From: Morinoia aosen
Taxonomy: Eukaryota; Arthropoda; Malacostraca; Amphipoda; Talitridae
Length of the DNA: 64,000 bases
Assembly (NCBI GenBank): GCA_030386875.1
Contig: CM059564.1
Location: forward strand, 48,814,075-48,878,074
Direction: 5' to 3'
Within the stretch, counting starts at the first letter, position 1, and each line of letters begins with the position of its first letter. Positions 1-64,000 of the stretch are shown here, piece by piece. Both the position numbers and the translations under genes were made by a program. The notes below the pieces were generated by a model. It was not told the origin of the DNA and did not search any database. It saw only the letters and a list, made by a program, of their open reading frames with translations.

Positions 1-1078
1 CCTGGTCTAAACTCAGGTGTACATTGATTGAGCCTCTTTCCTAAACATGTCACCTAATGCAAGATCCAAGTGCTCACCCGAGCCACTCGCAACCAGGCAC
101 TTTGCTTAGGAGTGTTCCGCTGTTTTTTATGCGCTCACATGAAACGCATTGTAGTAATCCAGTAAAAATTAACACTCCTTTTTCAAATACAGCTTTGGCC
201 ATCCTTTTACTCCCGTGAACTATTGAAACCTGTAGCACTTTTTCAATGCAGCTTCCTCTTCTCCAATCGAACTCTGCCGGTATTTCACAAGAGGAAATGA
301 ACCCGGGACACTGCGCAACCCCAGGGGAAATTTTTCCAAAATTGGATGTAAATACCACAGTCTCCCTTGGCAAATCAGATTGTTTTTAAATCTTTTTGAA
401 GTCGTTCATCATTACTGCGGCAATTAAACGTCAGCCAGAGGCTTAGGGGCCCTGGCCGAGGGATGAAGCCGCTGGTTTAGGTGAGGGGGCGAGAGTGCGT
501 GAGGGGTGTCCAATGTTTCTGTTTGTGACTCGTTGGTGCGGTGCTCGAATGGAGACTTAACCCTCCTGTTTAAGTCAGGTAAGCCCTTTTATCAACGGCC
601 ATCCAATTATATAATTATTTTTCTCACGTGCTCGAATAAACCGGAGTGATGAACTTTATTTGCTGATCGCAAAAATGTTCTCACCATGTGAATAGTCTTA
701 AATATTTTAAATTATTTTTATGTTGAAATCGCATACTTGAAGGTTAGATAAACAATAAATTGGATCTAATTTTATTTTTTCTATCAACCGCGTCACCAAA
801 TTTAAAAATTATACATTGCAAGCATTAGAAAGAATCTAATATCAGCATTTACCATTTCTGCAAAACACACACAAGATAAATGTGATTGCTATAATTCATT
901 ATTTTCAAAATTTACTAGTATGCGAATTCCTTTCAAGAACTCTACAAAAATATAATTTATCTAACTTTGTTCAACTTTTCATGAATATGAATCGAGTGAA
1001 AAGGAAAGTCTGAAATATTTGTTTTCAATATAAAATTTGGTGAACGAAAATTTGTAATCGACTTCCATTACACCAGAG

Positions 1079-1540
1079 CATCGACACACTCTCCTCCAGC
1101 CGACACAGCTGCGCCTCTCAGCCTCCGACACACTCCAGCCGACACAGCTGCGCCTCTCAGCCTCCGACACACTCCAGCCGACACAGCTGTGCCTCTCAGC
1201 CTCCGACACACTCCAGCCGACACAGCTGTGCCTCTCAGCCTCCGACACACTCCAGCCGACACAGCTGTGCCTCTCAGCCTCCGACACACTCCAGCCGACA
1301 CAGCTGTGCCTCTCAGCCTCCGACACACTCCAGCCGACACAGCTGTGCCTCTCAGCCTCCGACACACTCCAGCCGACACAGCTGTGCCTCTCAGCCTCCG
1401 ACACAGCTGTGCCTCTCAGCCTCCGACACACAACAGCCGACACAGCAGTGCCTCGCAGCCTCCGACACACAACAGCCGACACAGCTGTGCCTCTCAGCCT
1501 CCGACACACACCAGCCGACACAGCTGTGCAGCCTCACGCC
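1079..1540. repeat. 39-bp minisatellite
   Basis: About 11-12 tandem units containing CAGCCGACACAGCTGTGCCT, with some truncated units at the right. Because 39 is a multiple of 3 it gives 13-residue repeat ORFs on both strands; these lack any unique coding sequence and are not called as genes. Confidence 0.95.
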
Positions 1541-1764
1541 TCTAAACTGGCACAAGATAAACTCGAGCATGCGATACGGCCACCCAGCGCCGCTCGGCTC
1601 ATGGACTTGTTTGCTAAAAGCAAACTCGCATAATAATGGTGCTTCAGCCGAAATAAATTTTCTAAGGCGGTCGAAAGCGATCGAAACTCCTTGCCCCGAA
1701 TCCGAACGAACTTCTTTGCGGGATGAGGCGATCCTTTATTTAATAACGCGATCAGCGCGTGATT

Positions 1765-1910
1765 TGCTGCATCAGCATCAGTTGGTGCTGCAGGCCGGGC
1801 TACACAGAGGTGCATCGGCATCAGTTGGTGCTGCAGGCCGCACTACACTGAGGTCCATCGGCATCAGTTGGGGCAGCAGGCCGCACTACACTGAGATACA
1901 TCAGTATCGA
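1765..1910. repeat. ~48-bp tandem triplication
   Basis: Three copies of a unit containing CATCAGTTGGTGCTGCAGGC and CACTACACTGAGGT, in otherwise unique sequence. Confidence 0.8.
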
Positions 1911-1999
1911 TGTGTTCAAGTGTTCAAGCATTACAGAGCTGAAGTGAGGTTCGATTTTTTTCAGGGCATGACTGTGTCAACACAACTTTATTTACTCTA

Positions 2000-4900
2000 A
2001 ATATGTAGATTCTTCCAAATGATAAATAAGTTTAATCAGTGTGTATGTAGGTTTTTTCGGTTTTCACGGTCGTGCGGAATTCAATATCGTTTCTGCGACA
2101 TAAAGAAAATAGTTTTGCCTTTTATAATCTCTGAAAAATTCCATCTTTCCCTGCATTGGAAGGAGCATATTTTAGCTTCATGATCTGAAACGCTCTCGGT
2201 TTCCAATAAAGGCGCGTCCATTGTCTTTCTTGGTATTCAGCAAAGGGAACTTAAGAAACATATTAGCTGGAGAGCAAGCCTCTTTCATGACCTGTTTTAA
2301 AGGCCATAATTCTGGAAAGACTTTGAAAAGCCAATGACAAAGCCCTAAAAGTGAGCTCTTTTCTCTTTAATGAGCGCTTCGCTCGCTCATTACTTCAGTA
2401 ACGCCTCCAGAATGGCCCACTAAAATCAAGGCTTTGTTTCTTTACATTTTTGCGTCCCATTTTAATCAATGCCTCTCTCATCACCCAAAAATTTTGATGT
2501 ATAAGGCCGCTTTTTTTCAATTGTAGTTACCGGCATCACGTTGCACGTTTTGAGGCGTGTACTTCGCATTTGTTTTCGCTAGATTAGGAAGACAAATCTT
2601 GAGCCTCCACATGAAAGCAGAACTTTCTTGATTGCAGATAACGCATTAGAATTACATGAAGGTAATGAGACTGTTTCATTTTTAGCCTTATGCGCAATTT
2701 TTTTTCAAATGCACGTAAAATGTGAACCGTTCTTATGAGTTCACAAATTAAAGCAGAAATTTTGTCCAAATATTATTCACAGAAAATAAATAATGGGCCA
2801 AAATTATTTTTGTAGAAACCAAAGAGACGCAGCACATTTCGTAGCTGCCCATTTTCCGACCTATATTTACGCTGTTAATTTTGTCCGTTTTATCATTCAA
2901 AGGATAGCCACAAGAATATTTTCGTTGCTGTAAGGCAACCGAGCCACAGAGGAATAGGAAAGGATTTTATTTGAATAGAAAATTTATAACCTCGTAGATC
3001 GAGGATGCGTATATTATCAATTTAAGTGCCGCAAATAAACGTATTACCAGGGTTTTCAAGAAATCTGCCTGAAAGTATGCGTTTACATTTGACGCTCTTA
3101 AAATTTGAACTCATTTTACGAATTTCTCAATTCGCTGAAAAGCACCGTTTGAAAATCCCCGCAAGATATCGAGATAAAGAAACTGTGCAAAATTTCAGAC
3201 ACTTGAAAAAACTCTGGCCTATCATTAACATTAGTCTTACGAGACATTTGCAGAGATTGAAACGTTATTTAGGTGTGAAGTTTGTTCAGTGCGTTTTCAC
3301 GTTACATGTGAAAACGACGAAAGTATGTGTGTGATGGAACCTTCACTTTGTGGTGGAAAACGTCGGGTTGCTGCAAGTTACAGACAGCGCTCTCCTCTTC
3401 CGGTGACGGCTGTGACGGCCAGGGGAACGACTCCGCTATTGGACCGTACAGCCTCGTGACGGGCTGGCAGACTATCATATACTCAATTGTAAATTCCTTC
3501 CTCTAAAATACAATTGCCAGGACTTGAATTTTTGACTGAGTCCCCGCACACATCTTATAAAATGTTGACCGTTTTTCATTGTTGTTTGTTCCCCCTGAAA
3601 AAAAATTCAGAAGAGTCTGGCCGAGAGATGCACCTTCAACTCATGCCTCATTAATCATAAAAGACTCAAAAGATATAGATCGCTTCATGCATTCAAAAGA
3701 ACGCAGTTGGTTACTTACTAGATGAGCTTCTATTTCATTGAAAAATGCATTGGTGTACCCACATTTGGATTCCTTGCTAGTGTTGTAAATGAAATTATTT
3801 TTGTTCATAAAAGACATTACAAATATGGGTATTATTTTTTACTTATGTTTTCTGACTAACGTAGTTTGAAGTACTCTGAAGTTCCATCACCTTGACACGC
3901 TTAGTTTTGGAAGCTCTAAGTAAAATGGACAGTTGGCTCCGAGGCGTTGATACTTTTAGCAGGCGATCTACGAATTTGACCTCAACAAAACCAGTGAGAA
4001 ATACTCGCAAGTTTATTCTGGTGGAGTACAACTAAAGTATTTAGCATTGAAGTTTTGTATGAATGCTTGTAGTACACGGTGAATAATTTGGTTTAAAGTC
4101 TCTAAATTGCTAGTGCGTTATGCAGCAAATTCCGGTACAAAGCAAAGTTTAGCTAACAAAATTGCAAGAAAATTCTTAGAGTAATACAAACTGTTTCAAA
4201 ACGGAAATTTGCGCAATTTCCGATTTTTTAAAACAAAAATTTTGGGGTTCGGAAGCAATTATTTTGGACCAAAAAGTCAATTCACACTAATGCACTTTGC
4301 ACCTGCGCTTCCACTTAGGAATAAATATGCTAATTCTCGTATCTATACTGAATTTTCTAGTATCCACTTCGTTATTTAAATAATGTAAAGCTTTGAGTTC
4401 ATGTCTTTTGTAAACAAGCAGTCGCTGCGTTGGCGTGCCTGCGGTTGCAGCGCTGCTTTCGAGAGGGTATGAAGTTTAGTCCCCTCCCCCTCCCTCACTT
4501 ACCTCACCTCACCTCCCTGTCCTCAACAGTTCACGTGAGCACAACCTGTTTATCTAATTATTCAGAACTGAGGCTTAGTTCACCTAACTCAAGCATGGCT
4601 CCCTCACTACTCGCTTTGAGTTTATACATGAGTTTCTCCTTCGTCTGTTTGTGACACCACAGTTTAACATACTTTCCTGGCATACCCGCAACGCTCAAAT
4701 CTTTAGTTTTTACTACTGAGCCCATTAGTTTGAAGATGGATTTTTTTGGTAACGTTCACTCGCCCGCTGTGTCACATTGTCATCGGACCCAAGCGTTCGC
4801 AATCTATGGTGCATATCTCACACAGTAAGCTAGCTCTAAATCTGTTTCTCACATCCTGTTGTGCTCAATTCTTTTGTGATGTAACGAGTGCGTTCCTTCC
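2000..4900. other. No recognisable feature
   Basis: AT-rich sequence with only short ORFs lacking GC3 bias or family similarity. I see no exon, repeat or element ends here. The same holds for 1-1078, 5400-6420 and 7620-8188. Confidence 0.6.
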
Positions 4901-4904
4901 CTCC

Positions 4905-5390
4905 ACAGCCTCATTCCTGACAGAGTTGTACCCTCACTTCTCTGCCTCTTTTCTGCCAGACTTATACCCTCACTCCACAGCCTCTTTTCTGCCAGAGTTG
5001 TACCCTCACTCCACTGCCTCTTTCCTGCCAGAGTTATACCCTCACTCCACAGCCTCCTCCCTGCCGGAGTTGTACCCTCACTCCACTGCCTCTTTCCTGC
5101 CAGAGTTGTGCCCTCTCTCCACTGCCTCTTTTCTGCCAGAGTTGTACCCTCTCTCCACTGCCTCTTTCCTGCCAGAGTTATACCCTCACTCCACAGCCTC
5201 CTCCCTGCCGGAGTTGTACGCTCACTCCACTGTCTCTTTCCTGCCAGAGTTGTACCCTCACTCCACTGCCTCTTTCCTGCCAGAGTTGTACCCTCTCTCC
5301 ACTGCCTCTTTCCTGCCAGAGTTGTACCCTCTCTCCACTGCCTCTTCCCCTCACCAGTAACCCTCACTCCACAGCCACTTCCCCTCCCCA
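4905..5390. repeat. 36-bp minisatellite
   Basis: About 13 units of the form CCAGAGTTGTACCCTCACTC followed by CACTGCCTCTTTCCTG. They create a 12-residue repeat ORF (PELYPHSTASFL) that is an artefact of period divisibility. Confidence 0.95.
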
Positions 5391-6420
5391 GCTGCCTTCA
5401 CTCAACTCATGCTATCTACCTGTTCCCTCGTCCCTCATTTCCGGACAGAGGGAGCGAAAGTGACGGAAATTTGCGGCATTCCGCTTAGAAACGAGCGGCA
5501 GTTGCGGCCGTGTAGGAATTAACGAGAAATTGAATGTGCCTCTTCAAGGAAATTTCTAATGCACGAATGCTTGAAAAAGTTAATCTAGGCTTTTTCGGGA
5601 ATTGCTCGGTCCTTAGATGAGCGTATGTTTGTTATCAGTGCTGCACAGATTGACATACTTATCTCTTTCAAACATATCATCAGATCTTTCGGGAAGTATG
5701 TGTGCGTTTTGCAGTCATATTTTCTTTCCAACAGCCAGATTTACAGTTTCAAATTGATCGTTAATCATATTTGTATTTCATTGCATTTTCTCCTAAGAAA
5801 GAATTATAAACCACAGTCGTGTTCCCTTCGGCTTTTAATGTTTTCGTTTCTGTTCAAAATGTGCCCCTCTCGCGCACGAATGTTGGCCGCACAAGAATTA
5901 CCGAAAAAAATATTCGCCGGAATGGAATTATTGACTAATTATTGACTTTACCACACCAGAAGTCATGTCTTCAAAATTGGCTGTACTGAAAATATGGATT
6001 AAAAATTTTTGATTATGCCTAAAGTACCGACAACGGTTTTGATTGGTACGGATGCATGGATTAAAATATAGTCTGTGCCGAGAGTATTGACGTATTAGTA
6101 GGGAGACAATATTTCTCCAGGTGGTATGTGAGCGTGTGTGGGCTATGTGTGTGTGTATTTGTGTGCGTGGTATGTGTGTGCGTGTGTGTCTGTGTGGCGA
6201 CAGTTAAATGAGACAGATTCTGACGGGAAATACGGAGGGCAAAGAGCAGGTGGAGTTTTGGTTGCCATAAAACCGTACGATTGTGTCAGTCATCGTGAAG
6301 GCGGCGAAAAAGAACCTGAATGAACACAAATTTCCTCATTTCAAATGAAGGATGAGCAGGATAATTATATCTTCATGCTGAATATGTTCCTACGTATGAT
6401 ATGTATATGCTAACGTATAT

Positions 6421-6655
6421 GTTAACATTAGTGAAAACATACAATGTTTGATTTTGCATGTGATTCTGCCAATGCCCAGAGTATTGGCCAGAGCATTGGA
6501 AGCGTTGCAGTGCCAAAAATGCTCGTTAGTACCTCATAACCACCTCACATTCTCTACAAAACATTATTTCGAATGTTAACATTAGTGAAAACATACAATG
6601 TTTGATTTCGCATATGATTCAACCAATGTCCAAATCGTTGTAAGCGTTGCAGTGC
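6421..6655. repeat. Tandem duplication, 154-bp offset
   Basis: GTTAACATTAGTGAAAACAT and the following sequence at 6421 recur at 6575. Both copies contain CCAATG and AGCGTTGCAGTGCCA blocks; the copies are diverged. Confidence 0.85.
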
Positions 6656-6900
6656 CACTTTACAGGGACGGACTGTCGCTGTGAAGCAATTCGAGCCATC
6701 TCGCTTCTCTGACGTTAATGGTGAGGTAGACAGACGCTGCTACTGCAGGCCTCCGTAGAGGTAGACGTGCCCGTGGTAGATTATAGCGGTATGTGAATCC
6801 TACGCGATACCAGCGAATGTCGTTGACTTTTCTGGTATGCGAGACATCTACTCAGGGTAGTTACGTCAGGTGTAGATTGCTGGAATATTTTTTCCCAGTA

Positions 6901-7007
6901 CCCAGTCTAACTTTTTCGCCGCCTGCATGCATGTTTATCGCTGCCCAATAAATTAAATCGCTTAGGCGCCGAAAAACATGCTGCACCGGCGAAAAAGTTG
7001 GACTGGG
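6901..7007. mobile_element. Hairpin MITE family A, copy 1
   Basis: This is a near-complete palindrome of 107 bp starting CCCAGTCTAACTTTTTCGCC and ending with its inverse, with a spacer of about 14 bp. It is flanked by TA on both sides. Similar copies are at 48487-48600 and 57695-57800. No coding capacity. Confidence 0.85.
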
Positions 7008-7187
7008 TAGAGTTGCCACTCGGTAAAAGTTCCAGTGGCGTGTACTCTGGAGTTACGAGTGGCAAACCCGTCAGCGGTATTTCCTTCCAGGAACAGCTGT
7101 TAGTGCTAAATACGTCCCTGATAAATAGTAGCGACCCAGTTAGTAGAGAAAGATACGTCGGTGGTAGATTGCAACGTCGTATATAGC

Positions 7188-7370
7188 AGAGTAACATGTG
7201 GTAGATGCACCAGTGGTAGATTGTAACGTCGTGTGTCAGAGTAACAAGTGGTAGATGCGTCAGTGGTAGATTATAGCGTCGTGTATGTCACAGTAACAAG
7301 TGGTAGATGCGTCAGTGGTAGATTATAGCGTCGTGTGTAGCAGAGTAACAAGTGGTAGATGAGCCAGTGA
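7188..7370. repeat. ~51-bp tandem repeat
   Basis: Three to four units containing CAGTGGTAGATTATAGCGTC and AGAGTAACAAGTGGTAGATG. Related single copies are scattered at about 6770-7060. Confidence 0.85.
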
Positions 7371-7404
7371 GAGTTGTATGGACGGACGCGTTAGTTGTAT
7401 ACCT

Positions 7405-7615
7405 ATGTACTGGGACATGCTGCTGTATTTGTACTGTGTACTCCGACATGCTGCTGTATATCTTCTGTGTACTGCGACATGCTGCTGCATATGTACTGTA
7501 TACTGTGACATGCTTCTGTATATGTACTGTGCACTGTGATATGCTGCTGTGTATGTACTGTGTACTGTGACACGCTACTGTATATGTAGTGTGTTCTATG
7601 ACATGTTGCTGTATA
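7405..7615. repeat. 31-bp minisatellite
   Basis: About six to seven imperfect units of the form TACTGTGACATGCTGCTGTA plus TATGTACTGTG. Confidence 0.9.
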
Positions 7616-8188
7616 TTCATCTCCCAAAAGTGCTTCAAGCTTCAGTTTTTGCTGGAGTGAAACGGCTGCCTTGCAGCCTTTCATGAGCGATGCAAAACAT
7701 GAATGTATGTGCCTGATTATAAAATGCTATTCAGCTATGTAAACTTAAGATTACTTAAAACATCGAAATTAAAAACAATTGTGTGTCTCCAAGTAGGCTG
7801 TTCAGTCGGATACTCGCATGAGACCTCGGTACTCGCCCAGTAAACTACACAAAACTTCACATTTAACATCGTGCCGCGCTCAAATGAACGTATCATAATA
7901 TCTATACGCATTTCACAATTCTAAAATGAATGTCGATATTAATCCAGGCAATGTTGAGATGGCGGGCTCTAAGTGCGTAATATTTACTCGTCATATATCG
8001 TCGACAATTTGTTTTCCACTTCCTATCAATAATATTCACAGAACACAGAGTAAATATATTCGTTTGTAAAAAAATGCACTGACATTAATAAAATCTCCTC
8101 GAGATATAATTTATAATAATAGTAACAAGTCAGCACAAAAATTTTTTTGAGTGCAGCACGTATTCCTCTAGAGCTAAGCAGAACTACA

Positions 8189-8355
8189 TACAGTATGTCC
8201 CACAAAAACACGAACCGAGTATTTATTTTCACGGATCAGTGATACCATCATAAGAATACCATAAGCGTTTAATTTCAAGCAAAATTATGCGGTATTACTG
8301 ATTACTGATAACGGGAAAATAAGTACTCGGTTTGGGTTTTTGTGAGACGTACGTA
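8189..8355. mobile_element. MITE family B, short copy
   Basis: About 165 bp with inverted ends of the form ACAGTATGTCCCACAAAAAC continuing into CGAACCGAGTA. The interior matches the longer copy at 22804-23228 (ACCATAAGCGTTTAATTTC versus ACCATAAGCATTTAATTTC), but holds only one GGTATTACTGAT unit. Confidence 0.8.
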
Positions 8356-9779
8356 TAGTGCCTCACACCAATACGAATGAGTCAGTTGTGTTATAGTTCG
8401 GTCGCAGCATCACAAAGTTGTCACATCTCACCTAAGTAGTAACTAAGTACTAATGCAGCAGCTGATGTACTGTTTGTGCATTATTCTCAATTAGAGAGTG
8501 TACTAGAAGCAGATCATTAGTCAATAATTGAGTAAATTAATCACTGAAACTATGAGTAAATTATTAATAAATAATTGAGCAAAATAATCACTGTAGCTGA
8601 AAGCAAATTATGGCAATCACCTTCCATTCAAGTTGACACATCAAAAGCAAGAGTAGCCATGCTATTTATTTGGTGACTCACCATAACGAGAGGCAGCAAA
8701 GCAGAGCAGGTGAGACAGTCGTGCTGTGCTGAGGTTGTGCTGTGCCAAAATGTGTTTGTGTTCAGTGAGTGTCTCCAAATGCGTTTTGTGTTCAGTTGTG
8801 AAGGGAACACAAGGCAAGAGTTAAATTTTAGGCTTCATGTGAGCCTGTACACAGCTCTATGCTTCCAAGTAATGAATTGTTTCATGCACTTCTCTTCTTT
8901 CCATTATGTTCTCAATGTATTTGATGGACACTGCGAATTCACGAAGGATATTTTCAATTTAAATTATCGAAAAGTATCGAAATGTTGCGCCATATCACTG
9001 AGTTGAGCTAAAAAACACTCCTGGGTATGAAAAATATTTTAGTAGGGTATTATGAACACGTCTTGAGCTGTTAAAATAAAATATCGTCTGCGGTTTCTTC
9101 ATTTATTTTACACCGATGGTGTTCTTCACAAGCCCTCAGAATACGACCTAAGTCAACCAATTCTCATCTAACCTGTCTCAGTTTTGTTTAAAATTTTCAA
9201 ATTTTAGCGTCATTACAATTTGCGTAACAGTACGTACTATCTCCATAGAAACACACATTGTTCGTAAAACCTTACAAAGTTTTCCTCGTTATCTTCAGGT
9301 ATAATCTCCACACTTTCATCAAAATCCCATCTTGAAAATAACTCTTCTGTTATATTCGAATGTCAGCCACCCACGCATCATATCCCTAATTTTAGCTTTA
9401 CCTCACTGAAGAAACACACAAAACAGTTGAACACTTTTCCAATTTCTTTACCTTACGGAATTTTTCCAGTTCATCCCGCGTTAAAAGACGAAGAAGTTAA
9501 GCAATTAAAGTTAAACACTTTGTCCAGCTGAATGTTGCATATATTTTTCATTGATTTTTGATAGGACAGAAGCACATCTCAAGTTAATGTCTCACACAGA
9601 AATGTTGCTGTCTTCGCTACGGCTGCAGCAAGGTGTGTCTGGCGCACCACTCCCTGAGGGCCCTGTGAGAAGCCCGCCACAACAGCGCACTACACACCTC
9701 CTCTCACTGTGGCGGCCAGCGCCCGAATGACACTCCTTGAACAGTGCCACCTCCTCCCGGCACTGCGCTGCAGGCTGTA
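8356..9779. other. No recognisable feature
   Basis: AT-rich non-coding DNA. The GC-rich part just before the CTG array (9600-9780) has open frames on the minus strand but no acceptor/donor pair I would defend. 10136-11524 is similar, without the GC-rich part. Confidence 0.55.
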
Positions 9780-10135
9780 ACTGTGCTGCTGCTGTTGCTG
9801 CTGTTGCTGCTGCTGTTGTTTCTGTTGCTGCTGTTTCTGTTGCTGCTGTTATTGTTGCTGCTGCTTCTGTTTCTGTTGCTGCTGTTTCTGTTGCTACTGT
9901 TGTTTCTACTTCTGATGCTACTGTTTTTGTTGCTGCTGTTGTTGCTGTTGTTGTTTTTGCAGCTGCTGTTTCTGTTTCTGTAGCTGATTTTGTTGTTGTT
10001 GCTTCTGTTGCTACTGTTTCTGTACTTGCTGCTACTGTTGCTGCTTTTGTTGCTATTGTTGTTGCTGCTGCTGTCAATGTTGCTGCAAAAATTATCACTT
10101 CTACCACAGCTACTGATGTTGCTTGTATTGCTGCT
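9780..10135. repeat. Imperfect CTG/TTG trinucleotide array
   Basis: A long run of TGCTGCTGTTG-type triplets with interruptions. It opens leucine-, valine/alanine- and threonine-rich frames in all phases on both strands, none with unique coding sequence. Confidence 0.95.
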
Positions 10136-11524
10136 GCAGCACTCCTAGTGCTGCTGATGATCCAGCTGCTGCTAGGGTGCGCTGGGAGCTGCTCGGGGTG
10201 CTTATCAATGTTAGCACGGAACAAATTAGTACGAAATATTGCTACAAAGCAATATAGTAATCATTGTATTCTACATCAAAACTTACACCACGGACTGAGT
10301 CAGAGGATACTGATATAAATGATTCAACAATAAATGACATGTGAAGAAGAACTAACAACACGTCTCATTCGTGTACCCCATATATGTAAGGCTATCTTGA
10401 GTATCATTCCTATTTAGGATAAAAAAAATAGTAAAAAGAAGTTCATGTTATTTCACTTGACCCTATCACAATTCTGTGTAAATTTGAAACTGGTAAGGTA
10501 AATATTGGTAGCAATTTCCGTGGACTTTTCTGTTCTAGTTTATTGCGTTAATGGCCAAAAACATGGTTTTTTCCACATTGCGATGAATAATACATATACA
10601 GCAAATTCCAAGTTGTAAGTTGTATGATACCAGTGAATCATTCAGGTTTGCAGGTGTGAGCAGAAACTTTGTGTGTGTATTGTGAACAAATGCGAGCGGA
10701 GGAGGCGGGTATTGTGTTCTAGCTATTTTGAGAAGTTTTTCAAATTAATAAAAATATAACAAAACTTTCTGCATTTTGTTAGTTTTCCTCAATAATGTAT
10801 CCTCAATGTTTCCCCAATAATAATTCTTATTAATGTCCTTATTGAATAAACAAAATTGCGAAAACTTTTGGGTGCTAAAATGTTAAATGATTCGATGAGG
10901 TAATCGTGCTAACTCTTCAATTTCTCAGGAATAATTAGAAAAATTAGTTTCGATGAAAAGAATTTCGTTGAAAATTAAAAATTATATTCCACACAATCAT
11001 ATATGTAGAACCTGTCACGTTCAACTTCGAGCATAATTGTGATAGAACCTGGTAAAATAATATTGAAAAACTGTTACTCATATCCTTACTGTCATCTCAC
11101 TGTCAATTCTCTCGTAATTAGTACTCCCAAAGTTAATTAATTCAATTGAGCCCACTTTACTATTCACGAACGCTTCAATATAAAAAATGATCCTAAATAC
11201 ATATTACTCACTTGGATAAAAGTTTTTTTGTGAACATACTTCTTTGATAGTTATTCTTTGTTCATAACACCATGGGAGATTTATTCGTCCTATTGTGAGT
11301 GAATTGCTCTGCCGCAAAAACTCGTATCGCCTGCAGCTGCAGAAAAGTTTCAAGACTGCAGAACTTTCTTGCCGAGTGACAGAGTCTGCAGTGTGGCCGT
11401 GGTCTACGGTCTCATACCAGCATGTTGAGGGACTCTGAATGTGCTCCCGTAAACATATCTCCAATCACGGACTTCATTCGAGAGTGATTAATCAATAACA
11501 GCTAGTCCTTCAAGTGGTAGTAAA

Positions 11525-12240
11525 ATTTTAATCATATAAATATATGAATAATTGCTTAGCTAAGTTAACTGGCTATGCAAATTAGTTATTAATCATAGCG
11601 TCATGGAAAAGAACCAAGTTCTAGGTCATTAATTACCGAAAAATTTGGGCATAAAGTCTACGGACATTGCTACCAATATTTAATTTACTTTGGCAAGGTG
11701 TCTGATATAAATACAAGTAAAATTTCTGACGCCATCATCAGATAGCCCATCAAATGAAAAAAATTTTCAAATAATTTATAAGTTTCTTTTATATACATTA
11801 ATTTCAAAGTAAAAAAATGTTCTATTTGAAGTCTATGAAGTACGCATGCACGAGTTCATTATGCATTCGATGTAATTTTTTTTCGTTTTATCATATACAT
11901 ATATGGAGAATTGTTCTGCTTAGATAATTGGCTACGCAAATTAGTTATTGATCATAGCGTCATGAAAAAGAACCAAGTTCTAGGCCATTAATTACCGAGA
12001 AATTAGTTAATAAAAGTCTACGGCCATTGCTACCAATATTTAACTTACTTTTGCAAATTCTCCAAAATGAGTACAAGTAAAATTCCTGAAGCCATCATCA
12101 AATAGCCTATCAAATGCAAAAAAATTATTTTCAAATAATTGATAATTTTCATTTATACACATTGTTTCCAGAGTAGAAAAATTTTCTATTTGAAGTCAAT
12201 GTAAGTACGTATGCAGGAGTTCATTATGAATTCGATGCAA
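11525..12240. repeat. Diverged tandem duplication, 359-bp offset
   Basis: GCAAATTAGTTATT followed by ATCATAGCGTCATG and AAGAACCAAGTTCTAGG at 11577 recur from 11936. The homology continues through CATTGCTACCAATATTTAA to the end of the second copy. The sequence is AT-rich and non-coding. Confidence 0.9.
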
Positions 12241-12823
12241 TTTTTTCGTGCTTAGTTCGGAAAAAAATATTATAACCCGGAAACTCTTTCATATGAAGCG
12301 TACAGTTTTATTTAAAAATATGTATCGCTATTCCCAACTTTGAAAACCACGAGCTCAGCATAAATGCGGAGAGTAACTTCAAAGTCGTGCATCACACGAC
12401 ACGATTGCCAGAACTCCATAAGGGCCGTTATGCATCTAGTCATCGTGAGCTTGATGAATAAGAGAAATTTCATGAAGAGCGGATATATGTTTATTAACAG
12501 AAATTTCTTGAACAGATGTGCCATGAATTCTATGAACTACATGAAATTATTACAGCGGATATAAATTCGATTAGGCCGTGTTTAGTTTTTGAACTAAAGT
12601 TACTGGAAACGATTATCGTACTCGCACTTATATAGCTTGATTGAGGGCACCAGAACGTCATGTGTGTTGCCATGAGGAAGGCATGTCCACCCGACCACAT
12701 CACAAGATGCGATGAATGTTGCCATGAGGGATTCTGACATTCCTCCCGACACAACTGCGAGCTACACCCCTCAATCCGTCTGCTTCGGTCTGTGAAGAAA
12801 CTAACTTAAGCCTGTTCACGCGG

Positions 12824-12945
12824 TACCAAACCAAAATGAACATTGTACTAGATTTAAAAAATAAGCTACTTCTGTATCGTTTGTGGTAAATAAATTTATA
12901 AATCGCTTCAAATGTTTGAAATTATTTAAATTGTTTATAATTACG
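12824..12945. repeat. Dispersed AT-rich repeat, copy 1
   Basis: It contains CATTGTACTAGATTTAA, TCTGTATC-TTTGTGGTAAATAA and AAATTATTTAAA in the same order as 14885-14985. The family was not identified. Confidence 0.65.
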
Positions 12946-14884
12946 TTTGAATGCTGGTACCAGACCCCTACACGACCATTGCAACGTAAGGCTGTAGAAG
13001 CACAGGCTAGAAATAGACCAATGACTAAGTTCGGGATGCGTCTTCTCCACACAGAAGTTTGAGTCTCTAAACTTGGCTCTAAAAAGTTCGTTCTCAAATA
13101 CCTTTAATAACAGGGTACAACTAAAGTTAGCCATCCTAGAAGAACAAAATTATAATCTTCCGACAGCAACGGATAAAAATTTACGAACTTATGTTTTTGA
13201 TAGCGACTATACTATATGTACTTCTTGAGCTCTACTCGCATTACGAGCATCAATAAAATATCAAAGAACAGATAAGTAGCACGTATAGTTGTCCGTCTGA
13301 ACTTTAATATTATGTTGAAGGTCGCGATGGGAGTGGAACTCAAAAAGTGAAGTTTGCCATCAAAAACAGCTCCTTCAAAATTTTCTAAAAATACCACTGT
13401 AAAAAACGAGCTAAGCGCTAACTCGTTCTAAAAGCTGGGTTCGACATCTTCAGATATTTGGTCTCTAAACATTTATTTCCAAATAAGCATTAGCAATATT
13501 CAAAAAATAATACTAACAAGGAAAATATTAAAAATATTGAGTGAATATTGAGGAGTGAAAATATAGTTCTGAATGTTAACCTCGCTGCCATAGACGCAGC
13601 ATGGTTTTAATTCCCCCGTTTTACTTTTAACCTTTCAACAAAAACAAACAAACAACGCCATCTACGGATGCTTTATTAACAATTTCAAGCCTGATACATA
13701 TCACCTTGTACATTGGATTTTCAAATGCCTTACAACTAACATCAGGACGCCATGATGCTTTCCCCCGGTCAAGACCGGTACCCATTTCAGACACTTGGGT
13801 AGAGTGGGGTATTGTGCTTGGAATTTTTCCCCTATACCCAAGAGAGAATTGCTTTATACCGCAAGCCCCTGAGTTTCGTATTTTACTGCACTAAAAAAAA
13901 TGTTTTCAACAATGCATCGTTACCGTAGTTGTGTCCTTTTTTATTATTTTAGTTACACAGATAATTAAATCTAGATTAAGCCACTCGTGCAGTACATTGA
14001 CCTCAATCATTTATTTCGACTAGTGACATTAGTATTACGATGCTCATGTGTGTGTAGCATGTAAGAACCCTTACTTCAGATATTCTAAAAACCAAAGATA
14101 AATTTATTGTATCATCTAAATCGGAAAAATGGGTTTTTCTTATTTTTCTTTTCTTTTTTCCTACGATTGCATGTCGTAGAATTCTGGTGTTCATAATATC
14201 AAAAACATTTAAACACTTTCTAACCATCACACAGCATCAACCATAATGCTCAAACAAATGATTCGTTCAAAAATTTAAAAATCCTCAAGCTTTTGAATCA
14301 CTACAAGCTCTCTATATGTATGAATAAAACACTGACTGATGATGGCGACAAAGAATTCAAACAATTATCAACTACACAAACTGGTCACCATGATCGCTCA
14401 ACCCGAAATAGAAGTAACTTCATAATTCCTTATTATTCAAAATCTCGGTCACAACACAATATCCTCTTCATTGGAATTAAGAATTGAATGCGATCCCTGC
14501 TGAGATCCGTGGAAAAAATTTCTCATAAAGCTTTCCAACCTAATCTTGAATCCCTCTTCCTATCGAAATATTAATCACATAAGGTAATCAAGACAAATTA
14601 TTTTGTGCTATATGACTTATCTTGATAAGGTAATTTTCCATGATTAATGACGTAAATTTTAAGTCTGTTCCAAATAGTGTTCTAGAATATGATGTTCTCA
14701 TCTAGCCTATTTAACTATTTTTGTAAAAATTATGCATCGAACCATGAGAATCAATTTATTGATCAGTTTAGTATACCCCTAGGTTAAGAAAATCAAGTTA
14801 AGCACAATCTGAACACCTTAGTTAAAATGGCTTTGACGATAGGATGCCCTAGAAGTCGCTAAACTTATTCGGGCCCAAAAGTAG

Positions 14885-14985
14885 CTATACTCAAATGCGA
14901 TCATTGTACTAGACTTAAGATACAATCTTTTGCTGTATCACTTATGATAAATAAAATGTTTAAATTATTTAAACACTACTAACAA
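14885..14985. repeat. Dispersed AT-rich repeat, copy 2
   Basis: Matches 12824-12945 through CATTGTACTAGACTTAA, GCTGTATCACTTATGATAAA and AAATTATTTAAA, in the same orientation. Confidence 0.65.
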
Positions 14986-16694
14986 TAAGTGAAGGCCAGT
15001 TTCGGTAGGAGACTCATCTATATTTTCTGCATAGCATAGTCTTTGCCTTGCTGCAAACTTCGATGTCTGAGACATGCCTTCAGTTGAGATAGATGGGGTA
15101 AGGCTTCTTCCCTGTTTTTTAGCATAGATTTTATTAGTCGTAACTAATTTCTGATTGATAAGATCTAAGCTGCTGAGTGCAATAAATTCACGTTGAGAAA
15201 TGTGCGTCTCGATGCGTATTAGGGCAACGAAATTTTAGGTTTCTGAAGGTATACCTGTCGAGAGATCTACTTCGACGCATTGTGAACCATCCGTAAAGAG
15301 CCGTGAATAGCATATGGTCTTTGCCTTTATGACTCAGAGACTTTATTTTTTTCATTGCAAGGTTATAGATTAATTTTTATTAAAACGATTACATAGAAAT
15401 ATTTAATATACTTCACACCCTAGAAAAGCCCTTTGGAAGCAATGGCTGGCACATTTGCTGAGAATTGAGACTGAGTACTCAATAATGCAGAAAATAATTC
15501 AATTATTTTTTTAATGAATTAAACACTTGGGGTCGTGAGTTAGTGCGCCGAAGCTCCACAGACCTCAAGATTTTCCTGTGTTCTGAAATTTTCGTAAATT
15601 TTTAATGAAAAACTGCAATCGCGCAACCGCGTCAGCACCGATGAGTGCATCTTGAATATCACAAGTACATGGCATTGCTTTGCTTCGCATGAATTTTGCG
15701 AAACAGATACACTATTCTGCTCAATTTTTTGTTAAATTTTTCATAAAAAAACAATACTATCACCACGAGAAAAACTGTACTTAAGTGTTGTACATTGTAT
15801 TTTCTGAACTTTTGTTTTTGCAATTATGGAAGTCTCTTTTGAATCAAATAAATGTGCTCGATATAATCCTGTTCGTCAATTATTTGTGTTTCGCAAATTT
15901 TCGGAATCGGTGACTACTGACACGTCGAAGTGGTAACTCAAAGTGTTCATGCTAAATTCCCTTCAGGGTGAAAGTTCGTTTATTATTAAACAACTTTAGC
16001 TGGCCATATTCTAAGATTACGCTTCTCACATCATCGTCCAGGATAACACATTTTGATCAACACCCAACGTATAATTCATGACTGATGATTTTTTTTTCTT
16101 CAATGTAACTTCACTATTGGCTCACGTCATGTAACTTTTAGCTCCACGCACCGCTCTCAACTCCTAAGAATTGCTCTGAAATGCACGTAAACATCTCGCG
16201 TATTATTGTTCCTTTATTTGCCATTCATTTTATTCTTGAATAGCATATCTCTTATATTTTATCAGATTTTCCGTCGAATTAGTTTTACACTCAAAGAAAC
16301 TCAAAACATAATATTTTGAAAATAATTTCTCAGACATTAAAGTTTTGATACTACCATAAAAAACATTTTGTCTTTTTTTCAACATTTTACGTTGTATTCA
16401 TACAAATCGCCAAGCATAGCGCTGTACAGAAATCATGTTTCAAGTGGTATGAGTTATTGAGGGAGTTTTTCAAGTTTCATATGATACCTAATCTCGATTT
16501 GTTAATGAAGTTGCTCATAATTTCTCAAAGACCCTGAGCTTTTCAGCACGATCCTAGTCATTGTAGTTGTCATAATGTGCTACCTGACCTCAACTTCCAT
16601 CACAGTAATTTTCCTCTCACATTCAATCTTCATTCAGATTTTCACCCTATTCATACATTTCGTTTCTGATCTTTAATTTAATTTACATTCTGTT

Positions 16695-16880
16695 CTCTGA
16701 TCATACAGTTTTCGATTCGTACTGATTTTCTGTGTTTTCCCCACCCAAAAGTTCCAATTTTATCGGAATTGAACGGATTGGTATTTTCATTTCTATTTTG
16801 TTCTTTGCGATTCGTCCTGATTTCTGTGTTTTTCCCACTCAAAAGTCTCAATTCTATCGGAATTGAACGGATTGGTGCAG
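16695..16880. repeat. Tandem duplication, 94-bp offset
   Basis: TATCGGAATTGAACGGATTG at 16761 recurs at 16855. The preceding GATTCGT-CTGATTT-CTGTG and CCCAC-CAAAAGT blocks are duplicated as well. Confidence 0.9.
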
Positions 16881-17034
16881 CCTCCGCCCCTGCGGGGGCA
16901 AAAGCCGGGGAGTGATATGGCACAATTCCCACACAGCTCTCGAGTGGGCAAATTTCCCAGGAGACCTCTTGCTTGGCGCTCTTCTGGGCCCGCGACTTCC
17001 ACTTCGGGTCCACTTTATGGCTGGGAGAGTTTGC

Positions 17035-17145
17035 ACCTCCTCTGGTGCCCTCACTGACCTCACCAGCACCTCCTCGGTGCCCTTACAGACCTCACCAGCA
17101 GAGTTCGCACCTCCTCGGTGCCCTCACTGACCTCACCACACACCG
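17035..17145. repeat. ~33-bp minisatellite
   Basis: Three units of the form CACCTCCTCGGTGCCCTCAC plus TGACCTCACCAG. Confidence 0.85.
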
Positions 17146-17274
17146 CACATTGCTGCCATGCACACTATTTGGGTGCATAGTTGGCCAATGTGTTGATCAA
17201 CTTGTATAGGGCTTTCGGGTGACGTCTTTGGCAATGTATAAATAAATTCGCGAAAATATAATATATATGTATAC

Positions 17275-17410
17275 GGTCACGAGAAGAAAACTAGTGAGAA
17301 CTTCGAGTCTGGTCATTAGAGAACTAGTGAGAGGAGAACTGCATGAGAACAGAACTACATGAGAAGAGAACTACATGAGAGGAGAACTAGTGAGAACTAC
17401 GAGCCCAGTC
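17275..17410. repeat. Short degenerate repeat (GAGAACTA core)
   Basis: Irregular repeats of AGAGGAGAACTACATGAGA and AGTGAGAACT of roughly 17 bp. Confidence 0.75.
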
Positions 17411-17844
17411 ATGGGAGAAGAGAACGAAGGGAAGACAGTGTGTGCAGGTGGTGGGTGCAACAGAACTCCCCTCAGAAGCGGGGAGGGTTGGGGGAGATGG
17501 GGGAGCGATGACCCCCTCCCAGTAATCAGCATGCGGGGTCAGCATGCGAGGCACGTAGGGCAGCACATCACCCAGGCTGTCAGCACCACGATGTCAGCAC
17601 CCTGCCTCTTGTCAGCAGTCGCGATTTACTTTAGTTTTGGCCCAACGCACAGATCTCTCGGTAAATTTTCCCTCCCTCGTACACAGAGTTTTCTTGCAGA
17701 CAGTTTTAACTCGATGTGTGCTCGTACACTTTTTGCTTTCATCTTAAATTCCAGAGCAAAATAAATCCATACTAATGAAATGAACCGAGCTTCTCCCAAC
17801 CTTGCAATGTACTGCAGTCACACCAAACTCTTCATTTTGTTTTC

Positions 17845-17930
17845 CAACTATTGATTAGTATTTCCAATTACTGATTGTTATTTCCATTTACTGATTGCTA
17901 TTCCCAACTATTGATTATTGTTGAGTTTTT
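17845..17930. repeat. ~22-bp degenerate repeat
   Basis: About four units of the form ACTGATTGTTATTTCCA. Confidence 0.75.
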
Positions 17931-19781
17931 TTAGAATGGTAATTTTCTGTGGGGGTCAATGGTGTTTTTTCAATGTACGATTTTCCGAGTATAGTTTAAT
18001 TTTTGGCAATGAATTACTCATACCACGAATAATTTGATTTCATCTTTCGTCCAATTTGTACCGCGTCAGGAGCACCTTTCAACATGCCATACCTCTTGCA
18101 CGTAAGTACAATTCAGCCTGCTTTGTTTTCAAAAAGAAATTGTGTACATGAGAGAATTCCGACAGATAATTGAAACTTCTCTATGTCTCTTCATCGTTAG
18201 ACGTTCCGTTATCAAGGCAATTGTGACAAACATAAGGGGAATGACAAGACGATTTTGATATTTTTTATTGAAAGCTATGGTCTAAGATCCTTAACCCGTA
18301 TTACACTACGCGATCGACAACTAAGTGGTTTTCACTGGTTCAAATATCGTTGCCAATCAAAGACGAACATTGTAAACGAATACAAATTTTAAATGACACG
18401 AAACAGACTCACTGCAAGAGCATAATGTCATCTAGAGTTTATTATTTCATAAACTACATGCAAAAAATGTTTTACATATCTCTAATCGCAAACAATATTT
18501 GATTCCAAACAGCTGTTTTACACAGCTTTTATTCAAAGTCTCGATACTGCAAGGAAGCCTCGTAGCGGGTGAGGAGTGCAGACGTCCACAACCTGACGGC
18601 ATTGTTTCGTTTACCTTCATTTGGTTTCCCTTATTTCTGATAAGATGAAAGCTGAGATTAGATTTTTATTGAGATTTGTGTTGTAAGGAACGTGCTATTT
18701 CAAGCGAGGCTTGCAGTCACAGCAGTAGTGCACAAATCTTCTTTCAATTCAGAACGGCCACAATTCTCATTCTCAAAACACGCTATGGATTGCAGAAAAG
18801 TGACTCATAATTCAATTGGCCCCATTCGAGGCGATACTTAATATTAGCAATGCCTATCGTGCAGCTCAACGCACGTTTCCTGCCATAAACAGGTTCAAAC
18901 ACATCATAGTTTAAATAACAACCTCTTTGGTTTCATTTCATTGATGAAATTGAACCGCGCTGGCATTTTACACGTGCGCAAATACTGAAAATTTTGTCTC
19001 TTAAATTATCTTCAAGACTGTTGGAAACCGCTAAATTTTGTAACTTTTGAAAAAGATTGCAAACTATTTTCAAATATACAATAGGAAATCTTTTCTAGGA
19101 AGAATACAATATTCTGCTACATCTCACACACACCGTCATCCAGAGCATATCAATGAGGGCACACACGAACAATGACTTAGGTATTTTTCAGTCAAGTTAA
19201 CTGCTGGAGAATCCTCTGCCCGAGTACAGATCATTAGTGAAGTGTAGGAAGTGAATTACAGCTGAACTACATTCTCTGAAAAATTCTTATGCGCTAGTCA
19301 AGGCAAATCTGATATGCACTTCAAGCCAACAATAAATATTATTGGCCGATACTTCGTTGATGCAACCAAATTTTTGCCTCAACTTCTTCAATCTACGATT
19401 CGCAATTAAAAAGAAGAAAAAAAAAGACCATATAATTATAAAACTTACTGTAGAGATTTAGAACCCACACAAGATTATTGTTATTATGAACGCGTCATTG
19501 ATATCATTATCATAAATGAGAAAGTAATTCATGAAGATGTCTCAAATACGCTTTAGTGATATTAAAATATCCACAAGGATATATTCGGTAAAATGAGTTT
19601 TCAAAATATTTCTTGGCGAAAGAAGTATGTTATAAAAAAGCAAAATAAATACTTAAGAGCTACCATTCGCCATCTCAATTTCATTTTCCCCTAACATTGC
19701 ATTGATACAAAATACCTTGGATACAACCTACGGGGGAAGAGTGTCATTCTTAAACATTGGGACTCTATGCTTGCATCTGTG
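17931..19781. other. No recognisable feature
   Basis: AT-rich DNA leading up to the 47-bp array. 21186-22803 and 23229-23804 are likewise empty, apart from A/T-rich simple sequence at about 21560-21720. Confidence 0.55.
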
Positions 19782-21185
19782 TCTCATGAGACATGGTGGC
19801 TGTGGTTACATCTGTGATGTGCAGGATGTCTCATAAGACGTGGTGGCTGTGGTTACATCTGTGATGTGCAGGATGTCTCATAAGACGTGGTGGCTGTGGT
19901 TACATCTGTGATGTGCAGGATGTCTCATAAGACGTGGTGGCTGTGGTTACATCTGTGATGTGCAGGATGTCTCATAAGACGTGGTGGCTGTGGTTACATC
20001 TGTGATGTGCAGGATGTCTCATAAGACGTGGTGGCTGTGGTTACATCTGTGATGTGCAGGATGTCTCATAAGACGTGGTGGCTGTGGTTACATCTGTGAT
20101 GTGCAGGGTGTCTCATAAGACGTGGTGGCTGTGGTTACATCTGTGATGTGCAGGGTGTCTCATAAGACGTGGTGGCTGTGGTTACATCTGTGATGTGCAG
20201 GATGTCTCATAAGACGTGGTGGCTGTGGTTACATCTGTGATGTGCAGGGTGTCTCATAAGACGTGGTGGCTGTGGTTACATCTGTGATGTGCAGGGTGTC
20301 TCATAAGACGTGGTGGCTGTGGTTACATCTGTGATGTGCAGGGTGTCTCATAAGACGTGGTGGCTGTGGTTACATCTGTGATGTGCAGGGTGTCTCATAA
20401 GACGTGGTGGCTGTGGTTACATCTGTGATGTGCAGGATGTCTCATAAGACGTGGTGGCTGTGGTTACATCTGTGATGTGCAGGATGTCTCATAAGACGTG
20501 GTGGCTGTGGTTACATCTGTGATGTGCAGGATGTCTCATAAGACGTGGTGGCTGTGGTTACATCTGTGATGTGCAGGGTGTCTCATAAGACGTGGTGGCT
20601 GTGGTTACATCTGTGATGTGCAGGGTGTCTCATAAGACGTGGTGGCTGTGGTTACATCTGTGATGTGCAGGATGTCTCATAAGACGTGGTGGCTGTGGTT
20701 ACATCTGTGATGTGCAGGATGTCTCATAAGACGTGGTGGCTGTGGTTACATCTGTGATGTGCAGGGTGTCTCATAAGACGTGGTGGCTGTGGTTACATCT
20801 GTGATGTGCAGGGTGTCTCATAAGATGTGGTGGCTGTGGTTACATCTGTGATGTGCAGGGTGTTTCATAAGACGTGGTGGCTGTGGTTAAATCTATGATG
20901 TGCAGGATGTCTCATAAGATGTGGTGGCTGTAGTGACATCTGTGATGTGCAGGGTGTCTCATAAGACGTGGTGGCTGTAGTGACATCTGTGATGTGCAGG
21001 GTGTCTCATAAGATGTGGTGGCTGTGGTTACATCTGTGATGTGCAGGGTGTTTCATAAGACGTGGTGGCTGTGGTTAAATCTATGATGTGCAGGATGTCT
21101 CATAAAACATGGGGGATATGGTGATATCTGTGATGTGCAGGGTGTCTCATAAGACATGGTGACTGTGTTTACATCTGTCATGAGT
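19782..21185. repeat. 47-bp minisatellite, about 30 copies
   Basis: Highly homogeneous units: GTCTCATAAGACGTGGTGGC, then TGTGGTTACATCTGTGATGT, then GCAGGAT or GCAGGGT. The outer units, especially from about 20820 rightward and the first one, are more diverged than the core, as expected of unequal exchange. The period is not a multiple of 3 and no long ORF results. The A/G variant at the unit end could type array rearrangements. Confidence 0.97.
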
Positions 21186-22803
21186 ATAAGGAATGCAACG
21201 AATTAAATAAGTTTGTGAACAAGTGTGTCTAAGCCGTTATTAGAAGAAAATTATCCATCGCTGAACAGAGATTTCTGTTATTTAAGTTACAAACAGATTG
21301 GTATCTCACTTGCTACGCAGGTGTATACAACATACGTAGATAAAAACGGAGCGTTGTGATCGGTGAAACGTATCATTTGAATCCCTCATTTAATTATCTA
21401 ATTTTGTTATATAATTAATTTCATTAACTCATGTTTCTCGACCTTCAAACCTTAACTCAGTCCTTCAGAATTTTCGAACTGTTTAGCACCAATTGCTTTC
21501 TTGAAATTATTTTCATGCCGAACACGACGAGGAGCGCTTCATATACCTAGTGAAATTAAACGATTTTGTTCATTTATTTTATTCATTTATTTCATTATTT
21601 ATCCTTTTAATATTGTTTTTTTAATTATTTATTAATTTAATTTTGGTATTTAAGTTTTTTTATTTATTTATATAATAATTCAATTATTTATTCTATTTTA
21701 TTTCATTTATTTTATTATTTTTTAATTCTCGTGGAATTATACGAATGCGATATTTCAGGAGAAAAAACAATTCTGGCCCCTAGCTGTGCTGGAGACAGCC
21801 AGGAGCCGTCGCTAGAGGAGCAGACCAGCCTGCAGACCTTCGCATCATCGGAGGCAATCCACGCCAAAATGTTGAGCGAAACACATCTTAATAAATTTAG
21901 TACCTCTTGATTGTGAGCTATTCGAAGTCCTGCATCTACTTTATGTTGGCTGAATTGTATCCTGGAATGGAATGGCATCAATTTGCTCTATTTCTGTTGC
22001 GATATGAGAGATATTTGTAGTAAAACAAGATCAATGCAAAGCAAAATTAGTGGAGTGTGTAGACTAGGCAGAGTAGAAACAAATTCACAGTTTATGTTCT
22101 TTTCAGTTTAGACACCACTCCCTTTACATGTCATTTATAAACAGGTGAAATTTGTTCCTTCTGTTCTGTAGACACGCGTATTTCTTTATTCTTTTGTTTC
22201 ATATTCTAACTCGTTTGTAACACTCGGTATCGATATACAGGTAGAGTCGAATCGCTTGCTTCACTCAGGCACGTCACCGTCTTCGTTTTCTTTGTAGCTT
22301 TGTCGCTGCTGACGTTTTCTTTTTTCCCATATTACACATAGTGGCATCTGCAACTGCTATAAACTACTTGCCCAATAAATAGGAGAAAGAATTTAGCAAT
22401 ACAAATGGGTCATAAAACGAAGGCGAAAGGGGAAATTAGAATATAACCTTGCTTTCTTGTTACTCTAACTCACTTGACCAGAGAGCTGCGTGAAAGTTTA
22501 AGTCTCCTCGCTTGCCTGTCCGCTAAACAATGAGAGAACATACCCTAGGCACTACACTACCTCTGATCGAAAGCCACCGCAATAATCGCATTTTTACGCG
22601 TACCTAATACATTTCATTTGTTACGCATGTTGCTCATATTATTGCCTCTGAAATTATATTATTGGATGCGGGACTTTTTGCGAATCAATTACTGAAAGTG
22701 TGACATGCACGGTACGTAGATCTTGAGCGTGACACACATGGTACATAAGATGTAGAATAAAGAACAACTGACAAAACACTTTCTGGTGACTAATTCTCCC
22801 CTG

Positions 22804-23228
22804 TACAGTATATCCCACATACCCCGAACCGAGTAGTTATTTTCCCAAATCATTAATACCACCGTAAGAACACCATAAGCATTTAATTTCTAGCAAAATT
22901 ATGATGGTATTATGGCTACGGGTATTCTAATGATGGTATTACTGATACAGGTATTCTTATGATGGTATTACTGACACGGGTATTCTTATGATGGTATTAC
23001 TGATACGGGTATTCTTGTGATGGTATTACTGATACGGGAATTCTTAGGAAAGTATTACTGACACGGGTATTCCTATGATGGTACTACTGATACGGGTATT
23101 CTTGTGATGGTATTACTGATACGGGTATTCTAATAATTATGGTATTACTGGAACGGGTATTCTTTTGATGGTATTACTGATACGGGTATAAACACTCGGT
23201 TCGGGTTTTGTGGGACACACAGTACAGT
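22804..23228. mobile_element. MITE family B, copy with an internal minisatellite expansion
   Basis: The ends are those of the 8189-8355 element (CCCACA-ACCCCGAACCGAGTA and its inverse). The interior has grown to about ten tandem 29-bp units of the form GATGGTATTACTGATACGGG plus TATTCTTAT, between about 22885 and 23190. The single corresponding unit in the short copy shows that the array arose within the element after insertion or in its lineage. Confidence 0.85.
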
Positions 23229-23804
23229 AACGCAGAGTTGGGTGCTTGCTTGCTTGGTCTGCCTGTTCATACTCCCCTCCTGCAAACTGGAAGCCAAAAT
23301 ATGTACGCACAAAATAAGTGCGTCTTGTTTCGTTTATTATTTATTTATTTTGGTTTTATTTTGAACATTATTGTCTTACCACAGAAATGACGGAATCAAA
23401 GGCGTCTAAGATATTTTTTTTATCTGATCAGCTTTCAATTTTCTATGAATGAATTAAGGTAAGTAGTAATTTTATCTGACCGCTGGAATGCTTTAGTGAT
23501 GGACGATGTAGAAAAATACTGCTTGAAAAAAACACGTAAGCAAATTTACTCATCCATTTATGCAACATGAAAAAATAGAATACAACAGAACGCTTTAACT
23601 CCAAAGCTAACATTGATAAAAAATTCATAATTAAGATATATCAAATAACTCGCACAATAAAATTACAATAATATTATGAAAACGCACGAAACAAACCGGA
23701 AAAGGAAGGCGGGAGGGCAGAAAAAACAAGACAATAAGCCTGGTGCCTTGGTATGGGGGTGAGTGAAAGTTATTGGAAGACTATCTGGTCATTAATATCA
23801 TACA

Positions 23805-23970
23805 AATAGAATGATCGTATTTAGGGCAACACTCAAAGCTGAAGCGAAATGGAAGAATGATGATAATGACAAATAAAATCACACAAACAGAATGATCGTA
23901 TTCAGGACAAGTGGCAAAACTCAAAGCTAAACCAAAATGAAGGAAATATGATAATACTAATGAATAAAGT
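23805..23970. repeat. Tandem duplication, 81-bp offset
   Basis: ATGATCGTATT followed by AGG-CAA and ACTCAAAGCT-AA blocks at 23811 recur at 23892. Confidence 0.85.
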
Positions 23971-24090
23971 GACACTAGCATTCAGAGAACATAGTCCACT
24001 ACCGCCTTGAGAATGCAACAGCTGGCCCTCTCTGAGAATTCTACGCCGTTTCCATCTCACAAAAAGATGGGTAAGAAACTCTTTTTCCAG

Positions 24091-24255
24091 CTTCATATCT
24101 GTCATCCAGTGATCTTAAAAATTCAAAACAAATTTTCGCGACCTGGCTTTCTGTCGCAAATTGTATCTTAACGCTTCATATCTGTCATTCAATAACCTTA
24201 GAACTTCGAAAAGAATTTTCACGACCGGGCTTACCGTCGCAAGTTGTATCTTTAG
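24091..24255. repeat. Tandem duplication, 83-bp offset
   Basis: CTTCATATCTGTCAT and the following TCGCGACC-GGCTT and GTCGCAA-TTGTATCTT blocks at 24091 recur at 24174. Confidence 0.85.
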
Positions 24256-24819
24256 GGTTTTCCCGGGATCGATCCAAAGTTGGGGTTTATTTGCCTGGTC
24301 GGTTATAAGCCACACTTGAACGATATATTCGCAGGAATTATTTATATTCAAGTTTCAAATTGTGATACCTTAAGTCTATGAGTATATACAAGAGAAAATA
24401 GTTTATCTAAGAGTTAAGATGGAAATTTCTACCGAAGAGAAATCTGAACGTTAAAGTGAAAATTCTAACCGTCAACACAGTCTGCACTAGCACACAATTC
24501 TATTAGTTCTATACAACTTCACATTTGATTATACATTAAGTTCGCTTGGGGAAATGATACTATGGATGATGAAAAATATGACATATACATGAGTCCATTT
24601 ATTCTTGGACTTCACTAACTCTCCAACGCATCAAACATCTCATCGTTCTGTGGAGCACGCGGCATCTCCGGAACTGCTCGCACTATGTGAACATGCAAAT
24701 GCAAATGTAAATGTATGATTTCGGAAGCGCATAGCAACTCAACTGTTATTGTTATATAATATGTTCCTTTGTTGTGTGTGAGGCTTTGAGCTATTTCCAT
24801 CGATATAATCCTTTTTGGG

Positions 24820-25045
24820 CGCAAGAAATACAGAATTAGGCGTCTTGTAAAATATGAGGAATATAGAAATAGGCGTCCTGCAGAAAACGAGAAATGCAGA
24901 ATCAGGCGTCCCAAAAAAATAAGAAATGCAGAATTAGGGGTCTTATAAAATATGAAAAAGTACAGTATTAGACGTCCTAATAAAATAAGAAGTACACAGT
25001 TGGGCATTCTGTAGAAAAAAAGACATAATATTTGGGCGTTCTGTT
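24820..25045. repeat. 33-bp minisatellite
   Basis: About six diverged units with a GGCGTCCT-GTAAAA core at 24841, 24874, 24907, 24939 and 24973. The 11-residue repeat ORF on the minus strand is a by-product. Confidence 0.85.
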
Positions 25046-25715
25046 AGAAATAAGCTATTTATAATTGGCTTATAATGCCACACGTAGAAAAAACAAATCC
25101 GTATACATAAACACTCGAAGCTTCTAACATGTCGTTAAGAGCGTGAGTGTCAAAATAAAACCTTGTTTAAAAATAAAGCGTCCAAGGATCATGAGGTGAA
25201 ACAAAAGTTCTAAGCTTGACCCGCTCCTCAAAAGCTCACGTTTGAAATGTTATTTGGCTCTTTTTTGGGTAAAATTAATTCTTAATCCATCTCTAATTTC
25301 ATAAAGAATATTCCAAAAAAATCATTTTTCACCAATTACAGGAGTTTATCTCTGTGAGTTCTGAAACAGTCATCTGAATATTCAAACCAACACTTATTGG
25401 AAATTATTCTCAGCTTAACCACAACTGCTCGTAGACAGCATACCAATACAACATTTCACAAAACATAAATTTCAAGCTCGGGACACAATAATTATTTGCG
25501 GCTCGTTTTGATTCCCACTGTCTTCTAGTTTCAAGAATCTTCCAAAAAATTTAACGGAAAGAATTCTGTGAACTGAAACTCCTCACAAATTTCTGCGATG
25601 ATAAGATCTGATTCTGAAGAAGTGCCACCGCGGCTCATAGATCAAGTCCTGGCAGAGGCAGGAGGAAGACAGAGAATCGTTCCTCTCATTCACGCAATCC
25701 CTGCCATCATTCGAC

Positions 25716-25910
25716 GGTGATCAGCAACAGTTTATCAACCAAATATCCCATTAGATCCGATACTTGTACAAAGGACGTGGCTACAGTTCTTAACTGTATG
25801 GTGATCTTAACTTAACTGAAGGTGATCAGCAACAGTTTATCAATCAAATTTCCCATTAGATCCGATACTTGTACGACGGACGTGGCTACAGTTCTTAACT
25901 GCATGAGACA
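25716..25910. repeat. Tandem duplication, 105-bp offset
   Basis: GGTGATCAGCAACAGTTTAT followed by CCCATTAGATCCGATACTTG and GGACGTGGCTACAGTTCTTA at 25716 is repeated from 25821 with few differences. Confidence 0.92.
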
Positions 25911-26469
25911 TGTTGTTTGTTTCTGTATTGGTGGAAGTCGGATGTGAGAATCCGATCTCCTGCAAACATTCTCTTTACCTTTGAGGCACAAGCACATACG
26001 TGTTGGTTTTCATAAGCTTTTTACTTTAAATTCGCCTGCGTTGAGATGAATACTACCTTGGGCCTAATATTTGTCTGCGTTGAGATACATACCAGTCGCG
26101 CCATTTCAAATTTCTTCTTCTTCTTTCTCTGCGATTTTCCAGCAACACTCTTCTTCACTCTTTGATGCAGATTTTTCAGATGTTTCGTCAGGTAATTTGC
26201 TACTGCAGACGCTGGAGGCCGCGAAGATGAGCAATGATGCAGGAGGCAGAGAGGGCGAGTGTGAGGGTAGTGTGAGGGAAGGAAGGGGAGGGGGCGCGGG
26301 AGAAAGGGGGGTGCAGCAGCGAGGGGGGGCGCCGATTTGGAGCCCTGCGTTCTGTCGAACACAAAAGATGACGCTTCCATTATTGCGTGAGCGCCGTTAT
26401 CTTATGCTGGGATTATGATATTGCCTGTTTCACATAATGATATCACTCTATTTAAACGTCTTAATAGGC

Positions 26470-26680
26470 CTAAATTTCTATGAGTAGGAGACTAAAACGT
26501 GTTAAAAGACCAAAATTACTATAAATAGGAGATTAAAACGTGTAAATAGACTAAAATTATTATGAGTAGGAGATTAAACCGTGTTGAAAGATTAAAACTA
26601 CGATGAGTAGGAGACTAAAACGTGTTAAAAGCCCAAAAGTGCTATGAGTAGGAGACTAAAACGAGTACAGACATAAAATT
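26470..26680. repeat. 41-bp minisatellite
   Basis: Five units with TGAGTAGGAGACTAAAACGT at 26481, 26522, 26563, 26604 and 26645. The array ends about 15 bp downstream, in minus-strand terms, of the exon donor at 26694. Confidence 0.9.
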
Positions 26681-26694
26681 ATTACGAATCTCAC

Positions 26695-26817
26695 CAGGCT
26701 TTCCGTTGGTGCGGAAAAGTTTCCTGACGTCGTAATTGATGACGCCATCGGGCGTGATGGTGATGGCGGGCGTGTCGTCCTCAACCCCCTCTCCCCCCGC
26801 CACCACCTGCCACCGAC
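26695..26817 (-). CDS. Probable internal exon of an unidentified protein
   Basis: This is a 123-nt open frame (2 + 40 codons + 1) between the acceptor GGTGCCTCAG and the donor AAGCCTG/GTGAG. It encodes RWQVVAGGEGVEDDTPAITI followed by TPDGVINYDVRKLFRTNGKP. Codon third positions are mostly G or C. Both flanking introns are phase 1, and the entry phase matches the exit phase of the exon at 27913-28048, so the two probably belong to one transcript with an intron of about 1.1 kb. I do not recognise the domain. No convincing next exon was seen on the minus strand below 26.69 kb. Confidence 0.6.
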
Positions 26818-26820
26818 CTG

Positions 26821-27912
26821 AGGCACCTAGCTTGTTAACTCAGCATGTTTGTTTCCTTGTTCTCCGCATGTTTATTGAATGTTGTTAATCGTCAGCGCTC
26901 GTCACAGCATCAAATTTATTTTTTAATTCTCCGAATGTTTATTGAATGTTGTAAAGCGACCGAAACAATAGCATTTGTACGCGTATCTAGTATATTTCAC
27001 TCGGATCTGACGTTAAATCACACTATGACGCCATTTAATGACGTAAAAGGGATAATTAGAGACAAGGAACTATACGCATATTTACCCTTTGCTTAGGAAA
27101 GCGTCTCCAGCGTCAAGTATTTGACTATTGTCCCTTTAAGGCATGAAATTGAGCGTTGAAATAGCTCAATTATTCTGAGGTGTTGGATCGCTCAGCAATG
27201 TTTAGGGCAATCAACAACATTCAAAACATTATGTTTTCATACAATAACAACTATTTACCACTGCTTTGCTTTCGATTCACACTTTTAGAGTATGCATTTG
27301 GATTCTAACACGATTTGTGGAGAAATTTTCACGCAACTCTAATAAATTACAATTTATTTGTTTTCTGATAGTTTTTATTTCGAACTAAGTGCATAAAATA
27401 TAAAAAGGGAATATTATTTCTTGACCATACAATATTTCGTTTATCAGCATATTTTTCCAAATACCGCTTAATTCAACAATTTTAACGGACATGCAAACCC
27501 ACATATTTATGTAGAATCACCTACGTTCGGTCAATTCAAAATTCGTTTAAAGACGATGACAGTTTTATAAAATTCTCTTCCCCGTTGAATTAAAGTTCGA
27601 GTTAGAACGAGGGCTGCGAGAACGGTAGAAGAAACGAGGTAGGGTCAAACCAGTCTTTATTTCGTCGACCGGGTGGCAATGGTGGCGTCTTGGCAACGAA
27701 CCAATAGCAGCGCTCATACTGCATCTGGCAACACTGCTAGCCTCAAATCTGGGACCCCTATTGGCCTAACGACGTTCCGCAATGGTGACATCAACAAGTT
27801 TATTTGAAATAAAGCCGTTCGATTGGCTAGCTGAACAAGAGGAAGTGTATTTTCCCCCATAGAAATGACTCTGCCTTGTTTCCTCTACCTTGCAGTTAGA
27901 AAGGCGACTCAC
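26821..27912. other. Intron-like interval between the two unidentified exons
   Basis: It contains a duplicated TGTTTATTGAATGTTGT block (26869 and 26936) and a cluster of CCAAT or ATTGG motifs at about 27695-27830. No exon was seen. Confidence 0.5.
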
Positions 27913-28048
27913 CAGAAGCATGTCGGGTCCCCGCACCCCCCCGCCCCCCCGCACCCGTGGCGTGCGGGTCAGAGATGTTCTCCCGTGGCGGGGGCACGTT
28001 GTTGTAGATCAGCTCCCGCGGGATCTCTGCGGGGTGAACATTGTAGAC
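27913..28048 (-). CDS. Probable internal exon of an unidentified protein
   Basis: An open minus-strand frame with strongly GC-biased third positions runs from an acceptor (AACTGAG) to a strong donor (TTCTG/GTGAGT). The encoded peptide begins VYNVHPAEIPRELIYNNVPP, continues with PRENISDPHATG (NIS is a possible glycosylation site), and ends in a glycine-rich stretch. The exon is 136 nt, 45 codons plus one nucleotide, and joins in phase to the exon at 26695-26817. The acceptor is phase 0, whereas the last Ig exon ends in phase 1, so the two cannot be spliced directly without breaking the frame. The family was not recognised. It could be a downstream exon of the Ig gene after a missed exon, or part of a neighbouring gene. 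The acceptor has only a modest pyrimidine tract. Confidence 0.55.
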
Positions 28049-29648
28049 CTCAGTTCCGGTTTTCAGTTTGTCCAAAAGAAATCGTTAACCCAAAAGAAAA
28101 TAAGTTTTTCGGAAGAAAAATGCGTTCAAATTTATCGAAAATTTAAAGTTTATCTGCGATATTTGTGGTATAAAAACTTTCAGCGACAATATGAAGTTCC
28201 TCGACAAAAATATATAAAATAAATCTTTTGAGAACTTGTGAAAACACACGTAAAATAAAGGAAGGTTTATAGAAGCTTGAGAGAGTTCTTGATAACGTTG
28301 TAAATTGCGAGCTATGGAAGCATTTATGTTATGATGCAGATCGAGCCCAACATTCGAGTTTGACGTAATCTAACGTACTTATTTTAAGACCAAATAGATT
28401 TCAAACTTTAACACAAATTTGAAGTTTGAGCAAGAAAGCCTTCACTGCGGAGTAGTGCTCTTATTGACAGCCTAGCTTTGCCATAGTTAAGAAGGGAACT
28501 GCGTCAAGTAAAAGGAACGTTCAGCCAAAAAGAAAATGGACACAGTTTATTTCCCAAAAAGATTGTACAAACTAAGGTGTTCGTCAGTCTACAAACTCGA
28601 TGACGTAAAACTGCTGAGGGCTACGTCAATGGCGTCGCCTACTTTTTTTGAACCAAATATGCAAATAATCGTACTGAGCTCTCGAGCATCGTCCGCCCAT
28701 TCTAACCTAGTCGTTACTCACGACTGTGAAACCAATATACGTATTAGACCATCATCAACAAACGCTTTCTCATTGATTTTGTAGCGTGTTTTCGCGAAAT
28801 GAAAAGTGACATCCATGATGAGTAAAAATTCATTCAAACCATGACATATGCTGACTTTGTAGCGTAATGAACTCTTTCATTCAGAATCTATTGCAGACTA
28901 ATCATCCTCAATTGCAAGATCGTTACGCCAGTTGAGCCTTTCAAGTTGTGAACAACTTCTCGTCAGACCAGACGATGCCACGTTCACCTCCCTCAACAAA
29001 AATTTCCTCTATCTATTCTTTTCTGCGTGTTAATCGTTAATCTTGGTAAGAGCTTCTTTTGCAGAGTGAAGGATGACACCCGGAAGTCGTGGTGGATAAT
29101 CTTCATTGTTCTAGCTCCACACTCTTCTGCTGCCTCTTCTGAGGACCTCTTCAGGTTCCTCTTAATCCGTGATTCTTTGTACACATCCTGGTAGGGATGT
29201 GGTTCTATGTATCTTCACTTGGAGGCTGGCCCCTAACTCCCCGGTTCATAACACCGCCTGACTGGGCTCCAAACGCTCAATTCTGCGAAGAGTCTTGCCA
29301 TCTCGGGGTGTGCGGCCCGACCCCGGAGCTGTTTAATCGTCGTTTCACGTTTCGACGATAACTTCATCGTTATCAATGTTAATGTAAAATTTAGTTGCCT
29401 CAAAATTTTATACTGCTAGCTTACCCTGTAGAGCGATATTTGAATATCAAGAAGACTTATTCTGTTGTTTATCACGGTGACAATGAAATATTGAACTTTT
29501 AATTGCATCCTTAAAGTCCCGCTTTGAATATCATATGACTATATACTCGAGTTTTTCCCCATTTTTGAGACTGTGGCAGTAAAGAATCCATGCTTTAGTT
29601 CTTTGAGACCTTCAATATATTTACTAATTTACTCGCATTGGTGTTTAC
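28049..29648. other. Non-coding DNA with the mariner relic
   Basis: Between the 28-kb exon and the hAT element only the transposase relic (28885-29200) is recognisable. Its surroundings up to about 29350 may be further remains of the same element. Confidence 0.5.
28885..29200 (-). pseudogene. Tc1/mariner-type transposase relic
   Basis: The minus strand reads YKESRIKRNLKRSS, then MKIIHHDFRVSSFTLQKKLL, then after a frameshift FVEGGERGIVWSDEKLFTT followed by a stop, and then further decayed sequence (NWRNDLAIEDD). The IVWSDEKLFT block, with its catalytic aspartate, and the preceding SYTLQKR-LLT-KRLDR pattern are characteristic of Tc1/mariner-like DDE transposases of arthropods. At least one frameshift and one stop make it non-functional. 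No inverted ends were found. Confidence 0.7.
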
Positions 29649-29679
29649 CAGGGTTGCGGAGTCGGTGGAATAAATTTGC

Positions 29680-29935
29680 GACTCCGACTCCGACTCCGAC
29701 TCCACCTTTCCAGAATTTGGCGACTCCGACTCCGACTCCACCTTTTCAGAATTTGGCGACTCCGACTCCGACTCCGACTCCACCTTTTCAGAATTTGGCG
29801 ACTCCGACTCCGACTCCGACTCCACCTTTTCAGAATTTGGCGACTCCGACTCCGACTCCGACTCCATTTCTCCAGAATTTGGCGACTCCAACACCGACTC
29901 CGCCTATTCACAATTTTGTGACTCCAACTTCACCT
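29680..29935. repeat. Subterminal GACTCC array, left end of the hAT element
   Basis: Units of two to four GACTCC hexamers alternate with a spacer of the form ACCTTTTCAGAATTTGGC, about five times. The array gives serine/glutamate-rich or threonine/proline-rich ORFs on both strands that are not genes. Its position just inside the terminal inverted repeat suggests transposase-binding subterminal repeats. Confidence 0.85.
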
Positions 29936-30614
29936 ATTCATAATTTATAAGATGAATATTTTATTTCTTAACTAGTGTACTCAGACCGTAAAAATGACAA
30001 GATTCAATACCTTTCTTCAACAAATTTTCGTTTGAGTGGAGTTTCCATGCTTTCAGCTTATTCCAAAGGTACCTTAATTTTCTTATAAGAGTAATAAACA
30101 CTCAGAACACAGCATTTTTGAGCCGCAAGAGAAGTAGTTATAGCCATCGTGTCGTATCCAAAATACAGAAATTCAGCATTACTGAAAGCAACTGCGAACT
30201 TGTGTATGTATATTGTAATATGCAATACAGTACATTGCAATACAGTATATTGTAATATACAATACAGCATATTTCAATATGCAATACCCCGCCGAACTCG
30301 GTATTCACGATACAAACTTGAGTATATAAGGCTCTGGATTGCTCTAATTGTGATGAAAATGACTTATTACAGAGCTATTGCACAACGAAAATGAGTATTA
30401 ATTGACCGTGAACTGGAACCAAGACCGCCAGTGCTATTTTTTTCCCATCAACTATTCTTAACAGCGTGACACAAAACGTATAAATAAACACACGACACTC
30501 ATTCTTAGTAGTAAACGGTTGCAGGTGTTGAAACCTGTGCATATGTTCATTATATTCTTTATTAGCAAGCGACTTTTAAATTGACTACAGATTGTTAATA
30601 ATCAAGTTACTAGT

Positions 30615-30805
30615 GTACATGATTGGTCAAAAATGACGGGATCCAATGGTATCGTTTTAAAAAAATCTCAAGATAAAAATGGCAAACAAATATATCCATT
30701 GAAATAGTACCCGCGATTAAAATACAGTATTCTCGTACTTGTGCACTGGTAAAACTCGTATCACAGATACGGTCATTAAGCATATTTAAAAACGTCACAA
30801 ACGCA
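30615..30805 (-). repeat. Inverted dispersed repeat, copy 1 (inside hAT)
   Basis: On the minus strand this segment matches 32985-33150 on the plus strand over about 170 bp, including TGTGCACAAGTA, TTTTAATCGC and TGATACGAGTTT-like blocks. The corresponding translations are also alignable, but neither is a convincing gene. Homology on the right copy ends exactly at the start of the element at 33154. Confidence 0.65.
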
Positions 30806-31135
30806 CACAACAACAAAGCAAATTGTATAACATAATACCTACCTGAATTGTAATTTAAATTATTGTTCGCAAGAGGTTTTTAAAAAATTTGCCATACCTT
30901 TTAAGCATTTAAATGCCTTTGAAATTTAAATGCGATGAGTCGCATTTTCTTGACAGTTGATTCGATTTTCACGCAATGTTTTTTACTTATAAACATAAGT
31001 GAGCAGATGCCAGGTTTTTCATATTTCGATGGTATTTATGATACTGTCCAAGCAAGCAGATTCCCATTGTAATGAGATAGGGGAAATTACGCACGAGACC
31101 ATATACTTATCATTGACGGACACCTGGCTTCTTTT

Positions 31136-31917
31136 TATACCGGGTGTCCTATAAAAATGTCCCCGATTTTTAATTAATTATATCTCAGCTTTAAATTAAC
31201 ATATTTTGATCGCCTTTTTTCACAATGTAGTAAATTTTGTTTCCTTTTCGAATAATTTAAATTTTTGAAAATCGGTTGAATAACCACTGTACAATGTCCA
31301 ATTTACTGAAACGAGCAGAAAAATTAATTGTTCAGAGGAAAAGTTTTAAAACAATATTGATATTCTTCCTTTTTTTGTAGTTTCCATACAACTGAACACA
31401 CAAAAATTTTAAGGAGTAACAAATCATTACCTTATATAACGTTTAAATAAATGAGGTAATTTCAGTATCCAACGACATACCCTCCATTTCTCTCAAGGCA
31501 AGTATTACTTCTTGCCACCATTGAACGAAGAGTTTTACCCATTATTCCACCGTTTTTTATCAGTGCTTGAAACACTATTATTGAGAACACTTGAAACTTG
31601 AAACCTCTCAGAGGGTTTAAATACTTAGTTGTATGTACGATACATCGTTATGAAATTATTCTTAACAGTAGGTATTGAGGAATGAAGAAGAACACCAGTG
31701 TTGTTTTTAAAACTTTCCCTTTGAACAATTTTTCTACCCCTTTCAGTAAATCGATCATCTTAAAGTTTATTCAACTGATTTTCAAAAACTTAAATTATTT
31801 CGAAAGGAAACAAAATTGACTAAATTGTAAATAAAAGACAATTAAAATATGTTAATTTAAAGCGGAGATATTATCAATTAAAAAGTCCGGGACATTTTTT
31901 GTGGGACACCCGGTATA
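31136..31917. mobile_element. Deleted Tc1/mariner-type element with ~240-bp inverted ends, nested in hAT
   Basis: The element starts TATACCGGGTGTCCTATAAA and its right end is the imperfect inverse, with homology between the arms extending about 240 bp inward. The ends are TA-rich, consistent with TA target duplication. The ~260-bp core contains, on the minus strand at about 31463-31550, a short frame reading TLRSMVARSNTCLERNGGY and then a stop. That resembles the very C terminus of Tc1/mariner-type transposases, where an IE-NGGHFEHL-type motif is usual. It is therefore an internally deleted, non-autonomous derivative. Confidence 0.7.
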
Positions 31918-32984
31918 GTATTGATTGTTCATATACAATAAATGGTCAAGTGTCTCCTTTGAACAAATTAATAAATAGGTTTAGCTATTTCGTGAGCGTA
32001 ATCTCTCCTATGTTAATACAATGGAGTTTTAGGATTTGAAACTTAAGAGCAACTGCTCGAACATTTATTTCAAATACAGAAGAACTTCAAGGGAACATCA
32101 GCAAGTCGTTTCCCTTTTCTCCTGCGCAAAAAGAGAAACCGTATCCATAATATGCAGATCTTGAGGATTCCAACAGTACGCTCAGCAGCGTCCTCTGTAA
32201 TACTTTTACTATTAAATTCCTTTAAAATAGAGACCGAAGATCTTCTTTAACGTAAGGTTAGTTTTTAAAACGATACGCGCTAAAAATAGAAGACACCCAA
32301 TGGACGCGGCCGGTCATCAGTACGGTACTCCGGTAGGAAGATTTAGTGGCGTTCTGAGTAGATAGAAACAGAGTTTTAAGATGTCTGGTCGCCGACTAGC
32401 TGAATATCGTATCTTATTGTAAGGTTGCATATAGCACTAAGATTTTAACAATTAATTGACAATTAATCACCTTGAATAGTAAGTGCCTATTCAAGACGCT
32501 GCAAAAGCCGTGTCGAGGAGTTCAAGTCGCAGAAAGAGACTACTTTTTACGCAAGAGAAATAAGTTAGAGGTACCAGACCCACTTTTATTAAAAGGACGA
32601 CATGCTGCCCAAGCAGAACAAGCTCAAAGATAATTTAATGAGTGAACGCCAAAGCGTAACAAGTAATTTTAATTAAAGCTATTTAAGGTTAATGCAGGTC
32701 TGCTAGAAGCGCAAACATGCTTAATTATAGAAAGTTAAATTTAAACACAAAAATCGAAAAGAAAAGGTGCAGCTGCAAAACAAAAAACAACGAACAAAAA
32801 GATCTCATTTCATCAGTTTCAAATTTTTGTCAGTGAACTAAGAGAGGCCAACTGAAGAAAACTTTTTCTTCCACAAAGCCGCCATCAGAAATACGGAAAA
32901 TATTCAACAGGAAATTTCATTGAACAAACAAAATTGGCTGTCCGTCTTTGTTGGTTGATCTGTCTCCCTTTCACGCTCTTAAAA

Positions 32985-33150
32985 TACTTAACTACTGTAC
33001 CTGTGATGCGAGTTTCACCGGTGCACAAGTATCAGAATATTTTAATCGCAGGTGCTATTAGGATGGAAATATTTCTTTATGGTCCACATCTGGAAGATTT
33101 CTATACAGACAATATCGAATCCTGTCATTTGACGAGTCGTGTACACAATT
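32985..33150 (+). repeat. Inverted dispersed repeat, copy 2 (inside hAT)
   Basis: This is the inverse of 30615-30805. The two copies face each other about 2.2 kb apart and enclose the element at 31136-31917. They may be the ends of another inserted unit, or independent insertions of one repeat family. Confidence 0.65.
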
Positions 33151-33153
33151 ATG

Positions 33154-33785
33154 TATACTGAGTGTTTCAGAACACGAGGTACAAAATTGCACATCAAGTA
33201 GAAAATGGCCAAATAAACACTTTTTGTCCTATGAAATTCTCCCCCAAAAAATCGGGGTTGGGAGGTATTGGGTGTTTATTGTTTTTAAGGCTGAAATTTA
33301 AAGGCACAATTACTCGCGATATTGATTCTGAATTTACTTTACAAAATTTTTCAAAATGTGTTCCCCCTACATCTATGCACTTTTCGAATGTTGGCCTTAA
33401 CGGCTGCCGAATATTAGGAAACACGTCTGGCATTTAAGGTATCTCACCTGCAGCCACTGCAATTCTGGCCACAAGATCTTCCTCAGACTCAATGGGTGTA
33501 GCATAGACAAGGCTCTTCACGTGTCCCAAAAAATTGAAATCGAGTGGAGTCATGTCAGAAGATCTAGGAGGTCTTGCAACTAGCACATTTCTCCCGATCA
33601 ACGTAAATTCAAAATAAATATTGCGAGTAGTTTATTCATTAAATTTCACCCTTTAAAACAATAAACTGCCAACTCAATGTCTCTTTCTTCGGAAAATTTT
33701 ATAGAAGAAAAAGTTTTCATTTGGATATCTTCTAGTTGGTGTGCAATTTTTTGCCTCTTATTCTGAATCTGAAACACCTTGTATA
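33154..33785. mobile_element. Deleted Tc1/mariner-type element with ~150-bp inverted ends, nested in hAT
   Basis: Left end TATACTGAGTGTTTCAG and right end (inverted) TATACAAGGTGTTTCAG begin imperfect inverted arms of about 150 bp. The core keeps the 3' part of a transposase gene on the minus strand (see 33194-33603). Most of the transposase has been deleted, leaving an element of about 630 bp that could only move with help in trans. It belongs to a different end-sequence family from the neighbour at 31136-31917. Confidence 0.75.
33194..33603 (-). pseudogene. Transposase C-terminal remnant (Tc1/mariner superfamily)
   Basis: The minus strand reads ARPPRSSDMTPLDFNFLGHV, then KSLVYATPIESEEDLVARIA, and stops near 33434. 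In another frame at 33194-33433 it continues as DVFPNIRQPLRPTFEKCIDV-GGTHFEKF. The RSPDLTPLDFFLWG and CIE-GGHFEHL motifs are standard C-terminal landmarks of a DDE transposase group widespread in arthropods. The break between the two frames, the W-to-L type changes and the absence of the N-terminal two thirds show it is non-functional. Confidence 0.75.
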
Positions 33786-34656
33786 TTACTGACAAGTGTT
33801 TTCTGAGTAGGTAATGTAGGCATTGTCTACACTGAGAAGCATAGATATGTATCAACAGTTTTTTATTACTAAGTATGCACTAATTCAGTGAAATTATAAT
33901 AGTTAATTCAATGACTATGCTTCAAATCCCCAAAATTATGTATACGTGTAGATAAGGTAGGCCAGACTTGCACACTGCCTTTTCTTCTCTGTACCTACAC
34001 TATGCAGGGTAACAATGCAGAAAAGGTGTCATATTATTGCTCAACTCTGTTACATTTCAGCTATATATAATAAGCAAAAGTTGTTCTGCTTTCATCGCAG
34101 GGTTCTGACGTTTTCGGAACGTTTTTTTACGGATAAAAGTCACTTCTAGCTTCTTTGCGTGTAATATGATACTATCTCTTATTTTCGTCTAACTTTTTAC
34201 TTTGTATTGGACACTTTGTTATTTTAATAAACGCCCTGGTTCTTCTCATTTCGTGTTTTTTGGAGCAGTTTGAAACGTTTCCAGCAAGAGAATTTGTACT
34301 ATCGCATAAATGCAAAAACCATTGCAGCTGAGATAGTCCATTGTTTTCAGTTACAATGTGTGTGTGTGACTGTAAGTGAAGTTTTTGCTGGTGTGTGTAA
34401 TTATTTTCATTGCAGCTCGTTTACATTGTATTTTAATTTTTTTCAAGTGTCTCAATGCCGATATAGATAACCTTACAACATTTCCAAATCTTCCTTAACA
34501 AGAAGTAATTAATTATATAATGCTACAAAACGAATACTATTTCAGTTTTTAAAAATGTATCAAGATAATTATAATATTCTCCATTTCAGCGTATGCTTGC
34601 TTAGAAACTGAGGAGTGATACGAAGATAAAAATTAAACATGATGATGATATAGTGA

Positions 34657-35160
34657 ACTCAAAGTCTAGTCACCCCCAGAAACAATTGAAGAATCTGGTA
34701 CGGGAAGACACTGCTTCCACAAGGTTTTTTTCAAATGAAATAAATGTACGAGGAGTTCGTGGACTCGAACTCAGGACTAGAGATCACCGCGCCAACACGC
34801 TATCGACTGCGCTAACGATCACCCTAAAAAGGTGACCGCAGCACAACGAAAGCAATGTTTGGCACAGTGAAAGCAGGCGCACTGTCCTGACAGATATTTT
34901 TATTCCCATTTTTATATCGAGAGCTCAAAGTCTAGTCACCCCCAGAAACAATTGTTTCTGGGGGTGACTAGACTTTGAGCTCTCGATATAAAAATGGGAA
35001 TAAAAATATCTGTCAGGACAGTGCGCCTGCTTTCACTGTGCCAAACATTGCTTTCGTTGTGCTGCGGTCACCTTTTTAGGGTGATCGTTAGCGCAGTCGA
35101 TAGCGTGTTGGCGCGGTGATCTCTAGTCCTGAGTTCGAGTCCACGAACTCCTCGTACATT
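34657..35160. mobile_element. Palindromic inverted-repeat element with tRNA-like segments
   Basis: Positions 34743-35160 form a perfect 418-bp palindrome, two 209-bp arms with no spacer, centred on the CAATTG at 34949-34954. Each arm contains a tRNA-like stretch facing outward, with an A-box-like TTAGCGCAGTCGATAGCG and a B-box-like GAGTTCGAGTCC. The left side has an extra 86 bp (34657-34742) beginning with a direct copy of the central segment. The 10-bp sequence GATATAGTGA occurs at 34647-34656 and at 35161-35170, so it looks like a target duplication around the whole unit. The element is either a tRNA-related mobile element in head-to-head form or a recent inverted duplication. Confidence 0.7.
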
Positions 35161-35879
35161 GATATAGTGAAATACAATATAACTCTGAAAGAACCAAATT
35201 ACATTCAAGGAATAACTTGAGAAATGAGCATAAATTTTTATTATTAATACATGCTAACTTGACTTAAAAACACGGAATCCATATCAATTTTGATAACAAG
35301 ACTTGAAAACTAGAAGTCTTTGTGCACTAGACCATAGCTTCAGGTTTCGGCAAAGACTACTCATTGGCAATGAATCATAACCTAAAGACTAGAAATGTTT
35401 ATGATCATTATCAATCAATGCATCATTTTGAGCATACAGAGTTACCACTTTTTATGTGAGTACAATGTATTGCATCAGCTGAAATGTTCTACAAGTAACT
35501 TGCAACACATTTAATACTATTTTCCAGTTCCTATGTATTAATTGAAGGAAAAATGAATAAAACAGAAATATACAGAATGAATATGCGACGCTTTCAATTA
35601 CTAATTCCTGCTTTTAACTACAAAATATGCATCAATGCTGGGTACAAAAATTATATTTCGCACTCGTAGGTTTCTCATATATATCTGTGCAAACCCTCAA
35701 TGACTAGATAACATGACGATATTAGGTGATAGGAATAAATACGCTGTTTCAAACTTAGAACAAAACAATCAACAAAAACATTGAGTATTTTTAGGATTTT
35801 TCAGCAAAGCATTCTAACTCTGTTTTGGTTTATTTTTAGTTTTAAAGAATTATAAATAATTTTTAGCAAAAATTAGAAT

Positions 35880-36130
35880 CGAAGACACCAAAAAAGAGCG
35901 ACTCCAACCACGACTCTACCACATCCGAATGAACGACTCCGACTCCGACTCCGACTCCACCACATTCGGAAAAGCGACTCCGACTCCGACTCCGACTCCA
36001 TCACACTTCAGAATAGCGACTCCGACTCCGACTCCACCACACTTCAGAGAAGCGACTCCGACTCCGACTCCGACTCCACCCTAAAACATCCGACTCCGGC
36101 GACTCCGACTCCCGACTCCGACTCCGACTC
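35880..36130. repeat. Subterminal GACTCC array, right end of the hAT element
   Basis: GACTCC hexamer runs are separated by spacers such as ACCACACTTCAGAATAGC. The core unit is the same as at the left end, but the spacer has diverged. The array runs directly into the right terminal inverted repeat. Confidence 0.85.
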
Positions 36131-36721
36131 CGCAACCCTGGTGTTTACCGTCAATTAATGCAATTATATTTTCCATGCCTCGATTAGGTCGGGGGCCCTA
36201 ACACAATATAAAAACTTAAAAATTTGTTATGGTCCCTAGACTCGATATTGTCAGGTATTGTGCCGCTCTAAATGACATCTGATATTCATCTGGCATTGAG
36301 ATTTTTGTGGTGGGAAATCATGAAGCTTTCCTTCGCTACAAGTCACTTTAAAATTGCTAGTTCCTAAATCTTACGAGAAACTGTACCTGTAAATCATAAC
36401 AAAATTTTCGCAAAATTTATTTTATTCCTCGTCGGAAAACTATAAGCTCACTCATAACTCATAGAAGAGCAAAGATCGCTCTAAGATGTGTCACATTTCC
36501 TACCAGATCGAATAGCGAAAGGAGTTCCAATTTCTGTCACAATAAAGGATTTACACATCCCAGTAGCAAGAAAGAGTGGCCACGACACATCAATCGCTCA
36601 CTCATGTATCATGGCTGTAGCACTACCTCATGAAATGAGGCAAGACACAGTACATATTCTTCAATGGAAATTAAAGGGTCCCACGAAATATTCTCCACTA
36701 TAAGGATAGTTTAGTGCTCAC

Positions 36722-36871
36722 CATAGACCTTGATGGTTCCGTTGGACTCCCCGAAGGAGTTTTTAGCGGAGCAGCCGTAGGTGCCGAAGTCCTCAGGCTG
36801 CACGTCCCGGATCTTGAGCTTCATGTACGCCTTGTAGCCGTTCTCTGCCACGATGCTGTCGAAGCGACCGC
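36722..36871 (-). CDS. Ig-gene exon 6: second half of Ig domain 3
   Basis: This 150-nt exon (2 + 49 codons + 1) follows the acceptor GGAACGCAG and joins exon 5 through a split serine. It encodes GRFDSIVAENGYKAYMKLKI, then RDVQPEDFGTYGCSAKNSFG with the second Ig3 cysteine, and ends ESNGTIKVY, which contains an NGT glycosylation motif. The donor is TATG/GTGAGC. The YMKLKI-V-P-DFGTY-C-AKNS-GE pattern is the usual end of Ig3 in DIP and lachesin proteins. Relatives normally have a low-complexity linker and an anchor sequence after this point. That exon would have to start with two nucleotides of a split codon, and none was found. Confidence 0.92.
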
Positions 36872-38069
36872 CTGCGTTCCACGCACAAAAACTTATAAAC
36901 AATTGCTATATTGCTTGTGTAAAGTGCGGACACACTTTTAGGCTGATTTTAAACACACCTTAGCATCAAATTCATCTGGAAAATCAAGCAAAACCTTATA
37001 AGTGTGAAAATATTTTTTCTCTTTTTTCTTTTATTTGACCTAAAAGTGGGCCCGCTCCGTCTGAAATAAAAGCATTTTATGAGATGGAAGGTGAGTTTAT
37101 GTATAAAAATGGCTCTTGAATTGTCTTTCAAAAAGCGTGTCAATTGGTCTTTCGACTCGACGTTTTTCAAAACGATAACTAACCTGGAAATTTCATTCAG
37201 TGTAAGTGAATTCCATTTCAGAAACAGAAATTTGCAGTCATTATGCATTATTCAGATTCCGGCTGCAACAAGTATTGCTAGGGAAGAGGACACCAGCCGA
37301 GTAAGTTAGCTAGAAACAGTCCATAAGGAGATATCCACCTGTAGTATGAATATAGGAACTGGAAACACTCCAAAGGTAATGTTGCCTTGACCGTAGACAC
37401 TTGCATTCGCATTCGCAAAACACTCACAGTTGTTCAAGCAGTCACAGAGCAATGCTTTTTACAGACGTACTTGTCTCGTCAAAAGTGATGGAATTTCATA
37501 ACGTTCTATGAAGGGCAAAAACGATTCAATAAAGTTGCTATAGTACAAAGCACCATTCACTCCCTCTCACAACTTCGCTACGCCAGACCTTCAGATGCAA
37601 ACACTAAACGAATGCACTAGGTCTCCGCAAAAAATATACCCCTGATTTAAAATATAAATAACACCAGCGTACGGACATGACTTGTCAAAGAGGAGGGGTT
37701 TCAAATCAGGCACAACTTCAAAAATATTGGAATCAACATGCAATTTTAATTCTGCAGCTTGTATTGCGGATGCAGTCGATCGAGATGATTCTTTTTGACT
37801 ATTTCAATAAATAATGACAATTATAATATATAATAATGACAATTAAGTCACCCACGTAACCACAACCCCTGCGCTGCCTGCAGTGTTCACGCCAGCAGGA
37901 GTTCAGCTCGCTCTTTAAAGTAGCGAAGTGGAAGAGAACTTGCACTTTCTTGTTCAACTACTGATAATGTAGGTTTTGCACGAAACTGAATAGATAAAGT
38001 TTTCATTTTTCTTGGACAACTCGCGCACATACAATAGACCCCACGCACATCCACTTAAAGAAGTGATCA
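36872..38069. other. Intron between Ig exons 5 and 6, unique part
   Basis: Ordinary AT-rich intron sequence up to the 12-bp array. No nested gene seen. Confidence 0.7.
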
Positions 38070-38430
38070 CCTCACAGATATCCCTCACAGAGACCCTCAC
38101 AGAGACCCTCACAGAGACCCACACAGAAACGCCCTCACAGAGACCCTCACAGAGACCCTCACAGATACCTTCACAGAGACCCTCACAGAGACCCTCACAG
38201 AGACGCTTTCACAGAGACGCCCTCACAGAGACCCTCACAGAGACCCTCACAGAGACGCTTTCACAGAGACGCCCTCACAGAGACCCTCACAAAGACCCTC
38301 ACAGAGACCCTCACAGGGATGCTTTCACAGAGACCCTCACAGAGACCCTCACAGGGATGTTTTCACAGATACCCTCACAGAGACCCTCACTGAGACCCTC
38401 ACAGAGACCCTCACAGAGCCCCCTCACCAC
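38070..38430. repeat. 12-bp minisatellite abutting the donor of Ig exon 5
   Basis: About 28 units of CTCACAGAGACC with variants. On the transcribed minus strand each unit reads CTGTGAGGGTCT and so contains a GTGAG donor-like core. It starts directly after the real donor. Confidence 0.95.
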
Positions 38431-38434
38431 TCAC

Positions 38435-38572
38435 TGCTCAGGATCATCTTGCCAGCAGTGTCGGTCCAGTAGTTGATGCTGCGCGGGAACGCCTCCGTGT
38501 GGCACTCCAGGTGTACGTCCATCCCGCGGCTCACTGACACCAGCTGGTTCGGTATCCAGAGTACCGGGGCGA
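38435..38572 (-). CDS. Ig-gene exon 5: first half of Ig domain 3
   Basis: This 138-nt exon (2 + 45 codons + 1) joins exon 4 through a split phenylalanine, giving F-APVLWIPNQLVSVSR. It then encodes GMDVHLECHTEAFPRS with the first Ig3 cysteine, and INYWTDTAGKMILS with the core tryptophan. The acceptor CCCCCACAG uses as its polypyrimidine tract the C-rich strand of the minisatellite at 38573-38815. The donor is GAGCA/GTGAGT and leads straight into the 12-bp array at 38070-38430. The exon is therefore sandwiched between two minisatellites with almost no unique intron sequence on either side. Confidence 0.92.
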
Positions 38573-38815
38573 CTGTGGGGGTGTGGGGGTGGTGAGGGTA
38601 GAGAGGGGAGTGGGGGTAATGGAGTGGGGGGGGGTGGTTGGGTAGTGGGGTGGTGAGGGTAGGGAGGGTAGTGGGGGTGACGGGAGTATTGGGGGTAGGG
38701 GGGTTAGTGAGGGTGGGGGTAAAGGAGGTAGGGAAGGTGGGGGAATGAGGGTAGTGAGGGTGGTAGGAGTAATTGAAGAAGTGAGGGTAATGGGGGAGGA
38801 GTACACCTTGGAGGG
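38573..38815. repeat. G-rich minisatellite abutting the acceptor of Ig exon 5
   Basis: GGGTAGTGAGGG-type units on the plus strand, C-rich on the transcribed strand. It supplies the polypyrimidine tract of the exon 5 acceptor and has multiple G-runs with quadruplex potential. Confidence 0.93.
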
Positions 38816-39194
38816 GGTACACCTTGGGGTGTCGTACTTATCGTCCTTGAACGATTAGTCAATTTTCAACTTGAAAAGCAAATGAATTTCATTATTTTAC
38901 ACTTACTTCTGTAAATCAGAGAAAAAAACGCAACCTCTCGAAATTTTAATTTTTACTCTCTAACAAATTTGGATTCTCTTAGATGCAAGACACCCTCTAA
39001 ACTTTCAGTTACTGTTCTGTTTTGATGGTTACGTGCTATACACGCAATAAAAAACTCCAAATCCATAAAACTCGATAAAAAAAATTCCATAATAAGAGCT
39101 CTCCTGGAAAATCTCGTAACTTTTGTTGTCTGATCGACAGATTTGTTCATCTTCGAATCACGGAACATTAGACAGCGGAACTCTGTGAACTTGT

Positions 39195-39215
39195 GTGTGT
39201 GTGTGTGTGTGTCGG
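39195..39215. repeat. GT microsatellite
   Basis: A run of about ten GT dinucleotides. Confidence 0.9.
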
Positions 39216-39359
39216 TGCGAGGGGAGACTGCGTCGCTCTAGGCATTCCTGTCAACGTTTTAGGTCTTTTTTTCATGCCCGGCGGTAATGAGGTACTCTAC
39301 TGTACATTTGGAGCAAAATAAACAATGAAGCTTGCTTGATATCTGCACCACAAATCAAA

Positions 39360-40060
39360 ACACACCAGCTCCCCTCACACTAGCTCCCCTCATACCAGCT
39401 CTCCTCACACCTGCTCCCCTCACACCAGCTCCCCTCACACCTGCTCCCCTCACACCAGCTCCCCTCACACCAGCTCTCCTCACACCTGCTCCCCTCACAC
39501 CAGCTCTCATCACACCTGCTCCCCTCCCCCCAGTTCCCCTCATATTAGCTCCCCTCACACCAGCTCCCCTCACACCAGCTCTCCTCACACTAGCTCCCCT
39601 CACACCAGCTCTCCTCACACCTGCTCCCCTCACACCAGCTCCCCTCACACCTGCCTCCCTCACACCAGCTCCCCTCACACCAGCTCCCCCCACACCAGCT
39701 CCCCCCCACACCAGCTCCCATCACACCTGCTCCCCTCACACCAGCTCCCCTCATATTAGCTCCCCTCACACCAGCTCCCCTCACACTAGCTTCCCTCTCA
39801 CCAGCTTCCCTCACACTAGCTCCCCTCACGCTAGCTCCCCCACACCAGCTCCCCTAATTCCAGATTCCCTCACACCACATTCCTCATACCACAACCCTCA
39901 TCCCGAATTCCCTCACACCACACCCCACATTCCTAATACCACAACCCTCACACCGACAGTACTCCTCATTCCACCAGCACCGCCCCTCACACCAGCACCA
40001 CCCCTCACATCAGCACCCCTCACACCAGCACCCCCCCACACCGGCACCACATTCCCCCCA
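39360..40060. repeat. 15-bp minisatellite (CACACCAGCTCCCCT)
   Basis: Roughly 40 units, increasingly degenerate towards the right. It generates a 353-residue proline/threonine-rich ORF on the plus strand and glycine/arginine-rich ones on the minus strand. None carries unique sequence. Confidence 0.95.
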
Positions 40061-40427
40061 CCTGCAGCGCCGGGAGCTGCAGCGCAACTGCAGCAGGTGG
40101 CTGAGGCGGGCGCCCGCTGGCGTGACGCTCACGCACGGAGCGGGGGCGTGAAGGGAGGGGGCGTGTCTCCCCACGCACCCCACTCTCGGCCTATGCTCGC
40201 TTCCCCCTCTTCCTTTCCACCTTTCTCTCTTCTGCACAACACTCTCACTCCCTCTCTCTCCCTCCTCACAGGGGCGGCATTCTCCTCCTTCCCTCCGTTT
40301 GCCCCCTCCCAGCCCCAACCTATTCTCTCGCTCAACAAATTCTGCCCCCATGCCTATCCCCCTCTCAATGTCGGCCGTGGCTCCCTCGCGTAGCTTCACA
40401 TGGCCAATGCAAAACGCCTCTGGCAGC

Positions 40428-40500
40428 GTCCCGGTGGCGCAGTGGAAAGCGCGTTGGACTTCTAATCCAAAGGCCCCGGGTTCGACCCCCGGCCGGGATG
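40428..40500 (+). tRNA. tRNA-Arg (anticodon UCU)
   Basis: This is a 73-nt cloverleaf. The acceptor arm GTCCCGG pairs with CCGGGAT (one terminal G-U), followed by discriminator G. The D arm is GCGCAGTGGAAAGCGC. The anticodon stem TTGGA/TCCAA encloses the loop CTTCTAA with anticodon TCT. The T arm is CCGGG-TTCGACC-CCCGG. There is no intron. The A box (TGGCGCAGTGG) and B box (GGTTCGACCCC) are intact, so it is probably a functional RNA polymerase III gene. It lies antisense within the intron between Ig exons 4 and 5, in a GC-rich patch. The CCA end is not encoded, as expected for a eukaryotic nuclear tRNA gene. Confidence 0.96.
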
Positions 40501-40506
40501 GCACCA

Positions 40507-40510
40507 TTTT
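40507..40510 (+). terminator. RNA polymerase III terminator of the tRNA-Arg gene
   Basis: A TTTT run begins 7 nt after the 3' end of the tRNA gene, the usual position and form of a Pol III terminator. Confidence 0.7.
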
Positions 40511-40839
40511 GTACAGCTGAATTTGGGATAATAATGCCGTGCCAAAGTGGGCATCGGCCCAGAGAGGGGCACGATGCAGAGGGCGCCTCTCAGGTGAGGG
40601 AGCGGGCTGAGCGCACTTGCCCGGGCACACACGCACGGTATCTGGCGCTGCGCCCTGGCACACTCTCCCATCCTGGCACACTCTCCCGTCCTGGCACACT
40701 CTGGCGCCCAGCAAGCCTCGTCAGTTCCACTGGTGAACGTTCCTTGCTCATGTGGAGTGAGCGATATTCTGACGTGCTAGAAACACTATACAGTGTACAG
40801 TATGGTGCCTATGATGGTTATACTGAGGTGCCATATTAC

Positions 40840-41177
40840 TTAACCCTTTCACCCCCGTAGGGCGAAGGCGTCCCAGAGATTTTCAATAAGCCCAGAGAAT
40901 ACAGCACTGATGATGGAATCAGATCCCGAAACGTTTGGAATTGAAAGAATCTTTCCATTTATTTTGTTCTCCTTTATATTTTACCCACAGTGGGATGTGT
41001 GATACCTTCATAAAATATCGATGAGACAGATAATCCCAAGGATTGAATAATTTTTTAACTATTTTTCCAAGTGTCCGAGACTTATAAACAAGTACTAATT
41101 TCGATCAATTTATTTATAAACAAGTATTAATCAGTTTCAATTTTTTCGAAAAAAATAATCGGGAGTGAAAGGGTTAA
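40840..41177. mobile_element. TTAA-flanked MITE (piggyBac-like), CCCTTTCAC ends
   Basis: About 338 bp beginning TTAACCCTTTCACCCCCG and ending with the inverse GGGAGTGAAAGGGTTAA. TTAA target duplication with short inverted ends is the piggyBac signature. It has no coding content. Its right TTAA is shared with the element at 41174-41428. Confidence 0.75.
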
Positions 41178-41428
41178 CTCGTTGACTGCGATGCGACCCC
41201 TCGGTGGGTCTCTAGAAAACAATTAACAGTATTTTAATGTTAATGGTATTGAGTGGACCCAGTTGATGTCTGGTAATTACGTCTGGTCGGTTGGAAAAAT
41301 TCTGACAATCTTTTAAAATTATTGGTTCTCAATGGACCCAGTTAATGTTTGGTATGTATGAAATTTTTTAGTTTAAATTTCAGTTGAATACTGATCTTTA
41401 ATTTAACCCATCGCAGTCAACGCGTTGA
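41174..41428. mobile_element. TTAA-type MITE family C, copy 1
   Basis: The ends are TTAACTCGTTGACTGCGATG and the inverse of TCAACGCGTTGACTGCGATG. An internal GCGACCC-TCGGTGGGTC palindrome is typical of the family. The right TTAA has mutated to TTGA. Confidence 0.7.
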
Positions 41429-42134
41429 CCTATATCCACTGCCCTGAGACGCGCGTCTCCTGCGCAACACTCGCGCAACCTTCTGGCCAAATGGTAGCTC
41501 TTTTTTAGCGTGAATTTAAGAAATCCTCTTTTTTAAACAAATTTTGTCGACAATGGGCAAAATTCCAGGTTTTACAACATCCGCAAAAAAAATTGTTACA
41601 AAACATCTCAAACGAGTCTTGGATGTTGTTCAGGGATTCTAGCTGGGGAGAAATACTTGGATGTTATTCCTTATAAACCTATTCATGAGTCTAGCTGTGG
41701 AGAAATAGCGGGAGGGGGAAAAGTTCCCGACTATGATAGTAGGTATTATATTCTACGGTAGGATAGGGGGATGGAATAAAAATCGCCCTCACATTGATTC
41801 AATAAATACCATGCAACCAAATTGATGTTCATTTTTCCAGTGGGACATCTTTTTTGCTTCGCTTACATGCTGAAGTTTTCCTCTGAAACTTTCACCAGCG
41901 ACGCGTGATTTCTCTTGCGATATTTTGTTCCAGGGACGATCCTTAACATTGCTAATTTCCTCTAACTAGGTCACGATATTAATGCATTCACCAAGATATG
42001 GCCCGCATTTGGGAAGAAATTCTAAATACTCCCTACAAGTGATGCAAAAAATCCTAATCAAAAAAGCAGCTTTGGAAAGTCCAAAAAACCTCGATGGCAG
42101 ACGGAAGCTTCCGTTTGGTCTCACTTGCCAGAGA

Positions 42135-42443
42135 AATTGTAAGTTCAGACACACACACAGCACAACTCACACTGCACTGAGCAACACACACACACACAGC
42201 ACAACTCACACTGCACTGAGCAACAAACACACACACAGCACCAGCTCAATCTGCACTTAGCAACACACACACACACATAGAAGACGGTGCACCAACTCAC
42301 ACTGCACTAAGCAACACACAAATACACACACGCACGGAGCACAACTCAGACTGCACTAAGCAACACACAAACACACACACACAGAGCACAACTCACACTG
42401 CACAAAGCTACAAACACACACACACACACAGAGCACAACTCAC
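42135..42443. repeat. CA-rich minisatellite with repeated donor-like units, abutting Ig exon 4
   Basis: Units of about 40-50 bp combine a CA run with CAACTCACACTGCACT. The exact donor-containing 12-mer of exon 4 (CAACTCACACTG at 42436) recurs at 42389, 42293, 42202 and 42163, with variants at about 42242 and 42342. Confidence 0.93.
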
Positions 42444-42572
42444 ACTGGACTTTGAGCGTGATGCGCTTGCTGACGGAGGGCGGGACGTCGTTGGAGGCGA
42501 TGCAGAGGTAGGCGCCCATGTGCAGCCTCGACACCTTCGGGATGTGCAGCACCTCCGAGTCCGTCACTTTCA
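42444..42572 (-). CDS. Ig-gene exon 4: second half of Ig domain 2
   Basis: This 129-nt exon (2 + 42 codons + 1) starts after the acceptor CCTGTCGGCAG. A split leucine joins it to exon 3. It encodes KVTDSEVLHIPKVSR, then LHMGAYLCIASNDVPP with the second Ig2 cysteine, and ends SKRITLKVQ. The VSRLHMGAYLC block is one of the most conserved stretches in the lachesin/DIP family. The donor is CCAGT/GTGAGTTG. The downstream intron starts immediately with a CA/TG-rich minisatellite in which this donor sequence is repeated (see 42135-42443). Alternative donor use there is possible but untested. Confidence 0.92.
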
Positions 42573-43289
42573 CTGCCGACAGGTGTGGCAACGAGCTTAG
42601 TGCTTAAACCAGCAAGTTGTGATGACAAACTTAGTGCTTAAACTAGCAAGTTGTGGTGACACACTTAGTGCTTAAACTATCAAATTGTTGCAACAAACAT
42701 AGTGTTTCTCACTTTCACTGCGGCAAATATTGGCAAACGTCATCGAAACTATACTGTGGGTAGAATTGATTTTTTCTGTTGTTAGCAACAAGCACATAAC
42801 CTGCAAGCAGGCAAAGCGTTACAACTTTCTCGCAAGCTAAATTATAACGTAGAGCAATTTTAAGACACTGAAGCTTTGTGTATATTTTACAATCAAGTTT
42901 CGCGATGTCGAAATAATGGCTTTGTTTTTTTTTGGGGCCTTAAGATCATTTCCCCGAAATTTGTTAATATTATTAGACCTCATATAAGTTTCAAGGTCAA
43001 TCGACAGTAGTCAATATAAGGCAAAAAATTTCGAGAAATAAGCATAAAAAGGAGCATTTACAAAGTATGTGCTTCAGGAGCATTACATTTAATCAAATCA
43101 TGCATTAAAATATCGATTATTATTAGTGAGTACGTATATTTTCCCTTGTTATAAACAGGTGATTAAAACAATTAGGTTTAAACTTGATATGTTTATTAAT
43201 GAAAGAAGCTGCAAACACAAGCTGTCCTGCGGGAATTGCCTGATGGAACACTTAGCTATTGGCAGGTCTCTGATGTTAGCTCAGCTGGA

Positions 43290-43625
43290 GCCGGTGGTGG
43301 TGATGTGGCGATGTGGTGAGGTGGGAGGTGTGGGGATGTGGAAGGTGGTGATGTGGGGGGTGGTGATGTGGGAGGTGGTGATGTGGGAGGCGTGATGATG
43401 TGGTAGGTGGTGATGTGGGATGTGGGGATATGGTGATGTGGAAGGGGGTGATGTGGGAGGTGGTGATGTGGGAGGTAGTGATGTGGGAGGTGGTGATGTG
43501 GGATGTGGGGATATGGTGATGTGGAAGGGGGTGACGTGGGAGGTGGTGATGTGGAAGGGGGTGATGTGGGAGGTGGTGATGTGGGATTTAGTTATGTGGG
43601 AGGTGGTGATGGGGGAGGTGGTGTT
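43290..43625. repeat. 15-bp minisatellite (GATGTGGGAGGTGGT)
   Basis: About 20 variable units, G-rich on the plus strand. It lies in the intron between Ig exons 3 and 4. Confidence 0.95.
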
Positions 43626-44021
43626 CTCCAGTGATGGCACGAATCATCCAGTGAGGGCGGTCACAAAACATTTATCTGTAAACCCAAACTCTTGCAGGGG
43701 AAAAAATTACAGTACTCAAAAAGAAATTTCTGTATTCCATTTTAACAGAAATCTAGCAACCGAATATAGGAAGGAAGATATTTTTATACAGTGCCAACCA
43801 TGGAAAATTTTTCACTTAAGCACCATTTAAAAACGCAAAGTTTAAAACAATAACATGGAAGTCTCATCAGTTTTTTTCATATCGTTCAGAAGTCGAAGGG
43901 AGACAACGGCGGCAGAGGTGACTAGCGCGCTGTGTGTGTGTGTGTGGCTCACTGCAGGAAGTGCGGACCCTAAATCTGGTGTGCCGGATGTGCCGGGACA
44001 CATGGGGGTGTTGTGTGGGGC

Positions 44022-44152
44022 TGCCTGCCTCTGCCTGCCTCTGCTTGCCTCTGCCTGCCTCTGCCTGCCTCTGCCTGCCTCTGCCTGCCTCTGCCTGCCT
44101 CTGCCTGCCTCTGCCTGCCTCTGCCTGCCTCTGCCTGCCTCTGCCTGCGATG
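44022..44152. repeat. 10-bp minisatellite (CTGCCTGCCT)
   Basis: About 13 nearly perfect copies. Confidence 0.95.
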
Positions 44153-44544
44153 CTCTCTATATTCTCGTTTACCTCTACCTCAAACAGGATGACTTCATGC
44201 TTCTCTAACGACTTATTTGAAATCGTCAATTTCTAATTAACCTTCCAGATTTCATACATGAAGTAGAATGTTTGTGACACGCTAAGCAAAGAGACACAAG
44301 CAGGACACTGCGTAGAAATGCTGTCGATGGAATGAAAGAAAAATTATGGAAAAAAGTTTTGCCTCCGAGCCCTGAGAAATTGTGGGTAACCTGCTGAGAA
44401 AGGGTTTTCCTTGTCACAAATCCTGTCATTAATGTGTGGTTAAGACAACAGGTGCACCAAATTAATGTGAGGTTAAGACAACAGGTGCACCAAATTAACA
44501 AAGAAAAATCGGAGGGAGTGAAAGATTTCTCTGATCATCCGTGG

Positions 44545-44850
44545 GGAAAGGGAGGGAAGAATCCATGGGAGAATCCAGGGGAAAATCCAGGGGAGAATCC
44601 GTGGGAGAATTTAGGGGATAATCAAGGGGAGAATCCAGGGGAGAATCCATGGGAGAATCCAGGGGAGAATCTAGGGGAGAATCCAGGGGAGAATCCAGGG
44701 GAGAATCCAGGGGAGAATCCATGGGAGAATCCATGGGAGAATCCAGGGGAGAATCCATGGGAGAATCTAGGGGAGAATCTAGGGGAGAATCCAGGGGAGA
44801 ATCCAGAGGAGAATCCATGGGAGAATCTAGGGGAGAATCTAGGGGCAATT
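44545..44850. repeat. 12-bp minisatellite (GAGAATCCAGGG)
   Basis: About 25 units, with CATGGG and TAGGGG variants. Confidence 0.95.
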
Positions 44851-44929
44851 ACCCAGACGAGCAAATGGGGGAAGCAACAAGGGCTGGAGTTGTGGAATGC
44901 TGCATGGGAGCCCGCCGGCAGTAGATAAA

Positions 44930-45175
44930 CGAAAAGAAGAAAGAAAAGAAAATTAGTTTATTTCTAATAAAGATGATAAGATAAAAATGAAAATATAAAA
45001 AAAGAAAGAATGGAAAATCAGTTTATTTCCAATAAAGATGATAAAATAAAGATGAAAAGAAAATAAGAAAGAAAAGAAAAAGAGGTTAACCCAATAAAGA
45101 TGATAAAACAAAGGTAAAAAGAAAAGAAGAAAAAAACGGCATATTTAAAATAAAGATGATAAAACTCCCTAAAGA
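44930..45175. repeat. Purine-rich degenerate repeat
   Basis: Four irregular copies of a ~70-bp unit with AATAAAGATGATAAAA and AAGAAAGAAAAGAAAA blocks. Confidence 0.8.
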
Positions 45176-45544
45176 GAGCCGCGTCCGAGTGAGCTTTCAC
45201 TCCACCGAAGGAAAGCGTCCCAAAGATGTAAAAGTATTTTGTAGAGAGCCACGTCGCACCAAACCTTTACCAAAGATTAACGAAAGACCTTGGAGAGAGC
45301 TATGTGTTGCGACACCTTCACAACAGGAGAAAAAAAGACTTGAGAGGGAGTCATGTCTGACTACACACACACATACACACACACACATACACACACACAA
45401 ATCCAAGAAGTTAAAAAACATGTATAGGATAGAGCCAATACAGTATAATGTATTCAGAAATCAATTTGTTGTATAAAATATATTCTTAGGCAGTCAATCC
45501 ATTATTTCTATTTTTTGTTTCATAAAACAATCAGTATAATAGGG

Positions 45545-46110
45545 CTTTACGAGTACGGCTGGAGCAGGTAGCGTACGGCTGGAGCAGGCAGAGTACGGCT
45601 GGAGCAGGCAGAGTACGGCTGGAGCAGGTAGAGTACGGCTGCATCAGGCAGAGTACGGCTGGAGCAGGCAGAGTACGGCTGCAGCAGGCAGAGTACGGCT
45701 GCAGCAGGCAGAGTACGGCTGGAACAGGCAGAGTACGGCTGCAGCAGGTAGCGTACGGCTGGAGCAGGTAGAGTACGGCTGCTGCAGGCAGAGTACGGCT
45801 GCAGCAGGCAGAGTACGGCTGCAGCAGGCAGAGTACGGCTGAAGCAGGCAGAGTACGGCTGCAGCAGGCAGAGTACGGCTGCAGCAGGTAGCTTACGGCT
45901 GGAGCAGGTAGAGTACGGCTGCAGCAGGCAGAGTGCGGCTGCAGCAGGCAGAATATGGCTGCAGCAGTCAGAGTACGGCTGCAGCAGGCAGAGTACGGCT
46001 GCAGCAGGCAGAGTACGGCTGCAGCAGGCAGAGTACGGCTGGAGCAGGTAGCATACGGCTGGAGCAGGCAGAGTACGGCTGCAGCAGGCAGAGTACGGCT
46101 GGAGCAGGCA
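45545..46110. repeat. 20-bp minisatellite (GAGTACGGCTGCAGCAGGCA)
   Basis: About 28 units, strongly homogeneous. It opens all three frames on both strands because 20 is not divisible by 3. Confidence 0.97.
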
Positions 46111-46440
46111 GAGGCCCAGCAGAGGCCCAACAGAGGCCCAGCAAAGGCCCAGCAGAGGCCCAGCAGAGGCCCAGAAGAGGCCCAGCAGAGGCCCAGCAGA
46201 GGCCTAGCAGAGGCCTAGCAGAAGCCCAGCAGAGGCCCAGCAGAGGCCCAGCAGAGGCCCAGCAGAGGCCCAGCAGAGGCCCAGCAGGGGCCCAGCAGAG
46301 GCCCAGCAGATGCTTAGCAGAGGCCCAGCTGAGGCCCAGCAGAAGCCTGGCAGAGGCCCAGCAGAGGCCCAGCAAGGGCCCAGCAGAGGCCCAGCAGAGG
46401 CCCAGCAGAGGCCCAGCAGGGGCCCAGCAGAGGCCCAGCC
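46110..46440. repeat. 11-bp minisatellite (GGCCCAGCAGA)
   Basis: About 30 units, joined directly to the previous array at a shared GGCAGAGGCC junction. Confidence 0.97.
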
Positions 46441-46519
46441 CAGCCTACAGAGGCTGGGCGCACAATCAGAGCGAGTGTTCGCGCGCGTGCTCTGCCTGCT
46501 GCCGAGCTACGGCCTCTGG

Positions 46520-46655
46520 AGGGTTGTGTGGTGTTGTGTGGTGTTGTGTGGTGTGTGGTGTGGTGTTGTGTTGTGTGGTGTTGTGTGGTGCTGTGTGGTG
46601 TTGTGTGGTGCTGTGTGGTGTTGTGTGGTGTGCTGTGGGGTGCTGGGTGGTGCTC
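46520..46655. repeat. GTGGTGTTGTGT-type repeat
   Basis: A GT-rich array of short units after the two minisatellites. It is the last of a run of arrays that starts at 42.1 kb. Confidence 0.93.
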
Positions 46656-46799
46656 TGACTTACAAAAGTGTGGCCGATGCCTCATTATATTTCTTCTTTC
46701 GCATGCCAAACCAAGCCTACGTCTGCAAGTCCTGCGACGAAATACTTCATTTGTGTTGGAAGCTCTACGATCTCAATAAATAAATATACAAAGTGAAAC

Positions 46800-48021
46800 T
46801 TTGTAGAAACGGACAATCCAAATCACAAACTCCAAGTGTCACTTTCCTCCAACCTTCACTGGTGTTTGTTTCCTGAGGGATGGCAGAGCTGAGTCTGAGC
46901 CCTCAGCGAATAGAACTGCGAGTCCGTCCACAACTACACTTACAAAATGAAAAAATCCATAAACTGCTCACTGACGTTCACTGCACAGAGTTCAGCTGGG
47001 ATGGCAGCACTCCGGTGACAGATGGCCCTCTCACTTGTGTTGCTGATAAGCTCCCGGCTACGCAGAGCGCACTTAGCACTTTGCTTAATGACCGCATCCT
47101 AAATTTTAAAATTCTTGCCACTTCCGGATACACGAAGAAGTTTTGCTCATGTAATTAGATTTTGAAATTTTGATATCAGTGTAGGGAAAGATGTTCTTTG
47201 GTTTCTACTCGTCGTGTGCTCTTTTCGCGTATGTGTATTGTTTATGTTTGTGTGTGTGCGTGTGGGATTGCACGTTTGAGTTTCTTTAGAAAACAGGTGT
47301 TCTGCTTTACGATTTGGGAGCCCTCACTTAAACAGCTTTTATGTATTTTATATCTGTTTACCTGAGCAAAAAGAACAGAAACTAAACGGACTTAACCAAT
47401 TCAAGCTAATCTAACCTGATTGATTGATGAGAAAGTTGTATATCACCTTTTCGAGAGGGTGACACGCCGTATGACCTCAGCTGCCGTATTAAAATGGCAT
47501 CACTTCTTTCGGGTCGAATTTTTTTTTAAATAATGCATATAATTTTCTTCCCCAAAAAATATACTTTAAATTGAGGCAAATCGGTGGAACATTTGCTTTA
47601 CCTCAATCACTCAAAGAAAATGAACGCCTAAATAACAGCTCCTGATTTTGAGCTACTTTCATACTCCAATATTCGAACAGAATTAGCCCTCAAGTACAGT
47701 TTCTCTGTAAAATTACTATTAATATTCATCTTAATGAACATAATGAACATTTGAAAGCTGTTGCATGGGGGTCGTTCAAATTGATGGGTTGTTTGTAAAG
47801 CTCTTGTTTGCTGTGAGCAATTGATGTACAAACTGCGTTTGGTCGATTTCGTAAAATTTTGAGGAGGTTTAAAAAAGGAGATTTTGATACTCTATTTTAA
47901 TTTAAAAACCAAAACCTGAGAATAAAAAGAAGTTACGAGAGACTGCAAAATTCCGGTGCCCAAAAGAGCCAACTGACGTCTCGATAAAAGCCACCTTGTC
48001 ACAGATGCGCTACATTGCGTT
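46800..48021. other. Intron between Ig exons 3 and 4, unique part
   Basis: One open frame at 46880-47158 on the plus strand has no recognised domain, and I do not call it. 48601-49284 and 49391-50465 also lack genes. A GCCCTATTAAAAATTA block at 48620 has an inverted partner at 50230-50250. Confidence 0.55.
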
Positions 48022-48253
48022 TTAACACATCCACTGCGGTATGACCCACCGGTGGGAAGTGCTTAAAGTTTTTCCAACTGCGAAACCACCCATCGATGGA
48101 CAATTTGAAATTTTTTTAACAATCTTTATAAACTAGTGCTATTTAATACAACCAGTTAGTATCAGCTATTTATAAAATATCCAAACATTTTTGACTCTAA
48201 ATTTGAGTTAGATTTAGAACTTCTATTAACTCGTCGCAGTCAATGTGCTGAAG
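48022..48253. mobile_element. TTAA-type MITE family C, copy 2
   Basis: Starts TTAACACATCCACTGCGG, followed by GACCCACCGGTGGG. Ends with CGTCGCAGTCAATGTGCTGAA. It lies in the intron between Ig exons 3 and 4 and is decayed. Confidence 0.65.
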
Positions 48254-48486
48254 AATCAATTCAAATTAAGGTAGGCCAAGTCAGGTCAGGTTAAATTGGG
48301 TTTCGTTACGATCTTTTTGCTTGTGTATGTAGAGTCAGAATAGTAAACTTAAGCAGTTTAATTTTATGTCCCCCGTACCTGGAATAGGCACTCATTTTCT
48401 AAATTCTTCAAATGAGCAGTGCAATGATAAGGAACACCGACAGTTGATGTGTTTTTCTTGCTCACTCAGCAGCATGAGAATGCCGC

Positions 48487-48600
48487 CCCAGTCTTTTTTT
48501 TTCACCGCGTGCATGCAGGTTCTTCGCCGCCTAATCGATTTAATCGCTTAAATCGCTTAGGCGGCGAAAAACACGCATGCAGGCTGCGAAAAAGACTGGG
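48487..48600. mobile_element. Hairpin MITE family A, copy 2
   Basis: This 114-bp palindrome has the same ends (CCCAGTC/GACTGGG), GCATGCA cores and TTCGCCGCC arms as the copies at 6901 and 57695. The flanking dinucleotides are not identical (GC and AC), so the target duplication is lost or mutated. Confidence 0.85.
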
Positions 48601-49284
48601 ACGGAACCGCAGGGCTGGCCGCCCTATTAAAAATTAAGGGAGTAGCATGGTTGATTAAAGGAGACAGCGGAGAATTAAAGGAGTATTAAGCGAACCGAGG
48701 CCTCTTCCCTTCTGACACTTCCAGGGCGCGACTCATAAGCGCGATGCGAGCAAGTTCTCCCATGTTGCTACCAGAGGCCACCTGTGCAGATGGCCTCTTG
48801 GTGAGACGCCTGCCATCTTTCTCGAGAGAAATGACGGTTGCCATCTTTCGCCTCAGTTTTGAAGTTGGTGTTGTGCGTGACAGATGTCTGGATCGTGGCT
48901 CTATTATTTAAAACGTTTCAAGTAGTGTTAGAGTGTAAATCAGTGCGCGAGTGTGTATTACGTGAGGGTGTATAGTACGTGAGGGTGTCAGAAGAAACAA
49001 GAGATGGAAGAGACGTAGAATGCTGGTCTGTAGAGGCATTATTTCAAGAGCATGAACGGAGCAAGGACCCCACTGCAAGTTTCACCACCTCGGTCAATTG
49101 ATATTTTAGACGATCCATCGTTGTGGTGGGGCTGGTAGTGAAGGCAAAACCTCAATGTGAGCAATGTAAAAACAACAAAATGTGGAAACCAAACCTGAAT
49201 TTTCCCTCGTCAGTCTTCAGCAACCTTTGAATTGAAGGACGTTCTTGAAGATGATCAACTATGTGTTCAGATACATATTTGTGT

Positions 49285-49390
49285 GTGTGTGTAGGGGGGG
49301 GGGGGGGTTGTGTGTGGGTGTGGGGGTAGGTGTGTGGGAGGGGGGTGTGGGGAGGGTTTGTGTGTGGGGATAGGTGGGGGAGTGTGTGTA
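49285..49390. repeat. G/GT-rich low-complexity tract
   Basis: It includes a run of about 14 consecutive G and many GGG runs separated by T and TGTG, so quadruplex formation is plausible. Confidence 0.9.
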
Positions 49391-50465
49391 TATGAATAGC
49401 CGGTGTAATTAAGCTCGGGCAAGGTAAAGTCATTTTATTTTCCTTTCTAATTTTAGGAATGAAAGATGAAAAATCTGCTGGACGATAATTGTTTTTGTTA
49501 TATATATAGCTACGAGTATATTCTTTCAACGACCCTAGGGTATTGTTGCTATATTCTTTTCAAGGTACATTTATATTTTTCCCTGCAGGCTTTCGCCTCC
49601 AAGGCTGCGTACAGCTGATTTCCCATTATTGCACATTCAACCGTTGACGCTTCTCAGCCAAATATAGCCAGTTGCCCATTAATTACCTTAGTTATTGCGT
49701 TGCGAAATTTCAAGTATAAGTTATACGTCACAAACATGTCCCATTAATGTCAGCTTAATAATGAACACGCACCCATGAAATTTTCTGCACATTAGTAAGA
49801 ATGTATTTAACTTACATACTCTGGTACATTTTTATTGTGCTATAAACCGTGTTTGCTTATGGTGAATTGATTAATTGCGCAAGAACTAAGGTAATTCAAG
49901 GGCAAACTGGTTATAATCGGTTTGAGCAGTGTGACGGTTGGAAAGAGTGACTAATGGGAAATCAGCTGTGCGCAGCCGTTTTTTTAAAATCAAATTAAGA
50001 GGTGGCCATCCTGGGTCTCTCATGATTCTCCGATGGTAAATAGGAGAAACAGGTCGCGCCTTGGGAGCGCGGCGGTAGTGCTCCATGCTGAGCCATGCGT
50101 GGCCACCGGTTGGGACAGAGGCGCAGGCGCGCCTATAAAGTGGACACTTCGAGGTTGCCTCATAGGAGACGCATGGATGAAACAACCATGCATATTTGGG
50201 AGCGCTCCCAAGAATCACCGATGCCACTCCTATAATTTTTAATAGGGCGGTGGCTCTCATCTCTTTTCACTCACTATTTTATTGTTAAATCACATATATG
50301 GGATTTAATACGATGCGTAAACACATGAGTAAATCACAATCATACGCATGTATGGATGTGATTATTAGGGATGGGATTATTATGACGGTGACAGTATCAT
50401 TAGAGCAAATTGTCACAGCGTACTGAAAAGTTTCATTTCGCTTCACTGGTCATGCCAAGAGAGCA

Positions 50466-50681
50466 CTCAACACTTCAAGTGCATCATGACCCACCGGTGG
50501 TCACTGAGAGGATTTTCATCATGCTGGTGACCGACCAGCAGTCACTAACTCAACTTCGATAAATGCTTATTGAAAACTAAATGAAGGCGCAATCTATTTA
50601 ATGCTCGTTATTTTCAAAACTTCCATCTAAAATTAACTCCAATTTGAGTTGAATATCGGACTTCAGTTGAACACGTGTTAA
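50466..50681. mobile_element. TTAA-type MITE family C, copy 3
   Basis: It has a TCAACACTTCAAGTGCATCA left end, GACCCACCGGTGG just inside, and a right end GTTGAACACGTGTTAA. The interior aligns with the copy at 59737-59962 (CAACT-ATAAAT-CTTA and AACTAAATGAAGG blocks). It ends about 18 bp from the donor of Ig exon 3. Confidence 0.65.
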
Positions 50682-50698
50682 AACATCTCAGAACTCAC

Positions 50699-50857
50699 AG
50701 TTGATACCCTTGCCGAGATGTATCTTGCCTCCATCCTCCCGCTTCCACGAGATGATCGGCTTCGGGGAGCCGCTTGCGTGGCAGCGCAGCGTGACGTCAT
50801 TGCCTTCCTGCACCACCACCTCGCTGCTAGACTTCTCGTCGATGATGTCCGGAGGAA
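50699..50857 (-). CDS. Ig-gene exon 3: first half of Ig domain 2
   Basis: This 159-nt exon (2 + 52 codons + 1) begins after a CACGTCCACAG acceptor. The split valine joins it to exon 2 as V-PPDIIDEKSSSEVVV. It continues with the first Ig2 cysteine (VTLRCHASGSPKP) and the core tryptophan (IISWKREDGG), ending at HLGKGIN. The donor is T/GTGAGT. The PPDI-IDE linker between Ig1 and Ig2 and the CHASGSPKPIISWKRED block are typical of lachesin-like proteins. Third codon positions are mostly G or C, unlike the flanking intron. The exon lies just beyond the end of a TTAA-type MITE relic (50466-50681) in the downstream intron, so that element inserted within about 20 bp of the donor. Confidence 0.93.
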
Positions 50858-51060
50858 CTGTGGACGTGAACATCGATGTCATGCGGTCTTACTAAAATCA
50901 TGGTATGGCCAAACTGGCCCTAAACTATGGCTGAAATTTGCCGGTTTCGTAATGCTGGACAGACCGAGTGGTGCCGCTCACTGTAGACGATTGTGACAAA
51001 ACGTTAACATTTGGTCTCCGTGTCACGGTGGATTTAAGTGTCGCGTTAAGGTGCTGTCCT

Positions 51061-51105
51061 AGTCTATTTGACCGAAGCTTAAGTTAAGCTTCGGCCAAAT
51101 AGACT
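51061..51105. repeat. 45-bp near-perfect palindrome
   Basis: Two 22-bp arms, AGTCTATTTGACCGAAGCTTAA halves around a single G, differ at one position. It is isolated, with no other copies seen in the window. Confidence 0.85.
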
Positions 51106-54100
51106 CGAAAATTATAATAAGAATAGTGAATTCCAAAGAAACAGTTAATTCCATCTGCTTAATAGAGCGATTGCGAATTTGTCATTCAACTCAAATAAGG
51201 ACTTCTTTTTCTTCAGCAATCAGCACTCAAAAAATCCTCTACTTAATAGTGGCGATTGCAAATTTGTCCTTCAACTCAAAATTACTTCTTCTTCTTCAGC
51301 AACGAGCACTCAAAAAAGATAAGTTTATGGCCGAGATCTCCGAGAAATTTGGTGATGCGCTGCGCAAAAGTTGGCGGCGGAGTCGTAAAGACTGCGGGTG
51401 CGTCCGGCGCAACGGAGTGCCGGAAGAACAGTCCTGTTCCACCGGACGAAACAAATGATCCCAAAAGATCACAGAAATAGAAATTTATTCCGTGACATCT
51501 GCTACACAAAACAGAAAAACTTTGTCAACCCTCGTGAAATATATTCTGAGAATTGAGATTTTCTCAAAGGCATTCAAATAGAAGTAATCTAGCGATAAAT
51601 TCGAATTTTCTGTCGTTAGAATTGATACCTGCTGTTGAAAACATTTTCAGAATATTCAATCATTCGGATATATTTTACACATTCTCTCTTTCAAAAACAT
51701 TAAACCTTACAAGTGAAATCTTTCATGTGTCTAATTATGAATCCAGCTAAATGACGGCTATGTCAGCTACACATGTTAGTATCTGCAACACTATTTAGAT
51801 TTAATTTCGTAGAGTAAATTAAGTATTTCGCAGTGTTTATACTTTTATGTAGAGACATTATGATTCAAATGGATTTCTCGATATATGAACGAATTCTTCT
51901 TGGTTTATAGACGTGATAGTCAGAAAATGTGAAGTATTTTTTAAATAAACCTTGAAAATATCAAGGCAAAGCAGATAATCAGGTATGAAACGTGATATCC
52001 AATGATATCTTCTTTGTCTACGCTGAATATTTCATTTCCGTTCAACTAATCCATAACAACAATCATCCAAGCCGAAAATTAACACAATGCCAAAGCATTT
52101 TATTGGCCTTTCACACATTTCCAGGCTCAACGAAAGCGCACGCTGAGTGTTTTGCTGGAAATACCTCGCGGCGGAAATTCCAATATCGCCCCAACGTAAG
52201 ACAAACTCAAATCTCCAAATCCACATTGCGAGGAGTTCCCCTGTCGGCTTCTTAAGTTGAAATCTAGCCAACAACATAATACTCGAGCCAGCCTAACTTT
52301 TCTAAATCACCAAGCAAATAAGTTGCTCAAATTAAGACGAAGAGTCCCGAGAACTTCCTGTACGCAGCTTGGCTTCCTTTCTACGGTGAGGTCAAATGCC
52401 CTGAGGTGTTTCTCTTTTTCTTTCTTTTGCTTTCTCCTTCCTCTTGATTTTAATTTTATGTTCACAACGTTGAATGACACTTATATGGTGGGGATGAATA
52501 GAGAAATTGAAGAACCTACAATTTTTTTGAAGTGCACTCGCTAATTACGGTTGGTCCAACAGGGTAAAAAATAATGCAAAAGAAGCAAGTGCTTCAATAA
52601 TCTATTCGGCTGTGGGTTATCATTGAACAAAATTGTTAAAAGGACGATGCAAAAATAGCATCGAACTAGTTCAGAGCAGCCCTATTGACAAATGCATGCA
52701 TCAAATAAATGGCTTGCAGTTTTAAAAAATAGAAGGTACAGTAGAAAAAAAGGAATTTTACTGTTGAAAATTCCGGGCGTTCACACGAACAATGGCTGAG
52801 GTGAAGACCACAAGGAAAGCTAATGACAAATTCTTGTGTTTTCGAAAATGTGTGCACGAAATACATAAAACAAAAATATTTCTTCACTGAAAACTCATGA
52901 AAATAATCAATAGGGATACAGATGTTCGGTGTTGAGAGGATTGACCCCTGACAGAAAATTGGAAAAGATTCACTTAACATTTAACTACAACGATCAGAGA
53001 AAATTTTGTTTATTTAAAACATGCATTTGCTAGATAATAATGCATTGTAGATATTTTTTTTCGCAGATAGTGGTATTCTCTTGAAAGAGAGAATATGTTG
53101 ATAAGATTGTGTCAACATAACGCAACTTATAACAAAAAGTTGAAGTAAAACTCTCATAATTCAAACGCCATTGAGAAATTCTAATTCCAACAAAACCCAA
53201 ACGCTCTGGAAAAATTAAGTGGGCATTCCGTTGCATTAAAACGAATAAAAGGACTAGACTGAGCGAATAAAAAGTCGTTGTATTAAAATGGCACGTTTCG
53301 GACATCCCGGCAGCTGCAGCCCAACGAGAGCAAAGTGCACAGCATCAAAGCTTAAGAAAATTATTATATAGAACGTTTAAACAAAGCTTAAAAACGCCAA
53401 CAAATTGAATGAGTAACATTTCCTGTTTTCATGTTCGCCGAAAAGTCGTGCAAGAAGATGAAAAGCTCGGCATGGATCTGCCTCAAGGCCTGACCTTCAC
53501 ATCTATTTTATCTCTATAGACATTTCCTACACTAAATGCTTCACTGAGTGCCCTCGGAGGCTTGTGTCAGTTTTACCACAGACGTTTTGAAGACACTTCA
53601 CATTGTTCCACACTAAGTCCCCTGTGTAGTAAGTTCTTTAATATTTAAATAGCAATCATTCGAATGTTAAATCAACGTGAGAGTTGGAACTATATTGTGG
53701 ATCTTTTCCTGATAAGCCCTGTCAAACGAAAGAATATTTTAATCTTTCGTTTGAAAGTAACTTAAAGTCGATATTTGTAACATTTTGAAAGATAAAAGTG
53801 AGTGAAATTATGTGTTGTATTAGTGGCGGGGCTTACTTTGAAAAGATCCGTAGATAAGAAGTTGTCTTCTTTTGATTCCTTGATCAAAAGATACCCTTAT
53901 GATCTCAAAATTTCGTTTTTTCGGAATAAACTGCTCCAGGCTTACCTGCTAGTTTTTTTCAGTTGCTGCGCTTTCCGTTTCAATCTATCTCTGTATCACT
54001 TGTAGTGAATTGTTTAAAAGTTGAACGGCATCAAGACTTCACTCTCGAGTGCGTACCGAATTTGCTCGAATGACATTTTCTCCACGATGAATTCTTGTTT

Positions 54101-54480
54101 CTGAAATACTTTTTCTTGCAAATGATTATCGTACATACCCTGCTCGCAAAACTAGTTCGAAACTTTTTAGATGGGAAACTTGATTCTTCTTCTTTGTCTG
54201 TAGTTTTATCACCGTCACCTCCGAGCCGATCTATTCGTCAACGCCTTATTTTTGAATCCACTCCAAAAATTTACGTTTAGTTTTATTGGAATTATGACCT
54301 AGTCACTTCTCTAACAGGAAATGCTACATGGTACAGCACTGACTGACGAATACATCATTGGTTCATTTTTAGCTTCAAAAATAAGCTGCCGCTTCTTCTT
54401 CTTCATGCCCAGTACTACTTCAAGTCCAAAAAGCGAGTTGTGTCTCTAGCGTCTCACGTTTGGAGGATTTATTCTCCAGA
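51106..54480. other. Intron between Ig exons 2 and 3, unique part
   Basis: AT-rich, with no exon or mobile-element ends seen. 54598-55059, 56621-57694 and 57801-58471 are similar. Confidence 0.6.
53723..53753. repeat. Small inverted repeat
   Basis: CAAACGAAAGA and its inverse TCTTTCGTTTG around a 9-bp AT spacer. Confidence 0.7.
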
Positions 54481-54597
54481 GCAGAGGGTCTCAACCAAGG
54501 GTAAGTTTACCCCTGGTTGAGGTAAGTTTCGGCCTTATGTACTCAATACATACAGCCGAGGGGGGTCAATGATGGAGGAAAGGTTGAGAATGGTTGC
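54481..54597. mobile_element. Small hAT-like MITE
   Basis: About 117 bp. The left end CAGAGGGTCTCAACC and the right end GGTTGAGAATGGTTGCTCT are imperfect inverses, as in the widespread CAG-TTCTCAACC class of hAT MITEs. A clear 8-bp target duplication was not identified. Confidence 0.5.
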
Positions 54598-55059
54598 TCT
54601 AGTGTCTCCCTTTAATGTCTCCCTTTGCTCTCTAGTGTCTCACGGACGAAAGCTGTGCGCCTCACAGTCACTCAACTAGCGTGTGAATTTCATATAAATA
54701 ATTTTGGGTTCGACAATTGACATGGGTATTTCGATCCCCAAGTGTGAGTATCAACTAAGGATCTTAATGTTACGATATTTGAAAAATCTATGTTGAACAT
54801 TTCATGTATCAACTTTATTATAAATAAACTGTTTTTCATTATTCTTTCGTTAATTTATATCCCTACCGCCCATGTCCTCCCATGCTAATATCAACGAAGA
54901 ATTGATTCTGCAATTCTGAGTTACTGCTCTAGAGCTATTCTACATCTCATCGCAACTGATCTAGAGTTTTTATTACTGATCCAGAGCTTTTCTACATCTC
55001 TACACGTCTTCGGTGATCTCTCCAGTTCCGTTCCCATGGCACGGGTTACTTCCTCATCA

Positions 55060-56620
55060 CTTCTCATCAACCACGTAACCACCCCCCACCAACCACGTGA
55101 CCATCCCCCACCAGCCACGTAACCACCTCCCACCAACCACGTGACCAGCTCCCACCAACCACGTGACCAGCTCCCACCAGCCACGTGACCACCTCCCACC
55201 AACCACGTGACCAGCCCCCACCAACCACGTAACCATCTCCCACCAACCACGTGACCAGCCCCCCACCAACCACGTAACCACCTCCCACCAACCACGTGAC
55301 CAGCCCCCACCAACCACATGACCAGCTCCCCCCAACCACGTGACCAGCTCCCACCAACCACGTGACCAGAACCCACCAACCACTTGACCAGCTCCCACCA
55401 ACCACGTGATCAGCCCCCACCAACCACGTGACAACCTCCCACTACCCAACATAAGCTCCCTCACCACCTCCCACCAACCACGTGACAACCTCCCCCTACC
55501 CAACATAAGCTCCCCCACCACCTCCCACCAACCACGTGACAACCTCCCACCAACCACGTGACCAGCTCCCACCAACCACGTGACCAGCTCCCACCAGCCA
55601 CGTGACCACCTCCCACCAACCACGTGACCAGCCCCCACCAACCACGTAACCATCTCCCACCAACCACGTGACCAGCCCCCCACCAACCACGTAACCACCT
55701 CCCGCCAACCACGTGACCAGCCCCCACCAACCACATGACCAGCTCCCCCCAACCACGTGACCAGCTCCCACCAACCACGTGACCAGAACCCACCAACCAC
55801 TTGACCAGCTCCCACCAACCACGTGACCAGCCCCCACCAACCACGTGACAACCTCCCACTACCCAACATAAGCTCCCTCACCACCTCCCACCAACCACGT
55901 GACAACCTCCCCCTACCCAACATAAGCTCCCTCACCACCTCCCACCAACCACGTAACCACCTCCCACCAACCACGTGACCAGCTCCCACCAACCACGTGA
56001 CCAGCTCCCACCAGCCACGTGACCACCTCCCACCAGCCACGTGACCAGCCCCCACCAACCACGTAACCATCTCCCACCAACCACGTGACCAACCCCCCAC
56101 CAACCACGTAACCACCTCCCACCAACCAGGTGACCAGCCCCCACCAACCACATGACCAGCTCCCCCCAACCACGTGACCAGCTCCCACCAACCACGTGAC
56201 CAGAACCCACCAACCACTTGACCAGCTCCCACCAACCACGTGACCAGCCCCCACCAACCACGTGACAACCTCCCACGACCCAATATAAGCTCCCCCACCA
56301 CCTCCCACCAACCACGTGACAACCTCCCACTACCCAACATAAGCTCCCCCACCACCTCCCACCAACCACGTGACAACCTCCCCCTACCCAACATAAGCTC
56401 CCCCACCAACCACGTGACAACCTCCCACTACCCAATATAAGCTCCCCCACCACCTCCCACCAACCACGTGACAACCTCCCACTACCCAACATAAGCTCCC
56501 CCACCACCTCCCACCAACCACGTGATAACCTCCCACTACCCAACATAAGCTCCCCCATCACCTCCCACCCACCACGTGACAACCTCCCACCACCCAACAT
56601 AAACTCCCCCAACACCCCAC
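55060..56620. repeat. 22-bp minisatellite with 417-bp higher-order structure and CACGTG cores
   Basis: Units of the form CCACCAACCACGTGACCAGC, about 22 bp each, fill more than 1.5 kb. Diagnostic variants (CCAGAACCC followed by CCACTTGACC) recur at exactly 417-bp spacing (55364, 55781, 56198), showing higher-order duplication of a block of units. A second unit type containing CTACCCAACATAAGCTCCC dominates the right part. The ORFs of up to 450 residues here are by-products of the array. Confidence 0.96.
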
Positions 56621-57137
56621 TCGTCACCCCGGCCTCTCACCCTCAGCACACAAGATCCACACTCAGGTCCCACCTCCCGACGCAGCTATTTAATCCCAAT
56701 CCCATTTGAGTAATTGCGAGCTCCAGGTATTGCTTTCTTCCAGAGTCCGCGTGACCGCCTTGCTCCAATCCCCCCTCCCCCCCATCCTCTCCCCTTCTTT
56801 ACTCTGGCACTTACCGCGGTCTTTTTTTCCTTTTTGTCTCGATTTGGTGGAAAAATCCAACGCTAGGGTCGAATTACTTTATTCTCTGGTAAGATCTGAA
56901 ATCTTGTTTGCCCCTTTAGTTTCTGGGACATAGAACAAGCAGTACCGTAGGGTTCTTACGTTTGTGTTCTGAGAATTATCTGCAGAAAATGTGTTTTCAA
57001 GCTATGGTTTGTTCACATGTTCCTTTTAAAAGTGTGGTTTACTATCTCTCGAATGATATGCCGTATATTTTAGTCTCACTTTTCATTTTATAACATCAAG
57101 AAAAATTCAACACCTCTGGTCTTCAAATACACTTGGA

Positions 57138-57176
57138 AGGACACACACACACACACACACATACACACATACACAC
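57138..57176. repeat. CA microsatellite
   Basis: Interrupted CA dinucleotides. Confidence 0.9.
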
Positions 57177-57694
57177 CTATGTACCCAACTCGAATATTCT
57201 ACTCCGTTCATACTTACTTAAAAATAAATTTTTTTTGACCATTCAGAACTTGAAGATTGCAATTCAGCTTCTTTAAATTTTTAGATTTAAAGTGGACCCA
57301 AGTTTTAAAGTATGAGATGACTATATTTTCAAAAGCTTTAAAATTGATTTCGAACAAAAATAAAATCGGAAAGAAACAAATCAGTTTCTCGATAACTCAG
57401 TTTCACAGCATTAGGTTCGTTTTTCTGGTGAAAATCCGGCTTGCATTTTTAAACGGTGTTCAACCAGCGCATAGTCTACAGCAGCCAGACACAAACCAAA
57501 CTTTAAAAGCCATAAATAGGACAAAATTTTGGATTTATTTGTCTATTTAGCTCTCACAAGAATTATCGAACATTCTCACCAGACTTCAACCTTATCAGAA
57601 CACACTGACAACAATAGTATCGAACTGTGCATTTTGTTTACGGTGTTGCGGTCGTCAGTAAATTCTCATTAGGATCAGTAATTTATAATCGCAT

Positions 57695-57800
57695 CCCAGT
57701 CTAACTTTTTCGCCGAAGCATGCATGTTTTTCGCCACCCAAGTAATTAAATCGCCTGGGCAGCGAAAAATATGCATGCTCTGGCAAAAAGTTAGACTGGG
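57695..57800. mobile_element. Hairpin MITE family A, copy 3
   Basis: This 106-bp palindrome starts CCCAGTCTAACTTTTTCGCC, and its two arms match over about 46 bp around an AATTAAATCG spacer. It is flanked by AT on both sides. It lies in the 7.6-kb intron between Ig exons 2 and 3. Confidence 0.85.
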
Positions 57801-58471
57801 ATGTTTAGACGATACAATTTCCTCTCATGCCTCTCTGGGCAGCTTAGTAATTTTAGTTAGCGTAATAGTTAGTTCAATATTTCTAAACCTTGAATTCACT
57901 AGAGTGTAGGGGTTCAAATTGAAAAACTTTTGCTTGCTATTTTTTCTTGATACTAAGACGCGTCTGTTTCAACAATCAATCATATCTTCCAAAAGTGACG
58001 CTTCCCCTCGAATAGTAGTCAATAATTACAATTAGTACAAAATTCAGCGTAATATTCTGACCAGTAATTTTAATCTATTGCGCACACTTGAGTAAACCGT
58101 TTATTTTATACAGAAAAGACGCCACTTTTCACTCGATAACGTGGCTCTGCACATCGTTGGAAGGAATGTTATTAAGCTCAGCTCGCAGTGCGTGTAGATG
58201 TGGTGGTCTGCTGTTTTTTTGAAGAGCAGGCGATAGCGAACCCCGACATCGGAAGCTAAGCAAGTCCTTGCAGTTTTCCACAAACGCATAAACCAGAATT
58301 TTAAAAACTATTCTCAGTGTAAAACACCTCATCTCACGCTCTGGCTCGCCTTTACTAAGCCGTATTTGACTATTATATATCTGACTAAAATTTTTGTTCA
58401 GAATTGTGAATAAATTTTCAGTAAAAAATTCCCAGAAGAATAGAAGAAGCGACTTTGAGCGCGTTACTCAC

Positions 58472-58679
58472 CTTGCACTTCGAGGAAGCCCTTTTGACTC
58501 ATCATGGGGTCCGAGTTGACTTGGCACATGTAGTACCCTCGGTCCGAGGGCTTGACGTTGGTGATGCGGAGGTACCAGTGCTTGTGGTCGTTCCGAGCCA
58601 GAGTGAAGCGAGGGTTCTTGCTGATGATCGTGTGGTGGATCGTCAAAATGGTCTGAGTGTCTACGAAGATCCACGCCAC
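58472..58679 (-). CDS. Ig-gene exon 2: remainder of Ig domain 1
   Basis: This 208-nt exon encodes 69 codons plus one nucleotide. It opens with VAWIFVDTQTILTIHH, carrying the invariant Ig tryptophan, and continues through the NPRFTLARNDHKHWYLRI strand and the DRGYYMCQVNSDPM motif that holds the second Ig1 cysteine. It ends GFLEVQ. The acceptor is TGCGTAG and the donor is GCAAG/GTGAGT, a strong site. The MCQVN-DPM signature separates the lachesin/DIP group from generic Ig domains. Ig1 is the domain through which DIPs are known to bind Dpr partners; whether this protein does so is inferred from family only. An intron of about 7.6 kb follows. Confidence 0.92.
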
Positions 58680-59315
58680 CTACGCATTGGGACAAGATGA
58701 GAGTGTCTAGTGGGTGGCTGCCCAAGATGAAGTGACTTCCAAATGCACATTGCAAAAATCGATTATTTTCCACGGAAATGGGTATGTTTTGTAGAATAAA
58801 AATATTGATGACTATAAAATGTAAGTTAAAAATTCTTACAGAACACTCCAAGCCCTCATTATAAGCTCTCATTGGAGGTTTCAATTTGCCAGTCACAGAT
58901 TGCGCAACTGCGAGCCTGAAATATGACTTCAATTTAGTGCTGACTGAGACTCCCCAGAGCACAGGGGACTTATTACTTGAATTATGCTCGTAGTATTAGA
59001 GGGTCTTAGTTATTTCAAACACTCTCATTAGGCTTAGCTATTGTACTGCTCCCCCGATGTGCTTTCCTTACATTTCTCCGGTAACACTTCATTGTTTCTC
59101 TGTCAAATTCAATTTTAAATACTTCCAATATTTTAAATAATCTTAAAAAATTACATGGATGCTAAAGATCTTCTCATCCATCATACAAGTTATTCCAGAA
59201 AGTGGGGTAATTTTCTCATTGTTATAATTATTACTTATTATGGATAAGATACTTAGCCTATGGTTCCATTTGATAAATTCGTGTCATTCATTGGCCTAAA
59301 ATCAAAAATGCAAAC

Positions 59316-59428
59316 CTTGTATCCTTTTAGGTTGTCCACGGAGCACGGCAGGATGACGTCACGGCCCACAACAACCGTCTTGTTCGGAATGGGCTCCAGA
59401 AATCGGGGCAGCGATGCGGCTTCTTCAG
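59316..59428 (-). CDS. Ig-gene exon 1 of those visible: start of Ig domain 1
   Basis: This 113-nt exon gives two nucleotides of a split codon followed by 37 codons, beginning EEAASLPRFLEPIPNKTVVV and ending at LKGYK. The acceptor is a T-rich tract ending TTTTTTTACAG. The donor is ACAAG followed by GTTTGC, a valid but weak GT site. It carries the first Ig1 cysteine (ILPCSV) and an N-linked glycosylation motif, NKT. The preceding residues look like the mature N terminus just after a signal peptide, so a signal-peptide exon is expected upstream. No such exon was recognised between 59.43 and 64 kb. It ends on a codon boundary and joins the next exon as GYK-VAWIF, the expected Ig1 continuation. 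Confidence 0.88.
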
Positions 59429-59736
59429 CTGTAAAAAAAATAATCCACGTAGTCAAATTCAAATCTACGGAAAAATATACGTGATTAATTCAGGTAACTG
59501 ATTTTTAAATCGTTTTCAGTAATTTTTAGTATTTTATTAAGAATACTGTATACACAGTACGTTTAATACTTTAAAATGATGTAAACGAAAAGGTATAATC
59601 TTAATCAAGTGGTATTTAAATTTAAAATTAATAAGACATTGTTCCGAACATCTTCATGGAAGACAATCCGACCGCATAATGGAGATGCGGACAGAGCATC
59701 CAAATTTTTGAAATCCTGCAGAGCTTGAACTCACAA

Positions 59737-59962
59737 ACATTTTGACCACGACGTGAGCTACCAGTGGTTAACGGACGGAATTTTCTTAATGCTGCTGATC
59801 GATCAGTAGTCACAAACTCAATTTTTATAAATACTTAGTGATAACTAAATGAAGGTACGATTCATATACTGTTTGCAATTTCTAGCATTACTTACGACAA
59901 TTGACCTCACATTCGAGCTGAATATTGAACTTCAATTTTACCAGCCGCAGTCAAAGTGTTAA
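59737..59962. mobile_element. TTAA-type MITE family C, copy 4
   Basis: A degraded copy with right end GCCGCAGTCAAAGTGTTAA and an internal AACTAAATGAAGG block shared with 50466-50681. It lies upstream of the first visible Ig exon on the minus strand. Confidence 0.6.
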
Positions 59963-60439
59963 AATGTGTAAGCACCTGGACCATTTCTTGATTACATAGA
60001 GCAGGGATGCTTAATTTATACAACATTGACGCAGGCAAGGTACAAGTCACAATGGAAAGCTAACCATTCACACTTTTACAGGCATGAATATTCTTTTAGG
60101 TGGAATGATGCCAGCTTTCTTCAAGCTTGAAATTATAGAAATATGCTTTCTCATACAAAGCAATGGATGCCTCGAAACTTGGTAAAACAATTATAAACTA
60201 ACATAAGATATTCAAATCCACTCAGGTAATTATGCCATTTTCTCTTCGTTAGGCCTTTAAAAATTCCTTAAATGTTTCACCCATTTTTCTGCCAATAGAC
60301 TGGCACTGGCATCAGGTTGTCCCTGACATCACAATAAGGACGGACCTGTCAATCGGCAGGCAATTTTATAGTGTGCTTCAGGGAACAAACTCGGCAAGGC
60401 ATAAAATAAATGTGTATTTTTATGAGGTGTGTAATATGT

Positions 60440-60715
60440 GACACGTGGTGCTGTTATTGATTAAGAATCTACTTTTTTCTAAAGGTGTAACCTAGCAATG
60501 AAAGAGAAAGTAAAATAAAGTATCCGTTCATTTATTACAGTCCCCTTGGTACAGGATCCTCAATCCCGGAGCATCTAAATGACACGGGGTGCTGCTAATG
60601 ATTAAGAATCAATTTTTTTCACATGGCGTAACCCCTCTAAGGCGATGGAAAGTAAAATGAAGTATCCCTTCATTAAATACAGTCACCTTGGCGCGGGATC
60701 ATCAACCCCGGAGCA
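60440..60715. repeat. Tandem duplication, 141-bp offset
   Basis: TTAAGAATCTACTTTTTTC, then GTAAAATAAAGTATCC, TACAGTC-CCTTGG and ATC-TCAA-CCCGGAGCA at 60461 recur in order from 60602. Confidence 0.9.
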
Positions 60716-61799
60716 GATCCAGGTCGAGCGACATTCAGAGGCATCCGCTCCTCAAAACATGAACTCAATGTTGCAGTGCTCCGACTCGAGAGGCTTGCTC
60801 GGCATGCAGTAAGAACCTCCCATACTGTAACACCTTTCTTTAAGCGCGTACGTTGCATTGTGATTATTGAGGATGGAATTGCAGGCGGTTACAAAGGCCT
60901 CGACGCTTCCGGCCCTCAACTTCAAGTTCAAGTTCAAGGTCTAGTGTGCCTTCATTCATAATTATCAGATATGGAAATTTGTGCTGTTAGTGCTCGTTCT
61001 TACAATCGGTGTAAATTTGTTGTTATTTCACGGAGCAAGATGTTTTTGATGCTCTTGAACGACTACTTGTCACGCATGCCACATGGACACTCATCCAGTG
61101 GAATTTGCTTTACGTTAAGTCCAGCCTCAAAGCATGTTTTTGAATTTATCTCTAGGTTTAACAGCCAATGAAAAAATTTAAATGAACTCTTCTGTTCAGC
61201 AAATTGACACAAACGAGGAAAGTTTTGGAAAGTTCATGGACTAAATAAAGGCTCAGCAAGAAGCCATTTATTATCGAGAGCTTGACGGACTGACGGACGG
61301 CGGAGCATAGAGGGAACGCCTCCTAAGCGCCTCGCTGCTCTAAACATGCGCCTCAATTTGCATGAAATTCTTTAAAACAATTTAAAACAAAAAAGCACAC
61401 ATGTTTTCGAGACAAATGTGCTTTCAAAATCAGCGCTTTGTTATGTACATTTTACTGAAAATTTGTAGCGCGGGAACGGTAAGTAATTCATGAACTGCGT
61501 GAATTTTAGAATACCTTCAAAATTTGGTGTGAATTATTCTAGTTACGAAATGGGCCGCAAAAGCGCTCTCTTGACTTTTTTGTCGATCAAACTTTAAGCA
61601 AACAACCTGAACTAATTTATTTGCTCTTATTCATATATGCAATTTTTTTAATAATGATGCCCTCCATCTATTCTATCATCCGTTTCATCGTAAGAGAAAA
61701 CGTTGATTTCTGTTATTATGGCTGGCGCAGTTAACTTATGTTGCGATAATCGTATTGCAATAGCTGGCCCAGTTAATATTGAAACGAGCACTGAGCTCT

Positions 61800-61882
61800 T
61801 ATAGACCCCACAGCGCCTACTTCTAGACCCCACAGCGCCTACCTCTAGACCCCACAGCGCCTACCTCTAGACCCCACAACGT
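61800..61882. repeat. 22-bp repeat
   Basis: About four copies of GACCCCACAGCGCCTACCTC. Confidence 0.9.
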
Positions 61883-61954
61883 CTACTGCAAACTAGTCCC
61901 GTAAGATGGTTTTCTGGAATAAAATTCTGCAGGAATTGGGTTTGGAATAATGGG

Positions 61955-62030
61955 AGTCTGCAGGTATGGGGGTCTGCAGGAGTGGGGTCTGCATGAGTGG
62001 GGTCTGCAGGTATGGGGTCTATACCTTGTA
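61955..62030. repeat. ~15-bp repeat
   Basis: About five units of GGGGTCTGCAGGTAT. Confidence 0.85.
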
Positions 62031-62699
62031 ATTCATTAAGACTTACTAAGTAACTCCATTCGATGCGCTGCCCTGGTAGACGAGCGCGAACGATTCTTCT
62101 TTGGTTTAGGCGCAGAAATTTCAATTCCAAAAGCTTTCGTTAATCGTTTCATCGAAAATTCACATAAATTACTTTAAAATTTTGAATCCAGATTGCTCTC
62201 ACATTAAACTGCTCATCAGCTATCATTTTTAGCGCATCACACAATTTTTTATGTTGCTTAATGATTTGTGTTTTAGTGAAAGTTTGCTTCATATCGTGAA
62301 TCTTCTGCTTTTCTAACGCCCGCTCTTTGCTGGGAGCATTCTACGAGCATAATATCGCAGTCAACTCGTTGGTGAAGCCCCGGCGCAAAGCTGAAGACGA
62401 CCAAGAAAATATCTTGAGGGCAAAAGAGTTGTGTAAGTTGCTTCCTTCATAGTTGTGAGCATCACACAAACACGAAGTTCGAGCCAAGGTAGAATAAGTC
62501 AAAAAAATTTTAAGAGCTAAGAAATGGGGTAAGAAGAACCACCACAGCTTCTTTTTCGTATTGTTTGCATACAAATCTTAGAAAATAAACAATTTACCTT
62601 AATTTTCTTTATTTGGTTAGTACGTTTATGTTCAGCGGATGCATGTACCAAGTCGAAAGAAAACACCGCATAAACTATAGGTAAAAACAGATGAATAAA

Positions 62700-62850
62700 T
62701 CGTTTTCTTGAAACATTTTTTTTCCACAAAGACATAGATTTACTCCTCTTCCCTCAAACCGAACACGAGAGTGGACACAGAACAATTAGGTCGTTTCTTG
62801 AAACATTTGTTCTACAAAGACACAGATTTACTCATTTCCCCTCGAAGCGA
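62700..62850. repeat. Tandem duplication, 90-bp offset
   Basis: TTTCTTGAAACATTT followed by CACAAAGACA-AGATTTACTC at 62704 recurs at 62794. Confidence 0.85.
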
Positions 62851-64000
62851 ACAGAGAGAGGCAGCAGAACGCAGTAACGACGCAGCGGAGCGGCAGTAGC
62901 GGCGGATCCTCCCTGCGTTGCCCCACAGCCGCCTCTCAGCAGGTGGTATCGATCGCTTCTTTCTTTTTCGGCTTCTTGATGAGAATCGCAGGCTTTGGAG
63001 AATTTCCAGGCCAGAACAAGTAAATTAACGCTGTCAACCCAAAGTCTCGTGAAATGCTTTCTGGAACAGACACGCCTTGATCTTTTCCAAACATACTAGA
63101 TTATACCCACGGATTTACAATCGAAGCATGTATACACCTTCACTGTAATAGCGCCTGGTTGAATATTCTTGTCCCCTGAATCTTTGCCCGCAGAATTTTT
63201 TAATTCTTATTCAAAGCTCCTAATGTCAAGGTTTTTTACGGAACCCTTGTCTCGCACTCATAAAATTATTCACTGTAAATTAACATGGATTTTGTAAACA
63301 AATATACTAAGAAATCGGGTTGTATTACATGAGAGTCGAATCGATCGCTTTCCACTCAGTGAAGGCCCCCGAATGAAAAGCATTTATTATTCACCTTAAA
63401 AATTAACAATTAATTATGAATGATGAGAAAATTTCAAACGCAACGAACTGCAGGGTGCAAACAATGGTTAGACGCACACCTACATTTACTTACACATGTG
63501 GAAATTACTTTACTTAAATATCTGAAACACACTGAAATTATTTCAAGAGAGTGATGCAATCTTTTTCCCATTCATGCCTTTGTGGTGCGTCATTTAAATT
63601 ACTCAAGCATAGCACGCTTTTGTACGCCGTTGGAATTCAGAGCCGGAAATCCCCTAGTTTATTTAGAGCAAAATCTACATGTCATACACAAGTTGCAGGC
63701 TCGACTCTTGAATCAGAAATCTGTAGCAAGTAACAATTTCTGAGCAGAGGCAGCACCCCACGAGGTCATGAAGTGAGCAAGTTAAGACGAAGTCTGCGGC
63801 GTGGCGCTGCCTCAACAACTTGCGCTGCATTCACACGCCGCATTTCAGTCCATTGAGTCCGTCTCGTGCAGAACCTGCAGCTCGAATGAGCATCCTCGAG
63901 GGGACTGTAGAGCGAATCATTAAGCGCAACGCTCCTCAACCACATGAATCCACCATAACTCAAACCCACTCCCGGGCGTAATTGTTCCTACCAAGATTGT

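Follow-up and report, generated by a model that had tools for sequence, protein, structure and literature searches.

Tandem copies of a 5' splice site in an intron of a DIP-related amphipod gene, and comparable arrays at other exon-intron boundaries of the genome

The intron that follows exon 4 of a gene in a 64,000-nucleotide stretch of the Morinoia aosen genome (the window; C9:48814075-48878074 of an assembly of 1.99 Gb in 29 contigs) begins with a row of copies of its own 5' splice site. This raises the questions of whether a repeat came to supply the donor or the donor was copied into the repeat, and of which copy the splicing machinery would use. We consider the array to be, with a probability of roughly three in four, a neutral minisatellite derived from the exon-intron boundary, of the "mirage" kind found in amphioxus, which is tolerated rather than selected and whose first donor is the one used. 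Rows of identical donors amount to a natural experiment in 5' splice-site choice by the spliceosome; where the donors are identical, strength offers no cue, and position and exon context must therefore decide.

By its predicted protein, the gene is a relative of the Dpr-interacting proteins (DIPs) of nerve-cell recognition. Five exons could be placed on the minus strand (58679-58472, 50857-50699, 42572-42444, 38572-38435 and 36871-36722); they join as one open frame covering Ig1-Ig3, and the Ig exons resemble Ig1-Ig3 of DIPs. Exon 4 was the sole exon used as a query against the PDB, where phmmer matched Drosophila DIP structures, the best being DIP-eta (6eg0_B, E = 5e-15), followed by DIP alpha, theta and gamma. 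Supported by this match and by the open spliced frame, exon 4 (42444-42572, minus strand) encodes the second half of Ig2 (...MGAYLCIASNDVPPSVSKRITLKVQ) and is in phase 1 at both ends; the next exon, exon 5 (38435-38572, minus strand), encodes the first half of Ig3 and has the donor AGCA|GTGAGT. Read on the minus strand, the end of exon 4 is ...CTCAAAGTCCAGT|GTGAGTTGTG. Joining it to exon 5 at 42444 gives a Phe junction codon (...KVQFAPVLWIPNQL) and a frame that stays open through Ig1-Ig3, and the donor is therefore CAGT|GTGAGT, in phase 1, with 42444 as the last exon base and a T at position -1.

This authentic donor, CAGT|GTGAGTTG (42436-42447, minus strand), opens an array of seven donor-type, TG-rich units (42135-42447, minus strand) of 47, 47, 49, 51, 40, 39 and 40 nt, the last being a partial piece; TRF places the start of the array 7 nt inside the exon and its end at +295. 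As originally predicted, the exact 12-mer of the real donor, CAGTGTGAGTTG, recurs at 42389-42400 (copy 2, +47 nt), 42293-42304 (copy 4, +143 nt), 42202-42213 (copy 6, +234 nt) and 42163-42174 (copy 7, +273 nt), all on the minus strand, which puts a number of identical donor cores into a span of about 280 nt. The near copies expected between them are two on the same strand, copy 3 (CAGTCTGAGTTG, 42342-42353) and copy 5 (CAGATTGAGCTG, 42242-42253), and both have lost the GT. Beyond the five exact copies the 12-mer occurs nowhere else in the window. Five copies in 42135-42450 compare with a mean of 0.007 and a maximum of 1 in 2000 local dinucleotide shuffles, and the four in intron 4 with a mean of 0.001 and a maximum of 1 in 1000 shuffles. 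A donor of the form usual in the family, CAGT|GTGAGT, thus recurs in a tandem row within its own intron, with the authentic boundary kept as the first unit, and splicing at that unit preserves the frame.

The relative age of donor and array can be approached through paralogous exons. Queried with exon 4, the genome gave 42 matches, and 30 of these loci were fetched. The exon ends in T|GT at 28 of the 30, including all 26 with E up to 0.014; the intron opens with GTGAGT at 20 of the 28 loci, with GTGAGC at four, and with GTGGGT and GTAAGT at two each. The remaining two, L029 with E 0.12 and L032 with E 0.76, end in G|GT, carry no boundary copies and resemble other Ig genes. L004 and L014 have the donor CAGTGTGAGT and no array at it. 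Because T|GT is common to the paralogs, loci that lack an array included, the donor form is older than the array and the repeat was not its source; the array copied the donor and is secondary to it. Two origins had been offered for the array, growth from the exon-intron boundary and a repeat that came to supply the donor, and the paralogs support the first and speak against the second. The same donor without an array in related species had been named as part of what would refute the original prediction, and donors of this kind are found in paralogs of the same genome (L004, L014).

The exon part of the window's units is CAGT, 4 nt that match exactly, or 7-8 nt when mismatches are admitted. A longer exon-tail match, of GCTCAAAGTC to GCTCA--GTG, is no more than suggestive: equally high scores were obtained in 307 of 20000 shuffles and with 50 of 714 other exon 16-mers. 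In a strict boundary test the donor 20-mer (10 exon and 10 intron nt) must recur no more than 1.4 kb away with at most 3 mismatches; the window passes just at the limit, with two copies of 3 mismatches each, and is a weak, modest example of boundary copying. CAG is also expected from the donor consensus, and the window array could therefore have started at the intron edge. A minisatellite that arose wholly in the intron, at its GTGAGT... start, with no exon copied and with CAGT owed to coincidence and the donor consensus, would fit the exact sharing of just 4 exon nt, the weak significance of the longer match and the 18% of the window that consists of arrays. It would also fit another array of donor cores in this gene, 28.5 copies of the 12-bp unit GTCTCTGTGAGG with GTGAGG (38070-38427, minus strand), which begins 8 nt after exon 5, has no demonstrable exon tail and fails the strict test. 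Such an origin is nevertheless rather unlikely, as CAGT is in register with the exon in all four intact downstream units, and arrays at several homologous boundaries of paralogs share at least 16 nt of exon tail (16-69 nt). The boundary-derived origin that we prefer would have begun with one or a few tandem duplications having one end at or just inside the edge of exon 4; unequal exchange or slippage would then have spread the units into the intron, where they would have drifted in the length of their TG tracts and lost the GT in two units.

Scored as 9-mers against a consensus matrix, the four intact downstream copies equal the true donor (6.71). In computed splicing, use of copy 2 would shift the frame and meet a stop 39 nt into exon 5, and use of the copies at +143, +234 and +273, or of a further site at +319, would first read through an in-frame TGA (42346-42348, minus strand) that lies in the way of any read-through past copy 2. 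A downstream copy had been expected to lengthen exon 4 and with it the Ig2-Ig3 linker; since an early stop follows every downstream copy, this change to the linker is unsupported, and downstream use would instead cut the protein short ahead of Ig3. As no downstream choice is productive, through frameshift or early stop, the spliceosome presumably chooses the first copy, and the array is probably neutral, tolerated rather than useful.

The same stops could be put to use if the array served as a set of poison donors, whose regulated use would yield frameshifted or truncated transcripts (Ig1-Ig2, no Ig3) and tune DIP dosage or make a secreted form, at a rate set by the length of the array. The UG-rich tracts that separate the donors could add to this by recruiting UG-binding splicing factors, among which are the TDP-43 and CELF/Bruno families. 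The equal scores of the four intact downstream donors and the early stop that follows every downstream choice are in keeping with such a role. So is the minisatellite of human IFI6 (6-16), of which, according to Turri, Cuin and Porter (1995), two downstream units are reportedly used and three mRNA species made. Its units at the exon end carry donors, as in the window gene, and the downstream units are described in the passage concerned as potential donors, a precedent for their being usable (PMC4526556). The window differs in that all of its downstream copies are predicted from sequence to lead to a premature stop; the retention of later exons in frame, which we took as the expected feature of an IFI6-type array, is not seen for +47, +143, +234, +273 or +319. 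Against poison donors stand the loss of the GT in two of the six downstream copies and the absence of boundary copies, by the strict test, at 18 of 22 distinct exon-4 loci; where arrays do occur at the other loci, their units are unrelated. In the passages that describe them, amphioxus mirages are reported as harmless to splicing (PMC3087553, PMC3902484). We regard a regulatory role of this kind as unlikely.

A neutral, boundary-derived array would not be an isolated case here; in this genome arrays cover functional donors about as often as other intron positions. By the strict test, boundary copies occur at 9 of 53 distinct donors: 4/22 of DIP exon 4, 4/15 of DIP exon 5 and, in an unrelated family, 1/16 of kinesin motor exons, this last being a lower bound from 0.8-kb pieces. 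Counted by locus, 5 of 28 exon-4 loci are positive (22 distinct after six pairs were collapsed, 4 positive), as are 6 of 20 exon-5 loci (15 distinct, 4 positive), a pair being scored positive when one member was. The exon-4 set omits L029 and L032 and keeps L030/L031 (E 0.63); it would give 4/24 with both omitted loci included. From 26 exon-5 loci, L060, L061, L069, L072, L074 and L075, at which no donor was placed, were dropped, and the remaining donors were chosen by eye, some lying up to 178 nt beyond the match. For kinesin, 20 of 126 matches were chosen, L077, L087, L088 and L089 were dropped, and donors were again set by eye. Random flank positions pass the same test in 10-32% of cases (208/880, 233/880, 190/600 and 66/640), and exon-interior positions in 3 of 370 (2/220 and 1/150). 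With a rate no higher than that of random flank, donors are therefore not favoured for array capture, yet they are not shielded as the exon interior is.

The strict test misses likely cases: donor-core arrays seen by eye or by TRF at exon 5 of the window, at L057 and at L058/L059 score 0, as does the kinesin locus L078 (C21:3725800-3726594, minus strand), where the exon tail (DETMSTLR end) is repeated in degenerate form in the next intron. Boundary copying also touches acceptors, which were placed by script, at 2 of 22 distinct exon-4 loci (on C18 with 23 nt of exon shared, on C25 with 61 nt) and at 1 of 26 exon-5 loci (L056, 6 nt shared). In ten arrays at seven boundaries, 156 of the 168 downstream copies retain the GT, a proportion that leans towards intact because the copies were collected by similarity.

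Some of these arrays are far larger than that of the window. At exon 4 on C25 a 66-bp unit that starts 15 nt inside the exon is repeated 50.9 times at L033 (minus strand) and 16.9 times at L034 (plus strand), and the acceptor of the same exon lies within a 172-bp array of 2.3 units at L033 and 5.3 at L034. The two loci (C25:4230001-4250000) are similar gene copies in inverted orientation, separated by about 7 kb, with matching blocks that are 91-97% identical and 500 N in L034. In the 16.9-unit array the frame stays open for 497 codons and encodes a hydrophobic 22-residue unit; in its 50.9-unit partner the second unit contains a stop. On C4, exon 4 has a 40/30-bp unit that begins 15 nt inside the exon, with 10 downstream copies. 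On C18 there is a single exon-tail copy with 34 nt shared, which lies in a TG-rich array at +672 at one locus and at +2091 at its partner, and of these partners L007 passes the strict test and L006 fails it. Exon 5 on C6 has an in-frame 63-bp unit that starts 53 nt inside the exon and is present in 9.2 versus at least 24.6 units at partner loci, the open frames of L054 (C6:66536059) and L055 (C6:69409705) running to 229 and 943 codons. Exon-5 units elsewhere measure 47 bp on C23 (CCG|GTGAGT), about 20 bp on C18 and 31 bp on C7. The partner loci on C25 and on C6 may be alleles of each other. In a separate observation on C25, the exon-5 donor |GTACGT at L058/L059 (C25:4230903 and C25:4247920) opens a 9-bp GTACG-bearing array, for which TRF gives at least 93.8 copies in L033 and at least 206.8 in L034, in each case up to the end of the stretch.

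The larger interest of the window locus lies in this recurrence within the genome and in the in-frame arrays on C25 and C6. Copies at 9 of 53 donors, together with partner loci of unequal array length, would make donor choice and the origin of introns testable at many loci. Growth of arrays over boundaries might even be so common that the spliceosome routinely picks the first of several identical or near-identical donors, and the in-frame arrays of C25 exon 4 (66-bp unit) and C6 exon 5 (63-bp unit), which are open for 497 and 943 codons, each at one of its two loci, could then add variable repeats of 22 and 21 residues to neuronal recognition proteins through donor choice. This is speculative, and we think it quite unlikely.

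Copying of boundaries was known before, from amphioxus, and the window array is probably a further case; such copying recurs in other genes of this genome. The amphioxus mirages are described, in the passages on individual genes, as tandem duplications across exon-intron boundaries in Adh3, the globins BflGb6 and BflGb9, TnC and PGBD5; unit number varies between two haplotypes, and the authors take splicing to be undisturbed (PMC3087553, PMC3902484). These accounts note AG/GT signals in many units, retention of the authentic boundary and involvement of both 5' and 3' boundaries, and one of them proposes boundary-spanning arrays as a path to new introns (PMC3087553). The window array resembles them in repeating a splice signal with the authentic boundary as a terminal unit, and differs in carrying only about 4-8 nt of exon and in belonging to a 1.99-Gb genome with DIP genes, where the boundary copies reach the frequency given above and up to 51 downstream donor copies in one array. 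A candidate counterpart to the unstable length of mirages is seen in the C25 (16.9 vs 50.9) and C6 (9.2 vs at least 24.6) pairs, the window locus being single. The open-licence literature yielded no mirages outside amphioxus, "mirage" being a narrow search word. The "Mirage" of Uloborus is the name of a transposon and not a boundary repeat.

Intron gain by tandem genomic duplication, reportedly the subject of Rogers (1989; cited in PMC3087553), is another system in which a duplicated segment bears splice signals; the window's copies differ in that they sit in an existing intron and show no new one. The potato RdRp gene is described as an instance of such gain in the passage devoted to it (PMC4974935). 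Closer to that state is a kinesin intron (L081, C11:22589790-22590592, minus strand), in which a copy of the exon end and donor stands 133 nt downstream, behind an acceptor-like CTGCAG, as a candidate pseudo-exon. The intronic VNTR of human ABCA7 is likewise a tandem array inside an intron, and in ABCA7 array length is linked to how the gene is spliced; the abstract is silent on donor-bearing units (PMC5954066). Earthworm metallothionein genes, whose introns contain minisatellites and one clone of which has duplicated copies of exon 4 that are absent from the transcript, may be related, the pertinent passages being silent on any unit that spans an exon-intron boundary (PMC12783039).

If the donor core GTGAGT itself promoted tandem duplication, arrays would start preferentially at splice sites. 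Of 46 array loci in the window, seven have at least three GTRAG on the minus strand, which is the gene strand, and one has them on the plus strand; several homologous donors moreover have boundary arrays with unrelated units. We nonetheless consider such seeding very unlikely, given that the boundary rate of 9/53 is not above the flank background. Three spaced AGGTGAGT give 4808 matches genome-wide against 3726 for the reversed pattern, a small excess in a count that is not one per array and has no single-motif baseline. In the window, 4 of 10 exon edges lie no more than 12 nt from an array, a proximity that is not significant, 661 of 5000 circular shifts reaching 4/10; with so large a share of the window in arrays, an array near a donor is therefore not unusual here.

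That the assembly itself made the repeat number at the window locus is highly improbable: equally scoring pairs a few Mb apart look like uncollapsed haplotypes, and the assembly is therefore not error-free, but the units differ in sequence and length, the window locus is found once in the genome searches and a similar architecture is present at other loci. Such pairs of exon matches, about 1-4 Mb apart on one contig, are seen on C6, C18, C2, C16, C3 and others, and C6 has two of them in the same order.

A few smaller observations concern the surroundings of these exons. The 13-mer at the acceptor of exon 4, GCAGTGAAAGTGA (42564-42576, minus strand), occurs again at 42709-42721, 145 nt upstream, and a 34-bp array (42584-42704) lies between the two copies; this may be a duplication on the acceptor side, although in the window it fails the 20-mer test. 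The exon-5 acceptor is 3 nt from an array at 38575-38763 that is C-rich on the minus strand; arrays stand beside both the acceptor and the donor of exon 5, and exons 4 and 5 are therefore flanked closely on both sides. In 12 contig-end pieces, two of which consist entirely of N, no telomere motif turned up. On the contig of the window, closely similar kinesin exon matches follow one another at intervals of roughly 50 kb (C9:51263725-51554716), apparently as a local gene cluster.
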